Source: Bacillota bacterium
GTDB taxonomy: Bacteria; Armatimonadota; HRBIN16
Length of the DNA: 46,094 bases
Reading direction: 5' to 3'
Assembly: GCA_023511455.1 (NCBI GenBank)
Contig: JAIMBJ010000029.1
Coordinates: forward strand, 1 to 46,094
Numbering within the stretch: the first letter of the stretch is position 1; each line of letters starts with the position of its first letter. The position numbers and the translations under genes are program-made. The notes beneath the pieces were generated by a model. The model saw only the letters and a program-made list of their open reading frames with translations. It searched no databases and was not told the DNA's origin. This document shows positions 1 through 46,094 of the stretch, one piece after another.

Positions 1-210
1 CGGGCTTTGGCATGCCACGTGTGGGGTCAGCGCATGTCTGGCAACAACCCGACACCATACGGCTACAAGGGGCAGTGCGGTTACTACACGGACGTGGAAA
101 CGGGTATCCTGTTACTGACGCACCGTTACTTAGATCCTGCGACGGGAAGGTTTTTGACCAGAGACCCGATTGGGTTCGAAGGGGCACCAAAGGGCAACAA
201 TAAATGGTAA
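1..210 (+). pseudogene. RHS repeat-associated core domain, C-terminal fragment (5' end outside window)
   Basis: The frame is open from the left edge and ends at TAA 208-210. It encodes the conserved RHS/YD core: residues reading YGYKGQCGYYTDVETGILLL, then HRYLDPATGRFLTRDPIG. In full RHS proteins this core closes a beta-cage shell and is followed by a variable toxin tip. Here only about a dozen residues follow DPIGFEG before the stop, so no toxin domain is present. A second, shorter copy of the same motif lies at 690-755 beyond a HicBA module, so the RHS locus looks broken up. The upstream gene may be long; only its last ~69 codons are visible. It could be a real RHS terminus or an orphan tip fragment. 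Confidence 0.7.
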
Positions 211-241
211 AACGGATGTAGTAGAGGAACCGGAGGCGAAC

Positions 242-448
242 ATGAACCTCTGCATCGAAACGGAACAGGAAGCAGACGGACGCTGGATTGCCGAAGTGCC
301 CGCCATCCCCGGCGCGCTGGTGTACGCCCGGACGCGCGAAGAGGCGATTGCACGGGTGAAAGCACTGGCGTTGCGCATCATCGCCGACCGGGTAGAAAAC
401 ATGGAACCCGTTCCCGAAACGGATGAACTGTTTTCGGTAGCGGTGTGA
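242..448 (+). CDS. hicB: HicB family antitoxin
   Basis: This 68-residue protein has the HicB partial RNase-H-like fold signature: a short first strand, then DGRWIAEVPAIPGALVYART, then a helix rich in Glu and Ala (EEAIARVKALALRIIADRV). HicB antitoxins bind and neutralise the HicA mRNA interferase and often autoregulate the operon. I chose ATG 242 because GGAGG lies just upstream (230-234) and HicB homologues begin at this point; the frame is open further upstream but without a good site. There is no C-terminal ribbon-helix-helix or HTH, so this is the short HicB form. Its stop overlaps the HicA start by four bases, which implies translational coupling. Confidence 0.8.
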   Translation: MNLCIETEQEADGRWIAEVPAIPGALVYARTREEAIARVKALALRIIADRVENMEPVPETDELFSVAV

Positions 449-771
449 GCCAGTGGGCTTCGGTGAAGGCAAGGCAGGTGCTTTCTGCGCTGCTGCGGAT
501 TGGCTGGGTTATCAAGCGGCAAAAGGGTGGCTCGCACCGCGTGTTGTCTCGCGAAGGCTGGCCGGATTACGTGTTCGCGTTTCACGACGAGGAGGAGATG
601 GGACCCCGTATGCTGGCGCGGATTGCGAAACACACGGGTCTCAGACCGGAAGACCTGCGAGAACCGGCGGCGCAAACCCATCTTGCCTCGCGGACACAGG
701 TCTGCTCTTACTTGCACACCGTTACCCTGACCCCACGACGGGGCGGTTATCCTCATCTGGATACCTTCTGA
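445..771 (+). CDS. hicA: HicA family mRNA interferase toxin, C-terminally extended
   Basis: The start is GTG 445, inside the GTGA overlap with hicB. Residues 7-66 follow the HicA double-stranded-RNA-binding fold: an N-terminal helix (ARQVLSALLRIGW), then GGSHRVLSREGW with the catalytic-type His in GSHR, then a beta strand and the ending HTGLRPEDLRE. HicA toxins cleave mRNA and are usually 60-85 residues. Here the frame runs on to 108 residues through DNA that in another frame encodes an RHS-core remnant (690-755), so the last ~35 residues are probably junk acquired at the junction. The GSHR motif is intact, so activity is plausible; whether the tail affects it cannot be told from sequence. 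Confidence 0.75.
   Translation: MSQWASVKARQVLSALLRIGWVIKRQKGGSHRVLSREGWPDYVFAFHDEEEMGPRMLARIAKHTGLRPEDLREPAAQTHLASRTQVCSYLHTVTLTPRRGGYPHLDTF
690..755 (+). pseudogene. RHS core remnant (second copy)
   Basis: A frame different from hicA reads ADTGLLLLAHRYPDPTTGRL, matching the RHS core seen at 93-160 (VETGILLLTHRYLDPATGRF). The homology stops abruptly on both sides and there is no start codon context, so this is debris from a duplicated or rearranged RHS gene. With fragment 1..210 it flanks the HicBA module. Confidence 0.6.
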
Positions 772-844
772 AGGCTCCCACTGAGCCTCGCGCCATCCCG
801 CCTGTGGCAACGCGATTTCTCCGAAAAGGGACCTCTTACCCGTA

Positions 845-873
845 TTGACAACTTGTCGCAGACCTGCTATATT
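845..873 (+). promoter_or_regulatory. Sigma-70-type promoter of the protease-lipoprotein unit
   Basis: TTGACA (845-850) is followed after exactly 17 bases by TATATT (868-873). The predicted start is about 880, giving a leader of roughly 45 nt before ATG 924. This is among the best -35/-10 matches in the window. Confidence 0.7.
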
Positions 874-923
874 TGCGGTGTCCACCATGCCTGTGGGCGA
901 GAAGCAGACAAAGGAGGGAGCAT

Positions 924-3900
924 ATGGCAAAAGGTCAGTGGCTTGCTCGTGCACTTGGGTTCTTGTGGGGTGTTCTGCTTGTCTTGCCGATGGGTCGTGT
1001 CGCCCCGGCGCAAGAGGAAACCAATATTCCCGCACTGACCTCTCTGGTAGCACGAGCCTCGTTACGAGCAGCCGTCGAGAAACAACAGGCAGAGGAATGG
1101 GCGAGGCAACACGGCCTGCCCGTGCGCCGCAAACTCCCCAACGGCGCGATTATGGAGATTATGGCGGTACGCGACGGCGTACCCATCTACTACGTAACCA
1201 AGGGGCTGGAGTCTGCCGAATCGCTGAGCGTGGACGAACTGTGGCCCGGTGGCTCGACAGGGTTGAACCTGACGGGCGCGGGAATCACGCTTGGCGTGTG
1301 GGACGCCGGTTCTGTGGACCCGACCCATCCCGAGTTTCGGGGACGGTTGCGTATCCGCGACGGAGCGGAAGCCGACGACCATGGCACACATGTCGGCGGC
1401 ATCATGGCGGCAGCTGGAGTCAATCCTGCGGCAAAGGGGATGGCTTACGCCGCGACGTTAGACAGCTATGACTGGAACAATGACTTTGCTGAGATGGCGG
1501 ATGCTGCCCGGGCTGGATTGCTGGTGTCTAACCATTCGTATGGTCCTCCTGCAGGCTGGATACTGGATTTCATGTGGCTCGGCGATACCTCCATTAGCCA
1601 GCGAGAGGACTGGAAGTTCGGATATTACGGCGATTGGGATCGTACATGGGACGAGATTGCCTATAACGCCCCATACTACACCATTTGTGTGGCCTTAGGC
1701 AACGACCGGGGAGAAGGCCCCGTGTCTCAACCGGTGCAACATTACCACACCGACGGTCGCCTATACAACGATAGTCATGACATCGACGGTGGTGCAACGG
1801 GCTACGATACCACGCCCGTCGGAGCGACCGGCAAGAACTCTATCATAGTGGGCGCAGTGCATCCTATACCTGGCGGGTATGCAGGATCGGGTAGCGTGCG
1901 CATGAGCGATTTCAGCGGCTGGGGGCCCACCGATGATGGACGGATTAAGCCAGACCTCGTGGGTATCGGCGTCAAAGTCTTCTCTCCGGTGATTGGAGGA
2001 TACGATATCTACGAAGGCACCTCCATGGCGGCGCCCAGCGTCGCCGGCGCACTCGGGTTGCTCATCCAGCACTACCGCCAGACACACGGCGGGACAAACA
2101 TGCGCTCAGGCACCCTCAAGGCGCTGGCAATCCACACCGCCGATGAGTGCGGCCCCGCGGACGGACCAGACTACATGTTCGGCTGGGGCATTTTGAACGC
2201 CAGAACCGCCGCCGAGGTGATCTCACTCAGCGCGCGCAACCCCTATGCGATACAGGAGCGTACCCTGCGTAACGGCGAGACACATACCGTCCGCGTGGTG
2301 TCTGACGGAAGCCAGCCGCTGAAGGTGACCATCGTGTGGACGGACCCACCCGGTACGCCGCCTCCGGTGTCGCTGGACCCGCCCGACAGGATGCTGGTGA
2401 ACGACCTCGACCTGCGCGTCACCAATGGAACCACTACCTACCTGCCCTGGGTGCTCAACCCGTTGAACCCCGCGGCTCCCGCTACCACCGGTGATAACGT
2501 GGTAGACAACGTGGAGCAGGTGGTCGTGCCCAACCCGCAGGCGGGCGTGTACACCATCACGGTGACGCATAAGGGCATCCTGCGCCCCGCGGGCAGGCAG
2601 GCGTACTCGATGATTGTGACCGGGGCGGTGACGCACACGCTGGACGTGACCTCGTCCGACCCCGATAGCGGCGTCGCCATCACCGTAACCCCCAACGACA
2701 TCAACGGACAGGGCGACGGAACGACTCCTTTCAGCCGGGTGTATGACGGCGGTGTACAGGTGACACTGACCGCTCCCGCCACCGCACCCAACGATAACGT
2801 CTTCATCAAATGGGTGCGCAACGGAGCCGATTTCTCCACCAACCGCACCATCACCCTCACGATGGACGCCGACTACCAGCTGAAGGCGGTCTACGAGTTC
2901 ATCTCGCCGGTGCCGGTGCTGCTGCAGCCTGCGCCGGGTGCGGTCGTCTCCCCGACGCCCACCTTCCGCATGAAAGCCACCTCCTCGCCCGGCTCCCGGA
3001 TGAAGTATAAGGTGGTCATCTGGCGAGGGGACGAGCAGGTCGCTGTCTTCGACCAGACCACCGATACCACCGGCTGGAGCAAGCCGGACTACGCCAGCGG
3101 CGAGGAGGCGGCGCTGACGGTACCCGCCGCGCAAGCGTTGCCCAACGGTTCCCTGCAATGGCAGGCGTTCGCCTACGACGGCGTCCGCTGGAGCGAGGGC
3201 AGTGCAAAGCGCGCTATGGTGGTCAACCGAATGCCGGGTGCTCCCACGCTGATTAGCCCGGACGCGAATGCCATCGTACTGGGCACGCCGACCCTGAAGG
3301 TGCAGGCAAGCGACATCGACACTACCGATGTGCTGAAATTCCGGATTGTCTTCACGCGCGATAACACCACCGTCGCCACTTTTGACCAGACGGTGGACGC
3401 CACCGGCTGGAACAAGAGCGGCTATGCCAGCGGGGAAGAAGCCACGCTGACCATCCCTGCCAACCGTGCGCTCAACCCCGGTATCTACCAGTGGCAGGCG
3501 TTCGCTTACGACGGCAAGCAGTGGAGTGAAGGCAGCGAGAGCCGCACCATTATCGTCAACTCGCCGCCGGCTGCGCCCGAGCTGCTGGAGCCTGCGGGCA
3601 ATGCCTTTGTGGCGTATACACCCACCTTCCGCCTGCGTGCCACCGACGCCAACAGCGATAGCCTGCAATACAAGATTGTGTTAAAGCAGGCGGGACAGGT
3701 CGTGGCGACCTTTGACCAGAGCGAGGACGCTACCGGCTGGAGCAAATCCAGCTACGCCAGCGGCGAGACGGCGGTCTTCACGGTACCGGCAGGAGCTGCG
3801 CTGACGAAGGGGGCGTACCAGTGGCAGGCGTTCGCCTACGACGGCAAGCAGTGGAGCAGCGGCAGCTGGGAGCGCAGCTTCACGGTGGACCAGGCTCCTG

Positions 3901-5522
3901 AAGCCCCGGAGATACTGGCCCCCGCGGCGGGCGCAGTCACCTCCGCAACGCCCGAGTTCCGCCTGCGAAGCACCGACGCCGACCTGTCGGACGGTCTGCG
4001 CTACAAACTGGTGCTCACTCGCGGCGGGCAGCAGGTAGCGGTGTATGACCAGACGGTGGACTCCACTGGCTGGAGCAAATCCAGCTACGACAGCGGCGAG
4101 ACGGCGGTGTTCCGCGTGCCTGCCAGCAACGCGCTCAGCGCGGGAACCTACCAGCTGGTGGCTTACGCCAGTGACGGACAGCAATGGAGCAACTCGGCGA
4201 GCCGTTCGTTCAAGGTATCCGTCAGGGTACCCTCGCGTCTGGTGGGGGTTGGCACGTTCGCGGTGAACCTCGTGCTGCCCGATTCCAGCAAGGGCGGCAT
4301 CGGCATCGCAGACGTGCCAGTGAAAGCATGGGATGCGGCTACCCAGTCCTACGTGGATGCGGGTAACAACCTGCTCGTCGGCGTGGGCTACTGGTTCAGC
4401 GCAGCGCAGCCGGTAACCGTCAGCCTCGCCGGCAACGAACTGCCCATCTCCTTCCCCATCGCCCTGCGACGCGGGTGGAACTTCATCGCCAGCACCTCCG
4501 CCAATCCCATCGTGTGGGATGTGGACGGCATCAAGGTGCGCCGACAAGGCGAGGAGGTCACCCTGCGTCAGGCGCGGCAGGCTGGCTGGATAGAAGACCA
4601 CGCCTGGGGGTGGGTGCAGGACGGCGCGAATCCTGCTACCGGTCGCTACGTGCTGGTGTACGACCCGCTGCGCATCCCCGGCGCGGTCAACACCATCGAG
4701 CCGTGGCGAGGCTACTGGGTGTTCGCCCATGAGGAGTGCCAGCTGCTGCTCAATCCGTCGGACGGCATCATCCCCAACAGCACACGTGCTACCTCACAGC
4801 ATACAGGCGCGTGGGCGGTACGCCTGCAGGTGCAGACCGCATCGGGCAGCGCAGAAGCGATCCTGGGAGCGAGTCGAGCCGATAGCATCACCATCGGTCT
4901 GCCGCCAGAGCCGCCGGTAACTTCTTCCGAACCAAAGCTGGTGCTCATGCGCGACGGCGAGCCGCTGGCGGTGGACGTGCGGGCGAACAGCCGCGCAAAC
5001 TCACCGTGGGAGATAGAGGTTCACGTGCCCGCCAGCAGTGAGACCACTGCCACCCTGCAATGGCAGGGTGTGCATACCGCTCCTCGCACGGTCAACCCTG
5101 TTCTGGTAGACCTCCAAACCGGCGAACGCAAGTTCCTGCGCACCACCAGCCTGCACACCTTCGCGGTGAGCCGACAGGGAGGCGTGTACCGGTTCCGCGT
5201 CGAGATGACCCCGCAAGGTAGTCTGCTTCGCCTGTCACAGCTGCGGGTGAGCGGCGGACGGATCGCCGGAGGGAGTTACACCATCTCGTTCAACCTCAGT
5301 GCCAGCGCGCAGGTGGAGGTGAACGTCTTCTCCGCAGGCAAGCTGGTGCGCCGGCTGACGAATGGCGTGACGCGCTCGGCAGGAATTCAGCAAATCACCT
5401 GGGACGGACGCGATGCGAACGGCATTGCCCTGCCCGCCGGTAGCTACATCGTGGAAGTGAGAGCCACCGGCGTGGACGGGCAGGTGGTTCGCAGTGCGAT
5501 ACCCGTCACGTTGACACGGTGA
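924..5522 (+). CDS. Secreted S8 (subtilisin-like) serine protease with four tandem Ig-like repeats and a FlgD-like C-terminal domain
   Basis: This 1532-residue protein starts at ATG 924, with AAGGAGG at 911-917. Residues 1-30 form a signal peptide ending APA|QE. The catalytic residues are Asp127 (VWDAG), His153 (DDHGTHVGG), oxyanion Asn260 (ALGND) and Ser367 (GTSMAAP). A CUB- or P-like beta domain follows at ~430-580. Residues ~662-1097 hold four tandem repeats of ~109 residues, each with a TP(T/E)F strand, FDQT.D.TGWSK.(S/D)YASGE and WQAFAYDG.(Q/R)WS. The end (~1437-1525) resembles the FlgD Ig-like fold seen at the C-terminus of many secreted proteins (GLYVF-like; here PAGSYIVEVRA). It likely degrades extracellular protein. 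A lipoprotein gene follows 14 bases after the stop. The triad is complete, so activity is expected; substrate is unknown. Confidence 0.9.
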   Translation: MAKGQWLARALGFLWGVLLVLPMGRVAPAQEETNIPALTSLVARASLRAAVEKQQAEEWARQHGLPVRRKLPNGAIMEIMAVRDGVPIYYVTKGLESAESLSVDELWPGGSTGLNLTGAGITLGVWDAGSVDPTHPEFRGRLRIRDGAEADDHGTHVGGIMAAAGVNPAAKGMAYAATLDSYDWNNDFAEMADAARAGLLVSNHSYGPPAGWILDFMWLGDTSISQREDWKFGYYGDWDRTWDEIAYNAPYYTICVALGNDRGEGPVSQPVQHYHTDGRLYNDSHDIDGGATGYDTTPVGATGKNSIIVGAVHPIPGGYAGSGSVRMSDFSGWGPTDDGRIKPDLVGIGVKVFSPVIGGYDIYEGTSMAAPSVAGALGLLIQHYRQTHGGTNMRSGTLKALAIHTADECGPADGPDYMFGWGILNARTAAEVISLSARNPYAIQERTLRNGETHTVRVVSDGSQPLKVTIVWTDPPGTPPPVSLDPPDRMLVNDLDLRVTNGTTTYLPWVLNPLNPAAPATTGDNVVDNVEQVVVPNPQAGVYTITVTHKGILRPAGRQAYSMIVTGAVTHTLDVTSSDPDSGVAITVTPNDINGQGDGTTPFSRVYDGGVQVTLTAPATAPNDNVFIKWVRNGADFSTNRTITLTMDADYQLKAVYEFISPVPVLLQPAPGAVVSPTPTFRMKATSSPGSRMKYKVVIWRGDEQVAVFDQTTDTTGWSKPDYASGEEAALTVPAAQALPNGSLQWQAFAYDGVRWSEGSAKRAMVVNRMPGAPTLISPDANAIVLGTPTLKVQASDIDTTDVLKFRIVFTRDNTTVATFDQTVDATGWNKSGYASGEEATLTIPANRALNPGIYQWQAFAYDGKQWSEGSESRTIIVNSPPAAPELLEPAGNAFVAYTPTFRLRATDANSDSLQYKIVLKQAGQVVATFDQSEDATGWSKSSYASGETAVFTVPAGAALTKGAYQWQAFAYDGKQWSSGSWERSFTVDQAPEAPEILAPAAGAVTSATPEFRLRSTDADLSDGLRYKLVLTRGGQQVAVYDQTVDSTGWSKSSYDSGETAVFRVPASNALSAGTYQLVAYASDGQQWSNSASRSFKVSVRVPSRLVGVGTFAVNLVLPDSSKGGIGIADVPVKAWDAATQSYVDAGNNLLVGVGYWFSAAQPVTVSLAGNELPISFPIALRRGWNFIASTSANPIVWDVDGIKVRRQGEEVTLRQARQAGWIEDHAWGWVQDGANPATGRYVLVYDPLRIPGAVNTIEPWRGYWVFAHEECQLLLNPSDGIIPNSTRATSQHTGAWAVRLQVQTASGSAEAILGASRADSITIGLPPEPPVTSSEPKLVLMRDGEPLAVDVRANSRANSPWEIEVHVPASSETTATLQWQGVHTAPRTVNPVLVDLQTGERKFLRTTSLHTFAVSRQGGVYRFRVEMTPQGSLLRLSQLRVSGGRIAGGSYTISFNLSASAQVEVNVFSAGKLVRRLTNGVTRSAGIQQITWDGRDANGIALPAGSYIVEVRATGVDGQVVRSAIPVTLTR
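2908..4215 (+). repeat. Four tandem ~327-bp coding repeats inside the protease gene
   Basis: Units begin near 2908, 3229, 3559 and 3889. Stretches are nearly identical at DNA level, for example GGCAAGCAGTGGAG near 3516 and 3844, and AAATCCAGCTACG near 3746 and 4076. The last two units are the most alike, which suggests recent duplication or ongoing homogenisation and a potential for copy-number change. Confidence 0.75.
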
Positions 5523-5536
5523 AAGGGGGTGGCACG

Positions 5537-5929
5537 ATGAAGAGCAAATCGTGGGCAATCGCTTTGCTGGCGACGCTGGCAGGATTGTGGCTCGTGGGGT
5601 GCGGCACCGCCGAGAAAGGACTACCCTTCGACCCCACGCCGCCCGTCATTGGCGCACCGACGCTTACCCGCGAAGCGGGCACCAACCGCGTTCAGGTGCA
5701 GGTGCAGGCATACGACGTGGGCACGGGGGTAGCTTCCGTGATGGTGCTGGCAGTGGGAGTAGACCCCACGCCAACGGCAGTCGCCATGCAGCAGGTGCCC
5801 GGCAAGGAGCAGTATCAGGCAACGCTCCCTGCCACCACCGTCCGCGTGCAGGTCAAGGCGGTGGATAGGGGCGGAAACGAAACGGTCTCTGCCGAGATTC
5901 GCGTGCCGCCTCCGGGACCACCGTTCTAG
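5537..5929 (+). CDS. Small lipoprotein with an Ig-like fold
   Basis: ATG 5537 follows AAAGGGGG at 5523-5530. The 130-residue product has a lipoprotein signal peptide: a basic MKSK start, hydrophobic core and lipobox LVG|C with Cys22. The mature part (residues ~30-125) alternates short beta strands (NRVQVQVQAYDVGTGVASVMVLA, VRVQVKAVDRGGNE), typical of an Ig or fibronectin-type sandwich, and ends in a proline tail. No catalytic motif is visible. It sits 14 bases after the secreted protease and is probably co-transcribed; it may be a membrane-anchored companion of that protease (inference). Confidence 0.75.
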   Translation: MKSKSWAIALLATLAGLWLVGCGTAEKGLPFDPTPPVIGAPTLTREAGTNRVQVQVQAYDVGTGVASVMVLAVGVDPTPTAVAMQQVPGKEQYQATLPATTVRVQVKAVDRGGNETVSAEIRVPPPGPPF

Positions 5930-5944
5930 CAGGTTCAGTGCAGT

Positions 5945-5987
5945 GCCCCTCTCCGATGGGAGAGGGGCCACAAGACACCTTGTGGCG
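5945..5987. terminator. Two tandem hairpins between convergent genes
   Basis: GCCCCTCTCC (5945-5954) pairs with GGAGAGGGGC (5959-5968), a 10-bp stem with a 4-nt loop. A second stem, CCACAAG (5968-5974) with CTTGTGG, follows directly. There is no T-run, so this may be a factor-dependent or bidirectional terminator between the lipoprotein gene (+) and yqhD (-), or a dispersed hairpin repeat. Confidence 0.45.
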
Positions 5988-6042
5988 CACCGATGCGGTG
6001 GCGTTGAAAAGCTTCGAAACCCGGCTGCTGGTGGTGGAGTAA

Positions 6043-7197
6043 CTACAGGCAACGTTCCAGAATCCGCGCCGCCACCTCGGGCGTGATGTCGCCGTGCTCG
6101 CCCAGCGCGGTCATTCCGTGCGCGCGCAACTGCTGCACAATCGCCGGAATAGCCTCCGCCCCGATGCCGTACGCCGACAGACGGGTGGGAATACCCACGC
6201 TCTCGAAAAACTCGCGAGTGCGTTCTATAGCCTCATCGATGCGGCTATCCTCATCTCCTTCACGAATGCCCCACACCCGCTCTGCATACTGCAGGAGCTT
6301 CTCCCGCTTCTCCCGACGCCTGACCTCCATGACTCCCGGCAGCACGATCGCCAGCGTGCGGGCATGGTCGATATCGTACAGAGCGGTTATCTCGTGCCCA
6401 ATTGCATGGGTCGCCCAGTCCTGTGCCACTCCCACACCGATGATGCCGTTTAACGCCATCGCCGCACACCACATGATGTTGGCGCGTGTATCGTAATCGG
6501 TAGGGTTCTCCAGCACTTTCGGAGCCTGTTCGATAAGGGTCAGCAGAATCGCCTCTGCCATCCGGTCCTGCAACGGGGGATTCACCGGATAGGTCAGATA
6601 CTGCTCCATCACATGCACGAAGGCGTCCACGATACCGTTGGCGGTCTGGCGTGGCGGCAGGGAAAAGGTGGTCTGCGGGTCCAGCGCGGCAAAACGCGGG
6701 TATACCAGCGGCGAGTAAAAAGCCAGTTTCGCCTTCTTCTCCCAGCGCGTGATGACCGCGTTGCCGTTCATTTCGGAGCCAGTGCCCGGCAGAGTCAACA
6801 CCGCACCGATGGGTAGGGCTTTCCGCACCTCCGCCCGTTTCTCCAGAATATCCCAGGGGTCTCCCTCAAAAGGAACCGCCGCGGCGATGAACTTCGTGCC
6901 GTCCAGCACCGAGCCGCCCCCGACAGCCAGCAGGAAATCTATCTTTTCACGACGCACCAGCTCCACTGCGGGCATCAGCGTTTCGTAGCGCGGGTTTGGC
7001 TCGATACCACCGAACTCGGTCACCCTCTTGCCTTTCAAAACGTCCATCACCCGTTCGTAGACGCCATTGCGCTTGATGCTGCCGCCCCCGTATGTCATCA
7101 GGATGCGCGCATCGGTGGGTATCTCCGCCCCCATACGCTCGATGGCATTCTTGCCAAACAGGATTTTCGTTGGGTTATGGAACGTGAAGTCAAACAT
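6043..7197 (-). CDS. yqhD: YqhD-type iron/zinc-dependent, NADP(H)-preferring alcohol dehydrogenase
   Basis: This 384-residue group III alcohol dehydrogenase closely follows E. coli YqhD over its whole length, which I recall as 387 residues. YqhD reduces short-chain aldehydes with NADPH and helps detoxify them. Visible are GGGSIKRNG and VGGGSVLDGTKF (nucleotide binding), and metal ligands Asp191, His195 (DAFVHVMEQY), His264 (WATHAIGHE) and His278 (DIDHARTLA). GGGS at 37-40 fits the NADP-preferring clade. ATG 7197 has AAGGAGG 7-8 bases upstream on the minus strand. It lies 12 bases after a zinc alcohol dehydrogenase gene on the same strand, so the two form an operon for alcohol, polyol or aldehyde metabolism. 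Confidence in the clade is high; the natural substrate is unknown. Confidence 0.9.
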   Translation of the reverse strand: MFDFTFHNPTKILFGKNAIERMGAEIPTDARILMTYGGGSIKRNGVYERVMDVLKGKRVTEFGGIEPNPRYETLMPAVELVRREKIDFLLAVGGGSVLDGTKFIAAAVPFEGDPWDILEKRAEVRKALPIGAVLTLPGTGSEMNGNAVITRWEKKAKLAFYSPLVYPRFAALDPQTTFSLPPRQTANGIVDAFVHVMEQYLTYPVNPPLQDRMAEAILLTLIEQAPKVLENPTDYDTRANIMWCAAMALNGIIGVGVAQDWATHAIGHEITALYDIDHARTLAIVLPGVMEVRRREKREKLLQYAERVWGIREGDEDSRIDEAIERTREFFESVGIPTRLSAYGIGAEAIPAIVQQLRAHGMTALGEHGDITPEVAARILERCL

Positions 7198-7209
7198 CTT
7201 CAGCCTCCT

Positions 7210-8241
7210 TCAGGGATAAATAATAACCTTGTTGCGCTCCCGGCTTGCCATCACTTCCACTGCTTTGTGGATGTCTGTCAGCGGAAAGCGGTGCGATATC
7301 ACCTTCTCAGGGTCCACCAGCCCGCGTTCAATCAGGCGGATGGCTTTCTGCATCGCCAGCGGGTTCGTGCCGAAGCTGGCGTCCATACGCGCCTCTAAAA
7401 AGTGCATCAGACCGCCGTCGAGTTCAAAAGTCTCGTGGGTGGTAATGCCGAAAACGTTCCAGCGTGTACCCCGCCTCAGCAGGCTGACCATCAGTTTCAC
7501 CGCCTCGATGGGTCCCGCTGCTTCGATAATCACGTCGGGGCCATCGGGCAGGATGTCATAGACGGCGGTTTTGGCGTCCTCGCGCAGGGGATTGATGGTG
7601 TGCGTCGCGCCGAGCCGTCGGGCAGTCTCCAGCGCGTAGTCGCTGATATCAATGGCTATTAAACGCCCTGCACCCGCCGCCTTCGCCACCATCAGGCAGT
7701 ACATACCGATACCGCCCGTGCCAATCACCACCACATCGTCACCCAGCTGCATCTGCGAGGTGTGAATGACACCCTTCCACGCACCGCTCACCGGCTCGGT
7801 CTGGCAGGCGGCGTCAAAGCTGATGTGCTTTGGATTGGGATAGACCGATGTCGCGGCGGTCACGGTGTACTCCGCAAAGCTGCCGGGGCGCACATCTTCC
7901 GGTCCGTCGCCGCCAGTGACGAAGGAATGCGGACAGTAGTGATGCAGTCCCGTGCGGCAGTACGGACAGGTGCCGCAGAAACCGCTCGGCTGCACAATCA
8001 CCTCGTCGCCCTCTTTGACGTGCTTCACGCCGGCACCGACCGCAGCCACTACACCCGCCGGTTCGTGCCCCGGGATGAGCGGGAACCGCACGTTGCGCCG
8101 AATGCCCTTAATGGCTTTGTAATCGGTAGCACAGAATCCGCACGCTTTAATGCGCACCAGCACCTCACCCGGGCCCGGCTCGGGCGTGGGCACTTCGCGC
8201 AGCTCCAGCTGGTTGAAATCGGATAAAACCGCAGCTAACAT
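7210..8241 (-). CDS. Zinc-dependent medium-chain alcohol/polyol dehydrogenase
   Basis: This 343-residue MDR-superfamily enzyme has catalytic zinc ligands Cys37 and His59-Glu60 (GHEPAG) and a full structural zinc lobe (Cys89, Cys92, Cys95, Cys103). A Rossmann motif VVIGTGGIGMYCLMVAKAAGA follows near residue 168, with acidic Asp-Ile-Ser downstream, suggesting NAD. The family covers sorbitol, threonine and alcohol dehydrogenases; nothing here fixes the substrate, though the layout resembles polyol or threonine dehydrogenases. ATG 8241 has GGGAGGAG directly upstream. The start overlaps the stop codon of an upstream remnant frame (8235-8413), and yqhD follows 12 bases downstream. Confidence 0.85.
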   Translation of the reverse strand: MLAAVLSDFNQLELREVPTPEPGPGEVLVRIKACGFCATDYKAIKGIRRNVRFPLIPGHEPAGVVAAVGAGVKHVKEGDEVIVQPSGFCGTCPYCRTGLHHYCPHSFVTGGDGPEDVRPGSFAEYTVTAATSVYPNPKHISFDAACQTEPVSGAWKGVIHTSQMQLGDDVVVIGTGGIGMYCLMVAKAAGAGRLIAIDISDYALETARRLGATHTINPLREDAKTAVYDILPDGPDVIIEAAGPIEAVKLMVSLLRRGTRWNVFGITTHETFELDGGLMHFLEARMDASFGTNPLAMQKAIRLIERGLVDPEKVISHRFPLTDIHKAVEVMASRERNKVIIYP

Positions 8242-8413
8242 ACTCTCCTCCCGTACATAAACAGCTTGGGCAGGTACTCCACCGGCTCGTCGATAGGCGG
8301 CTCCGGCCCCGCCGCGACGGCGTACATACGCTCATGGCTCTGTCGAGCCGCTTGCGCCAGCAGTTCGTACGGCTTGTTGCACACATCCAGAAAACCGATG
8401 TCGGAACTGCCAT
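8235..8413 (-). pseudogene. 3' remnant of an unidentified gene upstream of the dehydrogenase operon
   Basis: On the minus strand a frame is open from just after a TAA near 8414 to TAG 8235-8237, encoding about 58 residues that begin SVNGSSDIGFLDVCNKPYEL and end LPKLFMYGRRVC. The composition is protein-like, and the stop codon overlaps the downstream ATG 8241 the way translationally coupled operon genes do. No start codon or ribosome site exists at the proximal end, so it is read as the C-terminus of a gene whose 5' part was deleted at a junction near 8413. I do not recognise the family. Confidence 0.45.
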
Positions 8414-8677
8414 TAACTGATTAGCAATAGCGCATGGGAGTCTCCTGCATTCCCCGATGGCGAGAAGCTCACCGAATGGCGGACTGTGTGGGTGTCCCTG
8501 ACCCGGGACCACCATAGCCCAAGATTTGAATCCTCCGAACCAGTTAATGAAGGATCCTTAAGCCAACCCCCTCTCCGAACGAACGCGGTATTGCAACATT
8601 TGCGGCAAAACACCGCGTATAATGAAAATGAAGAGGAATAGATAATCCTGTAACTCTCAGGACAGGGAGTTTTCTCC
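8414..8677. other. Non-coding stretch, likely a rearrangement junction
   Basis: About 264 bases lie between the truncated remnant and a plus-strand gene. Frames here are short and lack ribosome sites. It contains the 10-bp palindrome AAGGATCCTT (8550-8559), which I cannot tie to any function, and a plus-strand -10 box at 8618. Confidence 0.4.
8618..8623 (+). promoter_or_regulatory. Consensus -10 box upstream of the 8678 gene
   Basis: TATAAT sits about 55 bases before ATG 8678. No convincing -35 is present at 16-18 bases upstream, so the promoter may be weak or activator-dependent. Confidence 0.4.
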
Positions 8678-9061
8678 ATGCAACCTCTGGTTCAGAGCCT
8701 GCTGTTTGGCGGTGTGGCGGCGGCAACGGTCATCGCGGTGTTGCCCCACGTTAGCCCACAAAACAGCCCCCCGCCGAACGAGAAGTACACTCCCGTCGCA
8801 GCTCCTGTCAAAACGGTGAGAGCCGCGTCCAGCGGGCAGACGCAGACGCAAACCATTCTACCGCGCACTTCCACACAACCGGCCATCAATCAGTATCATG
8901 TTCAGGTTATTGAGCCGGCGGCCGGCTGGCAGAGGTATATGCCCTGCCTTCGCCCGCCTGCATCGTTTCGAGCGGACATGCCTTGCCGCCAGCCGGAAGG
9001 CATTCTGGGCACAAACAGGACGGTGACACCGCCAGTGCGAACCACCGTGCGTCCACGTTAG
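8678..9061 (+). CDS. Small proline/threonine-rich exported or anchored protein, function unknown
   Basis: ATG 8678 has AGGGAG eight bases upstream and a TATAAT box at 8618-8623. The 127-residue product has one hydrophobic segment (residues ~8-24) followed by a low-complexity region rich in Pro, Thr, Gln and Val, with basic ends (TTVRPR). It looks like a single-pass anchor or an uncleaved signal with a disordered tail. No enzyme motif is visible and I do not recognise the family. Three Cys residues in the C-terminal half (PCLRP, MPCRQ) could matter outside the cytoplasm. Confidence 0.55.
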   Translation: MQPLVQSLLFGGVAAATVIAVLPHVSPQNSPPPNEKYTPVAAPVKTVRAASSGQTQTQTILPRTSTQPAINQYHVQVIEPAAGWQRYMPCLRPPASFRADMPCRQPEGILGTNRTVTPPVRTTVRPR

Positions 9062-9190
9062 GGACACGTTCATTCACCGAGGGCGTACGGGGTTCTCCGA
9101 GGATGGCGTTACAACTGTCTGCTTGCGTTTGCGCAATGCCCTGCTCTTCGGGTAAACTAAGCCAGAATACTTCGCAAGGTGCGGGCGCAA

Positions 9191-10564
9191 ATGATTCGCG
9201 TTGCTTTCGCCACGCTGGGCTGCAAAGTCAACCAGTACGAGACACAGCGCATCATCGATACCTTCGAGGAGCAGGGCTTCGCCATCGCAGGTTTCGATGA
9301 GCCTGCGGAGCTCTACGTCATTAACTCCTGTTCGGTGACGCAGTTGGCGGAAAAGAAGTCCCTGCAGATGGTGCGTCGCGCTGCCCGCCAGAATCCGGGC
9401 GCGCGGGTGGTGTTGACCGGCTGTATGGCACAGTTCACGCTCCTGCGCGGGGAGACGGTTGCCGAAGCTGCTCTCATTGTGCCCAACACCGATAAAATGC
9501 GCACGGTGCACTATGTGCTGGAAGCCTTCCCCGACATCCGTGAGCATGTAGCACGAGACCCTGCTCCACCCGTGCTGCGTAATCCCTACGAGCGCACCCG
9601 TGCGGTGGTCAAGATTCAGGACGGCTGTAACGTGTGCTGTTCCTTCTGTTCCATCCCTTACACTCGCCCGCGCATGTTCAGCCGTCCGTATAGGGAAGTA
9701 CTGGACGAGATACGCCGGCTGGTCGATGAGGGCTTCAAGGAGGTGGTGCTGACCGGCGTGCTGATAGGCTCCTATGGAGAGGAGACCGGCAGCGGTGGAC
9801 CCGACCTCGCCGAACTGCTGCAGCGGATGGCGCGAATCGACGGGCTGGAGCGAATCCGGATCAGCTCCATCGAGCTCACACAGGTCACGGACAGGCTGAT
9901 CGAAGTGTGCGCCAGCGAGCCAAAGGTGTGCCCGCATCTGCACATCCCCCTGCAAAGCGGGGATGACGGCATCCTGCAGGCGATGAACCGACCGTACCGT
10001 CAGCAGGACGTGCTGGCTCTCGCGGAAAAACTATATTCACGGATACCCGACCTTGCCATCACCACCGACATCATGGTGGGCTTCCCGGGCGAGGACGAAG
10101 CTGCTTTCGAGCAGACCTGCCAGGTGGTGGAAGCCGTACAGTACGCACGGGCACACATCTTTCGCTTCAGCCCGCGTCCGGGCACGCCTGCTGCGCAGAT
10201 GGCAGACCAGGTGCCTGACCATGAAAAGGAGCGACGTAGCCAGCAACTGGCGAATCTGTGCCGCAGGTATCGCGAACGGTTTGTCGTGGCGCGGCTGGGC
10301 AGAACCCTGCGTGTGCTGGTAGAGGGCAAGCAGAGTAAAGGCGGCTTGATGAGGGGTCTAACCGATAACTACATTCCCGTGGAGTTCGCCGGCGGCGCAC
10401 ACCTCGCCGGGCAACTGGTGTGGGTGCGTCTGCTGGAGACGACCGACGAGGGAGCACTGGGTGAGCTGGTCACCACGTCTTCAGGAGGGCATGAGGATGG
10501 AGGATTGCATCTTTTGCCGCATCGCGCAGAAGCAGATACCGTCCACCTGCGTGTACGAGGATGA
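9191..10564 (+). CDS. mtaB: tRNA (N6-threonylcarbamoyladenosine-37 C2) methylthiotransferase MtaB
   Basis: MtaB converts t6A37 to ms2t6A in tRNAs reading ANN codons. The 457-residue protein has the N-terminal methylthiotransferase cluster cysteines Cys11 (GCKVNQYE), Cys47 (NSCSV) and Cys78 (TGCMAQ). The radical-SAM triad is Cys146, Cys150 and Cys153, with an extra Cys149. LTGVLIGSYG favours MtaB over MiaB. A TRAM-like RNA-binding domain lies at ~375-430. ATG 9191 is preferred over GTG 9179 because AAGGTG lies 9 bases upstream. The C-terminus is odd: after the TRAM domain, ~30 residues (TTSSGGHEDGG to RVRG) overlap the HIT gene in another frame by 68 bases. Confidence 0.88.
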   Translation: MIRVAFATLGCKVNQYETQRIIDTFEEQGFAIAGFDEPAELYVINSCSVTQLAEKKSLQMVRRAARQNPGARVVLTGCMAQFTLLRGETVAEAALIVPNTDKMRTVHYVLEAFPDIREHVARDPAPPVLRNPYERTRAVVKIQDGCNVCCSFCSIPYTRPRMFSRPYREVLDEIRRLVDEGFKEVVLTGVLIGSYGEETGSGGPDLAELLQRMARIDGLERIRISSIELTQVTDRLIEVCASEPKVCPHLHIPLQSGDDGILQAMNRPYRQQDVLALAEKLYSRIPDLAITTDIMVGFPGEDEAAFEQTCQVVEAVQYARAHIFRFSPRPGTPAAQMADQVPDHEKERRSQQLANLCRRYRERFVVARLGRTLRVLVEGKQSKGGLMRGLTDNYIPVEFAGGAHLAGQLVWVRLLETTDEGALGELVTTSSGGHEDGGLHLLPHRAEADTVHLRVRG

Positions 10565-10841
10565 CGAGGTTTACGCCTTTAAGGACCTGAACCCACAGGC
10601 GCCGGTGCATGTGCTCATCATTCCCAGGCAGCACGTCAGGGATGTGGCTGCGCTGGAGGAACAACACGATGCACTGGCTGGCAAACTGCTTCGAGTGGCA
10701 GCGCATATCGCGCGTGAGCTCCATATAGACGAAACGGGCTACCGACTGGTAGCGAACGTAGGACCACACGCAGGACAGAGTGTACTCCATCTGCATATCC
10801 ACCTGCTGGGTGGTCGGCAGATGACATGGCCTCCGGGATAG
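10497..10841 (+). CDS. Histidine triad (HIT/HinT-like) nucleotide-binding protein
   Basis: The 114-residue protein matches the HinT branch: N-terminal CIFCRIA, YAFKDLNPQAPVHVLIIPR, and the active-site triad His98-x-His100-x-His102 (LHLHIHLLGG) followed by the WPPG ending. HinT proteins hydrolyse aminoacyl- and lysyl-adenylates and other AMP conjugates. CxxC (Cys4, Cys7) with the HIT histidines suggests a zinc site as in many bacterial HinTs. ATG 10497 is chosen because AGGAGG (10483-10488) lies eight bases away; ATG 10491 would be only two bases away. It overlaps the 3' end of mtaB and precedes an RmlC-like gene by ten bases, so the three are probably co-transcribed. Confidence 0.88.
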   Translation: MEDCIFCRIAQKQIPSTCVYEDDEVYAFKDLNPQAPVHVLIIPRQHVRDVAALEEQHDALAGKLLRVAAHIARELHIDETGYRLVANVGPHAGQSVLHLHIHLLGGRQMTWPPG

Positions 10842-10851
10842 GGAGAAAACC

Positions 10852-11505
10852 ATGAGCCGTTCGGCAGGAGGAACCAACCCTTATATCTGCCAGATGGCTG
10901 GCTGTTTCGAGTCTGCCACCGAGCCAATACCTCTGCCCGAAGGAGAAGGGAATCTGTTTCTGTGCGCCAAGCATCGAGCGCAGTATCTGGCAGGGGAGTT
11001 GTCGTTAGGGCATATCGCCAGCATGACCGCCCGCTACATCCACGATCTGCGCGTGAAACGCCTCAACCGCCTGTATGATGAGCGGGGCAATCTGTGTGAG
11101 ATTCTGCGCCGTGATGACCCTGTCTACCGCGAGTGCTTTCCCGATGGTTTCGCACAGGCTTATATCACGCATGTGGACTATCACGTCGTGAAAGGCTGGC
11201 ACATGCACCTCAAGCAGAAAGACCACTTTTTCGGCGTCTACGGCAGGGCGAAAGTGGTACTCTATGACGAGCGGGAGGATTCGCCCACACAGGGCTTGAT
11301 TAACGAAATCATTCTCACCCCCGAACGTCCTCTTCTGGTGCAGATTCCGGAACGTGTGTGGCATGGTTTCATGGCGCTATCGCTGGAGGGAGCAGGTATC
11401 CTGAACTTCCCTACCCGCCTGTACGATTACGCCGACCCCGACGAGTATCGCCGCGACCCGCACACGGGTGGCATCCCCTACTCGTGGGCAGTGAAGGACA
11501 GGTAG
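10852..11505 (+). CDS. dTDP-4-dehydrorhamnose 3,5-epimerase-family cupin with an N-terminal zinc-ribbon-like extension
   Basis: Residues ~75-215 follow the RmlC cupin: GWHMHLKQKDHFF, YGRAKVVLYDEREDSPT, ERVWHGFMAL, and the tail DYADPDEYRRDP. RmlC epimerises dTDP-4-keto-6-deoxyglucose on the way to dTDP-rhamnose. The N-terminal ~70 residues are not part of that fold and contain Cys13-x4-Cys18 and Cys38-x2-His41, which look like a zinc ribbon. No rmlA, rmlB or rmlD is nearby, so it may act on another nucleotide sugar or have lost epimerase activity. ATG 10852 has AGGGAG upstream. The downstream neighbour, an O-antigen-ligase-like gene, supports a surface-polysaccharide role (inference). Confidence 0.72.
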   Translation: MSRSAGGTNPYICQMAGCFESATEPIPLPEGEGNLFLCAKHRAQYLAGELSLGHIASMTARYIHDLRVKRLNRLYDERGNLCEILRRDDPVYRECFPDGFAQAYITHVDYHVVKGWHMHLKQKDHFFGVYGRAKVVLYDEREDSPTQGLINEIILTPERPLLVQIPERVWHGFMALSLEGAGILNFPTRLYDYADPDEYRRDPHTGGIPYSWAVKDR

Positions 11506-11529
11506 TTGTGCGTGTTTTCTCGCAGGGGT

Positions 11530-11559
11530 CTGGCAATGTTCGACGCCGAGTCGTATAAT
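11530..11559 (+). promoter_or_regulatory. Promoter of the O-antigen-ligase-like gene
   Basis: CTGGCA (11530-11535), an 18-base spacer and a perfect TATAAT (11554-11559). The predicted leader is about 34 nt. Confidence 0.55.
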
Positions 11560-11599
11560 AGAGGCGTGCCCAATTCTGGTTGATGAAAGGGTGAGCGGG

Positions 11600-13195
11600 A
11601 TGACCGGTATTCCGCGTGTGGTAGCACAATCATACTATCGGGTGGTTTCCGGATACTATCGGCTGGCAGAGAGTATCCAGGACTACTTTAATCTGTCGCG
11701 TCGTCTCAATCTGCTCATCTTTGCCATCGCCCTGCTGGGTAGCATTGGCATCGCCGTATCGGTACAGTATGAGGCATGGGTGGGCACCATCTTGCTGATG
11801 TTGGTGATGGTGCTGGTTCCCATGATGACGGTCTACCCGGAGCTGATTGTAGTGGGCATCCTGCTTTGCGTTGCTTCGGTAGTGTCGCCCTTCCTGTGGG
11901 ACAGAATCTTTTTGGGAGAACGCGGTATTACCCTGCCAAACCTCCTCATCTCGCTCGGTCTGGTCGTGGTACTGTTCAGACACCTCACGGGCAAGACGAG
12001 TCCGGTCAAACTGTGGCTTTCCCCTTCCTCCATAGCCATCATCGCGTTTCTCATACTGACGGTTCCTGTGGGGCTTTTATACCATTACCTGTTCCGAGGC
12101 TGGAGTATCCGCTCACAGCTGTCCGAAATGGAATACATGCTGGCGTGGCTCACGTTTTTTATTGCTATCGGGATTATGCGCACGGAGAGAGCCGTGCGTA
12201 ACCTGCAGGTTGGTCTTCTCCTGGTAGCAGGTATTGGCGCTCTGGCCACGGTGCTGCAGGCTCTGCTGGGGCCAAGAGCACTGTTCTTCTTGAGACTGGC
12301 AGAATGGGACATTCCCTTACGCGACACAGAAGGGTTGTTGCGCGTCTTGCCTCCGGGACAGTATCTTGTCCTGGTCAGCCTGGTGATTAGTGCGCAGATG
12401 TCCACAGTCCGTGACGGGCCCCGACGGTGGGGATGGATTGTGCTCACAGCGCTTTATGGACTGGCGATACTCTTTACGCTCACCCGGCACTCGTGGTTCG
12501 GAGCATTGTTTGGTCTGGGGATCATCTGGTTGTTCGGAAGCAGTCGCACGAAAGTGAACCTGCTGCTCATTGCCTTCGTAACAGTGGCTGTAGTCGGCTC
12601 GCTAACCCTGTTTGCGCGCCCTGCTTGGGTAACCCAACCCACTGATATAGTAGCCAAGCTGCAAAGACGATTTATCAGCACGTTTACCGAACCGCCTAAT
12701 CGCTACACATACGGCGTGCCCAGCTCCGTTGGGCAACGGATTTTCGAGATGCACTATATCATGGACAGACTTCCCGAGTCGCCGTGGTTCGGGCTTGGGT
12801 GGGGTACCAAACATCCTCTGCGCGTCACCAAAAGCCCGTATGTGGGCAGCACCTATGAAATGCGCACCTACATTCACAATTCGATACTGTGGATTCTCGG
12901 TAAGGGAGGCATTGTGGGGTTAGTGGGGCTATTGATCCTGCTCGTCACAGGGATGGTCCGGGGCTACATATTGTATAAGAGAACCTCTCCAAACGAAACC
13001 TATGTGCGCTCGTGGCTACTTGCTCTCTGGATAAGCTGGCTGATGCTTCTGCTCGCTGCGCAGTTTGAACCGGTATTCTGGACGAAGAACCGCCTGGTCG
13101 CTCCCGCCATGATACTTGCGCTGATGGAGGGGATATACTATTTCAGCACAAAGAACACACGGAATGCACAGACGGCTGAAGCCCAAACACGCTGA
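11600..13195 (+). CDS. O-antigen ligase / Wzy-like polymerase family membrane protein
   Basis: This 531-residue polytopic protein has roughly eleven hydrophobic segments, starting with LNLLIFAIALLGSIGIAVSV. A large periplasmic loop (residues ~345-435) carries the short helices and Arg/His pattern of the Wzy_C domain, followed by WFGLGWGTKHP and YIHNSILWILGKGG before the last segments. Family members ligate or polymerise polysaccharide chains on undecaprenyl carriers. ATG 11600 is chosen over GTG 11591 because GAAAGG (11585-11590) is nine bases from ATG and abuts GTG. It stands alone behind its own promoter, some distance from the exopolysaccharide genes at 22-27 kb. Ligase and polymerase cannot be told apart from sequence. 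Confidence 0.78.
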   Translation: MTGIPRVVAQSYYRVVSGYYRLAESIQDYFNLSRRLNLLIFAIALLGSIGIAVSVQYEAWVGTILLMLVMVLVPMMTVYPELIVVGILLCVASVVSPFLWDRIFLGERGITLPNLLISLGLVVVLFRHLTGKTSPVKLWLSPSSIAIIAFLILTVPVGLLYHYLFRGWSIRSQLSEMEYMLAWLTFFIAIGIMRTERAVRNLQVGLLLVAGIGALATVLQALLGPRALFFLRLAEWDIPLRDTEGLLRVLPPGQYLVLVSLVISAQMSTVRDGPRRWGWIVLTALYGLAILFTLTRHSWFGALFGLGIIWLFGSSRTKVNLLLIAFVTVAVVGSLTLFARPAWVTQPTDIVAKLQRRFISTFTEPPNRYTYGVPSSVGQRIFEMHYIMDRLPESPWFGLGWGTKHPLRVTKSPYVGSTYEMRTYIHNSILWILGKGGIVGLVGLLILLVTGMVRGYILYKRTSPNETYVRSWLLALWISWLMLLLAAQFEPVFWTKNRLVAPAMILALMEGIYYFSTKNTRNAQTAEAQTR

Positions 13196-13247
13196 GGCGG
13201 TATCCTCGTTATTTGTGCTTGTTTTTATCCCTCCATCGGCATATCGC

Positions 13248-13276
13248 TTGACATCATTTGTCAACCATTCTAAAAT
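13248..13276 (+). promoter_or_regulatory. Strong promoter of the first prepilin-like gene
   Basis: TTGACA (13248-13253), exactly 17 bases, TAAAAT (13271-13276). The predicted 5' leader is about 70 nt before ATG 13353. Confidence 0.7.
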
Positions 13277-13352
13277 AGAGCGGTAAGAAAACTAACGCGA
13301 ACGGTATCGACTGCAGAAGCGTTTCATGCCAAATCTAAGAGGAGGGTCTTCG

Positions 13353-14153
13353 ATGCGAAACGGTTTCAGCCATCGGCGAGCGTTCACGCTGATCGAACTG
13401 CTCGTCGTCATCGCGATTATCGCCATTCTGGCGGCGATCCTGTTCCCGGTGTTCTCGCAGGCGCGGGAAAAGGCACGCGCGACCTCGTGCTTGAGTAACA
13501 CCAAACAGATTGCTCTGGCAGTGCACATGTATGCGCAGGACTACGACGAGACCTATGCGATGAACCTGTACTTTGTGGCACCCAACGTGTGGGTGAGCTT
13601 CTACGATGCGCATGTACCCTATGTGAAGAACGCCGACATCCTGCGCTGCCCGTCCGCCCCTATGGAAATCGACTGGCCCGGCATGATACAGGTGCTGACG
13701 GGTGGTGCGCTGACCACACCAGGCAACTTCCGCTACGCCTCCTACAACGGCAACTACGCGCTGTTCGAGGACGGCAACTGGGGTGCTCCACTGGGACAAA
13801 ACACGGCTGTGGCACCTATTCGCATGGCGGAACTACAGTATCCCGCAGAAACCGGTGCTTTTTATGACGGCTGGCTGGATGTGCAGTTCTACAGCCCAAT
13901 TGCGCCGCGCCACAGCGGGATGGTCAACTGCGCCTACGCGGATGGTCATGCCAAAGTGGTACGCGGTCGACGCAATCCGAACCCCACCGCTCCCAACGAC
14001 CCCATTAAGGGGCGCAAGCGCGATGAGTGGTTGGTGGCGGGCGGACCCTACGGCGGCTCGTTCGAGATTTGGGGTATCGTGGTGAACCCCAACTGTAACC
14101 ACGACCTGAGACGCGCCGGGCAGTGCAGTGATCCACCCCGCTCCCTGCGCTAG
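13353..14153 (+). CDS. Type II/IV pseudopilin-like protein, N-terminal methylation domain and H-x9-DG family
   Basis: The 266-residue protein opens with a basic leader, then [16 protein letters not shown], a prepilin peptidase site with Ala instead of the usual Gly before the cut, Phe+1 and Glu+5. The hydrophobic helix runs into [20 protein letters not shown], the hallmark of the large DUF1559/H-x9-DG group of Armatimonadota and Planctomycetota. The C-terminal motif is [18 protein letters not shown]. Such proteins are thought to be secreted or surface pseudopilins; their role is unknown. ATG 13353 is chosen over 13326 because AGAGGAGG (13338-13345) lies seven bases before it and the leader then has normal length. 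It is monocistronic, with its own promoter and terminator. Confidence 0.88.
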
Positions 14154-14177
14154 AGACTCGCTGAAGAAACGGACACG

Positions 14178-14212
14178 GGCACGGCTGCGTGCAGCCGTGC
14201 CTCTTTATTATT
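14178..14212 (+). terminator. Intrinsic terminator after the first prepilin-like gene
   Basis: GGCACGGCTGC (14178-14188) pairs perfectly with GCAGCCGTGCC (14191-14201), followed by CTTTATTATT. It lies between convergent genes and may serve both. Confidence 0.8.
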
Positions 14213-14217
14213 ACCGG

Positions 14218-15753
14218 CTACGCTGCGATGGGCAGGCTGTCCTGTTCTAGACTTTCACGGTTCGCACGCCTGTACACGGCTGCGACAAAGGCATCTACTA
14301 CTACCGGGTCAAACTGCTTTCCCCTCTGTCTCTGCAGCTCAGCCAGTGCCGACTGCCGGTCCATTCCCTTGCGGTAGGGTCGGTCGGTGGTCATTGCACT
14401 GAAGGCGTCCGCCACAGTCAGAATCCGCGCGAGCAAAGGAATCTCCTCGCCTGCCAGTCCATCGGGATAGCCGTTTCCGTCCCATCGCTCATGGTGCGAG
14501 CGGGCAAGCGGCGCTATCTTTTCCATGCCAGGCAAGGCAGACAACATGACCGCACCAAGCACTGTATGCTGCTTCATCGCCTCATACTCCTCGGCGGTCA
14601 ATAACCCTGGCTTCATTAAAACCTCATCGGGAATGCCGATTTTGCCGACGTCGTGCAGTAGCCCACCCAAACGCAGCACGTGTTTCTGCTCTTCGGAAAG
14701 CCCCAGCTCTTCGGCAATCCACAGAGCATACTCGCTCACCTCTTCCGAGTGACGGCGCGTATAGTGGTCCTTGTTATCGATGGCGATGACCATCGCTTCC
14801 AGAGTGGAAAACGCCCCGTTTGCCTGAATCTGGTAGCGTGTGCGCCAGCCGGACTGCGAGTCCGCAACGCCAGAACCGTTTTGCCTTGCCGTGAGAAGCG
14901 CGCCCTCAGCCACAGACAGCAGCTCCTCTGCACTGGCAGCATCGCCCGGAAATTCCGCAACGCCGATGCTGGCAGTCACGGGGATCAGCTGCCCGTTCTC
15001 CAAATGTATCAGGGTCTCCTGACGTATCCTTTCCCGCAAGCGACGGGCAATTGCCATCGCCTGGCTCCGAGTGGTATCTGGAAGAACAATCAGGAACTCG
15101 TCCGCGTCGTACCTTCCCACCACCGCCCCCGGCGATAAGGATGCCTTCATACTTTGCCCAATCTGCCGCAGCAGCTCATCACCAGCGCGGTGTCCATGTG
15201 TGGCGTTAAACAGGGCGAAGCGGTCCAGGTCGAGGCGAATGAGTGAGAGAAGATGCTTCGAACGCGAGGCTTCGAGAATCTCCTGTTCGAGCGCTTCATA
15301 TACTGCGTAGTGGTTCAGCAGCCCGGTGATGGCATCGCGGTGTCGATAGAGTTCCGAAACCTCCTTCAAGCGTGCTTGTAGGTAGTGATTTCGCCACCAC
15401 ATTGCCCAGGCCCACGCCCCCAGAAGCAGGCCGGGCGCGTTCATCACCGCCAGCGCCACGGCATTGGCATATTCACGCAGAAGCACCAGTGCTGCCCACA
15501 GACCTGCAGCCACGCCCAAGGGAAGGCACAGCACGCTCCACCTGCCTGCACCACACCAGGATACGTCTGGGGCAGTCTGATGGCGGGAACGGTGATACGG
15601 TATCATGACGGCAAACAGTGCCAAACACGGGGTGAAAAGCAATACTGCTAATGTTTCGCCTCGCCTGCCTATCAGGAAGTCAGGTGAAGTGAAAGCCAGG
15701 AATAACGGTAACAGCATGTAGACACTGCCAGCCAGTGCCGCCATTAAAATCAT
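14218..15753 (-). CDS. Membrane-anchored GGDEF/HD-GYP signalling protein (cyclic-di-GMP phosphodiesterase)
   Basis: The 511-residue protein has 3-4 transmembrane segments (residues ~2-22, 35-51, 75-93, 98-120), a GGDEF domain (~137-295) and an HD-GYP domain (~315-490). HD-GYP residues are intact: His367-Asp368 (LLHDVGKIGIP) and HHERWDGNGYP (420-430), so cyclic-di-GMP hydrolysis is expected. The diguanylate cyclase signature is degenerate: DADEF (216-220) replaces GGDEF, so synthesis is unlikely and the domain may be a GTP or c-di-GMP sensor. ATG 15753 has GGGAGG six bases upstream. It is transcribed away from the Doc-like operon and appears monocistronic. Typical outputs are motility, pili and exopolysaccharide, all encoded in this window. 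Confidence 0.9.
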   Translation of the reverse strand: MILMAALAGSVYMLLPLFLAFTSPDFLIGRRGETLAVLLFTPCLALFAVMIPYHRSRHQTAPDVSWCGAGRWSVLCLPLGVAAGLWAALVLLREYANAVALAVMNAPGLLLGAWAWAMWWRNHYLQARLKEVSELYRHRDAITGLLNHYAVYEALEQEILEASRSKHLLSLIRLDLDRFALFNATHGHRAGDELLRQIGQSMKASLSPGAVVGRYDADEFLIVLPDTTRSQAMAIARRLRERIRQETLIHLENGQLIPVTASIGVAEFPGDAASAEELLSVAEGALLTARQNGSGVADSQSGWRTRYQIQANGAFSTLEAMVIAIDNKDHYTRRHSEEVSEYALWIAEELGLSEEQKHVLRLGGLLHDVGKIGIPDEVLMKPGLLTAEEYEAMKQHTVLGAVMLSALPGMEKIAPLARSHHERWDGNGYPDGLAGEEIPLLARILTVADAFSAMTTDRPYRKGMDRQSALAELQRQRGKQFDPVVVDAFVAAVYRRANRESLEQDSLPIAA

Positions 15754-15895
15754 GAGAATCCTCCCTGACGATGTCGCCTGCCCTTCCGTAGGTCTGGCTT
15801 CAGGAGGTCGCCTCCGACAACCATTGAGGTTGTTCCACAGACCGCAAGGGTTTACGCAGGCAATTGTGTTGGGTTTCCCCTGTTACCGCTTGTTA

Positions 15896-15904
15896 TGGTA
15901 TAAT
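15896..15904 (+). promoter_or_regulatory. Extended -10 promoter of the Doc-like operon
   Basis: TGGTATAAT is a perfect extended -10. No good -35 is seen, as is usual for this class. ATG 15944 lies 40 bases downstream. Confidence 0.55.
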
Positions 15905-15943
15905 GCTCGTGCTGTAGCAGACCGTTTTCACAGAGGGGAGCCC

Positions 15944-16384
15944 ATGCGCTATCTGACTGTTCAGGATGTCATCTGGATAAACACCGCCGTCACCGGCCGT
16001 CCACAGCACTACGATTTTGACCGTTTAGAAAATGCAGTGTACAGTCAGTATTCATACGGGGACAGTCGTGATGCACTGAAACAGGCAGCGAGGATGTTTC
16101 GCCATCTTTTGCAGGACAAACCGTTCAGCGAGGGAAATGAGCTGACCGCCCTGGTGGCCACTCTCGCTTTCCTGCGCCTGAACGGGTATGCCCTGCAGGT
16201 AAATCCCGACGAGGTACAGGAGATTCTGGAACAGATATCGCGGGGACAGACAAGCCCGAAGGAGTTTATCCAGCAGAGGGCACAGCCGGTGGAAGCCGAA
16301 GCAGGTTCCCTGCGCCATGTGGCGGCTCAGATTTGTGCTTCCCTGCACCTGCCGATGAAGGCAGCACTGGCAGAAGTACATTAG
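15944..16384 (+). CDS. Degenerate Fic/Doc-family protein
   Basis: The 146-residue protein resembles Doc/Fic proteins: the N-terminal YLTVQDVIWINTAVTG matches the Doc opening, followed by an all-helical body and KPFSEGNELTALVATLAFLRLNGY at 59-82, where active members carry H-x-F-x-(D/E)-G-N-(K/G)-R. The catalytic His is Lys59, and the Arg that holds the phosphates is replaced (Glu66-Leu67), so AMP or phosphate transfer is probably lost. Such proteins may act as scaffolds or in other chemistry. ATG 15944 has AGAGGGGAG just upstream, behind an extended -10 promoter. It leads a three-gene unit with no antitoxin-like gene beside it, so a normal Phd-Doc pair is unlikely. Confidence 0.65.
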   Translation: MRYLTVQDVIWINTAVTGRPQHYDFDRLENAVYSQYSYGDSRDALKQAARMFRHLLQDKPFSEGNELTALVATLAFLRLNGYALQVNPDEVQEILEQISRGQTSPKEFIQQRAQPVEAEAGSLRHVAAQICASLHLPMKAALAEVH

Positions 16385-16412
16385 TTTCTCCACAAAAGGC
16401 GGCACGACGGAT

Positions 16413-17036
16413 ATGCAACTGAAACAGGTACAGATTAGCCTGAACGCGCCCATAGGGCAGCTGGGCGAGGTGCGCAAGAGCCATGTGCTGCAGGCGCTGG
16501 GGGTGCCGTTCACTATTCAGCCCGCGCCCATTCCGGGCTTTGTGGCATATGTGGACCCGCTGCACCGGCGCAGTGTGATGCTGGCAGAACACCAGATTAT
16601 CTTCATCCACGAAGGCGAGAACATCTCCCCTGACTTGCGCGACGCCGAACGCCTTCTGGTTCGCACCCGTGACGCCCTCCTGCTGGATGACCGATTCGTC
16701 GCAGGAATCCAGTGGATTGCACACCACGAGGCGGAAGGTGCTGCTACAGAACTGTCGGTCGAGCGTTTTCTGCGCCTCAGTGCTTCCGAAATTCGCGCCC
16801 TGTTCGAGCAGGGTTTGCGGGGCATCGGCTTGCGATTCACGTACGAATCACCACCATTCACGTGCGACTTGCGTATCGAGCCTTACTACGCGGATACCGC
16901 CCTCTTTTTCATTCAATTCAACGCGGCGCACCCTCAACCACTCTCGTTGGAGACCATTCTGCTTCGTGCGGCAGAGTTCGGTGATTACGTACGCGACGAG
17001 GCGGAAGAGGTGCTTGCCTCGCTGTTGCAGGGGTGA
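16413..17036 (+). CDS. Uncharacterised cytoplasmic protein in the Doc-like operon
   Basis: The 207-residue protein has no signal peptide or membrane segment. The N-terminal half is beta-rich (MQLKQVQISLNAPI, VLQALGVPFTIQPAPIPGFVAYVDP, HQIIFIHEGENI), the middle is helical, and the C-terminal half is again mixed (CDLRIEPYYADTALFFIQFNA). Its general look, a two-part sheet protein with ISLNAP-like opening, recalls sporadically distributed conserved hypotheticals, but I cannot name a family. ATG 16413 follows the Doc-like stop by 28 bases with only a weak ribosome site (AAAGG), so it may depend on coupling. Its stop overlaps the next start by four bases (GTGA). Confidence 0.6.
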   Translation: MQLKQVQISLNAPIGQLGEVRKSHVLQALGVPFTIQPAPIPGFVAYVDPLHRRSVMLAEHQIIFIHEGENISPDLRDAERLLVRTRDALLLDDRFVAGIQWIAHHEAEGAATELSVERFLRLSASEIRALFEQGLRGIGLRFTYESPPFTCDLRIEPYYADTALFFIQFNAAHPQPLSLETILLRAAEFGDYVRDEAEEVLASLLQG

Positions 17037-17647
17037 GAGAAATACCTTTGCGCTGGAAACAGGTGCTGGAAACTGTACTGCCTCTGGCACTGGCAGGGGT
17101 GGTGGTGCAGTTGAAAGACTTACTGCGCCAGGTGGCAGGCACCAACGTATCGGCGCTCCTGCTGGCGCTGGTCGTCATCGCCTTCCTGATACCCCAGCTG
17201 CGACGTTACACACTGGTGATGATATGCTTCGGTGTCTGCGTGTTCTCGTTGCAGCGCACATGGGAGGGCGTTCAGACGGTAGACTGGCGGGAGGCGGTTT
17301 GGACCGATTATGCCTTTATCATCATGTGGCTGGGCATCGCTTTGTTCAGCGGTGTGGCAGGCATCGGCGAGGTATGGTTTGAAAGCCCACGCTGGTCGCA
17401 ACAGAGCTACCTCACGGCGGTTGTGCTGTATTTTCTCGGGCATGGTGGTTCCGCGTGGCTACAGGGCAAGCCGACGTTCGCCCTGTTTCTGATGCTGGTG
17501 GGAGTGGTGGCATTCGGCGGTGCATTGTGGGTGGGAAGCGGAAGCAGACCCCCTCTGCCCGAGACCTCGTCCCTCCGCACCCGTCGGCGCGTTCGCTGGA
17601 TTCACCAGGACTCCCCATCGCAAGAATCGCGCAATCCCCCTGCGTAG
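17033..17647 (+). CDS. Polytopic membrane protein of unknown function, third gene of the Doc-like operon
   Basis: The frame starts at GTG 17033, overlapping the previous stop by four bases, and encodes 204 residues. Six hydrophobic segments are visible at roughly 11-27, 40-56, 59-73, 93-111, 126-139 and 147-167. A charged, Arg-rich cytoplasmic-looking tail follows (RTRRRVRW, residues ~180-205). No transporter motif is recognised. Tight coupling with the upstream unknown protein argues that the two act together, with this one providing the membrane location (inference). It ends eight bases before the convergent GxGYxYP gene. Confidence 0.65.
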   Translation: MREIPLRWKQVLETVLPLALAGVVVQLKDLLRQVAGTNVSALLLALVVIAFLIPQLRRYTLVMICFGVCVFSLQRTWEGVQTVDWREAVWTDYAFIIMWLGIALFSGVAGIGEVWFESPRWSQQSYLTAVVLYFLGHGGSAWLQGKPTFALFLMLVGVVAFGGALWVGSGSRPPLPETSSLRTRRRVRWIHQDSPSQESRNPPA

Positions 17648-17655
17648 CGCTCTGC

Positions 17656-19482
17656 TCAACGAGCTTGCTGAGACAGATGTTGCTTCAGCAGTGCAAATAA
17701 TGTGCCGGTATGTACCACCCTGGCTCCCGGGTAGTTCTGCTCGATGGCACGCTTCAGTTGCAGATGGTGAGAAGGTGTCCACAGGATGGTGCGGAACAGC
17801 AGGAACTGAGGCTTCTCACCGGTGAGGCGGCTGCCCACGATATTCAGCGCACGCGGCATCTGCAACCCGCCGACGCCCGGCAGGTCATCACGCATGCGCA
17901 GGTAAGGCATTCCGCTGTGCATTCCCCGTTCGGGTATCTTCTGCGCCGCGATGCCGCCCGGAGAAAACCGAGCGTAAGCATCCAGTCCCTGCTCGTCCAG
18001 TCCGCGCGCGTTACCGTCGATGATAAACCCGGTGATACGGATATCCCAGCGGCTGTACTCCCGCTGGCAGTGCGTCTCCCATGCCTTCCAGCCATCCGGC
18101 AAGCCACTGTGAGGGCGGGGGCGGCTCAGGTAGCCCGGGTTCAGGTAACCCGCGCCCGAGTCGCCAGCGATGAAATAGTCGATGGGAGAAGCGTTGCATC
18201 GCACAAAGTGCATGCCCACCGGAAACCGATGCGCGAGATTGGGATTGAACGCCCACGCCAGCGGCACCTTGCCCCGTGCCGGGTCGCTCCACAGGCGGGG
18301 CACCATGCGATAGAACCATGCGCTGGAGTCGTAATCGCCCACATAAAACGCGATGAAGCTGTAGGGCGCAACCATGCCGTTGGAGAGCACGTAACCCTCG
18401 CGCTGCAGGTCGTCCAGGGTGGGATGAGGCTGAGTATATCGCTTTTGCAGAGGGTAATGCATGAAAAACGAGGCGTTCGCCATGGCACCGATGGCGGGAG
18501 CATCGGCATCCAGATAGGCATTAAAGCACGAAGCAATCTCGACAAATCGCCATTCCGATTCCACTGCCCCATGCGGTTCGCCCACCGCGTCGGTATACTT
18601 GAAATCCCACGGCACAAAGCCGCCGATATGGGTCATGCCTCCGCCGGTGAGGTCACAGGACGCCATCAGTACCGCCTTCAGTGTGCGGTTATCCGCGCCC
18701 AGCGGCTGTTCTGGGTCGTCGGATGGCTTCACGTCCTCCCAGGGCGACAGGTCAAAGAAGAACCCCTTGCGAGCGATGAAGTAGTCGTGGTTGCACAGCA
18801 TGGTGCGCTCGATGGGCAGTTGCACCCTGCCCGTGAGCCAGTTCGCGTCGCTATAGTAGCCAAGTATCCCCGGCGCACATTTTCCCTTGCGCAGATAGGT
18901 GCCCACCGCCCACATCAGCGCATCGCACTTCGGGCTGCCGGTGCTGGGCAAAGCCAGGGGCCCCAGACTGCCCTTGCCGGTGAAAAGCGGGCTGCCGTCC
19001 TTCCTCAATAACGAAAGACGCACGGGTAGCCCACCCCTGCCCTGAGTCAAACGGGTGTAGAGGGAACCGGCATCGGGGTCATAGCGTACCGGCAACAGGT
19101 TATCCACTCCGGAGGCGGTCGAGGCTACCAGCGCGGTAGCGGGCACGCGCTCATCCCACACAACCAACCCATTCAACGACCGTCGGAATCGCTGCACCAG
19201 TTCCAGCACGTCGGTAACCTTTTCTATCTTTGCACGGTCAAGCCATTCGCCCTGTTTGCGCAGGTGTTCGAGCCAGTAGAGGTCAGTGCCTCCCCGCCCA
19301 TCGTCTCCCACCAAGAGCACGTAGAGGCGGGGCTGACGACGATTGACGATGCCCTGCAGGGCGGTTACGAGATGCAGCTCGTCCCACGCCCGGCGTCGCT
19401 GGCGTAAATCGGAGAAGTCTATACGATGCAGATGCGTCAGGTCATACAGTACGATGGTTCCCGCAAACTCTCCGGAGGTCAT
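17656..19482 (-). CDS. GxGYxYP-family protein (putative carbohydrate-active)
   Basis: The 608-residue protein matches the GxGYxYP group: an N-terminal domain with ELHLVTALQGIVNRRQPRLYVLL (residues ~35-57), then the main domain with YSDANWLTGR, HIGGFVPWDFKYTDAVG and SFIAFYVGDYDSSAW, and GDSGAGYLNPGYL (~470) as the GxGYxxP-type signature. The group is seen near glycan-degradation and exopolysaccharide genes, but no biochemical role is known to me. Most members are exported; this one has no obvious signal peptide at the chosen start. ATG 19482 overlaps the rpoN stop by four bases (ATGA), an unusual partnership that suggests co-regulation with sigma-54. Confidence 0.72.
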   Translation of the reverse strand: MTSGEFAGTIVLYDLTHLHRIDFSDLRQRRRAWDELHLVTALQGIVNRRQPRLYVLLVGDDGRGGTDLYWLEHLRKQGEWLDRAKIEKVTDVLELVQRFRRSLNGLVVWDERVPATALVASTASGVDNLLPVRYDPDAGSLYTRLTQGRGGLPVRLSLLRKDGSPLFTGKGSLGPLALPSTGSPKCDALMWAVGTYLRKGKCAPGILGYYSDANWLTGRVQLPIERTMLCNHDYFIARKGFFFDLSPWEDVKPSDDPEQPLGADNRTLKAVLMASCDLTGGGMTHIGGFVPWDFKYTDAVGEPHGAVESEWRFVEIASCFNAYLDADAPAIGAMANASFFMHYPLQKRYTQPHPTLDDLQREGYVLSNGMVAPYSFIAFYVGDYDSSAWFYRMVPRLWSDPARGKVPLAWAFNPNLAHRFPVGMHFVRCNASPIDYFIAGDSGAGYLNPGYLSRPRPHSGLPDGWKAWETHCQREYSRWDIRITGFIIDGNARGLDEQGLDAYARFSPGGIAAQKIPERGMHSGMPYLRMRDDLPGVGGLQMPRALNIVGSRLTGEKPQFLLFRTILWTPSHHLQLKRAIEQNYPGARVVHTGTLFALLKQHLSQQAR

Positions 19483-20849
19483 CGCAGTTTCTTTCTCTTT
19501 TTCGAGGACGGGATGTGCAGTCGGACACGATACTTCGAGATGGTTCTGCGAGTTGTCCTGATACCCCAGCGTTGATACAGAATGGCGGCTATCTCCTCGT
19601 CGTTATATGGGTGTTCGGGGTCTTCGGAGTGTATCACTTCCTGTATCGCCTGCTGGATGCTCAGAGCAGGTGTGAAGAAGTCGGAGAAGGGAACGAGGTC
19701 GCCGTTCGGAATTTGCACCCATTTGTTGGATATCGCCCGGCTGACGGTGGACTCATGAATGCCCAGTTGCTCGGCTATCTGTGTGCGCGTGAGGGGCTTG
19801 AGAAATGTGTAGGAGCCGGTTTCGATGAACCCCAGCTGCTGGTCAATGACCGCGCGCGTCACACGCAGTAAAGTGCGATACCGCATTTCGAGGATTTTCA
19901 GAAACTTATCGGCACGCTCTACGTATTCCTCCACCTGTTTGACGACTTCCTCCGGATATTCCGAAGGGTTCCGTTTGATTTTCTCATACTGCTCACGCCA
20001 CTGTGGGCTCACAATCAGAATCCACCGGGGGCGAACGAGCTCCACTTCAAAACCTTCCGGGCTGCGCCGGATGACCACATCGGGTTTTATAATGTCACGG
20101 TAAGAGGACGACGAGACTGCATGAGGTGCCCGGAACCGATTCGCCGGGAAAGGGTGCAATGCTTCCCTGATGTATTTGAGCGCATCCTGTACCTCCTCCG
20201 GATTCACCTTGAGTTCACGCGCGATTCGGCGGACGGGGGGTTTGAGCAGTCGGTGGAAGTACCTCTCCACAATCAGCTCTGCCAGCGGGTTGCCCTGCCC
20301 CTGTTCGCGCAGGTAGCGCAGTTGCAAAAGCATACACTCCTGATGAGAACGCGCTCCAATACCCGGCGGGTCGAGCGATTGCACCGCTTGTAAAACCTCT
20401 TCAATCTCTTCAGGGGTAGCCCCTGTCTCCAGCGATGCGCGATCCATGCTGAAATTGGAGAGCAGCCCGTGCTCGTCGAGATTATCCAGAATGTATTCGG
20501 CAATGGCGTATTGACGCTCTGACAACTGAGCGTGAAGCTCACGGCTGAGATATTCACGCAGGGTGAGGCTGCCATCGGGAGCATTGCTGATGGGGTCCAT
20601 CTCAGGCTCTGGCGCGTCGTCAGCTTCGGCATCGTAAACGCGCTCGAAACGGTTAATCCTCAGAGATGAGCGGCGATAGTCGGCATCCTCGGATACAGTA
20701 TCGATCCTTTCGAGCGCAGGATTCTCCACCAGCTCTTCCTCGATGGCGCTTTCCAGTTCCACGCTGTTGCACTGCAATAAACGGGCTGCCTGAATAACCT
20801 TCTGATCGACTCGTACCTCGATAGTCTGCTGTTGCTTCGGTGCTATCAT
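19479..20849 (-). CDS. rpoN: RNA polymerase sigma-54 factor RpoN
   Basis: RpoN directs RNA polymerase to -24/-12 promoters and needs an AAA+ activator. The 456-residue protein has the Gln/Leu-rich region I (QQQTIEVRVDQKVIQAARLLQCNSVELE), an acidic region II, the core-binding domain, the HTH (TRTQIAEQLGIHESTVSRAISNKWVQIPNG), and the RpoN box RRTISKYR at 434-441, close to the ARRTVAKYR consensus. ATG 20849 is chosen because homologues start at this point; the longer frame upstream has no family match. AGGCGG lies upstream of the ATG. It is followed by the GxGYxYP gene with a four-base overlap. No sigma-54 activator is encoded in this window, but a -24/-12 promoter occurs at 35611. Confidence 0.95.
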   Translation of the reverse strand: MIAPKQQQTIEVRVDQKVIQAARLLQCNSVELESAIEEELVENPALERIDTVSEDADYRRSSLRINRFERVYDAEADDAPEPEMDPISNAPDGSLTLREYLSRELHAQLSERQYAIAEYILDNLDEHGLLSNFSMDRASLETGATPEEIEEVLQAVQSLDPPGIGARSHQECMLLQLRYLREQGQGNPLAELIVERYFHRLLKPPVRRIARELKVNPEEVQDALKYIREALHPFPANRFRAPHAVSSSSYRDIIKPDVVIRRSPEGFEVELVRPRWILIVSPQWREQYEKIKRNPSEYPEEVVKQVEEYVERADKFLKILEMRYRTLLRVTRAVIDQQLGFIETGSYTFLKPLTRTQIAEQLGIHESTVSRAISNKWVQIPNGDLVPFSDFFTPALSIQQAIQEVIHSEDPEHPYNDEEIAAILYQRWGIRTTRRTISKYRVRLHIPSSKKRKKLR

Positions 20850-20948
20850 CACAACCGCCTGCCTTTCGCCTCGTGCTACTGTTGCTGCCTCCTGCCATCC
20901 TGGGCTGCGTACCTGCCCGACAGCACACAGAGGGTAGAGTACGACTCT

Positions 20949-20978
20949 ATCATATCTCTTTTCGAGCGACGATGTCAA
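20949..20978 (-). promoter_or_regulatory. Promoter of the rpoN operon
   Basis: Read on the minus strand: TTGACA (20973-20978), an 18-base spacer, TATGAT (20949-20954). The leader is about 93 nt. It is a housekeeping-type promoter in the 290-base gap behind the antiporter gene. Confidence 0.6.
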
Positions 20979-21139
20979 ACACCTTTTTCGGTGGGTGTTC
21001 CGCAAATCCGCTTCGATGCAGGATGTCGCCGCCTTCGGTTTCGCAAAGCTCAGGATCGAGCCTGCGCCTGCAATAAAGGGGTCCACCAGGTACACCCATT
21101 TCCCCTACAGGTACTTTCCATGTTTTGCGGGGTGAATCC

Positions 21140-22324
21140 TCATTCTGCGTGGCGTACGTGTGCCCCGTATTGGCGTGCCAAAGCGCGAAGCCATGGGGGT
21201 GTCACCAGGGTGGTAACCATCACCAGTATTAGCACGGCGGTATACACGGTGATGTCGAACACCTTCTGCTGTAGCCCAATGGTGGCGAAGATAAGTCCTA
21301 CCTCTCCGCGCGGCACCATTCCCACCCCCACGAGCCAGGGGCGCATGCGGGTACGCCATACCGCGAGCCCGGATGCGAGCTTGCCCAGAATCGCCACCAC
21401 AATCAGCAGGGCTGCCAGTCCAACGACAGACAAGCCAGCAGGAGTGGTGACATCAATCGCGCGCAGGTTCATCTGCGCCCCCATCATGACAAAGAAGATG
21501 GGCACCAGCATATCGGCTATCGCGCTGGCGCGTTCGGTGATGCGGATGCGGTGCTCGGTGCGGGCAAGCACCAGCCCTGCCGAGAACGCGCCCACAATCG
21601 GAGCGAGTCCTACCAGCTGCGCCAGTGCCGCCAGCAGGAAACAGAACGCCAGGGCAGCGGTCACCAGCGCAGCACGTGCCCGCATCTGCTCTGCGACTTT
21701 CAGCAGGACATGTGACGCCTTTAACCCGACGGTGAGTGCGCCAGCCAAAAACGCCAGCGCCAGAACGAGCACTTTTCCAATCTGCCATACAGACATGGTT
21801 TCGCCCTGCGCTAGCCCGCTGAACACCGCAAGGATGAGCAATCCTATCACATCATCGGCTACCGCCGCCCCCAGCACGATTTGCGATTCGCCCCAGCGCA
21901 GGATGTTCAGGTCCTTCATCACCCGCGCCGTAATGCCCACACTGGTTGCGGTCAGGGTAGCCCCAATGAAAGCGGCGGTCATGGTCGGCTGTCCCAACAG
22001 CACGCTCACCCCGAATCCCAGCACCGCAGGCGTGACAACGCCCATAACCGCCACCCATAGCGAACGCCAGCCTACACGGAACAGGTCGGTGATGTCCGAC
22101 TCCAGACCGATTTCAAAAAGCAGCAACACCGCGCCGAGCTCTGCCAGAACGTGCAGGATTTCGTCTCTGGGGTTTACCAGACGCAGCAGGCTATCGCCCA
22201 GAATCAATCCTGCCAGAAGCTCACCCAGTACGGCGGGCTGCGATGCACGCTCGCCGAGCTCGGACAGCAGCTTCGCTGCGGCCAGCATCACTACCAGCAT
22301 CAGCAGGATGTGGGCAAAGTCCAT
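21140..22324 (-). CDS. CPA2-family cation:proton antiporter
   Basis: The 394-residue protein has 12-13 transmembrane segments and the signatures of the Kef/NapA-type CPA2 family: LGELLAGLILG (residues ~33-43), ELGAVLLLFEIGLE, TATSVGITARVMKDL and the ion-binding Asp-Asp in GAAVADDVIGLL. It would exchange Na+ or K+ for H+ across the inner membrane. There is no C-terminal TrkA-N domain, so the Kef gating module is absent. ATG 22324 has TAAGGAGG upstream. It is the last gene of the exopolysaccharide unit, nine bases after the glycosyltransferase, so it is probably co-transcribed; a role in charge or pH balance during acidic polymer synthesis is only a guess. Confidence 0.88.
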   Translation of the reverse strand: MDFAHILLMLVVMLAAAKLLSELGERASQPAVLGELLAGLILGDSLLRLVNPRDEILHVLAELGAVLLLFEIGLESDITDLFRVGWRSLWVAVMGVVTPAVLGFGVSVLLGQPTMTAAFIGATLTATSVGITARVMKDLNILRWGESQIVLGAAVADDVIGLLILAVFSGLAQGETMSVWQIGKVLVLALAFLAGALTVGLKASHVLLKVAEQMRARAALVTAALAFCFLLAALAQLVGLAPIVGAFSAGLVLARTEHRIRITERASAIADMLVPIFFVMMGAQMNLRAIDVTTPAGLSVVGLAALLIVVAILGKLASGLAVWRTRMRPWLVGVGMVPRGEVGLIFATIGLQQKVFDITVYTAVLILVMVTTLVTPPWLRALARQYGAHVRHAE

Positions 22325-22333
22325 GCCGCCTCC

Positions 22334-23530
22334 TTACCTGTTTGCGCACAGTAACCCGGTATACAGGTCCACCAGCACCCTGCGGCTGTGTTCCCAGGCG
22401 AGATGCTCTCGCACACGCTGCAGTCCGTACTCCCCCATGCGTTGACGGCGTTCGGGGTCATCCAGCAGTTCGATGATGCGCAGGGCAAACTCGCGCTCGT
22501 CGTTCGGGGTGGCATACACCGCTGCCTCGCCCGCTGAGAAGCGCGACTCTTTTAGGTCGAAGCTCACCACCGGCAAGCCCATCGCCATATATTCTACCAC
22601 CTTGTTCATGGTGGACACGTCGTTCAGAGGATTTTTGGGGTCGGGCGCGAGCGCAATATCGGCGGTGGAAAGCACTTCCTGCAGCTGCTCATCGGGAATA
22701 CGTCCGGTGAAGTAAACCCATTCATCCACCCCCTTTTCGTGAGCCATCGCTTCGAGGTCGGAGCGAACGTCTCCATCGCCCACCAGCACAAACTGCACGT
22801 CTTCCCTGCCGAAGGTGCGCACGACGTGCTCTATGGCTCGAATCAGGTAATCCACACCGTCCTGCGGTCCCATCACGCCCAGATATACCGCCAGATACCG
22901 CTTCCCTCGCTTGAGTGCTTCGTTGGGTGCAACGCGGTGGAAGCGGTTCAGGTCGGGACCACTGCGCACCACCACCACCCGGTCGGGAGGCACACCGCCT
23001 CGCTGGATGGCGACCTGCCGGTAAGACTCGTTGGTAGCAATCACTCTGTCGGCGGTGCGAAACTGCTGTCGCTCCAGCCACAGCAGCACGCGGTGTATCC
23101 AGCCTCGCTTCCCGAAGCGCGACTCATACAGCTCGGGGTTCAGGTCATGATGGTCGAAGACGTACTTCTTGCCGAACAGCTTGTAAAACCGACCTAACAG
23201 CCAGTAGGTATCGGGCGGGTTGCAGGCGTGTATCACATCGAAGCCCTCGCGTCGCCACACCACCAGGCTCAACCAGAAGGTCATCACCCAGCAGTAGGTG
23301 AACTCCCAGAGGAAACTGATGACCCCGCGGGTGGGAGGATACATTTTATACCTGTAAACGCTCACGCCGTCGATAACCGCATGAGGTGCATCGCCCGGCT
23401 TGCGCGGAGAAATCACCGACACCCCAAAACCCGCCTGCGCCAGAGAGGTGGCTTCCATCCATACCCTTCGGTCGAAGGGAACGGGCAGGTTCTCCACGAC
23501 AATCAATATTCGCTTACCAGTACAGCCCAA
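22334..23530 (-). CDS. Family 4 glycosyltransferase
   Basis: The 398-residue GT-B enzyme has an N-terminal Rossmann domain (RILIVVENLPVPFDRRVWMEA, DHHDLNPELY) and a C-terminal donor-binding domain with YLGVMGPQDGVDYLIRA, VLVGDGDVRSDLE and ADIALAPDPKNPLND, ending in the E-x7-E-type region (NKVVEYMAMGLPVVSFD). It resembles WbuB-like retaining transferases acting on lipid-linked acceptors. The gene overlaps the dehydrogenase stop by 17 bases, suggesting tight coupling. It may transfer a uronic acid or related sugar made by the upstream enzyme (inference). Confidence 0.88.
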   Translation of the reverse strand: MGCTGKRILIVVENLPVPFDRRVWMEATSLAQAGFGVSVISPRKPGDAPHAVIDGVSVYRYKMYPPTRGVISFLWEFTYCWVMTFWLSLVVWRREGFDVIHACNPPDTYWLLGRFYKLFGKKYVFDHHDLNPELYESRFGKRGWIHRVLLWLERQQFRTADRVIATNESYRQVAIQRGGVPPDRVVVVRSGPDLNRFHRVAPNEALKRGKRYLAVYLGVMGPQDGVDYLIRAIEHVVRTFGREDVQFVLVGDGDVRSDLEAMAHEKGVDEWVYFTGRIPDEQLQEVLSTADIALAPDPKNPLNDVSTMNKVVEYMAMGLPVVSFDLKESRFSAGEAAVYATPNDEREFALRIIELLDDPERRQRMGEYGLQRVREHLAWEHSRRVLVDLYTGLLCANR

Positions 23531-24827
23531 TATACCGCCCCCTTATCGCCTCCGGAGAGATACATCTTGCCAGGTCAATCACTATCTGGTCATCGCGGTA
23601 CCGGTCCGCCAGTTGCGTCACGCGGTCATCCCTGTTCGCCAGTACCACGACTTCGCTTTCATCGATCAACTGCTCCAGGCTATCGCACATCAGCGCGTGG
23701 ATATGCGGGATTTCGCGTTCAATGTAAGCCTTGTTGCTGCCATAAATCGCCGCCAGCGAGACGTTGGGGTCGTAAATGCGCAGGGAGTAGCCCTTGCCGA
23801 TGAGATGCTCACACAGGGTCACCATGGGGCTTTCGCGCAGGTCATCAGTGCCTGCCTTAAACGCCAGTCCGACCACACCCACACGCTTCTTGCCCAGCTG
23901 CACAATAAGGTCTACCGTACGCTCGATCTGCAGGCGGTTGCTCACCAGTATCGACTCCAGCGTGGGCAGGGTGAGGTCGTGCTGATGCGCTCGATACACC
24001 AGCGCGCGCAGGTCCTTGGGAAGGCACGAGCCACCGAACGCGAAGCCGGGCGTCAGGTACGCCGGCGAGATGTTCAGCTTCGTATCCATCGTCAACAGGC
24101 GCATGACCACATGGCTATCCACGCCCTCCTGCTTGCACCATGCACCGATTTCGTTCGCAAAGGTGATTTTCAGCGCATGGAAGGCGTTATTCGCGTACTT
24201 GACCATCTCGGCGGTGCGCAGGTCGGTCTTCACACACTCGGCGGGGATGCCCGCGTACAGCTCCGCCACGCGGTCGGCGGCTTCCTTGCTCTGCGAGCCG
24301 ATAACGGTCAGCGGAGGATGGTAGAAATCGTGGATGGCGGTGCCTTCGCGCAGGAACTCCGGGTTCATGCACACATGGAACCCCTCGCCGTGCCGCCTGC
24401 CAGAGGTTTTTTCCAGAGTGGGGATGACCAGCCCTTCGCACGTACCTGGCAGAACGGTGCTGCGCACCACCACAATGTACGGCTCCTCGCGCCCGGCAAG
24501 GGCAGCACCGATCTGTCGGCACACGCGCTCCACGAACTCCAGATTCAGGCTCCCGTTTCGCCGGCTGGGCGTGCCCACGCAGACCAGGGCGATATCGCTC
24601 TGTGCCACTGCCTCGTCCGCGCAGGTCGTCGCCACCAGCCTGCCCGCCTCACGCGTGCGGCGGATGTATTGCTCGAGGTCACGCTCCACGATAGGCGAGC
24701 GTCCCTCCATGATGCATTGCACCTTGTAGGCGTCGGTATCCACTCCAATCACACGGTGTCCCTCCGCCGCAAAGCAAGAGGCGGTTACCGCTCCCACATA
24801 GCCCAGACCGAAAACAGCGATCCGCAT
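23514..24827 (-). CDS. algD: GDP-mannose 6-dehydrogenase (AlgD-like)
   Basis: The 437-residue enzyme of the UDP-glucose/GDP-mannose dehydrogenase family follows the AlgD branch closely: FGLGYVGAV at the NAD site, VGTPSRRNG, VRSTVLPGT, NPEFLREGTAI and PGFAFGGSCLPKDLRALVYRA, with nucleophile Cys268, the same number as in Pseudomonas AlgD as I recall it. SFKAGTDDLRESP-type sequence is present near residue 318. It would oxidise GDP-mannose twice to GDP-mannuronate. UDP-glucose dehydrogenase is the alternative, but those usually show GPGFGGSCFPKD. The start directly abuts the stop of the heparinase-like gene, so the unit is an operon for an acidic, possibly mannuronate-containing polymer. Confidence 0.85.
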   Translation of the reverse strand: MRIAVFGLGYVGAVTASCFAAEGHRVIGVDTDAYKVQCIMEGRSPIVERDLEQYIRRTREAGRLVATTCADEAVAQSDIALVCVGTPSRRNGSLNLEFVERVCRQIGAALAGREEPYIVVVRSTVLPGTCEGLVIPTLEKTSGRRHGEGFHVCMNPEFLREGTAIHDFYHPPLTVIGSQSKEAADRVAELYAGIPAECVKTDLRTAEMVKYANNAFHALKITFANEIGAWCKQEGVDSHVVMRLLTMDTKLNISPAYLTPGFAFGGSCLPKDLRALVYRAHQHDLTLPTLESILVSNRLQIERTVDLIVQLGKKRVGVVGLAFKAGTDDLRESPMVTLCEHLIGKGYSLRIYDPNVSLAAIYGSNKAYIEREIPHIHALMCDSLEQLIDESEVVVLANRDDRVTQLADRYRDDQIVIDLARCISPEAIRGRYIGLYW

Positions 24828-27008
24828 CTAATCCATCACCTCATAATGTGCCAGTGATTGCTCCGCCGTCCACGTTGCCACAATATTCTGTGCCAGCACC
24901 GTTTCGCCGGGCAGCTGCCACGAGTGTGGTATCCCTGCAACACCAATCAGCCACACACGCCCCAGATGCTCTATCTGCAGTTCCCACTCCTCTGCTTCAT
25001 CTCTCCACAGGCGCACCTGTACCGGAGATTCTCCCCTGCAGACGACGGTGGCTAAACGACTGCCCGGCCTGTCACGACACACGAACAGGTGCGGTGCGGG
25101 TTCCCTTTTGCCAAAGGAAGGCGATACCCAGCCTCCTTCAGCGGCTTGCGCGCCACACACCTGCCGGAACTGCGCTGCCGGTATCGGCTGCACCCACAGC
25201 GGAGCAGTCGCACAGCATATCTGCATTCTATCACCCTCTGCCCGCAGGACGCAAGCCTGTGAAAACAACCAGCATTGTTCCACGCAATGCCCTTCGCTCT
25301 GTTTCACTTCGTCCACCGCCAGCCAAATGTCCTTTTTCAGCCAGTATAACCAGCGGATATGCTCGCCAAGTCCGACACGCCGGTAGCCGTCATGCGAAGC
25401 GCATAACAGGTCCGCAAGGGCGGAAGTATGCCAGCGATGTATCGTGACGTTCGCCCGCGCGCCCCACAGGAACGCACCCCGCATCTCGCTCTGGTCCTTA
25501 CCGTCCACACAGACGGTGTTGTGGTAACGAGTGCTTCGGAAGGCGTCGCGCCACACCGGCTCATCGTGGTAGCAGTAGGTGCCAGCGTCCACCAGCACGG
25601 GCTGTCCGTACACGCTCAGCGTCAGGGAGAGAGCGTCTGCGTGTGCATGAGCGGCGATGGAACCCCATCCCAGCTGCCCGCAGTCTATCACCGCCACTCG
25701 TGTGCCTTCCTCATCGCGCATCACAGCGTATCCGCCCTCGGAGAACAAGCTGCTGGAGATTGCCGTTTTTTCGCTCTGCTCCCCGCGAACGGGCTGTGCG
25801 CTCAGAAAGGCGGCTTTGAGAGTAGTTGGAGCAGTACGTTCATACAGCGCGCGTGCGGCGTCCACTACCGCTGCCTCGGAGTGGGTCTCCTGCGGGCAGA
25901 AAGGCAAGACCTCCGCATCATCGCTATCGCCGATATGCGGCACGTGTCCTGCACAGTCGGTAATAGCCTGCAGGAACTGCACCGACGCCAGCATCCGACG
26001 GGCGTACCCTTCAGGAAACGGCATGCCGGTTTGCCTCGCGATGCTTTCGGCGTGCAGAGCCATCTCCATCACGAAAACCTGATAGTGAACTGCCTGCTCA
26101 ACAGTGACGCCGTCGGGGGTAATCTGGCGGGGGATTTCGCGCGAGAGAATGCGATGAGCCGTGTGCATCCAGCGTTTAGCGTGGCGAGCAGTGGGAAACA
26201 GACAGGAAAACGTCCACATTCCCGCCGCCTCTCCAATCAGGTGGTTGTTTGCCGACGAACCCAGCGAGAGGTTCATCGAAATCTCGGCACCCTGCTGCCA
26301 CAGACTACCCAGAATCCGCTGCAGCGCTTGCTCGTTGAACAGGTCACAACCCGCCACAAACCACAGGCTCCAGCACCAGGTGTGAATGCGCAGGGCGCAT
26401 TCCAGCATACTGACCCAGTTGACCCCGAAACGGGGCGGGTTGTGCGCTATCCAGTCCAGCCAGTCTGCGAGCAGTCGGTCGGCGAAACGGTGGTCATGGG
26501 TCAGCAGCCAGGCTTGCGCCAGGCTCAGGAAGTAACCGTGTCGGTTCAGTTCCCAGCAGTAGCGCACCCCTCCTGCAACATCGCCGCGCCGGTAATCGAT
26601 GCGCTCTGCGGGCAGATTCGGCCACTCACCGCCCTGCACATAGTTGCGGAACCAGTGCGGCGGAACATCGGTCTGCACCTCGAAGCCCAGCAGACGCATC
26701 CCGCCCTGCAAAATCGCTTCCGCCTGAGCCAGCACAGCAGTAACATGTTCAGGATGCTGTTTGTGCAGGAACTCCCGCCACGTGTCGTGAGGATGGCGTG
26801 AGCAGGGAAACTGCCTCAGAAAGCGTTCATACACCGTGCTGGCATCTTCGCGCCAGGCGTAGCGAAAGCACTCTAGTGGGTCTGTCGGATAAGGTCGCAG
26901 GATACCGGCGGACATCGCTTTGTCGCGAACCGCTCGCCATGCCCGAACCGCAATCTCTCCGGGCGACATCGCCAGCAGGCGATGCAATTTCCATCTCCAC
27001 CCACTCAT
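24828..27008 (-). CDS. Heparinase II/III-family polysaccharide lyase-like protein
   Basis: The 726-residue protein has an all-alpha N-terminal domain (residues ~60-400; [52 protein letters not shown]) and a C-terminal beta-sandwich (~430-700) with [31 protein letters not shown], the core heparinase II/III motif with its conserved histidines. Members cleave uronic-acid polysaccharides or process exopolysaccharide during export. No signal peptide is evident, as in WbbZ- or alginate-type biosynthetic members. It leads the operon with GDP-mannose dehydrogenase, so degradation or length control of the cell's own polymer fits better than feeding. ATG 27008 has GGGAGG about nine bases upstream. Confidence 0.87.
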
Positions 27009-27074
27009 GCATTCAGCCTCCCTGAGTTTATTAGGCAGTGGGTTGATGTTAATCCTGCGAACGCCGTACCAGCA

Positions 27075-27104
27075 TTGACCCGGCCTTCGCGCGGCAGGTA
27101 TAAT
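27075..27104 (+). promoter_or_regulatory. Promoter of the second prepilin-like gene
   Basis: TTGACC (27075-27080), 18 bases, perfect TATAAT (27099-27104). The leader before ATG 27147 is about 37 nt. Confidence 0.65.
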
Positions 27105-27127
27105 ACCGTTGCTACATTCTGTGAAAA
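27100..27127 (-). promoter_or_regulatory. Candidate minus-strand promoter of the exopolysaccharide operon, overlapping the plus-strand -10
   Basis: Read on the minus strand: TTTTCA (27122-27127), a 16-base spacer, TATTAT (27100-27105). Its -10 shares bases with the plus-strand TATAAT inside the near-palindrome GGTATAATACC (27097-27107). Confidence 0.4.
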
Positions 27128-27146
27128 CGTGTTACTGGGAGGAGAA

Positions 27147-27863
27147 ATGAAACGCGCATTCACGCTGATCGAACTGCTGGTGGTTATCGCTATTATCGCG
27201 ATACTGGCAGCGATACTTTTCCCCGTTTTCTCGCAGGCGCGTGAGAAAGCACGCTCTGTTTCCTGCCTGTCTAACTGCAGGCAGATGGGCATCGCCATCG
27301 CGATGTATGTGCAGGACTGGGACGAAGGCTTCCCACTCACCGAACCGCATGAATACGGCGGTGGACACGAACCGGTAGGACCCGGATGGTTGAAGAGCTG
27401 CCAGCCCTACGTGAAGACCCAGCTCTTAAACCGCTGTCCCTCCGACAGCAGTCCCCTCTGGAACGACGGTGATCCCACATCGCGTGTCGCTTCCTACGGG
27501 CTGAACGCATACCTGACCCCAGACCATCCACCATACTACGGTATCCGCCTCGGTGGCGTGAACAACCCGGCGCAGTGCGTCGTGGTTGCGGAACTGGCGG
27601 ACCAGATACCAGATGACCACTTTGTGCCGGCAGCATGGGGTAACCCCACTAAAGTGCCCGAGTTCGGCCCGGGCTCAGAGGAACACGAAGTGGAATGGGA
27701 CGACGAAGCTTGGGAACCTCGCAGTGTGGCTATCCGCCGCCATCAGGGTGGTGCGAACTACGTGTTCGTGGACGGTCACGCGAAGTGGCACCGGTTCGAG
27801 CAGACGTGGCAGCAAACCCCGGGGCAGCCGCCCACGATAGACTGGTACGACCCTCAGCGCTAG
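27147..27863 (+). CDS. Second pseudopilin-like, H-x9-DG family protein
   Basis: The 238-residue protein has [17 protein letters not shown] at the start, again with Ala before the prepilin peptidase cut, [23 protein letters not shown] next, and the C-terminal [17 protein letters not shown]. The first ~45 residues are nearly identical to the protein at 13353-14153, whereas the globular parts differ, as is usual for this expanded family. Extra Asp, Glu and His residues in the last third ([14 protein letters not shown]) could bind metal. ATG 27147 has GGGAGGAG directly upstream. It is divergent from the exopolysaccharide operon and ends 182 bases before yyaL with no clear terminator. Confidence 0.87.
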
Positions 27864-27990
27864 GTATGCGCGTCGTGCGCACGAAACAGTCCCGGGTGCC
27901 CCAGCGAGTTGGCTGTGCATCCGGGGCTGTGGGGTTCCAGCATCCCGTCCGATAACGCCTTTGCATCCGTCAACCAGCCTCAAAATAGGG

Positions 27991-27996
27991 TACAAT
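27991..27996 (+). promoter_or_regulatory. -10-like box upstream of yyaL
   Basis: TACAAT lies 49 bases before ATG 28046; no clear -35 is seen. The rest of the 27864-28045 gap holds nothing recognisable. Confidence 0.35.
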
Positions 27997-28045
27997 AGCG
28001 ATAAGACCAGCCGCGCTCGCGCGGGAAGAAGGAGAAGCGTTCAAC

Positions 28046-30313
<2,268 letters not shown>

Positions 30314-30340
30314 ATGCACTCTCCCTCGCAACTGGAAGTT

Positions 30341-30415
30341 GCGGGCAACGCAAGACTAAGCCATCTTCGGAGGCTAAAAACCGGCGCCGAGGTGTTCAAT
30401 TCCTGCGTTGCCCGC
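30341..30415. repeat. 12-bp perfect inverted repeat between convergent genes
   Basis: GCGGGCAACGCA (30341-30352) and TGCGTTGCCCGC (30404-30415) can pair around a 51-base loop that itself contains CGGCGCCG. TTTTAA follows the right arm. It may be a bidirectional terminator for yyaL and the 30458 gene, or a small mobile remnant. Confidence 0.5.
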
Positions 30416-30457
30416 GATTTTAAGGCGGCGCATACACCGATTTGTTGAACCGCTGTC

Positions 30458-31840
30458 CTATTGCCTTCGGAGCCGACTTTTCACATCCAGCCACTCCGCG
30501 TACAGGATGGGCACCTTCCGCTGGTTGTCCCACCCTAAGCGGATGCCCGCCACTTTGCACACGTCGCGCAGAGGCACATACTCTACACCGTTGCGACGCA
30601 ATCGATCCGACGGCTTCAAGCGATGCATGCCCATCTTGCCAGAAAGCCTGCCGTCTTGATAGTCGGCCCCAAACGAACGCGCGAAGCGGGACTGGATGTA
30701 CAGACGATTGGCGACCAAACGCATCGGCGAGAACCACAGATAGGCGGAGGCACCGTTCAGTTTCAGCCCGAAAACCTCCAGTTCCCTACGCTGTTGCCAG
30801 TTCTTGCGCTGCCGCCTTGCGTTCAGTATGAGACTTGCCGTAACACTGGTCATCACCTCGCCGGTATGGGCATTCACCCCAACGAGACTGCCGAACCGAT
30901 GCCCTTGCCATTCCCACACACACGGCAACATCCACACCAGATGTTGCTCCAGCAAGCCGTCTTCCACCACAAATAAACCGAAGTCGTAGTAAAGAGGCAT
31001 ACCCAGCTGGCGGTAGTATTCCTCTTTGGGATAGCGAGTAACCCACTCCACCACCTGAACACCCATCTCGCTCATGTAATTGCTGGCAAGGGCCATCGCT
31101 TGAAGGTAGTTAATGCGGGGAACTGTGGAAACCCTCAGTGGGCGATTGTAAACTAACGCCTCTTCCACAAACCCGTTGCGGGAGTTAATGATTAACCACG
31201 CTATCTGCGGCAAGACGGCAGAGGTTTGGGAGTCTACCTTGTAGATGAGAAACGCCGTGCCCCATTCCCCGTAGGGTACCTCTGCTCCATCTTCTAACGG
31301 GAAAACCGCCCGCACCAACAGGCTGCCGTCCCCCAAGCACGCGCGGGCAATCTGCAGAGCGCGCTCTTGCTGCTGCTCTTGTGTGAGCACAGGCAGATTT
31401 CCTAAACCCATTTGCGAATTCGTGACAAAAGGCTCCAGCGGTCGCGGGGACGGATACAGGTAGACATACCCTGTCCAGGCGTTCACGGTAACGAGCACCT
31501 CTGCGTCAAGCGGCTGAAAACGCACCCCAAAGTAATAAGCGTGCTCGTATGGAGTGTTGAGATCAAACCACATCGCATCGTTCATGGTGGTCATCGTTGG
31601 ATAGTCTTTGTCCTCGGGAGCCAGTTGGCGAAGTGTTTCCCAGTCAAACTCCAGCACCTCATAGCCTGCGGGTAGTTCAGACGAACTCAGTCCGATGACA
31701 ACATCGGTTGGATACTGTCCTGCTTGAAGCAGTTGCATCAGGATTTGCCCAGCCTGCTCGCGCGTCAGCATCGTCGGAGGCTGCGCGGCAACAGTGGCTG
31801 CTGCTAGAACAAGGGTTGTTAGGAGACATTGTAATCTCAT
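30458..31840 (-). CDS. Secreted protein with PepSY-like region and a copper-amine-oxidase-N-like stalk domain
   Basis: The 460-residue protein has a signal peptide (MRLQCLLTTLVLAAATVAA|QP). The body has repeated segments built like PepSY units, each ending NAWTGYVYLY, INSRNGFVEEALV or VNAHTGEVMTSV. The last ~47 residues (RRNGVEYVPLRDVCKVAGIR) match the copper amine oxidase N-terminal-like domain found as a cell-surface module in many bacteria. I see no catalytic residues. PepSY domains often inhibit or chaperone secreted proteases; this gene starts within the last codons of the CHAT-type protease gene 31853-33835 region boundary (12-base gap), so it may be an inhibitor or carrier for it (inference). 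GGAGGG lies upstream of ATG 31840. Confidence 0.7.
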   Translation of the reverse strand: MRLQCLLTTLVLAAATVAAQPPTMLTREQAGQILMQLLQAGQYPTDVVIGLSSSELPAGYEVLEFDWETLRQLAPEDKDYPTMTTMNDAMWFDLNTPYEHAYYFGVRFQPLDAEVLVTVNAWTGYVYLYPSPRPLEPFVTNSQMGLGNLPVLTQEQQQERALQIARACLGDGSLLVRAVFPLEDGAEVPYGEWGTAFLIYKVDSQTSAVLPQIAWLIINSRNGFVEEALVYNRPLRVSTVPRINYLQAMALASNYMSEMGVQVVEWVTRYPKEEYYRQLGMPLYYDFGLFVVEDGLLEQHLVWMLPCVWEWQGHRFGSLVGVNAHTGEVMTSVTASLILNARRQRKNWQQRRELEVFGLKLNGASAYLWFSPMRLVANRLYIQSRFARSFGADYQDGRLSGKMGMHRLKPSDRLRRNGVEYVPLRDVCKVAGIRLGWDNQRKVPILYAEWLDVKSRLRRQ

Positions 31841-31852
31841 CGCGACCCTCCA

Positions 31853-33835
31853 CTATTTGATGGTTACGTTGAGCGGGTTCGGTGCACTTCCGGCTACGCC
31901 GTAGTAGTCGCGCCAGGTCTGTCCCCGCCTTGGAGGACCTGCGATTAACTGTTGCCAGGCTAGGTCGAGTGCCTGTCCAACAGTTGTACCCTCGCGAGCA
32001 CCTAAGCCGAACAAAACCCCTTTGGTTCCGGCAAGCGATCGAAAGAAAACCTTGTCGGCATCCTTCCCCGGCGGCATCTTTAGACCCTGCAAAGACCGGT
32101 GGAACCCAACCACCGCCTGGGCACCACGAGCGGCTATCGCCGCCACAAGACCGCTTCCAGATGAGTCCGTGCATGTTTGGCAAGCGCTGAGATAGAATAC
32201 ACGAACTGCGTGAAGGTGTATCAGATCAAACGGTGTTACAGTGACTCGAATGCCCGGCGTCGGTAAGCCAAATAGCTCATCCTCAGACTCCGGCGCAGGA
32301 TCGGGGAATCCTATCAACGTTCCGAAGCCGCCGTGGCCCGCATAGTACACGATGCCAGACCGTGGTGACAGACCCCGAACTGCTTCATTCAATTTCATCT
32401 TAAATCCTGATGCCCCGATGGGGTTGGTAAAAATCAGGCTCCCAGTTTGTCCCCCAGGCAGCACCACCCTTGGGGAGTAACCAGGCACCACTTGTAGCTT
32501 GCCAGTTGCGGGGTCGCGCTTAACGACCTCTTTCACTATGTGCGCAATTTCTCCCGGCATGTTCCGGCAATCCAACTCGCTAGGCATTGGTGGTAGACCG
32601 CTTATAAAGTTACCGCGGCTGAAATGGAATCCAAAACCCGCGAACCAACCAATGAGATACACCCTCTGGTTAGTTAGGCAAGTCTTCTCGCGGTGTGCCT
32701 TGTCTTGATCCGAGAAGCTATCTCGGGCCCACAGCAAGAAGCGATAAGATTGCTGAGAACAATACTCCAGGTTAACCGCAGTGGTGAGAGAACACCAGTC
32801 GTGCGGCGCCGGTGGGACATCGGGCGGTATGGCGTGTGTCGGACCGAATACTGGTCCGGCTATCCTCTCCAGCGTGGGAGCGTACACCTCGCTCCAAACG
32901 CTCGCTGCATTTCTACCGCTCCGTATGATGTATCGCGAAGTAAAATGTCCTAAGCTGTCTATTTCAATCTCATGTTCCCCGATACTGATGCGTTCGCTGC
33001 GGAGGCGGTCGGCATCGCTAAAGGGATAGGCGTTTGGATTCACCTCTACATCAAACACATACAACCCCGGCGGCGCGGGCTGACCTGAAGCGGTGAGTCC
33101 TTCCCAACTGAATGTGTGCGTTTGGGGACAAGCCTTCTGCTCTGTCACCTCGTACACTTTTGCACCGTCTGTGGAATAGATACTGATACGCACCGGCGCG
33201 TCCCGCCTCTGCGCACTGTCCAGACTGTAACGAAAAGTGGTGTCGCAAACCTCCGGGCGGTCCGGGTCCCACTTCAGCACCCTCACTTCGTCTGAAGAGC
33301 TCACCACCAGGTTACGGACACTGAACTCAACGGTGGTCTGAAAGGGGCCAAATGTCTGATACACCGGCATCGGATTGTAACCCACTATTGCCAGATACCG
33401 ATACTGCACCGTCAGCCGATAGGGCGCATTGTGCAAAAACGGCCCCATCATGGGAAACATATCACACCAGCGGATGCTCCAGTTCTGCGGGTCGCTGACT
33501 GGAGGTCGGGTGCATCCGGCAGGCAGTCCACTCTGAAGGCTGAAACTGGTCTGACGGGTTGGCTGCACAGGGTGGGCTTGGGTGAGCTCTTGCAATTCCG
33601 CCCAGTCCACCATCACGTTGATGATGGGGAACTTGTAGGCAACGATGAAGTGGAACCACGGATTAGCCACTTCGCCAGTGGTAACGCACTGCCAGGGCTG
33701 GTTGTCGTTCAGGTTATTATCCCATTGCACGTGAATAGCGGTGACGATTTGCTGCGCATTCAGAGGGGCGGCGAACCACAGGAGCAGCGCAACCCATACC
33801 CCCCGCCGTTTGAATAGCAAAGCACGCTTTTCCAT
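31853..33835 (-). CDS. Secreted CHAT/caspase-fold (clan CD) peptidase-like protein
   Basis: The 660-residue protein has a signal peptide (cut near LNA|QQ, residue 27). Residues ~205-265 form a FlgD-like Ig unit (PVRISIYSTDGAKVYEV, PAPPGLYVFDVEV). The C-terminal ~190 residues form a caspase-like domain with the dyad His501 (VYYAGHGGFGTL) and Cys552 (VFYLSACQTCTD), followed by GLVAAIAARGAQAVVGF, as in CHAT domains. CHAT proteases are mostly cytosolic, so export is notable. ATG 33835 has GAGGAGG upstream and a strong promoter at 33871-33899. Cysteines are many (50, 108, 124, 197, 236, 348, 359, 386, 423, 552, 555), in keeping with an extracytoplasmic, disulfide-bonded protein. The target is unknown. 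Confidence 0.78.
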   Translation of the reverse strand: MEKRALLFKRRGVWVALLLWFAAPLNAQQIVTAIHVQWDNNLNDNQPWQCVTTGEVANPWFHFIVAYKFPIINVMVDWAELQELTQAHPVQPTRQTSFSLQSGLPAGCTRPPVSDPQNWSIRWCDMFPMMGPFLHNAPYRLTVQYRYLAIVGYNPMPVYQTFGPFQTTVEFSVRNLVVSSSDEVRVLKWDPDRPEVCDTTFRYSLDSAQRRDAPVRISIYSTDGAKVYEVTEQKACPQTHTFSWEGLTASGQPAPPGLYVFDVEVNPNAYPFSDADRLRSERISIGEHEIEIDSLGHFTSRYIIRSGRNAASVWSEVYAPTLERIAGPVFGPTHAIPPDVPPAPHDWCSLTTAVNLEYCSQQSYRFLLWARDSFSDQDKAHREKTCLTNQRVYLIGWFAGFGFHFSRGNFISGLPPMPSELDCRNMPGEIAHIVKEVVKRDPATGKLQVVPGYSPRVVLPGGQTGSLIFTNPIGASGFKMKLNEAVRGLSPRSGIVYYAGHGGFGTLIGFPDPAPESEDELFGLPTPGIRVTVTPFDLIHLHAVRVFYLSACQTCTDSSGSGLVAAIAARGAQAVVGFHRSLQGLKMPPGKDADKVFFRSLAGTKGVLFGLGAREGTTVGQALDLAWQQLIAGPPRRGQTWRDYYGVAGSAPNPLNVTIK

Positions 33836-33870
33836 GCTACTTGCCTCCTCACGCGGGGGATGTCGGATAG

Positions 33871-33899
33871 ATTATATCACGTGCTTGAACAGGCGTCAA
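33871..33899 (-). promoter_or_regulatory. Strong promoter of the CHAT-protease operon
   Basis: Read on the minus strand: TTGACG (33894-33899), 17 bases, and TATAAT (33871-33876) preceded by TGA, so the -10 is also extended. It drives 33835 to 30458. Confidence 0.7.
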
Positions 33900-33964
33900 G
33901 GTCTGTGGGGACTTTCACAAGAATAAGATACACGCAGGTTCGTTTCCGTACACCTCGTGCGCGA

Positions 33965-33994
33965 TTGACAACACCCTCGCAAATATGGCATACT
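33965..33994 (+). promoter_or_regulatory. Promoter of the small stand-alone RNA/peptide unit
   Basis: TTGACA (33965-33970), 18 bases, CATACT (33989-33994) with TGG directly before it, an extended -10. The predicted start is about 34001. It is back-to-back with the CHAT-operon promoter. Confidence 0.6.
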
Positions 33995-34018
33995 GCTTCC
34001 GAAAGGAGGTGGTGCCCT

Positions 34019-34051
34019 ATGGCAGACAAACGAGGTGATTGGGAGGGCTAG
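34019..34051 (+). CDS. Ten-codon ORF (MADKRGDWEG)
   Basis: ATG 34019 is preceded by AAAGGAGGT (34002-34010), one of the strongest ribosome sites in the window, at 8 bases, and the ORF ends with TAG at 34049-34051. It is too short for most gene finders. The peptide is charged (Asp, Lys, Arg, Glu) with one Trp. It might be a microprotein or a leader peptide whose translation opens the 34019-34074 stem; no long gene follows on this strand. Confidence 0.45.
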   Translation: MADKRGDWEG

Positions 34052-34142
34052 GCTGTTTTAGCCCGATCTGCCATGAACGGTGTGGCGAACCGTTTTAGCA
34101 GGGGGGTTATGAACAGCCGCCCTGGCTCGCCAGCCGACCTTC

Positions 34143-34170
34143 AGCGGGGCGTGAGCCCCGCTTTTCGTTT
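34143..34170 (+). terminator. Intrinsic terminator of the small RNA unit
   Basis: AGCGGGGC (34143-34150), loop GTGA, GCCCCGCT (34155-34162), then TTTTCGTTT. It ends at the hemH stop codon. Confidence 0.8.
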
Positions 34171-35080
34171 ATCGCATGACCGATAGCACCACATCCGCCA
34201 CCGCTTCTGCCATCAAGGGGTCATCGTTCAGCGAGGCCGCGCGGCGATACTGCACCCCCAACGATTTGCACTTCTGCCTCGCCTCGATATCCAGGTCGTA
34301 AAGCACCTCCAGATGGTCTGCCACGAAACCAATCGCGCAAAACACCATCTGGCGGTAAGTCGTGGTCTGCGCTATCTCCTTGATACGCTCCAGAATGTCC
34401 GGGCCCAGCCACGGCTCGCCGGTGGCACTCGCGCTCTGGAAGGCGAAGGTCCAGTTTGGCAATTCGAGAAGCCGTGCCACTGCTTGCGCACTGTCCAGCA
34501 GCTCGCGCTCGTAAGGGTCATCCCATTGCCGGATGCGCTCGGGCAGGCTGTGCGCGCTGAAAACCACCATCGTCTCTTGCGGTTTCCAGTCCGCCAGTGC
34601 CTCCTGCACCTTCTGAGCTACTGCGCGAATAAACAGGGGATGATTGCCCCATCGTTCCACGTAGCGCAGCTCCATGCCGGGCGCAACCTGCTGGTGCGCC
34701 TGCTCGGCATAGTCGATGTAGGTTCCGACGCTCATTCGCGAGTAGTGGGGCGCCAGCACTACTCCCACGGCCCGTTGCACACCGTCTCGCGCCATCTGCT
34801 CGACCGCCTCGGCGATGAAGGGATGCCAGTGTTTCATGCCCAGATACATCTGACCTGTCCAGCCGCGTTGGCGCAATGCCCTCTCCACCGCCGCCGCCTG
34901 CCGCAGGGTAATCTCCTGCAAAGGCGAGACCCCACCAATCGCCTGATAGCGACGCACGAGGTCTTCCAGCTGCTCTGGTGTAGGGGGGCGTCCTCGACGG
35001 ATATGCGTGTAATAAGGCTCTACTTCTTCTATAGTGCGTGGCGTCCCGTAAGCCATCACCAGCACCTGCCACTCGCTCAT
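34169..35080 (-). CDS. hemH: Ferrochelatase (proto- or coproporphyrin)
   Basis: The 303-residue enzyme inserts Fe2+ into a porphyrin at the end of haem synthesis. Visible are VLVMAYGTPRTIEEVEPYYTHIRRG, IGGVSPLQEIT, the metal-site strand VVLAPHYSRMSVGTY with the family's active-site His, FSAHSLPERI and the conserved Glu region WLGPDILERIKE. Its short length, without N- or C-terminal extensions, fits the compact soluble type; whether it takes proto- or coproporphyrin cannot be decided here. ATG 35080 is chosen because homologues start at this point and GAGGAGG precedes it; a longer frame upstream has no family match. A small secreted protein gene ends 25 bases upstream on the same strand. Confidence 0.92.
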   Translation of the reverse strand: MSEWQVLVMAYGTPRTIEEVEPYYTHIRRGRPPTPEQLEDLVRRYQAIGGVSPLQEITLRQAAAVERALRQRGWTGQMYLGMKHWHPFIAEAVEQMARDGVQRAVGVVLAPHYSRMSVGTYIDYAEQAHQQVAPGMELRYVERWGNHPLFIRAVAQKVQEALADWKPQETMVVFSAHSLPERIRQWDDPYERELLDSAQAVARLLELPNWTFAFQSASATGEPWLGPDILERIKEIAQTTTYRQMVFCAIGFVADHLEVLYDLDIEARQKCKSLGVQYRRAASLNDDPLMAEAVADVVLSVMR

Positions 35081-35105
35081 CACACACCTCCTCTGCAATC
35101 TACTC

Positions 35106-35453
35106 TCAGTATACCCAGAAGGAAGGCTCTCCAAGCACAGCCACACTTCCCCTACGCATTCCTCCGCCGCGCAAAGGTGAACCGGCGCTCCATCCAGCAA
35201 CGCCAGAAACAGCATAGCCTCGCTGCTGCTCGATGGCGCAGCCACCCCCTGAAGTGAATCCGTATGCCCAAGCTTCATCCTTCACTACCGGACAGCCAAT
35301 CTCGGGGAGCGAAGCCGCTTTACCGACCACCACAGACCACACGTCACCCCCTGTCACTATGGCCCTTGCGGGTGTCAGGACAAGCATGAACGCCAGCACC
35401 CATGAGATGATGATAGCCGGTCGGAGTCTACTTGCCGCCAGGCGTGTCTTCAT
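35106..35453 (-). CDS. Small secreted protein of unknown function
   Basis: The 115-residue product has a clear signal peptide: basic MKTRLAASRLRP, a hydrophobic core AIIISWVLAFMLVL, and a cut near TPARA|IV (residue 31). The mature ~84 residues are Gly-rich with two cysteines (Cys54, Cys72) that could form a disulfide, and hydrophobic strands. No family is recognised. ATG 35453 has AAAGGAG 11 bases upstream. It ends 25 bases before hemH and may be co-transcribed with it. The signal peptide argues against a chance frame, but this is the least certain longer gene in the region. Confidence 0.5.
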   Translation of the reverse strand: MKTRLAASRLRPAIIISWVLAFMLVLTPARAIVTGGDVWSVVVGKAASLPEIGCPVVKDEAWAYGFTSGGGCAIEQQRGYAVSGVAGWSAGSPLRGGGMRRGSVAVLGEPSFWVY

Positions 35454-35610
35454 ACGCGGAATGTCTCCTTTCCAAAGAGGCTTATACTATATCCACTTCT
35501 CTCTCCGCGAAGGTCCTTCGTGACGGGGCAGCGGACAGCATAACGCCACTCCTGACGGTACCGCTGCAAGCACCTGAAGAAACCACCTGTTTTTCGTGCT
35601 ACCTCGCGAA

Positions 35611-35626
35611 TGGCACGAATCTTGCA
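35611..35626 (+). promoter_or_regulatory. Sigma-54 (-24/-12) promoter
   Basis: TGGCACGAATCTTGCA fits the consensus TGGCAC-N5-TTGCW at every fixed position. The GG (35612-35613) and GC (35624-35625) are separated by ten bases, the invariant spacing. The predicted start is about 35637. rpoN lies at 19479-20849. Confidence 0.72.
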
Positions 35627-35636
35627 CTATATAACA

Positions 35637-35774
35637 TTGCGCAGGAGTGCGTGAACAAAAAAACTGGACACCGAAAAGATGCACCGGCTTGCCCGGTGAC
35701 AGATACCGTCTTTCCGTTCAGACACTCACTCCTTCATTCCTGCGTTTCGCCCCGGCAGCGTCGGGGCTTTTTTT
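35637..35774 (+). ncRNA. Candidate sigma-54-dependent small RNA (~138 nt)
   Basis: It runs from the -24/-12 promoter to the terminator at 35749-35774. It contains a hairpin CACCGG (35682-35687) with CCGGTG (35693-35698) around loop CTTGC, an A-rich single-stranded stretch (GAACAAAAAAACTGG) and the terminator hairpin, the layout of a base-pairing regulatory RNA. The only frame through it, GTG 35647 onward, has no spaced ribosome site and runs through the terminator. Confidence 0.55.
35749..35774 (+). terminator. Strong intrinsic terminator
   Basis: GCCCCG (35749-35754) pairs with CGGGGC (35762-35767) around a 7-nt loop, followed by seven T residues (35768-35774). No plus-strand protein gene lies just upstream; it closes the sigma-54 transcript. 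Confidence 0.85.
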
Positions 35775-35805
35775 CATCTGGCTGGATTTCGCCGCAGAAG
35801 TATTG

Positions 35806-35811
35806 TATAAT
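35806..35811 (+). promoter_or_regulatory. -10 box upstream of the 66-residue gene
   Basis: A perfect TATAAT, with only a weak -35 (TGGATT, 35783-35788) at 17 bases. The leader to ATG 35932 would be ~115 nt and contains a 23-codon frame (35815-35887) without a ribosome site. Confidence 0.5.
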
Positions 35812-35931
35812 GCAGATGAAAAACCCGTACGTTAGTGGGAACCTGAACGCATTTTTCGGGAACATGGACAGCTTATCGAGCGTCTGAAAAAGCGGAAGTC
35901 GGCGCAGCGACTGCGGGAAAGGAGGTGTGGC

Positions 35932-36132
35932 ATGGAGGCAGAGCGCCGGGTATCGCTGTTGTTCCCGCGAAGCTGGCAACTGGTCTCGGTCTACGTTCCG
36001 GCGAGCGCAGTAGATTACGTCAAAGAGCGTAACATGCAATACTGGTTATCCTTATACGAGCGCGACGCGGAACAGGCTCTGCAAATTGGAGAGCAGTTGG
36101 GACTGGTGATACCGCAAAAAGCAGCTTCTTGA
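35932..36132 (+). CDS. Small protein of unknown function (66 aa)
   Basis: ATG 35932 is preceded by AAAGGAGGTG at six bases, a near-perfect ribosome site, and the gene sits between its own -10 box and an intrinsic terminator, so it is very likely real. The protein is soluble, with a short beta-like start (RRVSLLFPRSWQLVSVYVPASAVDYV) and a helical, acidic second half (ERDAEQALQIGEQLGLVIP). I do not recognise a family; no cysteine, signal peptide or membrane segment is present. Confidence 0.65.
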   Translation: MEAERRVSLLFPRSWQLVSVYVPASAVDYVKERNMQYWLSLYERDAEQALQIGEQLGLVIPQKAAS

Positions 36133-36153
36133 CAGGAGAACAACAGCATTGGA

Positions 36154-36187
36154 AAGCCCCAAGCACTGGCTTGGGGCTTCTTGTTTT
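36154..36187. terminator. Bidirectional intrinsic terminator
   Basis: An 11-bp perfect stem (36154-36164 with 36169-36179, core GCCCCAAGC) around loop ACTG, then CTTGTTTTG on the plus strand. It lies between the 66-residue gene and the convergent vanX-like gene. Confidence 0.8.
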
Positions 36188-36189
36188 GC

Positions 36190-36861
36190 TTATTTACGTA
36201 CACGCTTCTGCCACTCGGGTGGCAAATCGATAAGTCCATAAATGCAATACGGCGCCCCCACCCGCACAGCCCATGCGGCGTCGCCATACGAATAGTGCCA
36301 GAACTCATCGCGGCAATTGCTAAAACCCGCTCCCAGCATCGCCTCCACCAGAATCATACGGTTGCGATGTGCTTCAGGTGTCAGACCCTCTATCCACGTC
36401 GGAGCTGCCTGCCAGCCAGTGAACGGGGACGTAACGTCCGCCGGTTTGCCGTTTGGCAACAGCAGCTGCACATCCACTGCTCCACCGGTGCAGTGTCCGG
36501 GCGGTGCTTTCTGGTCCACCGGCGCGAAGAAGCGGTTGGTCATACGGCGCAGGGTGGCATAGCTCCATTCGGGATGCTGCTCGCGCAGCTGGTTGAAGTA
36601 GCGCTCGTAATGCTCACGCTGCATATCGAGGGTACGGTAGGCGGTCGTCACGCGCAACCGATAGCCCGCTGGAAGCGATTCCTGCGCACGGTTGAGCATC
36701 TCCGCTACCGTCGCCCGCAGGAAAGGGATACACTTCCGCGCCACACGAACTCGCGGGCAGGCTTTGCGAATGTCCACCAGCGGCTCGCCACACTCCCGCA
36801 ACGGCACTTTGTTCAACGCCGCGATGGGTTCGGGAGTGCCCTTCTCGCGCCAGTTGCTCAT
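36190..36861 (-). CDS. ddpX: D-alanyl-D-alanine dipeptidase (VanX/DdpX-like, peptidase M15D)
   Basis: The 223-residue enzyme has zinc ligands His123 and Asp130 in GHCTGGAVDV and His189 in EFWHYSYG, with base Glu186, the order and spacing of VanX. It hydrolyses D-Ala-D-Ala, releasing D-alanine from cell-wall turnover or, in resistance clusters, depriving vancomycin of its target. No vanH, vanA or vanS/R is nearby and it follows dapF, so a wall-recycling role fits better. ATG 36861 overlaps the dapF stop by four bases (ATGA) and has GAGGTGG upstream, so I chose it over the ATG at 36888. No signal peptide, suggesting a cytoplasmic location. Confidence 0.85.
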   Translation of the reverse strand: MSNWREKGTPEPIAALNKVPLRECGEPLVDIRKACPRVRVARKCIPFLRATVAEMLNRAQESLPAGYRLRVTTAYRTLDMQREHYERYFNQLREQHPEWSYATLRRMTNRFFAPVDQKAPPGHCTGGAVDVQLLLPNGKPADVTSPFTGWQAAPTWIEGLTPEAHRNRMILVEAMLGAGFSNCRDEFWHYSYGDAAWAVRVGAPYCIYGLIDLPPEWQKRVRK

Positions 36862-37700
36862 GGTTCCACCTCGCTCAAAGGATAACAACCTTCAAATACC
36901 AGCTCAGCGGCACCGGTCAAAGTCACCGGCGAGCCGGGTCGCCACTGCACATACAACACACCTCCGGGGGAGTACACCTCCACCGATTCCCCTGCCAGCC
37001 CGTGCAGTTGCGCCGCTACTGCCGCCGCACAGGCTCCGGTTCCGCACGCTAAAGTCTCCCCGGCTCCTCGCTCCCAGATGCGCATGCGCAACCGGGAAGG
37101 GCTTTCCACCACCGTCCACAACACACTGGTGCGCTGGGGAAACAGAGGGTGGTTTTCGATTAAAGGACTATCGCGCAGGAACCGCTCGTCGTCGGGTAGA
37201 CTGTCGGTAAATATCACGCTATGCGTGGAGCCGGTGGAAAGAGACGTCACGTGGATGACGCCTCGCGACGTCGCGACAGGCAGATTCATGACCGGATAGG
37301 TCTCAGCCAGCACCGGCACGCGCTCCGGCTCGAGGTGAGGTTCTCCCAGTTCCGCCTTTACCCTGCCATCGGACAACAGCTCCACCTGTTTGTCGCCATC
37401 AATGGTCTCCACCACAAAACGGCTCCCTGCGACCAGCCCATGCACAACTGCCCATTTCGCCACACACCGCAAGCCGTTTCCGCACATGTCTTCAGTGCCA
37501 TCGGGATTGAACATACGCATCCGCACGGCATGGCTCTTACCTCGCCCAACCACCAGCAAACCATCCGCGCCGATGGCAAACCGGCGTCGGCACAGACGCC
37601 TCGCCAGGTCAGACAGGCAAAGCGAGGAAACGCTCTCCTCCGCCACCACGACGAAATCATTGCCCACACCGTGCATTTTGGAGAACGGAAGAACCACCAT
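36858..37700 (-). CDS. dapF: Diaminopimelate epimerase
   Basis: The 280-residue enzyme interconverts LL- and meso-diaminopimelate for lysine and peptidoglycan. The two catalytic cysteines are present: Cys73 (EDMCGNGLRC) and Cys219 (TLACGTGACAA), with HGVGNDFV at the start. Two substrate-binding sites differ from the usual sequence: GSTH (157-160) where most have GNPH, and QRTSV (~190) where an Asn is expected, so specificity or affinity may differ. It is placed one base after ribE and overlaps the vanX-like gene by four bases, joining wall-precursor and D-Ala-D-Ala functions. Confidence 0.9.
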   Translation of the reverse strand: MVVLPFSKMHGVGNDFVVVAEESVSSLCLSDLARRLCRRRFAIGADGLLVVGRGKSHAVRMRMFNPDGTEDMCGNGLRCVAKWAVVHGLVAGSRFVVETIDGDKQVELLSDGRVKAELGEPHLEPERVPVLAETYPVMNLPVATSRGVIHVTSLSTGSTHSVIFTDSLPDDERFLRDSPLIENHPLFPQRTSVLWTVVESPSRLRMRIWERGAGETLACGTGACAAAVAAQLHGLAGESVEVYSPGGVLYVQWRPGSPVTLTGAAELVFEGCYPLSEVEP

Positions 37701-37701
37701 C

Positions 37702-38346
37702 CTACTCCACGAAACCCGTCCGCCTTAACAAATCCATATCCACCCCGGCGCCCTCACGCCGGGTCTCCAGGTATCGCTCGATATACTTCGCCAGCATGTC
37801 GAACTCCACGTTGACCTCATCTCCCACCCGCCGCAGACCCAGCGTGGTGACCTTGCGAGTGTGTGGGATCAGCCATACGCTGAAATCACTGGCGCCCGTT
37901 TCCACGACCGTCAGGCTCACGCCGTCTACGGCTACCGAGCCTTTAGGAACCAGATAGCGCATCCACTCTCTATCCACACCGATAACCATCACCACCGCAT
38001 TGCCCTGAGGCACGAGTTTTTGCACCACGCCGGTGGTATCCACGTGCCCCTGCACAAAGTGCCCGCCCATAGCATCGCCCACACGCAGTGCGGTTTCCAG
38101 ATTCACCCTGTCTCCCGGCTTCAGTGCACCCAGGTTACTGCGCCTTAGCGTCTCCTGAACCGCCTCGAACCATAGCCGCTCTCCTTCCTTGCGAACAACA
38201 GTCAGGCACACTCCGTTGATTGCCACGCTATCGCCGACCTGCACGCCGGGAGCGGTTTCGGGGGCATGTATCGTCAGGCGCGCGCCATCCGCGCTTGCCT
38301 CCACTTGCGCCACCTTGCCCAGTTCCCTCACGATGCCGGTGAACAT
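37702..38346 (-). CDS. ribE: Riboflavin synthase, alpha chain
   Basis: The 214-residue protein dismutates two 6,7-dimethyl-8-ribityllumazine molecules to riboflavin. It shows the two lumazine-binding repeats: MFTGIVRELGKV with GDSVAINGVCLTVV, then GGHFVQGHVDTTGVV with GSVAVDGVSLTVV. ATG 38346 is chosen because MFTGIV is the conserved start and GGGAGG lies upstream; an ATG at 38364 would add six residues. It overlaps ribD by 19 bases. ribA, ribB and ribH are not in the window. Confidence 0.93.
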   Translation of the reverse strand: MFTGIVRELGKVAQVEASADGARLTIHAPETAPGVQVGDSVAINGVCLTVVRKEGERLWFEAVQETLRRSNLGALKPGDRVNLETALRVGDAMGGHFVQGHVDTTGVVQKLVPQGNAVVMVIGVDREWMRYLVPKGSVAVDGVSLTVVETGASDFSVWLIPHTRKVTTLGLRRVGDEVNVEFDMLAKYIERYLETRREGAGVDMDLLRRTGFVE

Positions 38347-39458
38347 GACGAATCGTCCTCCCAAACCGGATACGCCTGCACCATCATGTCTTGCCCGATT
38401 TTTCTCCAGTGTACCCTATCCAGCCGCAGGCATTCCTCGACAAGCGCATAACCCTCTCCCTCCACGGCGGTAGGGGAGGTTCGCCCGCCGATGATGCGCG
38501 GCGCGTAGAAAAACACCACTTTATCCACCAGCCTCTTCGCGAACAGGCTGGCTATCAGCGTTCCCCCGCCCTCGCACAGCACGCCGGTTACTCCACGTTG
38601 CGCCAGCGACTTCATCAGGGCATTAAGGTCTACCTGCCCTCCTTCGTCGGGCAGTACCTCCACGTCTACTCCCCGCTCCCTCAAACGGGCGATTTTCTCT
38701 GGCGGTGCAGATGCAGTGGTGACGATAAGCGTGGGACAATCTTCCACACGCAGCACCTGTGCCTCTTCAGGACAGCGCAGTCGGCTGTCCACAATCACCC
38801 GCAGACGATGCAAAGTCTCCTTCATCCGGGGCAGGCGCACGGTCAGCAAAGGGTCATCCTGTAACACCGTGCCGATTCCCACCATCACGGCGTCGTGCCG
38901 GGCACGAAGCCGATGCACGAGCCGACGGGCGGGCTCGTCGGTAATCCACTTGCTGTCGCCCGTATGGGTGGCGATTTTGCCATCTAAAGACATCGCCGCC
39001 TTGACAGTCACAAAAGGCATCCCCGTTGTATGGTACTTCACGAATATCTCGTTCAGCTGGCGCGCCCGTTCTTCCAGCACACCTACCTGCACCTCGATAC
39101 CTGCCTTGCGCAGCTTCTCGAAGCCCCTGCCCGCCACCAGGGGGTTTGGATCCTGCATGGCGGCGTACACACAGCGAACCCCTGCCTCAATCAGCGCCTC
39201 GGCGCACGGCGGAGTGCGTCCCCAGTGACTGCATGGTTCCAGTGTCACATACAGGGTGGCACCACGTGCGCTCTCGCCAGCGCGTCGCAGCGCTTCTACC
39301 TCCGCATGAGGCATCCCCGCCCGCCGATGATACCCCTCGCCCACCACGCGCCCATCTTTGACGAGCACCGCTCCCACCATGGGGTTCGGAGCAGTGTACC
39401 CTCGTTGTGCCAGCGACAGCGCACGGCGCATGAATATCTCTTCAAGTGGTACTCTCAT
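38328..39458 (-). CDS. ribD: Bifunctional diaminohydroxyphosphoribosylaminopyrimidine deaminase / 5-amino-6-(5-phosphoribosylamino)uracil reductase
   Basis: The 376-residue fusion carries the deaminase domain (residues ~1-145; zinc site HAEVEAL and PCSHWGRTPPCAEAL) and the reductase domain (~150-365; KAAMSLDGKIATHTGDSKWITDEPAR, GIGTVLQDDPLLTVR, LCEGGGTLIASLF). It performs steps two and three of riboflavin synthesis. ATG 39458 is chosen as the usual family start (MRVPLEEIFMRRAL); the longer frame upstream reads into the neighbouring gene. It overlaps that gene by 17 bases, and there is no strong ribosome site, so coupled translation is likely. No FMN riboswitch is seen upstream. Confidence 0.93.
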   Translation of the reverse strand: MRVPLEEIFMRRALSLAQRGYTAPNPMVGAVLVKDGRVVGEGYHRRAGMPHAEVEALRRAGESARGATLYVTLEPCSHWGRTPPCAEALIEAGVRCVYAAMQDPNPLVAGRGFEKLRKAGIEVQVGVLEERARQLNEIFVKYHTTGMPFVTVKAAMSLDGKIATHTGDSKWITDEPARRLVHRLRARHDAVMVGIGTVLQDDPLLTVRLPRMKETLHRLRVIVDSRLRCPEEAQVLRVEDCPTLIVTTASAPPEKIARLRERGVDVEVLPDEGGQVDLNALMKSLAQRGVTGVLCEGGGTLIASLFAKRLVDKVVFFYAPRIIGGRTSPTAVEGEGYALVEECLRLDRVHWRKIGQDMMVQAYPVWEDDSSCSPAS

Positions 39459-39840
39459 CGCGTTTGCCGTCAGAAGATGGCTCGGAAGGCAAGGAAGGAG
39501 TCTGTAACAGTTCGTCAATTATCTGTCTGCGCTCATGCACATAGCGTTGTAGTGTTTCGCGTGCATCTATCAAAGCCACCAGCACCAGTGCGGTCACCAG
39601 CACCAGCACTCCAACGGAAAACTGCAGAAGACGCAGCAGGCGCGCGCCGCCGCTTGCCTCACCTGCCGACAGCAAAATAGCCTCTTTGAACTGCAGCACC
39701 AGAGCCAGCGACAGCAAAAGCACACAGCCAATCAGCCGCACGGTGAAACGTCGGTGCGAGCTGAGACCCCTTCGCACTGCCAGCGCTTCGCGACCGAGAA
39801 ACACCACGGAGACAATCAGCACAGCTGCAGTCAGCCACAC
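39442..39840 (-). CDS. Small membrane protein, three transmembrane segments
   Basis: Starting at GTG 39840 it encodes 132 residues with hydrophobic segments at ~2-16, 33-51 and 68-90, then a charged helical tail (DARETLQRYVHERRQIIDELLQ) that could form a coiled coil. I do not recognise the family. It sits seven bases after rpe and overlaps ribD by 17 bases, so it is part of the same run. Confidence 0.6.
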   Translation of the reverse strand: MWLTAAVLIVSVVFLGREALAVRRGLSSHRRFTVRLIGCVLLLSLALVLQFKEAILLSAGEASGGARLLRLLQFSVGVLVLVTALVLVALIDARETLQRYVHERRQIIDELLQTPSLPSEPSSDGKRDESTT

Positions 39841-39846
39841 ACTGCC

Positions 39847-40536
39847 TCACACCCTTTCAATTACCTCCCAGACGGCTCTGCGCAGTTCCTCGACGCCTGC
39901 CCGCACCCCTTCCGGGTGCCCGAACACCGATGACCCTGCCACCAGCACCCGTGCACCTGCCCGCACCACCATCGGCGTCGTTACCCTGTTGATGCCGCCG
40001 TCCACCTCCAGCCACGCTTCACTACCTGCCTCGTCCAGCATGGCGCGGGCATGTGCGATCTTGCGCAGCATTTCAGGGATAAACCGCTGACCCCCGAAAC
40101 CCGGATTGACCGTCATAATCAGTAACAGGTCGATATCGGGAATGACGTATTCGATGGCACTCAGAGGGGTGGAAGGATTGAGGGAGACGCCCGCACGCGC
40201 TCCGCACTCCCGAATCTGCGCCAGCACCCGCTGCAGGTGCACGCACGCCTCGGCGTGGACGGTGATGATGTCCGCTCCCGCCTGCGCAAACTCCTCGATG
40301 TAACGCTCCGGCTGAACAATCATCAGATGCACATCGAAAATGGCATCCGAGTGATGGCGCAACGCCCGCACCGTCTGTGCCCCAAAAGTGATGTTCGGCA
40401 CAAAAACGCCGTCCATCACGTCAAAGTGCAACAGCTCGGCACCCGCTTCACGCGCGGCGCGCGCCGCTTCGGCAAAGTTCGCAAAGTCCGCAGAGAGTAG
40501 GGAAGGAGCTATCAGCACACGAGGCGCACTGCTCAT
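39847..40536 (-). CDS. rpe: Ribulose-phosphate 3-epimerase
   Basis: The 229-residue TIM-barrel enzyme interconverts ribulose 5-phosphate and xylulose 5-phosphate. Motifs include IAPSLLSADFANF, LHFDVMDGVFVPNITFG (metal and catalytic Asp), VHLMI, MTVNPGFGGQRFIPEML and EVDGGI near the phosphate site. Its start overlaps the stop of the PASTA kinase gene by four bases. The position downstream of a PASTA kinase recalls the prkC-rsgA-rpe cluster of Firmicutes, which supports the kinase call. Confidence 0.94.
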   Translation of the reverse strand: MSSAPRVLIAPSLLSADFANFAEAARAAREAGAELLHFDVMDGVFVPNITFGAQTVRALRHHSDAIFDVHLMIVQPERYIEEFAQAGADIITVHAEACVHLQRVLAQIRECGARAGVSLNPSTPLSAIEYVIPDIDLLLIMTVNPGFGGQRFIPEMLRKIAHARAMLDEAGSEAWLEVDGGINRVTTPMVVRAGARVLVAGSSVFGHPEGVRAGVEELRRAVWEVIERV

Positions 40537-42215
40537 GGGCGTACCTCCTCGTGTACCAGCTGGTTATTGAAATAGATACGGAACACAATGTTACGCCCCC
40601 GTACCCGAACAGGAACGATGACCTGTTCACCCCCAGTGTGCGGTTCATCCAGAATAGTGTACACCCCGAGAGCGTCCTGCACCTCCAAGCGCACCTGCAC
40701 CACCTCATTGGGCGCACCTTTTACAGGGATAACCAGCTCGAAGCCCCGCTCCGCTCCCTCTTCAGGTACGGCTGGTAGTGCCGGACCTTTACTGACGACA
40801 AGGTCCACCGGCGCGTCCCTGTTCACCTTTTGCTGGGGCGCAGGCGTCTGCGAAAGCACCGTGCCTGCAGGGGCTGTGGGGTGAGACCTCTCCTCGACCT
40901 TTCCCACCTGCAACCCTGCCTCTACCAGCCTCTGTCGCGCATCCGCCTCGCTCAAACCCTGAACGTTCGGAACTTCTACCCGACGAGAGCCTTTGCTGAC
41001 CCACACCTGCACCGGCGCCCCTGCTTTGACAGTCGTGCCCGGTTCAGGCTGCACCAGGTACACCGTCCCTGCGGGGAACTGTTCGTTGTGATCTTCCTGC
41101 CGTATGACCAGGTCCAGCCCCGCGTCCTGTGCCAGGCGCCGCGCTTCCACCAGAGGCTTACCCTGCAGGTCGGGAACAGGTACCTCTTTGACCGGACGGG
41201 TTATCCAGAATAACACCGCGACGATGGCAATCACCATCAGCCCGGCGAGCACCGTCAGCGCACGAAAAGCGTTCTTGATAAAGCGCATCTCGGTGTCTTC
41301 CGTCTCCGCCGGGCGCGTTGAACGGGTGGCGGAAACGGGCTCCATACTTTCCGGCGCGCGCTCCAGCGGCGACCACGACAACGGCTTACCGAAACGCAAA
41401 GCGTCATGCACCGCCCGCAGGTCGTGGCGCATCGAGCCCATATCGGGGTAGCGCTGCTCCGGTAGCTTCTGCATCGCCTTCAGCACGATACCCTCCACTG
41501 CTCTGGGAACACCCGGATTCACCGCACGCGGGCTGGGGGGAGGGTCCTTCGCATGTCGCAACGCGACTGCCACCGGAGTATCGGCAGGAAATGGCACGCC
41601 ACCCGTGAGCATTTCAAACAGTATGACACCGAGTGCATATACGTCCGCTGAGGGCGTCACGTGCCAGCCCTCAGAAACCTCTGGCGGCAGGTAAGGCGCC
41701 GCGCGAGTCAGCCACGCCGTTTGCGCCAACGGTGAAGCCTGCAACGCGGGTAACAAACCAAAATCGGTAATCTTAATCAACCCTTCCTGCGACACAATAA
41801 TATTGTGCGGACGCAGGTCTCCGTGTGCTATTCCTGCACGGTGGGCCCCCTCCAGTCCCTCCGCTACCGCAAGAGCGATGTCGACGGCTACCGACAGCGT
41901 GAAAGGAGCCACCCGGCGAATACGCTCCTTCAGGTTAATGCCTCGCACGAACTCGGTGACGAGCACCAGCTGCCCTTCATGCTCAGCGACCTGCAGGATG
42001 CGAGCGATGCGCGGATGATTGAGAGATGAAGTGGTCAAAAAGCACTGCTTCAATGCATTCATCAACGCGCTATCGTCGGCAAAGGCAGGCAACAGCAGCT
42101 TAACGGTAACCAGTGCATTCGTTTCGTGGTCTCTGGCGCGATAGGCGGCGAAGAGGCTTCCTTCCCCCAGTTTCTCCAGCAGCTCATATCGCCCTGCCAG
42201 TACGCGACTAATCAC
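40533..42215 (-). CDS. PASTA-domain Ser/Thr protein kinase (PknB/PrkC-like)
   Basis: From GTG 42215 (560 residues) the protein has a kinase domain (~10-265), a transmembrane segment (319-338) and two PASTA domains (~344-409, ~413-480; VPDLQGKPLVEARRLAQDAGL), ending in a beta-rich extracellular region. It would sense wall fragments. Kinase residues: Lys39 (VKLLL), DFG at 151-153, and HGDLRPHN at 131-138, where HRDLKPEN is usual, so Arg is Gly132 (non-RD) and the catalytic-loop Lys is Arg; the glycine loop GEGSLF also lacks its third Gly. Activity may be altered. GTG 42215 is preferred over GTG 42239 because AAGGGGG lies nine bases upstream. It overlaps the upstream membrane gene by eight bases. 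Confidence 0.88.
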   Translation of the reverse strand: MISRVLAGRYELLEKLGEGSLFAAYRARDHETNALVTVKLLLPAFADDSALMNALKQCFLTTSSLNHPRIARILQVAEHEGQLVLVTEFVRGINLKERIRRVAPFTLSVAVDIALAVAEGLEGAHRAGIAHGDLRPHNIIVSQEGLIKITDFGLLPALQASPLAQTAWLTRAAPYLPPEVSEGWHVTPSADVYALGVILFEMLTGGVPFPADTPVAVALRHAKDPPPSPRAVNPGVPRAVEGIVLKAMQKLPEQRYPDMGSMRHDLRAVHDALRFGKPLSWSPLERAPESMEPVSATRSTRPAETEDTEMRFIKNAFRALTVLAGLMVIAIVAVLFWITRPVKEVPVPDLQGKPLVEARRLAQDAGLDLVIRQEDHNEQFPAGTVYLVQPEPGTTVKAGAPVQVWVSKGSRRVEVPNVQGLSEADARQRLVEAGLQVGKVEERSHPTAPAGTVLSQTPAPQQKVNRDAPVDLVVSKGPALPAVPEEGAERGFELVIPVKGAPNEVVQVRLEVQDALGVYTILDEPHTGGEQVIVPVRVRGRNIVFRIYFNNQLVHEEVRP

Positions 42216-42429
42216 GCCCTTTTGCCCCCTTAACCACACTTCCAGAAGAGGTGAAACGACGCACCAGCCACACCACCCCGGCTATCAGATACAGCGCGTA
42301 TATCTTCTCCAAAACCGAAACGCTGACCTCTGGTAAGCCATAGGGAAGCCCCAGAAAAACCACCACCACTGCTATCACCCACAGGCCTCCCGCAAGGTCC
42401 AGCGGCGTTTGCCAGCGGCTGGTGTTCAT
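42208..42429 (-). CDS. Small two-segment membrane protein
   Basis: The 73-residue protein has two hydrophobic segments (~13-29 and ~41-57), with a basic tail (RRFTSSGSVVKGAKGRD). ATG 42429 overlaps the aroB stop by four bases (ATGA) and its stop overlaps the kinase start by eight bases, so it is embedded in the operon. Its place directly before a membrane kinase makes it a candidate kinase accessory (inference). Confidence 0.6.
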   Translation of the reverse strand: MNTSRWQTPLDLAGGLWVIAVVVVFLGLPYGLPEVSVSVLEKIYALYLIAGVVWLVRRFTSSGSVVKGAKGRD

Positions 42430-43553
42430 GGCGCAGCCTCCGGGTTGAACCTCTGGCGGTGCACGCTCAGCGCGTGAAGCACCTCTTTCTCTTTCACCAC
42501 AATCGGCAAACGTGCCTGCCCGATACGCTCTATCAATACGAAACGCAATTGCCCATCGCGCGCTTTCTTATCGCGTGCCATGACGCTCAGCAGAGATTCA
42601 AACTCCACACCGCGGGGGAGTGCAACCGGCAAGCCCAGAGACCGCAATGCGTTCGCTATCTCCTCCGCCGTTCCGATAGGCGTGATACCCAGCGATTCAC
42701 CGAGCAGCGCAGCAGAGACCATACCGATAGACACCGCCTCGCCATGCAAAAGGCGACCATAGCCCATGACGGATTCCAGCGCATGTCCCACCGTATGCCC
42801 GAAGTTCAGGATAGCCCGGACACCCTGTTCGGTCTCATCCTCCGAGACAATGTTCGCTTTAATCTCGCAACAGCGATGGATAATGTCGGCAAGGCGTGAG
42901 CTGTGCCCCTGCCGCAGGTTGCCGGACTCGTCCCTTACCAGCTGCCATAACGCTGCGTCTGCGATTATACCATACTTCAAAACCTCTGCTAAGCCCGCCC
43001 GAAAATGGCGGCGGGGTAGCGTCTTCAAGGTGTCGGTATCTATCAATACCAGCGAAGGCTGGTGGAATGCTCCCACCAGGTTTTTACCTTCCGGAAGGTT
43101 CACCCCTGTCTTGCCCCCTACGCTGGAGTCCACCTGTGCCAGCAGTGTGGTGGGGATATGAACGTAGCGCACACCGCGCAGATAGCAGGCTGACACAAAA
43201 CCTGCCAGGTCGCCGATAACTCCTCCCCCCAGCGCAACCACGATGCAACGCCTGTCCAGAGCCCTTTGCGCCATCTGTCGAAGCAGGCGACCGGCGACAC
43301 CCCATCGCTTCGTGCGCTCGCCGGGGCGAACCGTCAGCAGACAGGCGGGAACTCCTTGCTGCTCCAGAGAGGCTTTCAGAGATTCACCATACCACTGTGC
43401 GAGATGGGGATGGGTAATGAGAGCTATCTGCGAAGGTTGCAAAGCATACAATTGCGCCGGCGCACTTTGCAGCACTCCAGAACCGACGCTGATGGGGTAG
43501 CTGCGTTCGCCCAGGCGGACGTGAAGCGTCAGGTAAGGTTTGTCGGTTGCCAT
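42426..43553 (-). CDS. aroB: 3-dehydroquinate synthase
   Basis: The 375-residue enzyme forms 3-dehydroquinate from DAHP, step two of the shikimate pathway, using NAD and a divalent metal. Motifs: VALGGGVIGDLAGFVSACYLRG, PTTLLAQVDSSVGGKTGVNLPEGKNLVGAFHQP, AEVLKYGII and the metal ligands in NFGHTVGHALE and LHGEAVSIGM. I chose ATG 43553 because the longer frame upstream overlaps aroK; GAGGAG lies about 11 bases upstream. It overlaps aroK by 25 bases. Confidence 0.94.
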   Translation of the reverse strand: MATDKPYLTLHVRLGERSYPISVGSGVLQSAPAQLYALQPSQIALITHPHLAQWYGESLKASLEQQGVPACLLTVRPGERTKRWGVAGRLLRQMAQRALDRRCIVVALGGGVIGDLAGFVSACYLRGVRYVHIPTTLLAQVDSSVGGKTGVNLPEGKNLVGAFHQPSLVLIDTDTLKTLPRRHFRAGLAEVLKYGIIADAALWQLVRDESGNLRQGHSSRLADIIHRCCEIKANIVSEDETEQGVRAILNFGHTVGHALESVMGYGRLLHGEAVSIGMVSAALLGESLGITPIGTAEEIANALRSLGLPVALPRGVEFESLLSVMARDKKARDGQLRFVLIERIGQARLPIVVKEKEVLHALSVHRQRFNPEAAP

Positions 43554-44071
43554 CTTCGAACCAGCTCCTCGATGCGTTCCACCGCCTGTTCCGGTGAAAG
43601 CGTAGAGGTATCCACACGGATGTCGGCACATGCGTAGGCGGTCTCGCGTTCGGACATTAATCGGCGTATCTCCGCCAGTGGGTCGGCAGCAGCAGCCAGC
43701 TTCGGGCGCGTGTGGATTGGCTGAACGCGCTGCAGAATCACTTCCGGCTGTGCCGTTAACAACACGATAACGGCGTGTCGGCGCAGAGAGCATACATTTT
43801 CCGCGCGCGTGGGCACTCCTCCGCCGGTAGCAATCACCAGCCGATGCTGGTTCTCCAAACTGCGCAGCACCTCCGTCTCCTGCTGGCGGAAATATTCCTC
43901 TCCGAAGCGATCGAAAATCTGCGCCACACTGTATCCCACTTTTTGCTCCACCAGTGCGTCGGTGTCGACAAACTGCCATCCCCACCGCCGTGCCAGCATC
44001 TGCCCCAGCAAGGTCTTGCCGGTGCCCATGAAACCGATAAGTGCGACGTTTGGAAACGACCTGTACCGCAT
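43529..44071 (-). CDS. aroK: Shikimate kinase
   Basis: The 180-residue enzyme phosphorylates shikimate with ATP, step five of the pathway. Motifs: P-loop LIGFMGTGKT, shikimate-binding DTDALVEQ, the FRQQETEVL helix, and ATGGGVPTRAEN. ATG 44071 is chosen because the P-loop then starts near residue 11 as in the family. No ribosome site is visible; a strong hairpin (44085-44108) ends 13 bases before the start, so expression from the upstream secretin gene may be limited. aroB follows with a 25-base overlap. Confidence 0.93.
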   Translation of the reverse strand: MRYRSFPNVALIGFMGTGKTLLGQMLARRWGWQFVDTDALVEQKVGYSVAQIFDRFGEEYFRQQETEVLRSLENQHRLVIATGGGVPTRAENVCSLRRHAVIVLLTAQPEVILQRVQPIHTRPKLAAAADPLAEIRRLMSERETAYACADIRVDTSTLSPEQAVERIEELVRRWQPTNLT

Positions 44072-44084
44072 CAGCGTACGAGAA

Positions 44085-44108
44085 GCGCGGGGGTGAGTAC
44101 CCCCGCGC
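44085..44108 (-). terminator. Strong hairpin between the secretin gene and aroK
   Basis: A perfect 10-bp stem GCGCGGGGGT / ACCCCCGCGC with loop ACTC as read on the minus strand, followed by TTCTCGT. The T-run is poor, so it may attenuate rather than stop transcription into aroK. Confidence 0.55.
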
Positions 44109-44136
44109 CGATCCGTAACGAGCAATGGTCGGAACC

Positions 44137-45819
44137 TTAGGGCGTTACGCCTATCGTCGGTGCGCCAGTATCCTCGAGAATACGAGGCGTCAGGAAGATG
44201 AGCAGCTCGGTATCGTCCTGCGACAGGTTGGTGGAGCGGAACAGATGCCCAATCCACGGCAGGTCGCCAAGGATGGGGAACTTCGCCACCGAGGTATCCT
44301 CGCTGCGCCGGATGAATCCGCCCAGAACCACCGTCTGGCCACTCGGCACGCGCCGCGTGGTGAAGATAGACTGACTGTTAACTATCGGGAACGTGCTGCC
44401 ATCTGGCGACCGCACCGAGCCGGTAATATCCGACAGCTGCAACGGGATGAACAGGGTGATGGTACCGTCGCCGTTAATCCGCGGGGTTACCGTCATGCCG
44501 GACACTATGGACACGTAGTTCACCTGGCTCCCCTGAATCACCTGTCCCTGGCCAGGAGTTGTGAACGTTGTGGTGACGAAAGGCACTTCCGTTTGCACGA
44601 AGATAGAGCCCGGCGTGTTGTTCAGCGTTGTCACCACCGGTGCCTGGATCACACGACCACGCGCATTGGACATAGCGGTACGCAGTTCGGTGACCAGGTT
44701 GCCCGCGCTGTAGCGGATGAAGATGTTGCCGCCCGTGGCGAAGGTGCCCGGCACGTTTCCTGCTTGCGTGTTGAGCTGCTGCACCAGCCAGTCGATCCCG
44801 AACTGCCTTACCTCGCTGACTTTCACAGTCACGAACTCCGCCTTGATTTCCACCTGCTTGGGCGCCACGTCCAGCAAGCGGATGAAACGGCGGATGTTCT
44901 CGATATCTTCGTCCGTGCCGACAACGATCAGGGAGTTATCCACGTCCACGGCGATGATGCGAGCCTGGTCGCTCAGTTGCACCAGCTGCCCACCAGCGGC
45001 AGCACCGAGCCCACCAGCGCCAACGCCGGGTTGACCAAACCCGCCGATACCGCCAGCACCGGGCTGGCCGAAGCCGCCGACCTGCCCGCCCATGCCAAAG
45101 CCTATACCGCCGCCGAAGGCGCCACGCTGGTCAAAGCCGGTATTGGGTGCTGACGTGTGCCCCGCTGTACTTCCCTCACTCGTATTTGTCGGGGCAGTTG
45201 GCACTGGCGAAGGCGTAGGCAGAATGGGCTGAGGCTGTATCAACGGACGCATGCCCGTGCGCGTTGCATCCATCAGGTGCTTCAGCAGAGCTCCACTGTT
45301 TTGAGCCGCCCAGTCCATGCCCACAATCGTCGGGTCTGTGCGCAGCTGTCTCAGAAACTCGCTGGGGTTAATGTACTGCAGTTTCATCTTTTCCGTGCGC
45401 ACTCGCACCGGCGCAGGCGCAGGTGTGGGTACAGGCTCCTGCGGTTGTGCTGCAACAGCGGGTTCGGTGTCGTTGCCCTGCGGTCCAACGATAAACACTC
45501 CATCTTCCGTACGACGCACCCGTGCACCCGCTGAACGTGCCAGGTACTCCAGTGCTTTATCCAGTGGCATGTCAATCAAATTCACGTTGACACGCGGATA
45601 GGGCTTTTCACTGGGTTCCAGCACGATGCTGGCCCCACTGCGCTGCATCAACATGTTTACTGCGTCACGAAACTCCGCGTCAACCAGTGTAAGGCTCAAC
45701 AGCGGCATATTTCCCTGCGCACGGGGGGCACTCGCCGCCGGAAGCGAACCCCACACACCCCACACAGCACATGCCACCATCAAAGGCAATGCGACGTTCC
45801 GCCATTTACGGAGTGTCAT
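44137..45819 (-). CDS. Secretin (PilQ/GspD-like outer-membrane channel)
   Basis: The 560-residue protein has a signal peptide (cut near AASA|PR, residue ~31), an STN-like domain (~37-115; LLSLTLVDAEFRDAVNMLMQRSGASIVL), a Pro-rich linker, an N1-type domain ending VVGTDEDIENIRRFIRLLDV, and the secretin beta-domain (~325-555; PVVTTLNNTPGSIFVQTEVPF, GMTVTPRINGDGTITL, PSGQTVVLGGFIRRSE, FPILGDLPWIGHLF). Between N-domains lies a Gly-rich insert (~230-280). It forms the channel for type IV pili or type II secretion and fits the prepilin-like genes elsewhere. AAAGGAGG precedes ATG 45819. PilM/N/O genes, if present, would lie to the right of the window. Confidence 0.92.
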   Translation of the reverse strand: MTLRKWRNVALPLMVACAVWGVWGSLPAASAPRAQGNMPLLSLTLVDAEFRDAVNMLMQRSGASIVLEPSEKPYPRVNVNLIDMPLDKALEYLARSAGARVRRTEDGVFIVGPQGNDTEPAVAAQPQEPVPTPAPAPVRVRTEKMKLQYINPSEFLRQLRTDPTIVGMDWAAQNSGALLKHLMDATRTGMRPLIQPQPILPTPSPVPTAPTNTSEGSTAGHTSAPNTGFDQRGAFGGGIGFGMGGQVGGFGQPGAGGIGGFGQPGVGAGGLGAAAGGQLVQLSDQARIIAVDVDNSLIVVGTDEDIENIRRFIRLLDVAPKQVEIKAEFVTVKVSEVRQFGIDWLVQQLNTQAGNVPGTFATGGNIFIRYSAGNLVTELRTAMSNARGRVIQAPVVTTLNNTPGSIFVQTEVPFVTTTFTTPGQGQVIQGSQVNYVSIVSGMTVTPRINGDGTITLFIPLQLSDITGSVRSPDGSTFPIVNSQSIFTTRRVPSGQTVVLGGFIRRSEDTSVAKFPILGDLPWIGHLFRSTNLSQDDTELLIFLTPRILEDTGAPTIGVTP

Positions 45820-45895
45820 GAACCTCTGTCCTCCTTTTACTCGTTACAGATCGTTTGGTTGTAAAGACAGTCCGGCGGGGAGCCGGAACAGACGC

Positions 45896-46094
45896 TCAGA
45901 AACCGCCGCGTCCGCCCCAGCCGCCACCGCCCCAACCGCCGCCGCGGTTGAAGCCACCACCGCCCCAGCCGCCACCGCGGTTGAAGCCGCCGCCCCAGCC
46001 GCCACCGCCGAAGCCACCGCGGTTGAAGCCCCCACCGCCCCCGCCCCCAACGCCCAAACCCCCCCCGCCGAAGCCACCATAGCCCACGCCCTGT
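45896..46094 (-). CDS. Glycine-rich protein, C-terminal part (continues past the right edge)
   Basis: On the minus strand the frame is open from the edge to TGA 45896-45898. It consists almost entirely of Gly with Trp, Phe, Asn and Arg in tandem units such as GFNRGGGWGGG. The DNA is correspondingly repetitive. It lies 76 bases before the secretin start on the same strand, with a weak hairpin (TCCGGC/GCCGGA, 45871-45887) between. It may be a tail of a pilus-assembly protein or a secreted surface protein; the window holds too little to tell. Confidence 0.55.
   Translation of the reverse strand, partial: QGVGYGGFGGGGLGVGGGGGGGFNRGGFGGGGWGGGFNRGGGWGGGGFNRGGGWGGGGWGGRGGF
45900..46080. repeat. Degenerate tandem repeat encoding GFNRGGGWGGG-like units
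   Basis: GGTTGAAGCC recurs at ~45949, 45983 and 46022 within CCG/CCA-rich DNA; spacing of ~33-39 bases matches 11-13 codons. It is coding (see the glycine-rich frame) and not a CRISPR array, since there are no unique spacers. Confidence 0.65.

What the first reader, a model, noticed from the sequence alone, without database searches (positions are those of the whole stretch)
35611..35774. Sigma-54-driven small RNA with no protein gene
The sequence at 35611-35626 meets every fixed position of the -24/-12 consensus with the correct ten-base GG-GC spacing. About 120 bases after it is a strong terminator with seven T residues, and between them is a hairpin and no credible ORF. rpoN is in the same window. 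Sigma-54 control of a stand-alone small RNA is known in enteric bacteria (GlmY/GlmZ) but I know of none in this lineage.
Basis: partly seen in the sequence, partly recalled or inferred. Interest (0 to 1): 0.72.

Follow-up and report, generated by a model that had tools for sequence, protein, structure and literature searches.

The report
Small RNA targeting surface-protein sorting genes
In a hot-spring bacterial genus there is a conserved small RNA gene, apparently switched on by the sigma-54 machinery, whose most conserved stretch is complementary to the ribosome-binding sites of the protein-sorting and exopolysaccharide genes that the same machinery controls, so it probably works as a built-in brake on building the cell surface.

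Summary
A perfect -24/-12 promoter (35611-35626) precedes a 138-nt structured RNA (about 35637-35774) with an intrinsic terminator and no conserved ORF. The whole unit is present in 9 of 10 genomes of an Armatimonadota hot-spring genus (HRbin16 group) and not convincingly elsewhere. The promoter is kept in all nine; the middle hairpin shows compensatory changes; a 34-nt block before the terminator is nearly invariant. This block holds an anti-Shine-Dalgarno seed (ACACUCACUCCUUC). Its complement AAGGAGTGAGTG is rare (30 hits in ten genomes against 2 for the reversed control). Apart from 8 hits in the RNA gene itself, 17 of 22 lie at ribosome-binding sites of three gene families: a PEP-CTERM protein, the Wzc-like gene of the exosortase operon, and a pseudopilin. 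The exosortase carries a 15-nt match. All four have, or sit in operons with, sigma-54-like promoters. I infer a trans-acting RNA that blocks translation of part of its own sigma-54 regulon. Rfam and the paper library show no such RNA. Transcription, pairing and repression are untested, and one genome keeps the target sites without a detectable RNA gene. New member of a known kind (sigma-54 sRNAs) with a new regulon.

The parts
35584..35594 (+). Conserved CACCTGTTTTT tract about 20-30 nt upstream of the -24 element (possible activator or AT-rich site)
   Evidence: kept in most of nine loci while sequence further upstream diverges
35611..35626 (+). sigma-54 -24/-12 promoter TGGCACGAATCTTGCA, conserved extension CTATA to 35631
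   Evidence: pattern and chance estimates; kept in 9/9 homologous loci
35637..35774 (+). small RNA, predicted transcript of about 138 nt (start inferred from the spacing to the -12 element)
   Evidence: fold z -4.3; covariance model finds it in 9/10 genus genomes, 101-170 bits
35639..35649 (+). 5' arm of the basal stem, GCGCAGGAGTG; pairs with 35735-35745 and resembles a target ribosome-binding site
   Evidence: 99% of cells paired in nine sequences
35664..35669 (+). 5' arm of helix 2, CTGGAC; pairs with 35716-35721
35682..35698 (+). middle hairpin CACCGG-loop-CCGGTG, two pairs with compensatory changes; absent in G001
35711..35744 (+). nearly invariant 34-nt block TTTCCGTTCAGACACTCACTCCTTCATTCCTGCG (one C to T, in G004)
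35722..35735 (+). anti-Shine-Dalgarno seed ACACTCACTCCTTC, largely unpaired in the fold of the window sequence
   Evidence: unpaired probabilities; complement found at target ribosome-binding sites
35749..35774 (+). intrinsic terminator: 8-bp GC stem plus seven T
   Evidence: stem kept in relatives
19479..21095 (-). rpoN, sigma-54 (AID, CBD and DBD domains)
   Evidence: Pfam

Best explanation
The locus encodes a trans-acting, base-pairing small RNA transcribed from a sigma-54 promoter. A basal stem (5' end with the 3' part of the invariant block) and a second helix hold a CU-rich seed in an internal loop. The seed pairs over 11-17 nt with the Shine-Dalgarno region of mRNAs of the exosortase/PEP-CTERM surface system: the exosortase, the Wzc-like polysaccharide chain-length/tyrosine-kinase gene of the same operon, a PEP-CTERM protein and a prepilin-like protein. 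Pairing should block ribosome entry. Because these genes also have sigma-54-like promoters or sit in such operons, the RNA would be an incoherent feed-forward brake that limits or times surface-protein and exopolysaccharide export. Shown by sequence: promoter, structure, conservation, complementarity and its specificity. Inferred: transcription, sigma-54 dependence, duplex formation in the cell, repression rather than activation.
For: Unit conserved in 9/10 genus genomes. Promoter kept in 9/9. Fold z -4.3; compensatory changes in the middle hairpin. AATGAAGGAGTGAG (up to 1 mismatch) in the own genome hits only the exosortase ribosome-binding site, the RNA gene itself and one intragenic 1-mismatch site. 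AAGGAGTGAGTG: 30 hits in ten genomes against 2 for the reversed control; 8 are the RNA gene; 17 of the other 22 lie at ribosome-binding sites of three families. In 476 GGAG-preceded ORFs of a 358-kb sample the longest complement is 15 (exosortase) and 13 (Wzc-like gene), all others 10 or less (that region was included on purpose). The complementary block is 93-95% identical between orthologues while the bases just upstream are 36-48% identical. Tandem PEP-CTERM paralogues in the same genomes lack it, 5-7 nt. Flank-shuffled seeds with the CTCCTT core kept: 0 of 2000 pair as well with the four target sets together. Target identities: TIGR02602, TIGR02914 (operon), TIGR01007/TIGR03007, TIGR02532, PF07589. 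Sigma-54-like promoters upstream of exosortase, pseudopilin and PEP-CTERM genes.
Against: G009 (98% complete, 220 contigs) keeps the target sites but no RNA gene is found even at E up to 10. The adjacent 66-aa gene is also missing there, so an assembly gap is possible but unproved. Predicted duplex energy alone separates targets only moderately from background: exosortase 2nd of 256, pseudopilin and Wzc-like gene in the best 2-4%. The shuffled-seed test is partly circular because three target families were found by the seed. The exosortase leader is conserved over much of its length. The PEP-CTERM match in G000 is only 11 nt. No clean seed-target co-variation was seen; the one seed change (G004) gives a G-U pair. 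No expression data.
Confidence: 0.76

Rival explanations
1. The four genes share an extended ribosome-binding motif for another reason (a translation-regulating protein or a preferred leader), and the RNA's complementarity is secondary or serves only its own fold.
For: G009 keeps the sites without a detectable RNA gene. The RNA's own 5' arm AGGAGTGCGTG resembles the motif.
Against: The motif is absent from other sampled leaders, 10 nt or less, and from tandem paralogues. The RNA holds the antisense, not the sense, and that strand is nearly invariant well beyond what its own stems need.
Confidence: 0.12
2. The element is a cis-acting leader or attenuator of the downstream 66-aa gene.
For: The 66-aa gene follows 157 nt after the terminator in the window and lies at a similar distance in eight of nine loci.
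Against: In G008 the RNA gene and the 66-aa gene lie on different contigs, the RNA gene next to a MutS-like ORF and the 66-aa gene still next to the M15 peptidase and DapF. The 66-aa gene has a conserved TATAAT-like box after the terminator.
Confidence: 0.04
3. The RNA is a decoy that titrates an RNA-binding protein or another sRNA (CsrB- or CrcZ-like, or a sponge).
For: Single-stranded conserved loop; a GGA-containing 5' arm.
Against: No repeated protein-binding motifs are evident; conservation is that of one antisense seed matched to mRNA sites.
Confidence: 0.05
4. A short peptide is encoded by the GTG-started frames.
For: AGGAG precedes GTG at 35651 and two frames stay open in the window.
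Against: Indels of 1-2 bases and stops change the frame between genomes, and the invariant block is read in different frames.
Confidence: 0.02

Closest known systems
GlmY/GlmZ (enteric sRNAs, sigma-54 promoters)
   Same: promoter class (from general knowledge); stand-alone small RNA gene related to the cell envelope
   Different: no Rfam match; GlmY is a decoy for RapZ and GlmZ activates glmS (PMC7073468, abstract), whereas here blocking of ribosome-binding sites is inferred
Qrr sRNAs (Vibrio; sigma-54 with LuxO)
   Same: sigma-54-dependent, trans-acting, base-pairing with several mRNAs (general knowledge)
   Different: no Rfam match; quorum-sensing targets; different seed and host phylum
CJnc230/FlmE (Campylobacter jejuni, PMC11187230)
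   Same: RpoN-dependent sRNA that represses translation of mRNAs of the system it belongs to
   Different: processed from the flgE transcript; flagellar targets; here a free-standing promoter and surface-sorting targets
PEP-CTERM/exosortase regulon with sigma-54 and PrsK/PrsR (PMC1569441, PMC9850573)
   Same: sigma-54 promoters upstream of PEP-CTERM genes
   Different: described for Proteobacteria only in the 2006 paper; no small RNA arm reported; PrsR not searched for here
Sigma-E sRNAs MicA and RybB
   Same: envelope sigma-factor regulon that includes an RNA repressor of surface-protein mRNAs (general knowledge)
   Different: different sigma factor, and targets outside the sigma factor's own activated set

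Membership tests
sigma-54 (-24/-12) promoter | GG-N10-GC with TGGCACG/TTGCA surroundings | tested here: met
   kept in 9/9 loci
sigma-54 (-24/-12) promoter | dependence on RpoN and an enhancer-binding activator | not testable with these tools
   rpoN present; activator and its site not identified
trans-acting base-pairing sRNA | independent intergenic gene with own promoter and terminator, no conserved ORF | tested here: met
trans-acting base-pairing sRNA | conserved, accessible seed complementary to target ribosome-binding sites | tested here: met
trans-acting base-pairing sRNA | regulation of target expression by pairing | not testable with these tools
   needs reporter assays
trans-acting base-pairing sRNA | RNA and target sites occur together across genomes | tested here: inconclusive
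   nine genomes have the RNA; G009 has sites without a detected RNA
GlmY/GlmZ, Qrr and other Rfam sRNA families | covariance-model score at or above gathering threshold | tested here: not met
   no match; best sub-threshold hit 17.2 bits against 50
exosortase/PEP-CTERM system (targets) | exosortase family score above curated cut-off | tested here: met
   TIGR02602 171 bits against 105.55; EpsI TIGR02914 93 against 42.8
exosortase/PEP-CTERM system (targets) | PEP-CTERM motif in the targeted surface protein | tested here: inconclusive
   PF07589 18.4 bits, cut-off 20.7; another sigma-54 gene of the genome passes TIGR02595

The most novel reading that the evidence does not exclude
A previously undescribed sRNA family forms the post-transcriptional arm of a sigma-54-controlled exosortase/PEP-CTERM regulon in Armatimonadota: it is made together with its targets and blocks the ribosome-binding sites of at least four genes with one shared antisense seed. 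I found no earlier report of sRNA control of an exosortase system.
Probability: 0.68. Interest if true: 0.72.

Novelty: new member of a known kind. Interest (0 to 1): 0.63.

Why it matters
If true, it is a sigma-54 sRNA in a phylum for which I found none described, with a target set readable from sequence alone. It links exosortase sorting, exopolysaccharide export and a prepilin-like protein in one post-transcriptional circuit, and it suggests that the sigma-54/PEP-CTERM link reported for Proteobacteria also exists in Armatimonadota. The pairing hypothesis is directly testable in a laboratory host.

Tried and rejected
Weak covariance-model hits outside the genus (19-25 bits) are mostly bare GC-rich terminators without seed or -24/-12 element. 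Rfam sub-threshold hits are chance. Coding potential rejected by frameshifts. Leader of the 66-aa gene rejected by the separated loci in G008. A genome contigs pattern scan gave the organism names but also unrelated chance hits in other phyla. The L027 gene first looked NtrC-like but is a response regulator with a PilZ domain, not a sigma-54 activator. Duplex energy alone as a target criterion was too weak. No paper links exosortases with an sRNA in the library searched.

Full report
Observation. The -24/-12 element TGGCACGAATCTTGCA is at 35611-35626 on the plus strand, GG and GC ten bases apart. In the whole genome the strict pattern has 22 hits against 6 for its reversed control; the extended form with CTATA occurs once in the window with 0.01 expected. 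The terminator (35749-35767, seven T) is real. The interval folds at -52.2 kcal/mol, z -4.3. Rfam has no family for it. rpoN is at 19479-21095 minus.

Conservation. A DNA search of 61 genomes found the element in nine of the ten genomes of the genus. Record titles place them among Armatimonadota hot-spring genomes such as HRbin16, RSWS16, Chthonomonadia Ch118, SKYG40 and SKYG83. In the alignment the promoter TGGYACGAWTCTTGCAYTATA is kept in all nine, the next 5-8 bases vary, and then the RNA begins with GCGCAGGAGTG, which agrees with a start about 12 bases after the GC. The 34 bases before the terminator stem, TTTCCGTTCAGACACTCACTCCTTCATTCCTGCG, are identical in eight of nine, with one C to T in G004. 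Indels of one or two bases between close relatives break every reading frame. A covariance model finds nine loci at 101-170 bits and, in 291 genomes of the phylum, nothing else convincing; the weak hits are mostly bare terminators.

Structure. GCGCAGGAGTG pairs with CATTCCTGCGT (11 pairs, 99% of cells), CTGGAC with GTTCAG, and a middle hairpin shows compensatory changes at two pairs; it is missing in G001. The first two helices hardly vary, so they are supported mainly by energy, not by covariation. The segment ACACTCACTCCTTC between them is mostly unpaired in the window sequence (0.5-1.0) and less so in some relatives.

Targets. Other -24/-12 sites with the same extended form lie upstream of genes for PEP-CTERM, DUF4114 and dockerin-type secreted proteins, a response regulator with PilZ, a prepilin-like protein and the exosortase. 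Two of these leaders looked complementary to the invariant block, which led to a systematic test. AATGAAGGAGTGAG, up to one mismatch, occurs in the own genome only at the exosortase ribosome-binding site, in the RNA gene itself, and at one 1-mismatch site without a start codon after it. AAGGAGTGAGTGTC occurs exactly only at the pseudopilin ribosome-binding site and in the RNA gene. In ten genomes AAGGAGTGAGTG has 30 hits against 2 for the reversed pattern. Eight are the RNA gene. Of the other 22, seven are the Wzc-like gene two genes after the exosortase, five the pseudopilin and five a PEP-CTERM-like protein; the rest are single cases, among them a galT-like gene in G003.

Specificity. In 476 ORFs preceded by GGAG in a 358-kb sample of the genome the longest complement to the block is 15 nt (exosortase) and 13 nt (Wzc-like gene), every other 10 or less. 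The sample deliberately included the exosortase region, so the comparison is target against background, not a blind scan. In orthologues the complementary block is 93-95% identical while the 13-14 bases upstream are 36-48% identical. The PEP-CTERM family offers an internal control: the first gene carries the site (11-17 nt) in all seven genomes where its leader could be read, while related tandem or second copies do not (5-7 nt). With the CTCCTT core fixed and the flanks shuffled, 0 of 2000 seeds pair as well with the four target sets together; this is partly circular because three families were found through the seed. Energies alone rank the exosortase second of 256 and the pseudopilin and Wzc-like gene in the best 2-4%.

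Mechanism. Pairing covers the Shine-Dalgarno bases up to near the start codon, so a block of ribosome entry is the simplest effect. The exosortase, pseudopilin and PEP-CTERM gene (GG-N10-GC in most genomes) have sigma-54-like promoters, and the Wzc-like gene follows in the exosortase operon. The RNA would thus damp part of the regulon to which it belongs. Whether this sets a ceiling, a pulse or an order of assembly cannot be told from sequence.

Objections. G009 keeps the sites but has no detectable RNA gene; its nearest relative by leader sequence, G002, has it. The neighbouring 66-aa gene is missing in G009 too, so one gap or one deletion would explain both. The exosortase leader is conserved over most of its length. 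No expression evidence was available.

Known systems. Sigma-54 sRNAs exist (GlmY/GlmZ, Qrr from general knowledge; NrsZ, GlnZ; CJnc230). The sigma-54/PEP-CTERM link is known from Proteobacteria (PMC1569441; PMC9850573). No paper in the library joined exosortases with an sRNA in a relevant way. I therefore call it a new member of a known kind with a new regulon.

Noticed in passing
window 35932-36132 (+): A 66-aa protein gene without Pfam or NCBIfam match is conserved in nine of ten genomes (83-100% identity), with its own TATAAT-like box (35806-35811) and terminator (36154-36179); a 43% identical copy exists in G009 (L153).
   Followed up: partly
L021, L026, L033-L035, L037 (own genome): Sigma-54-like promoters with a shared extended consensus sit upstream of PEP-CTERM, DUF4114, dockerin and prepilin-like genes: a sigma-54 surface regulon outside Proteobacteria.
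   Followed up: partly
L027:376-1410 (-): A response regulator with a C-terminal PilZ domain and its own -24/-12 promoter.
   Followed up: partly
window 35639-35653: The 5' arm of the RNA, GCGCAGGAGTGCGTG, resembles the target ribosome-binding site GCGAAGGAGTGAGTG, so the RNA could also pair with its own seed; it may have arisen by inverted copying of a target leader.
   Followed up: no
L045 leader (exosortase): A conserved hairpin CGGGGCGGTAGACCCCG lies between the sigma-54 promoter and the exosortase start in most genomes.
   Followed up: no
L099 (G003:C4:353063): A galT-like gene in one genome carries AAGGAGTGAGTGTC at its ribosome-binding site; possibly a species-specific target.
   Followed up: no
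window 10852-13195 and 22334-24827: rpoN lies among polysaccharide genes (Wzy_C ligase, glycosyltransferase, UDP-glucose/GDP-mannose dehydrogenase, dTDP-sugar isomerase).
   Followed up: no
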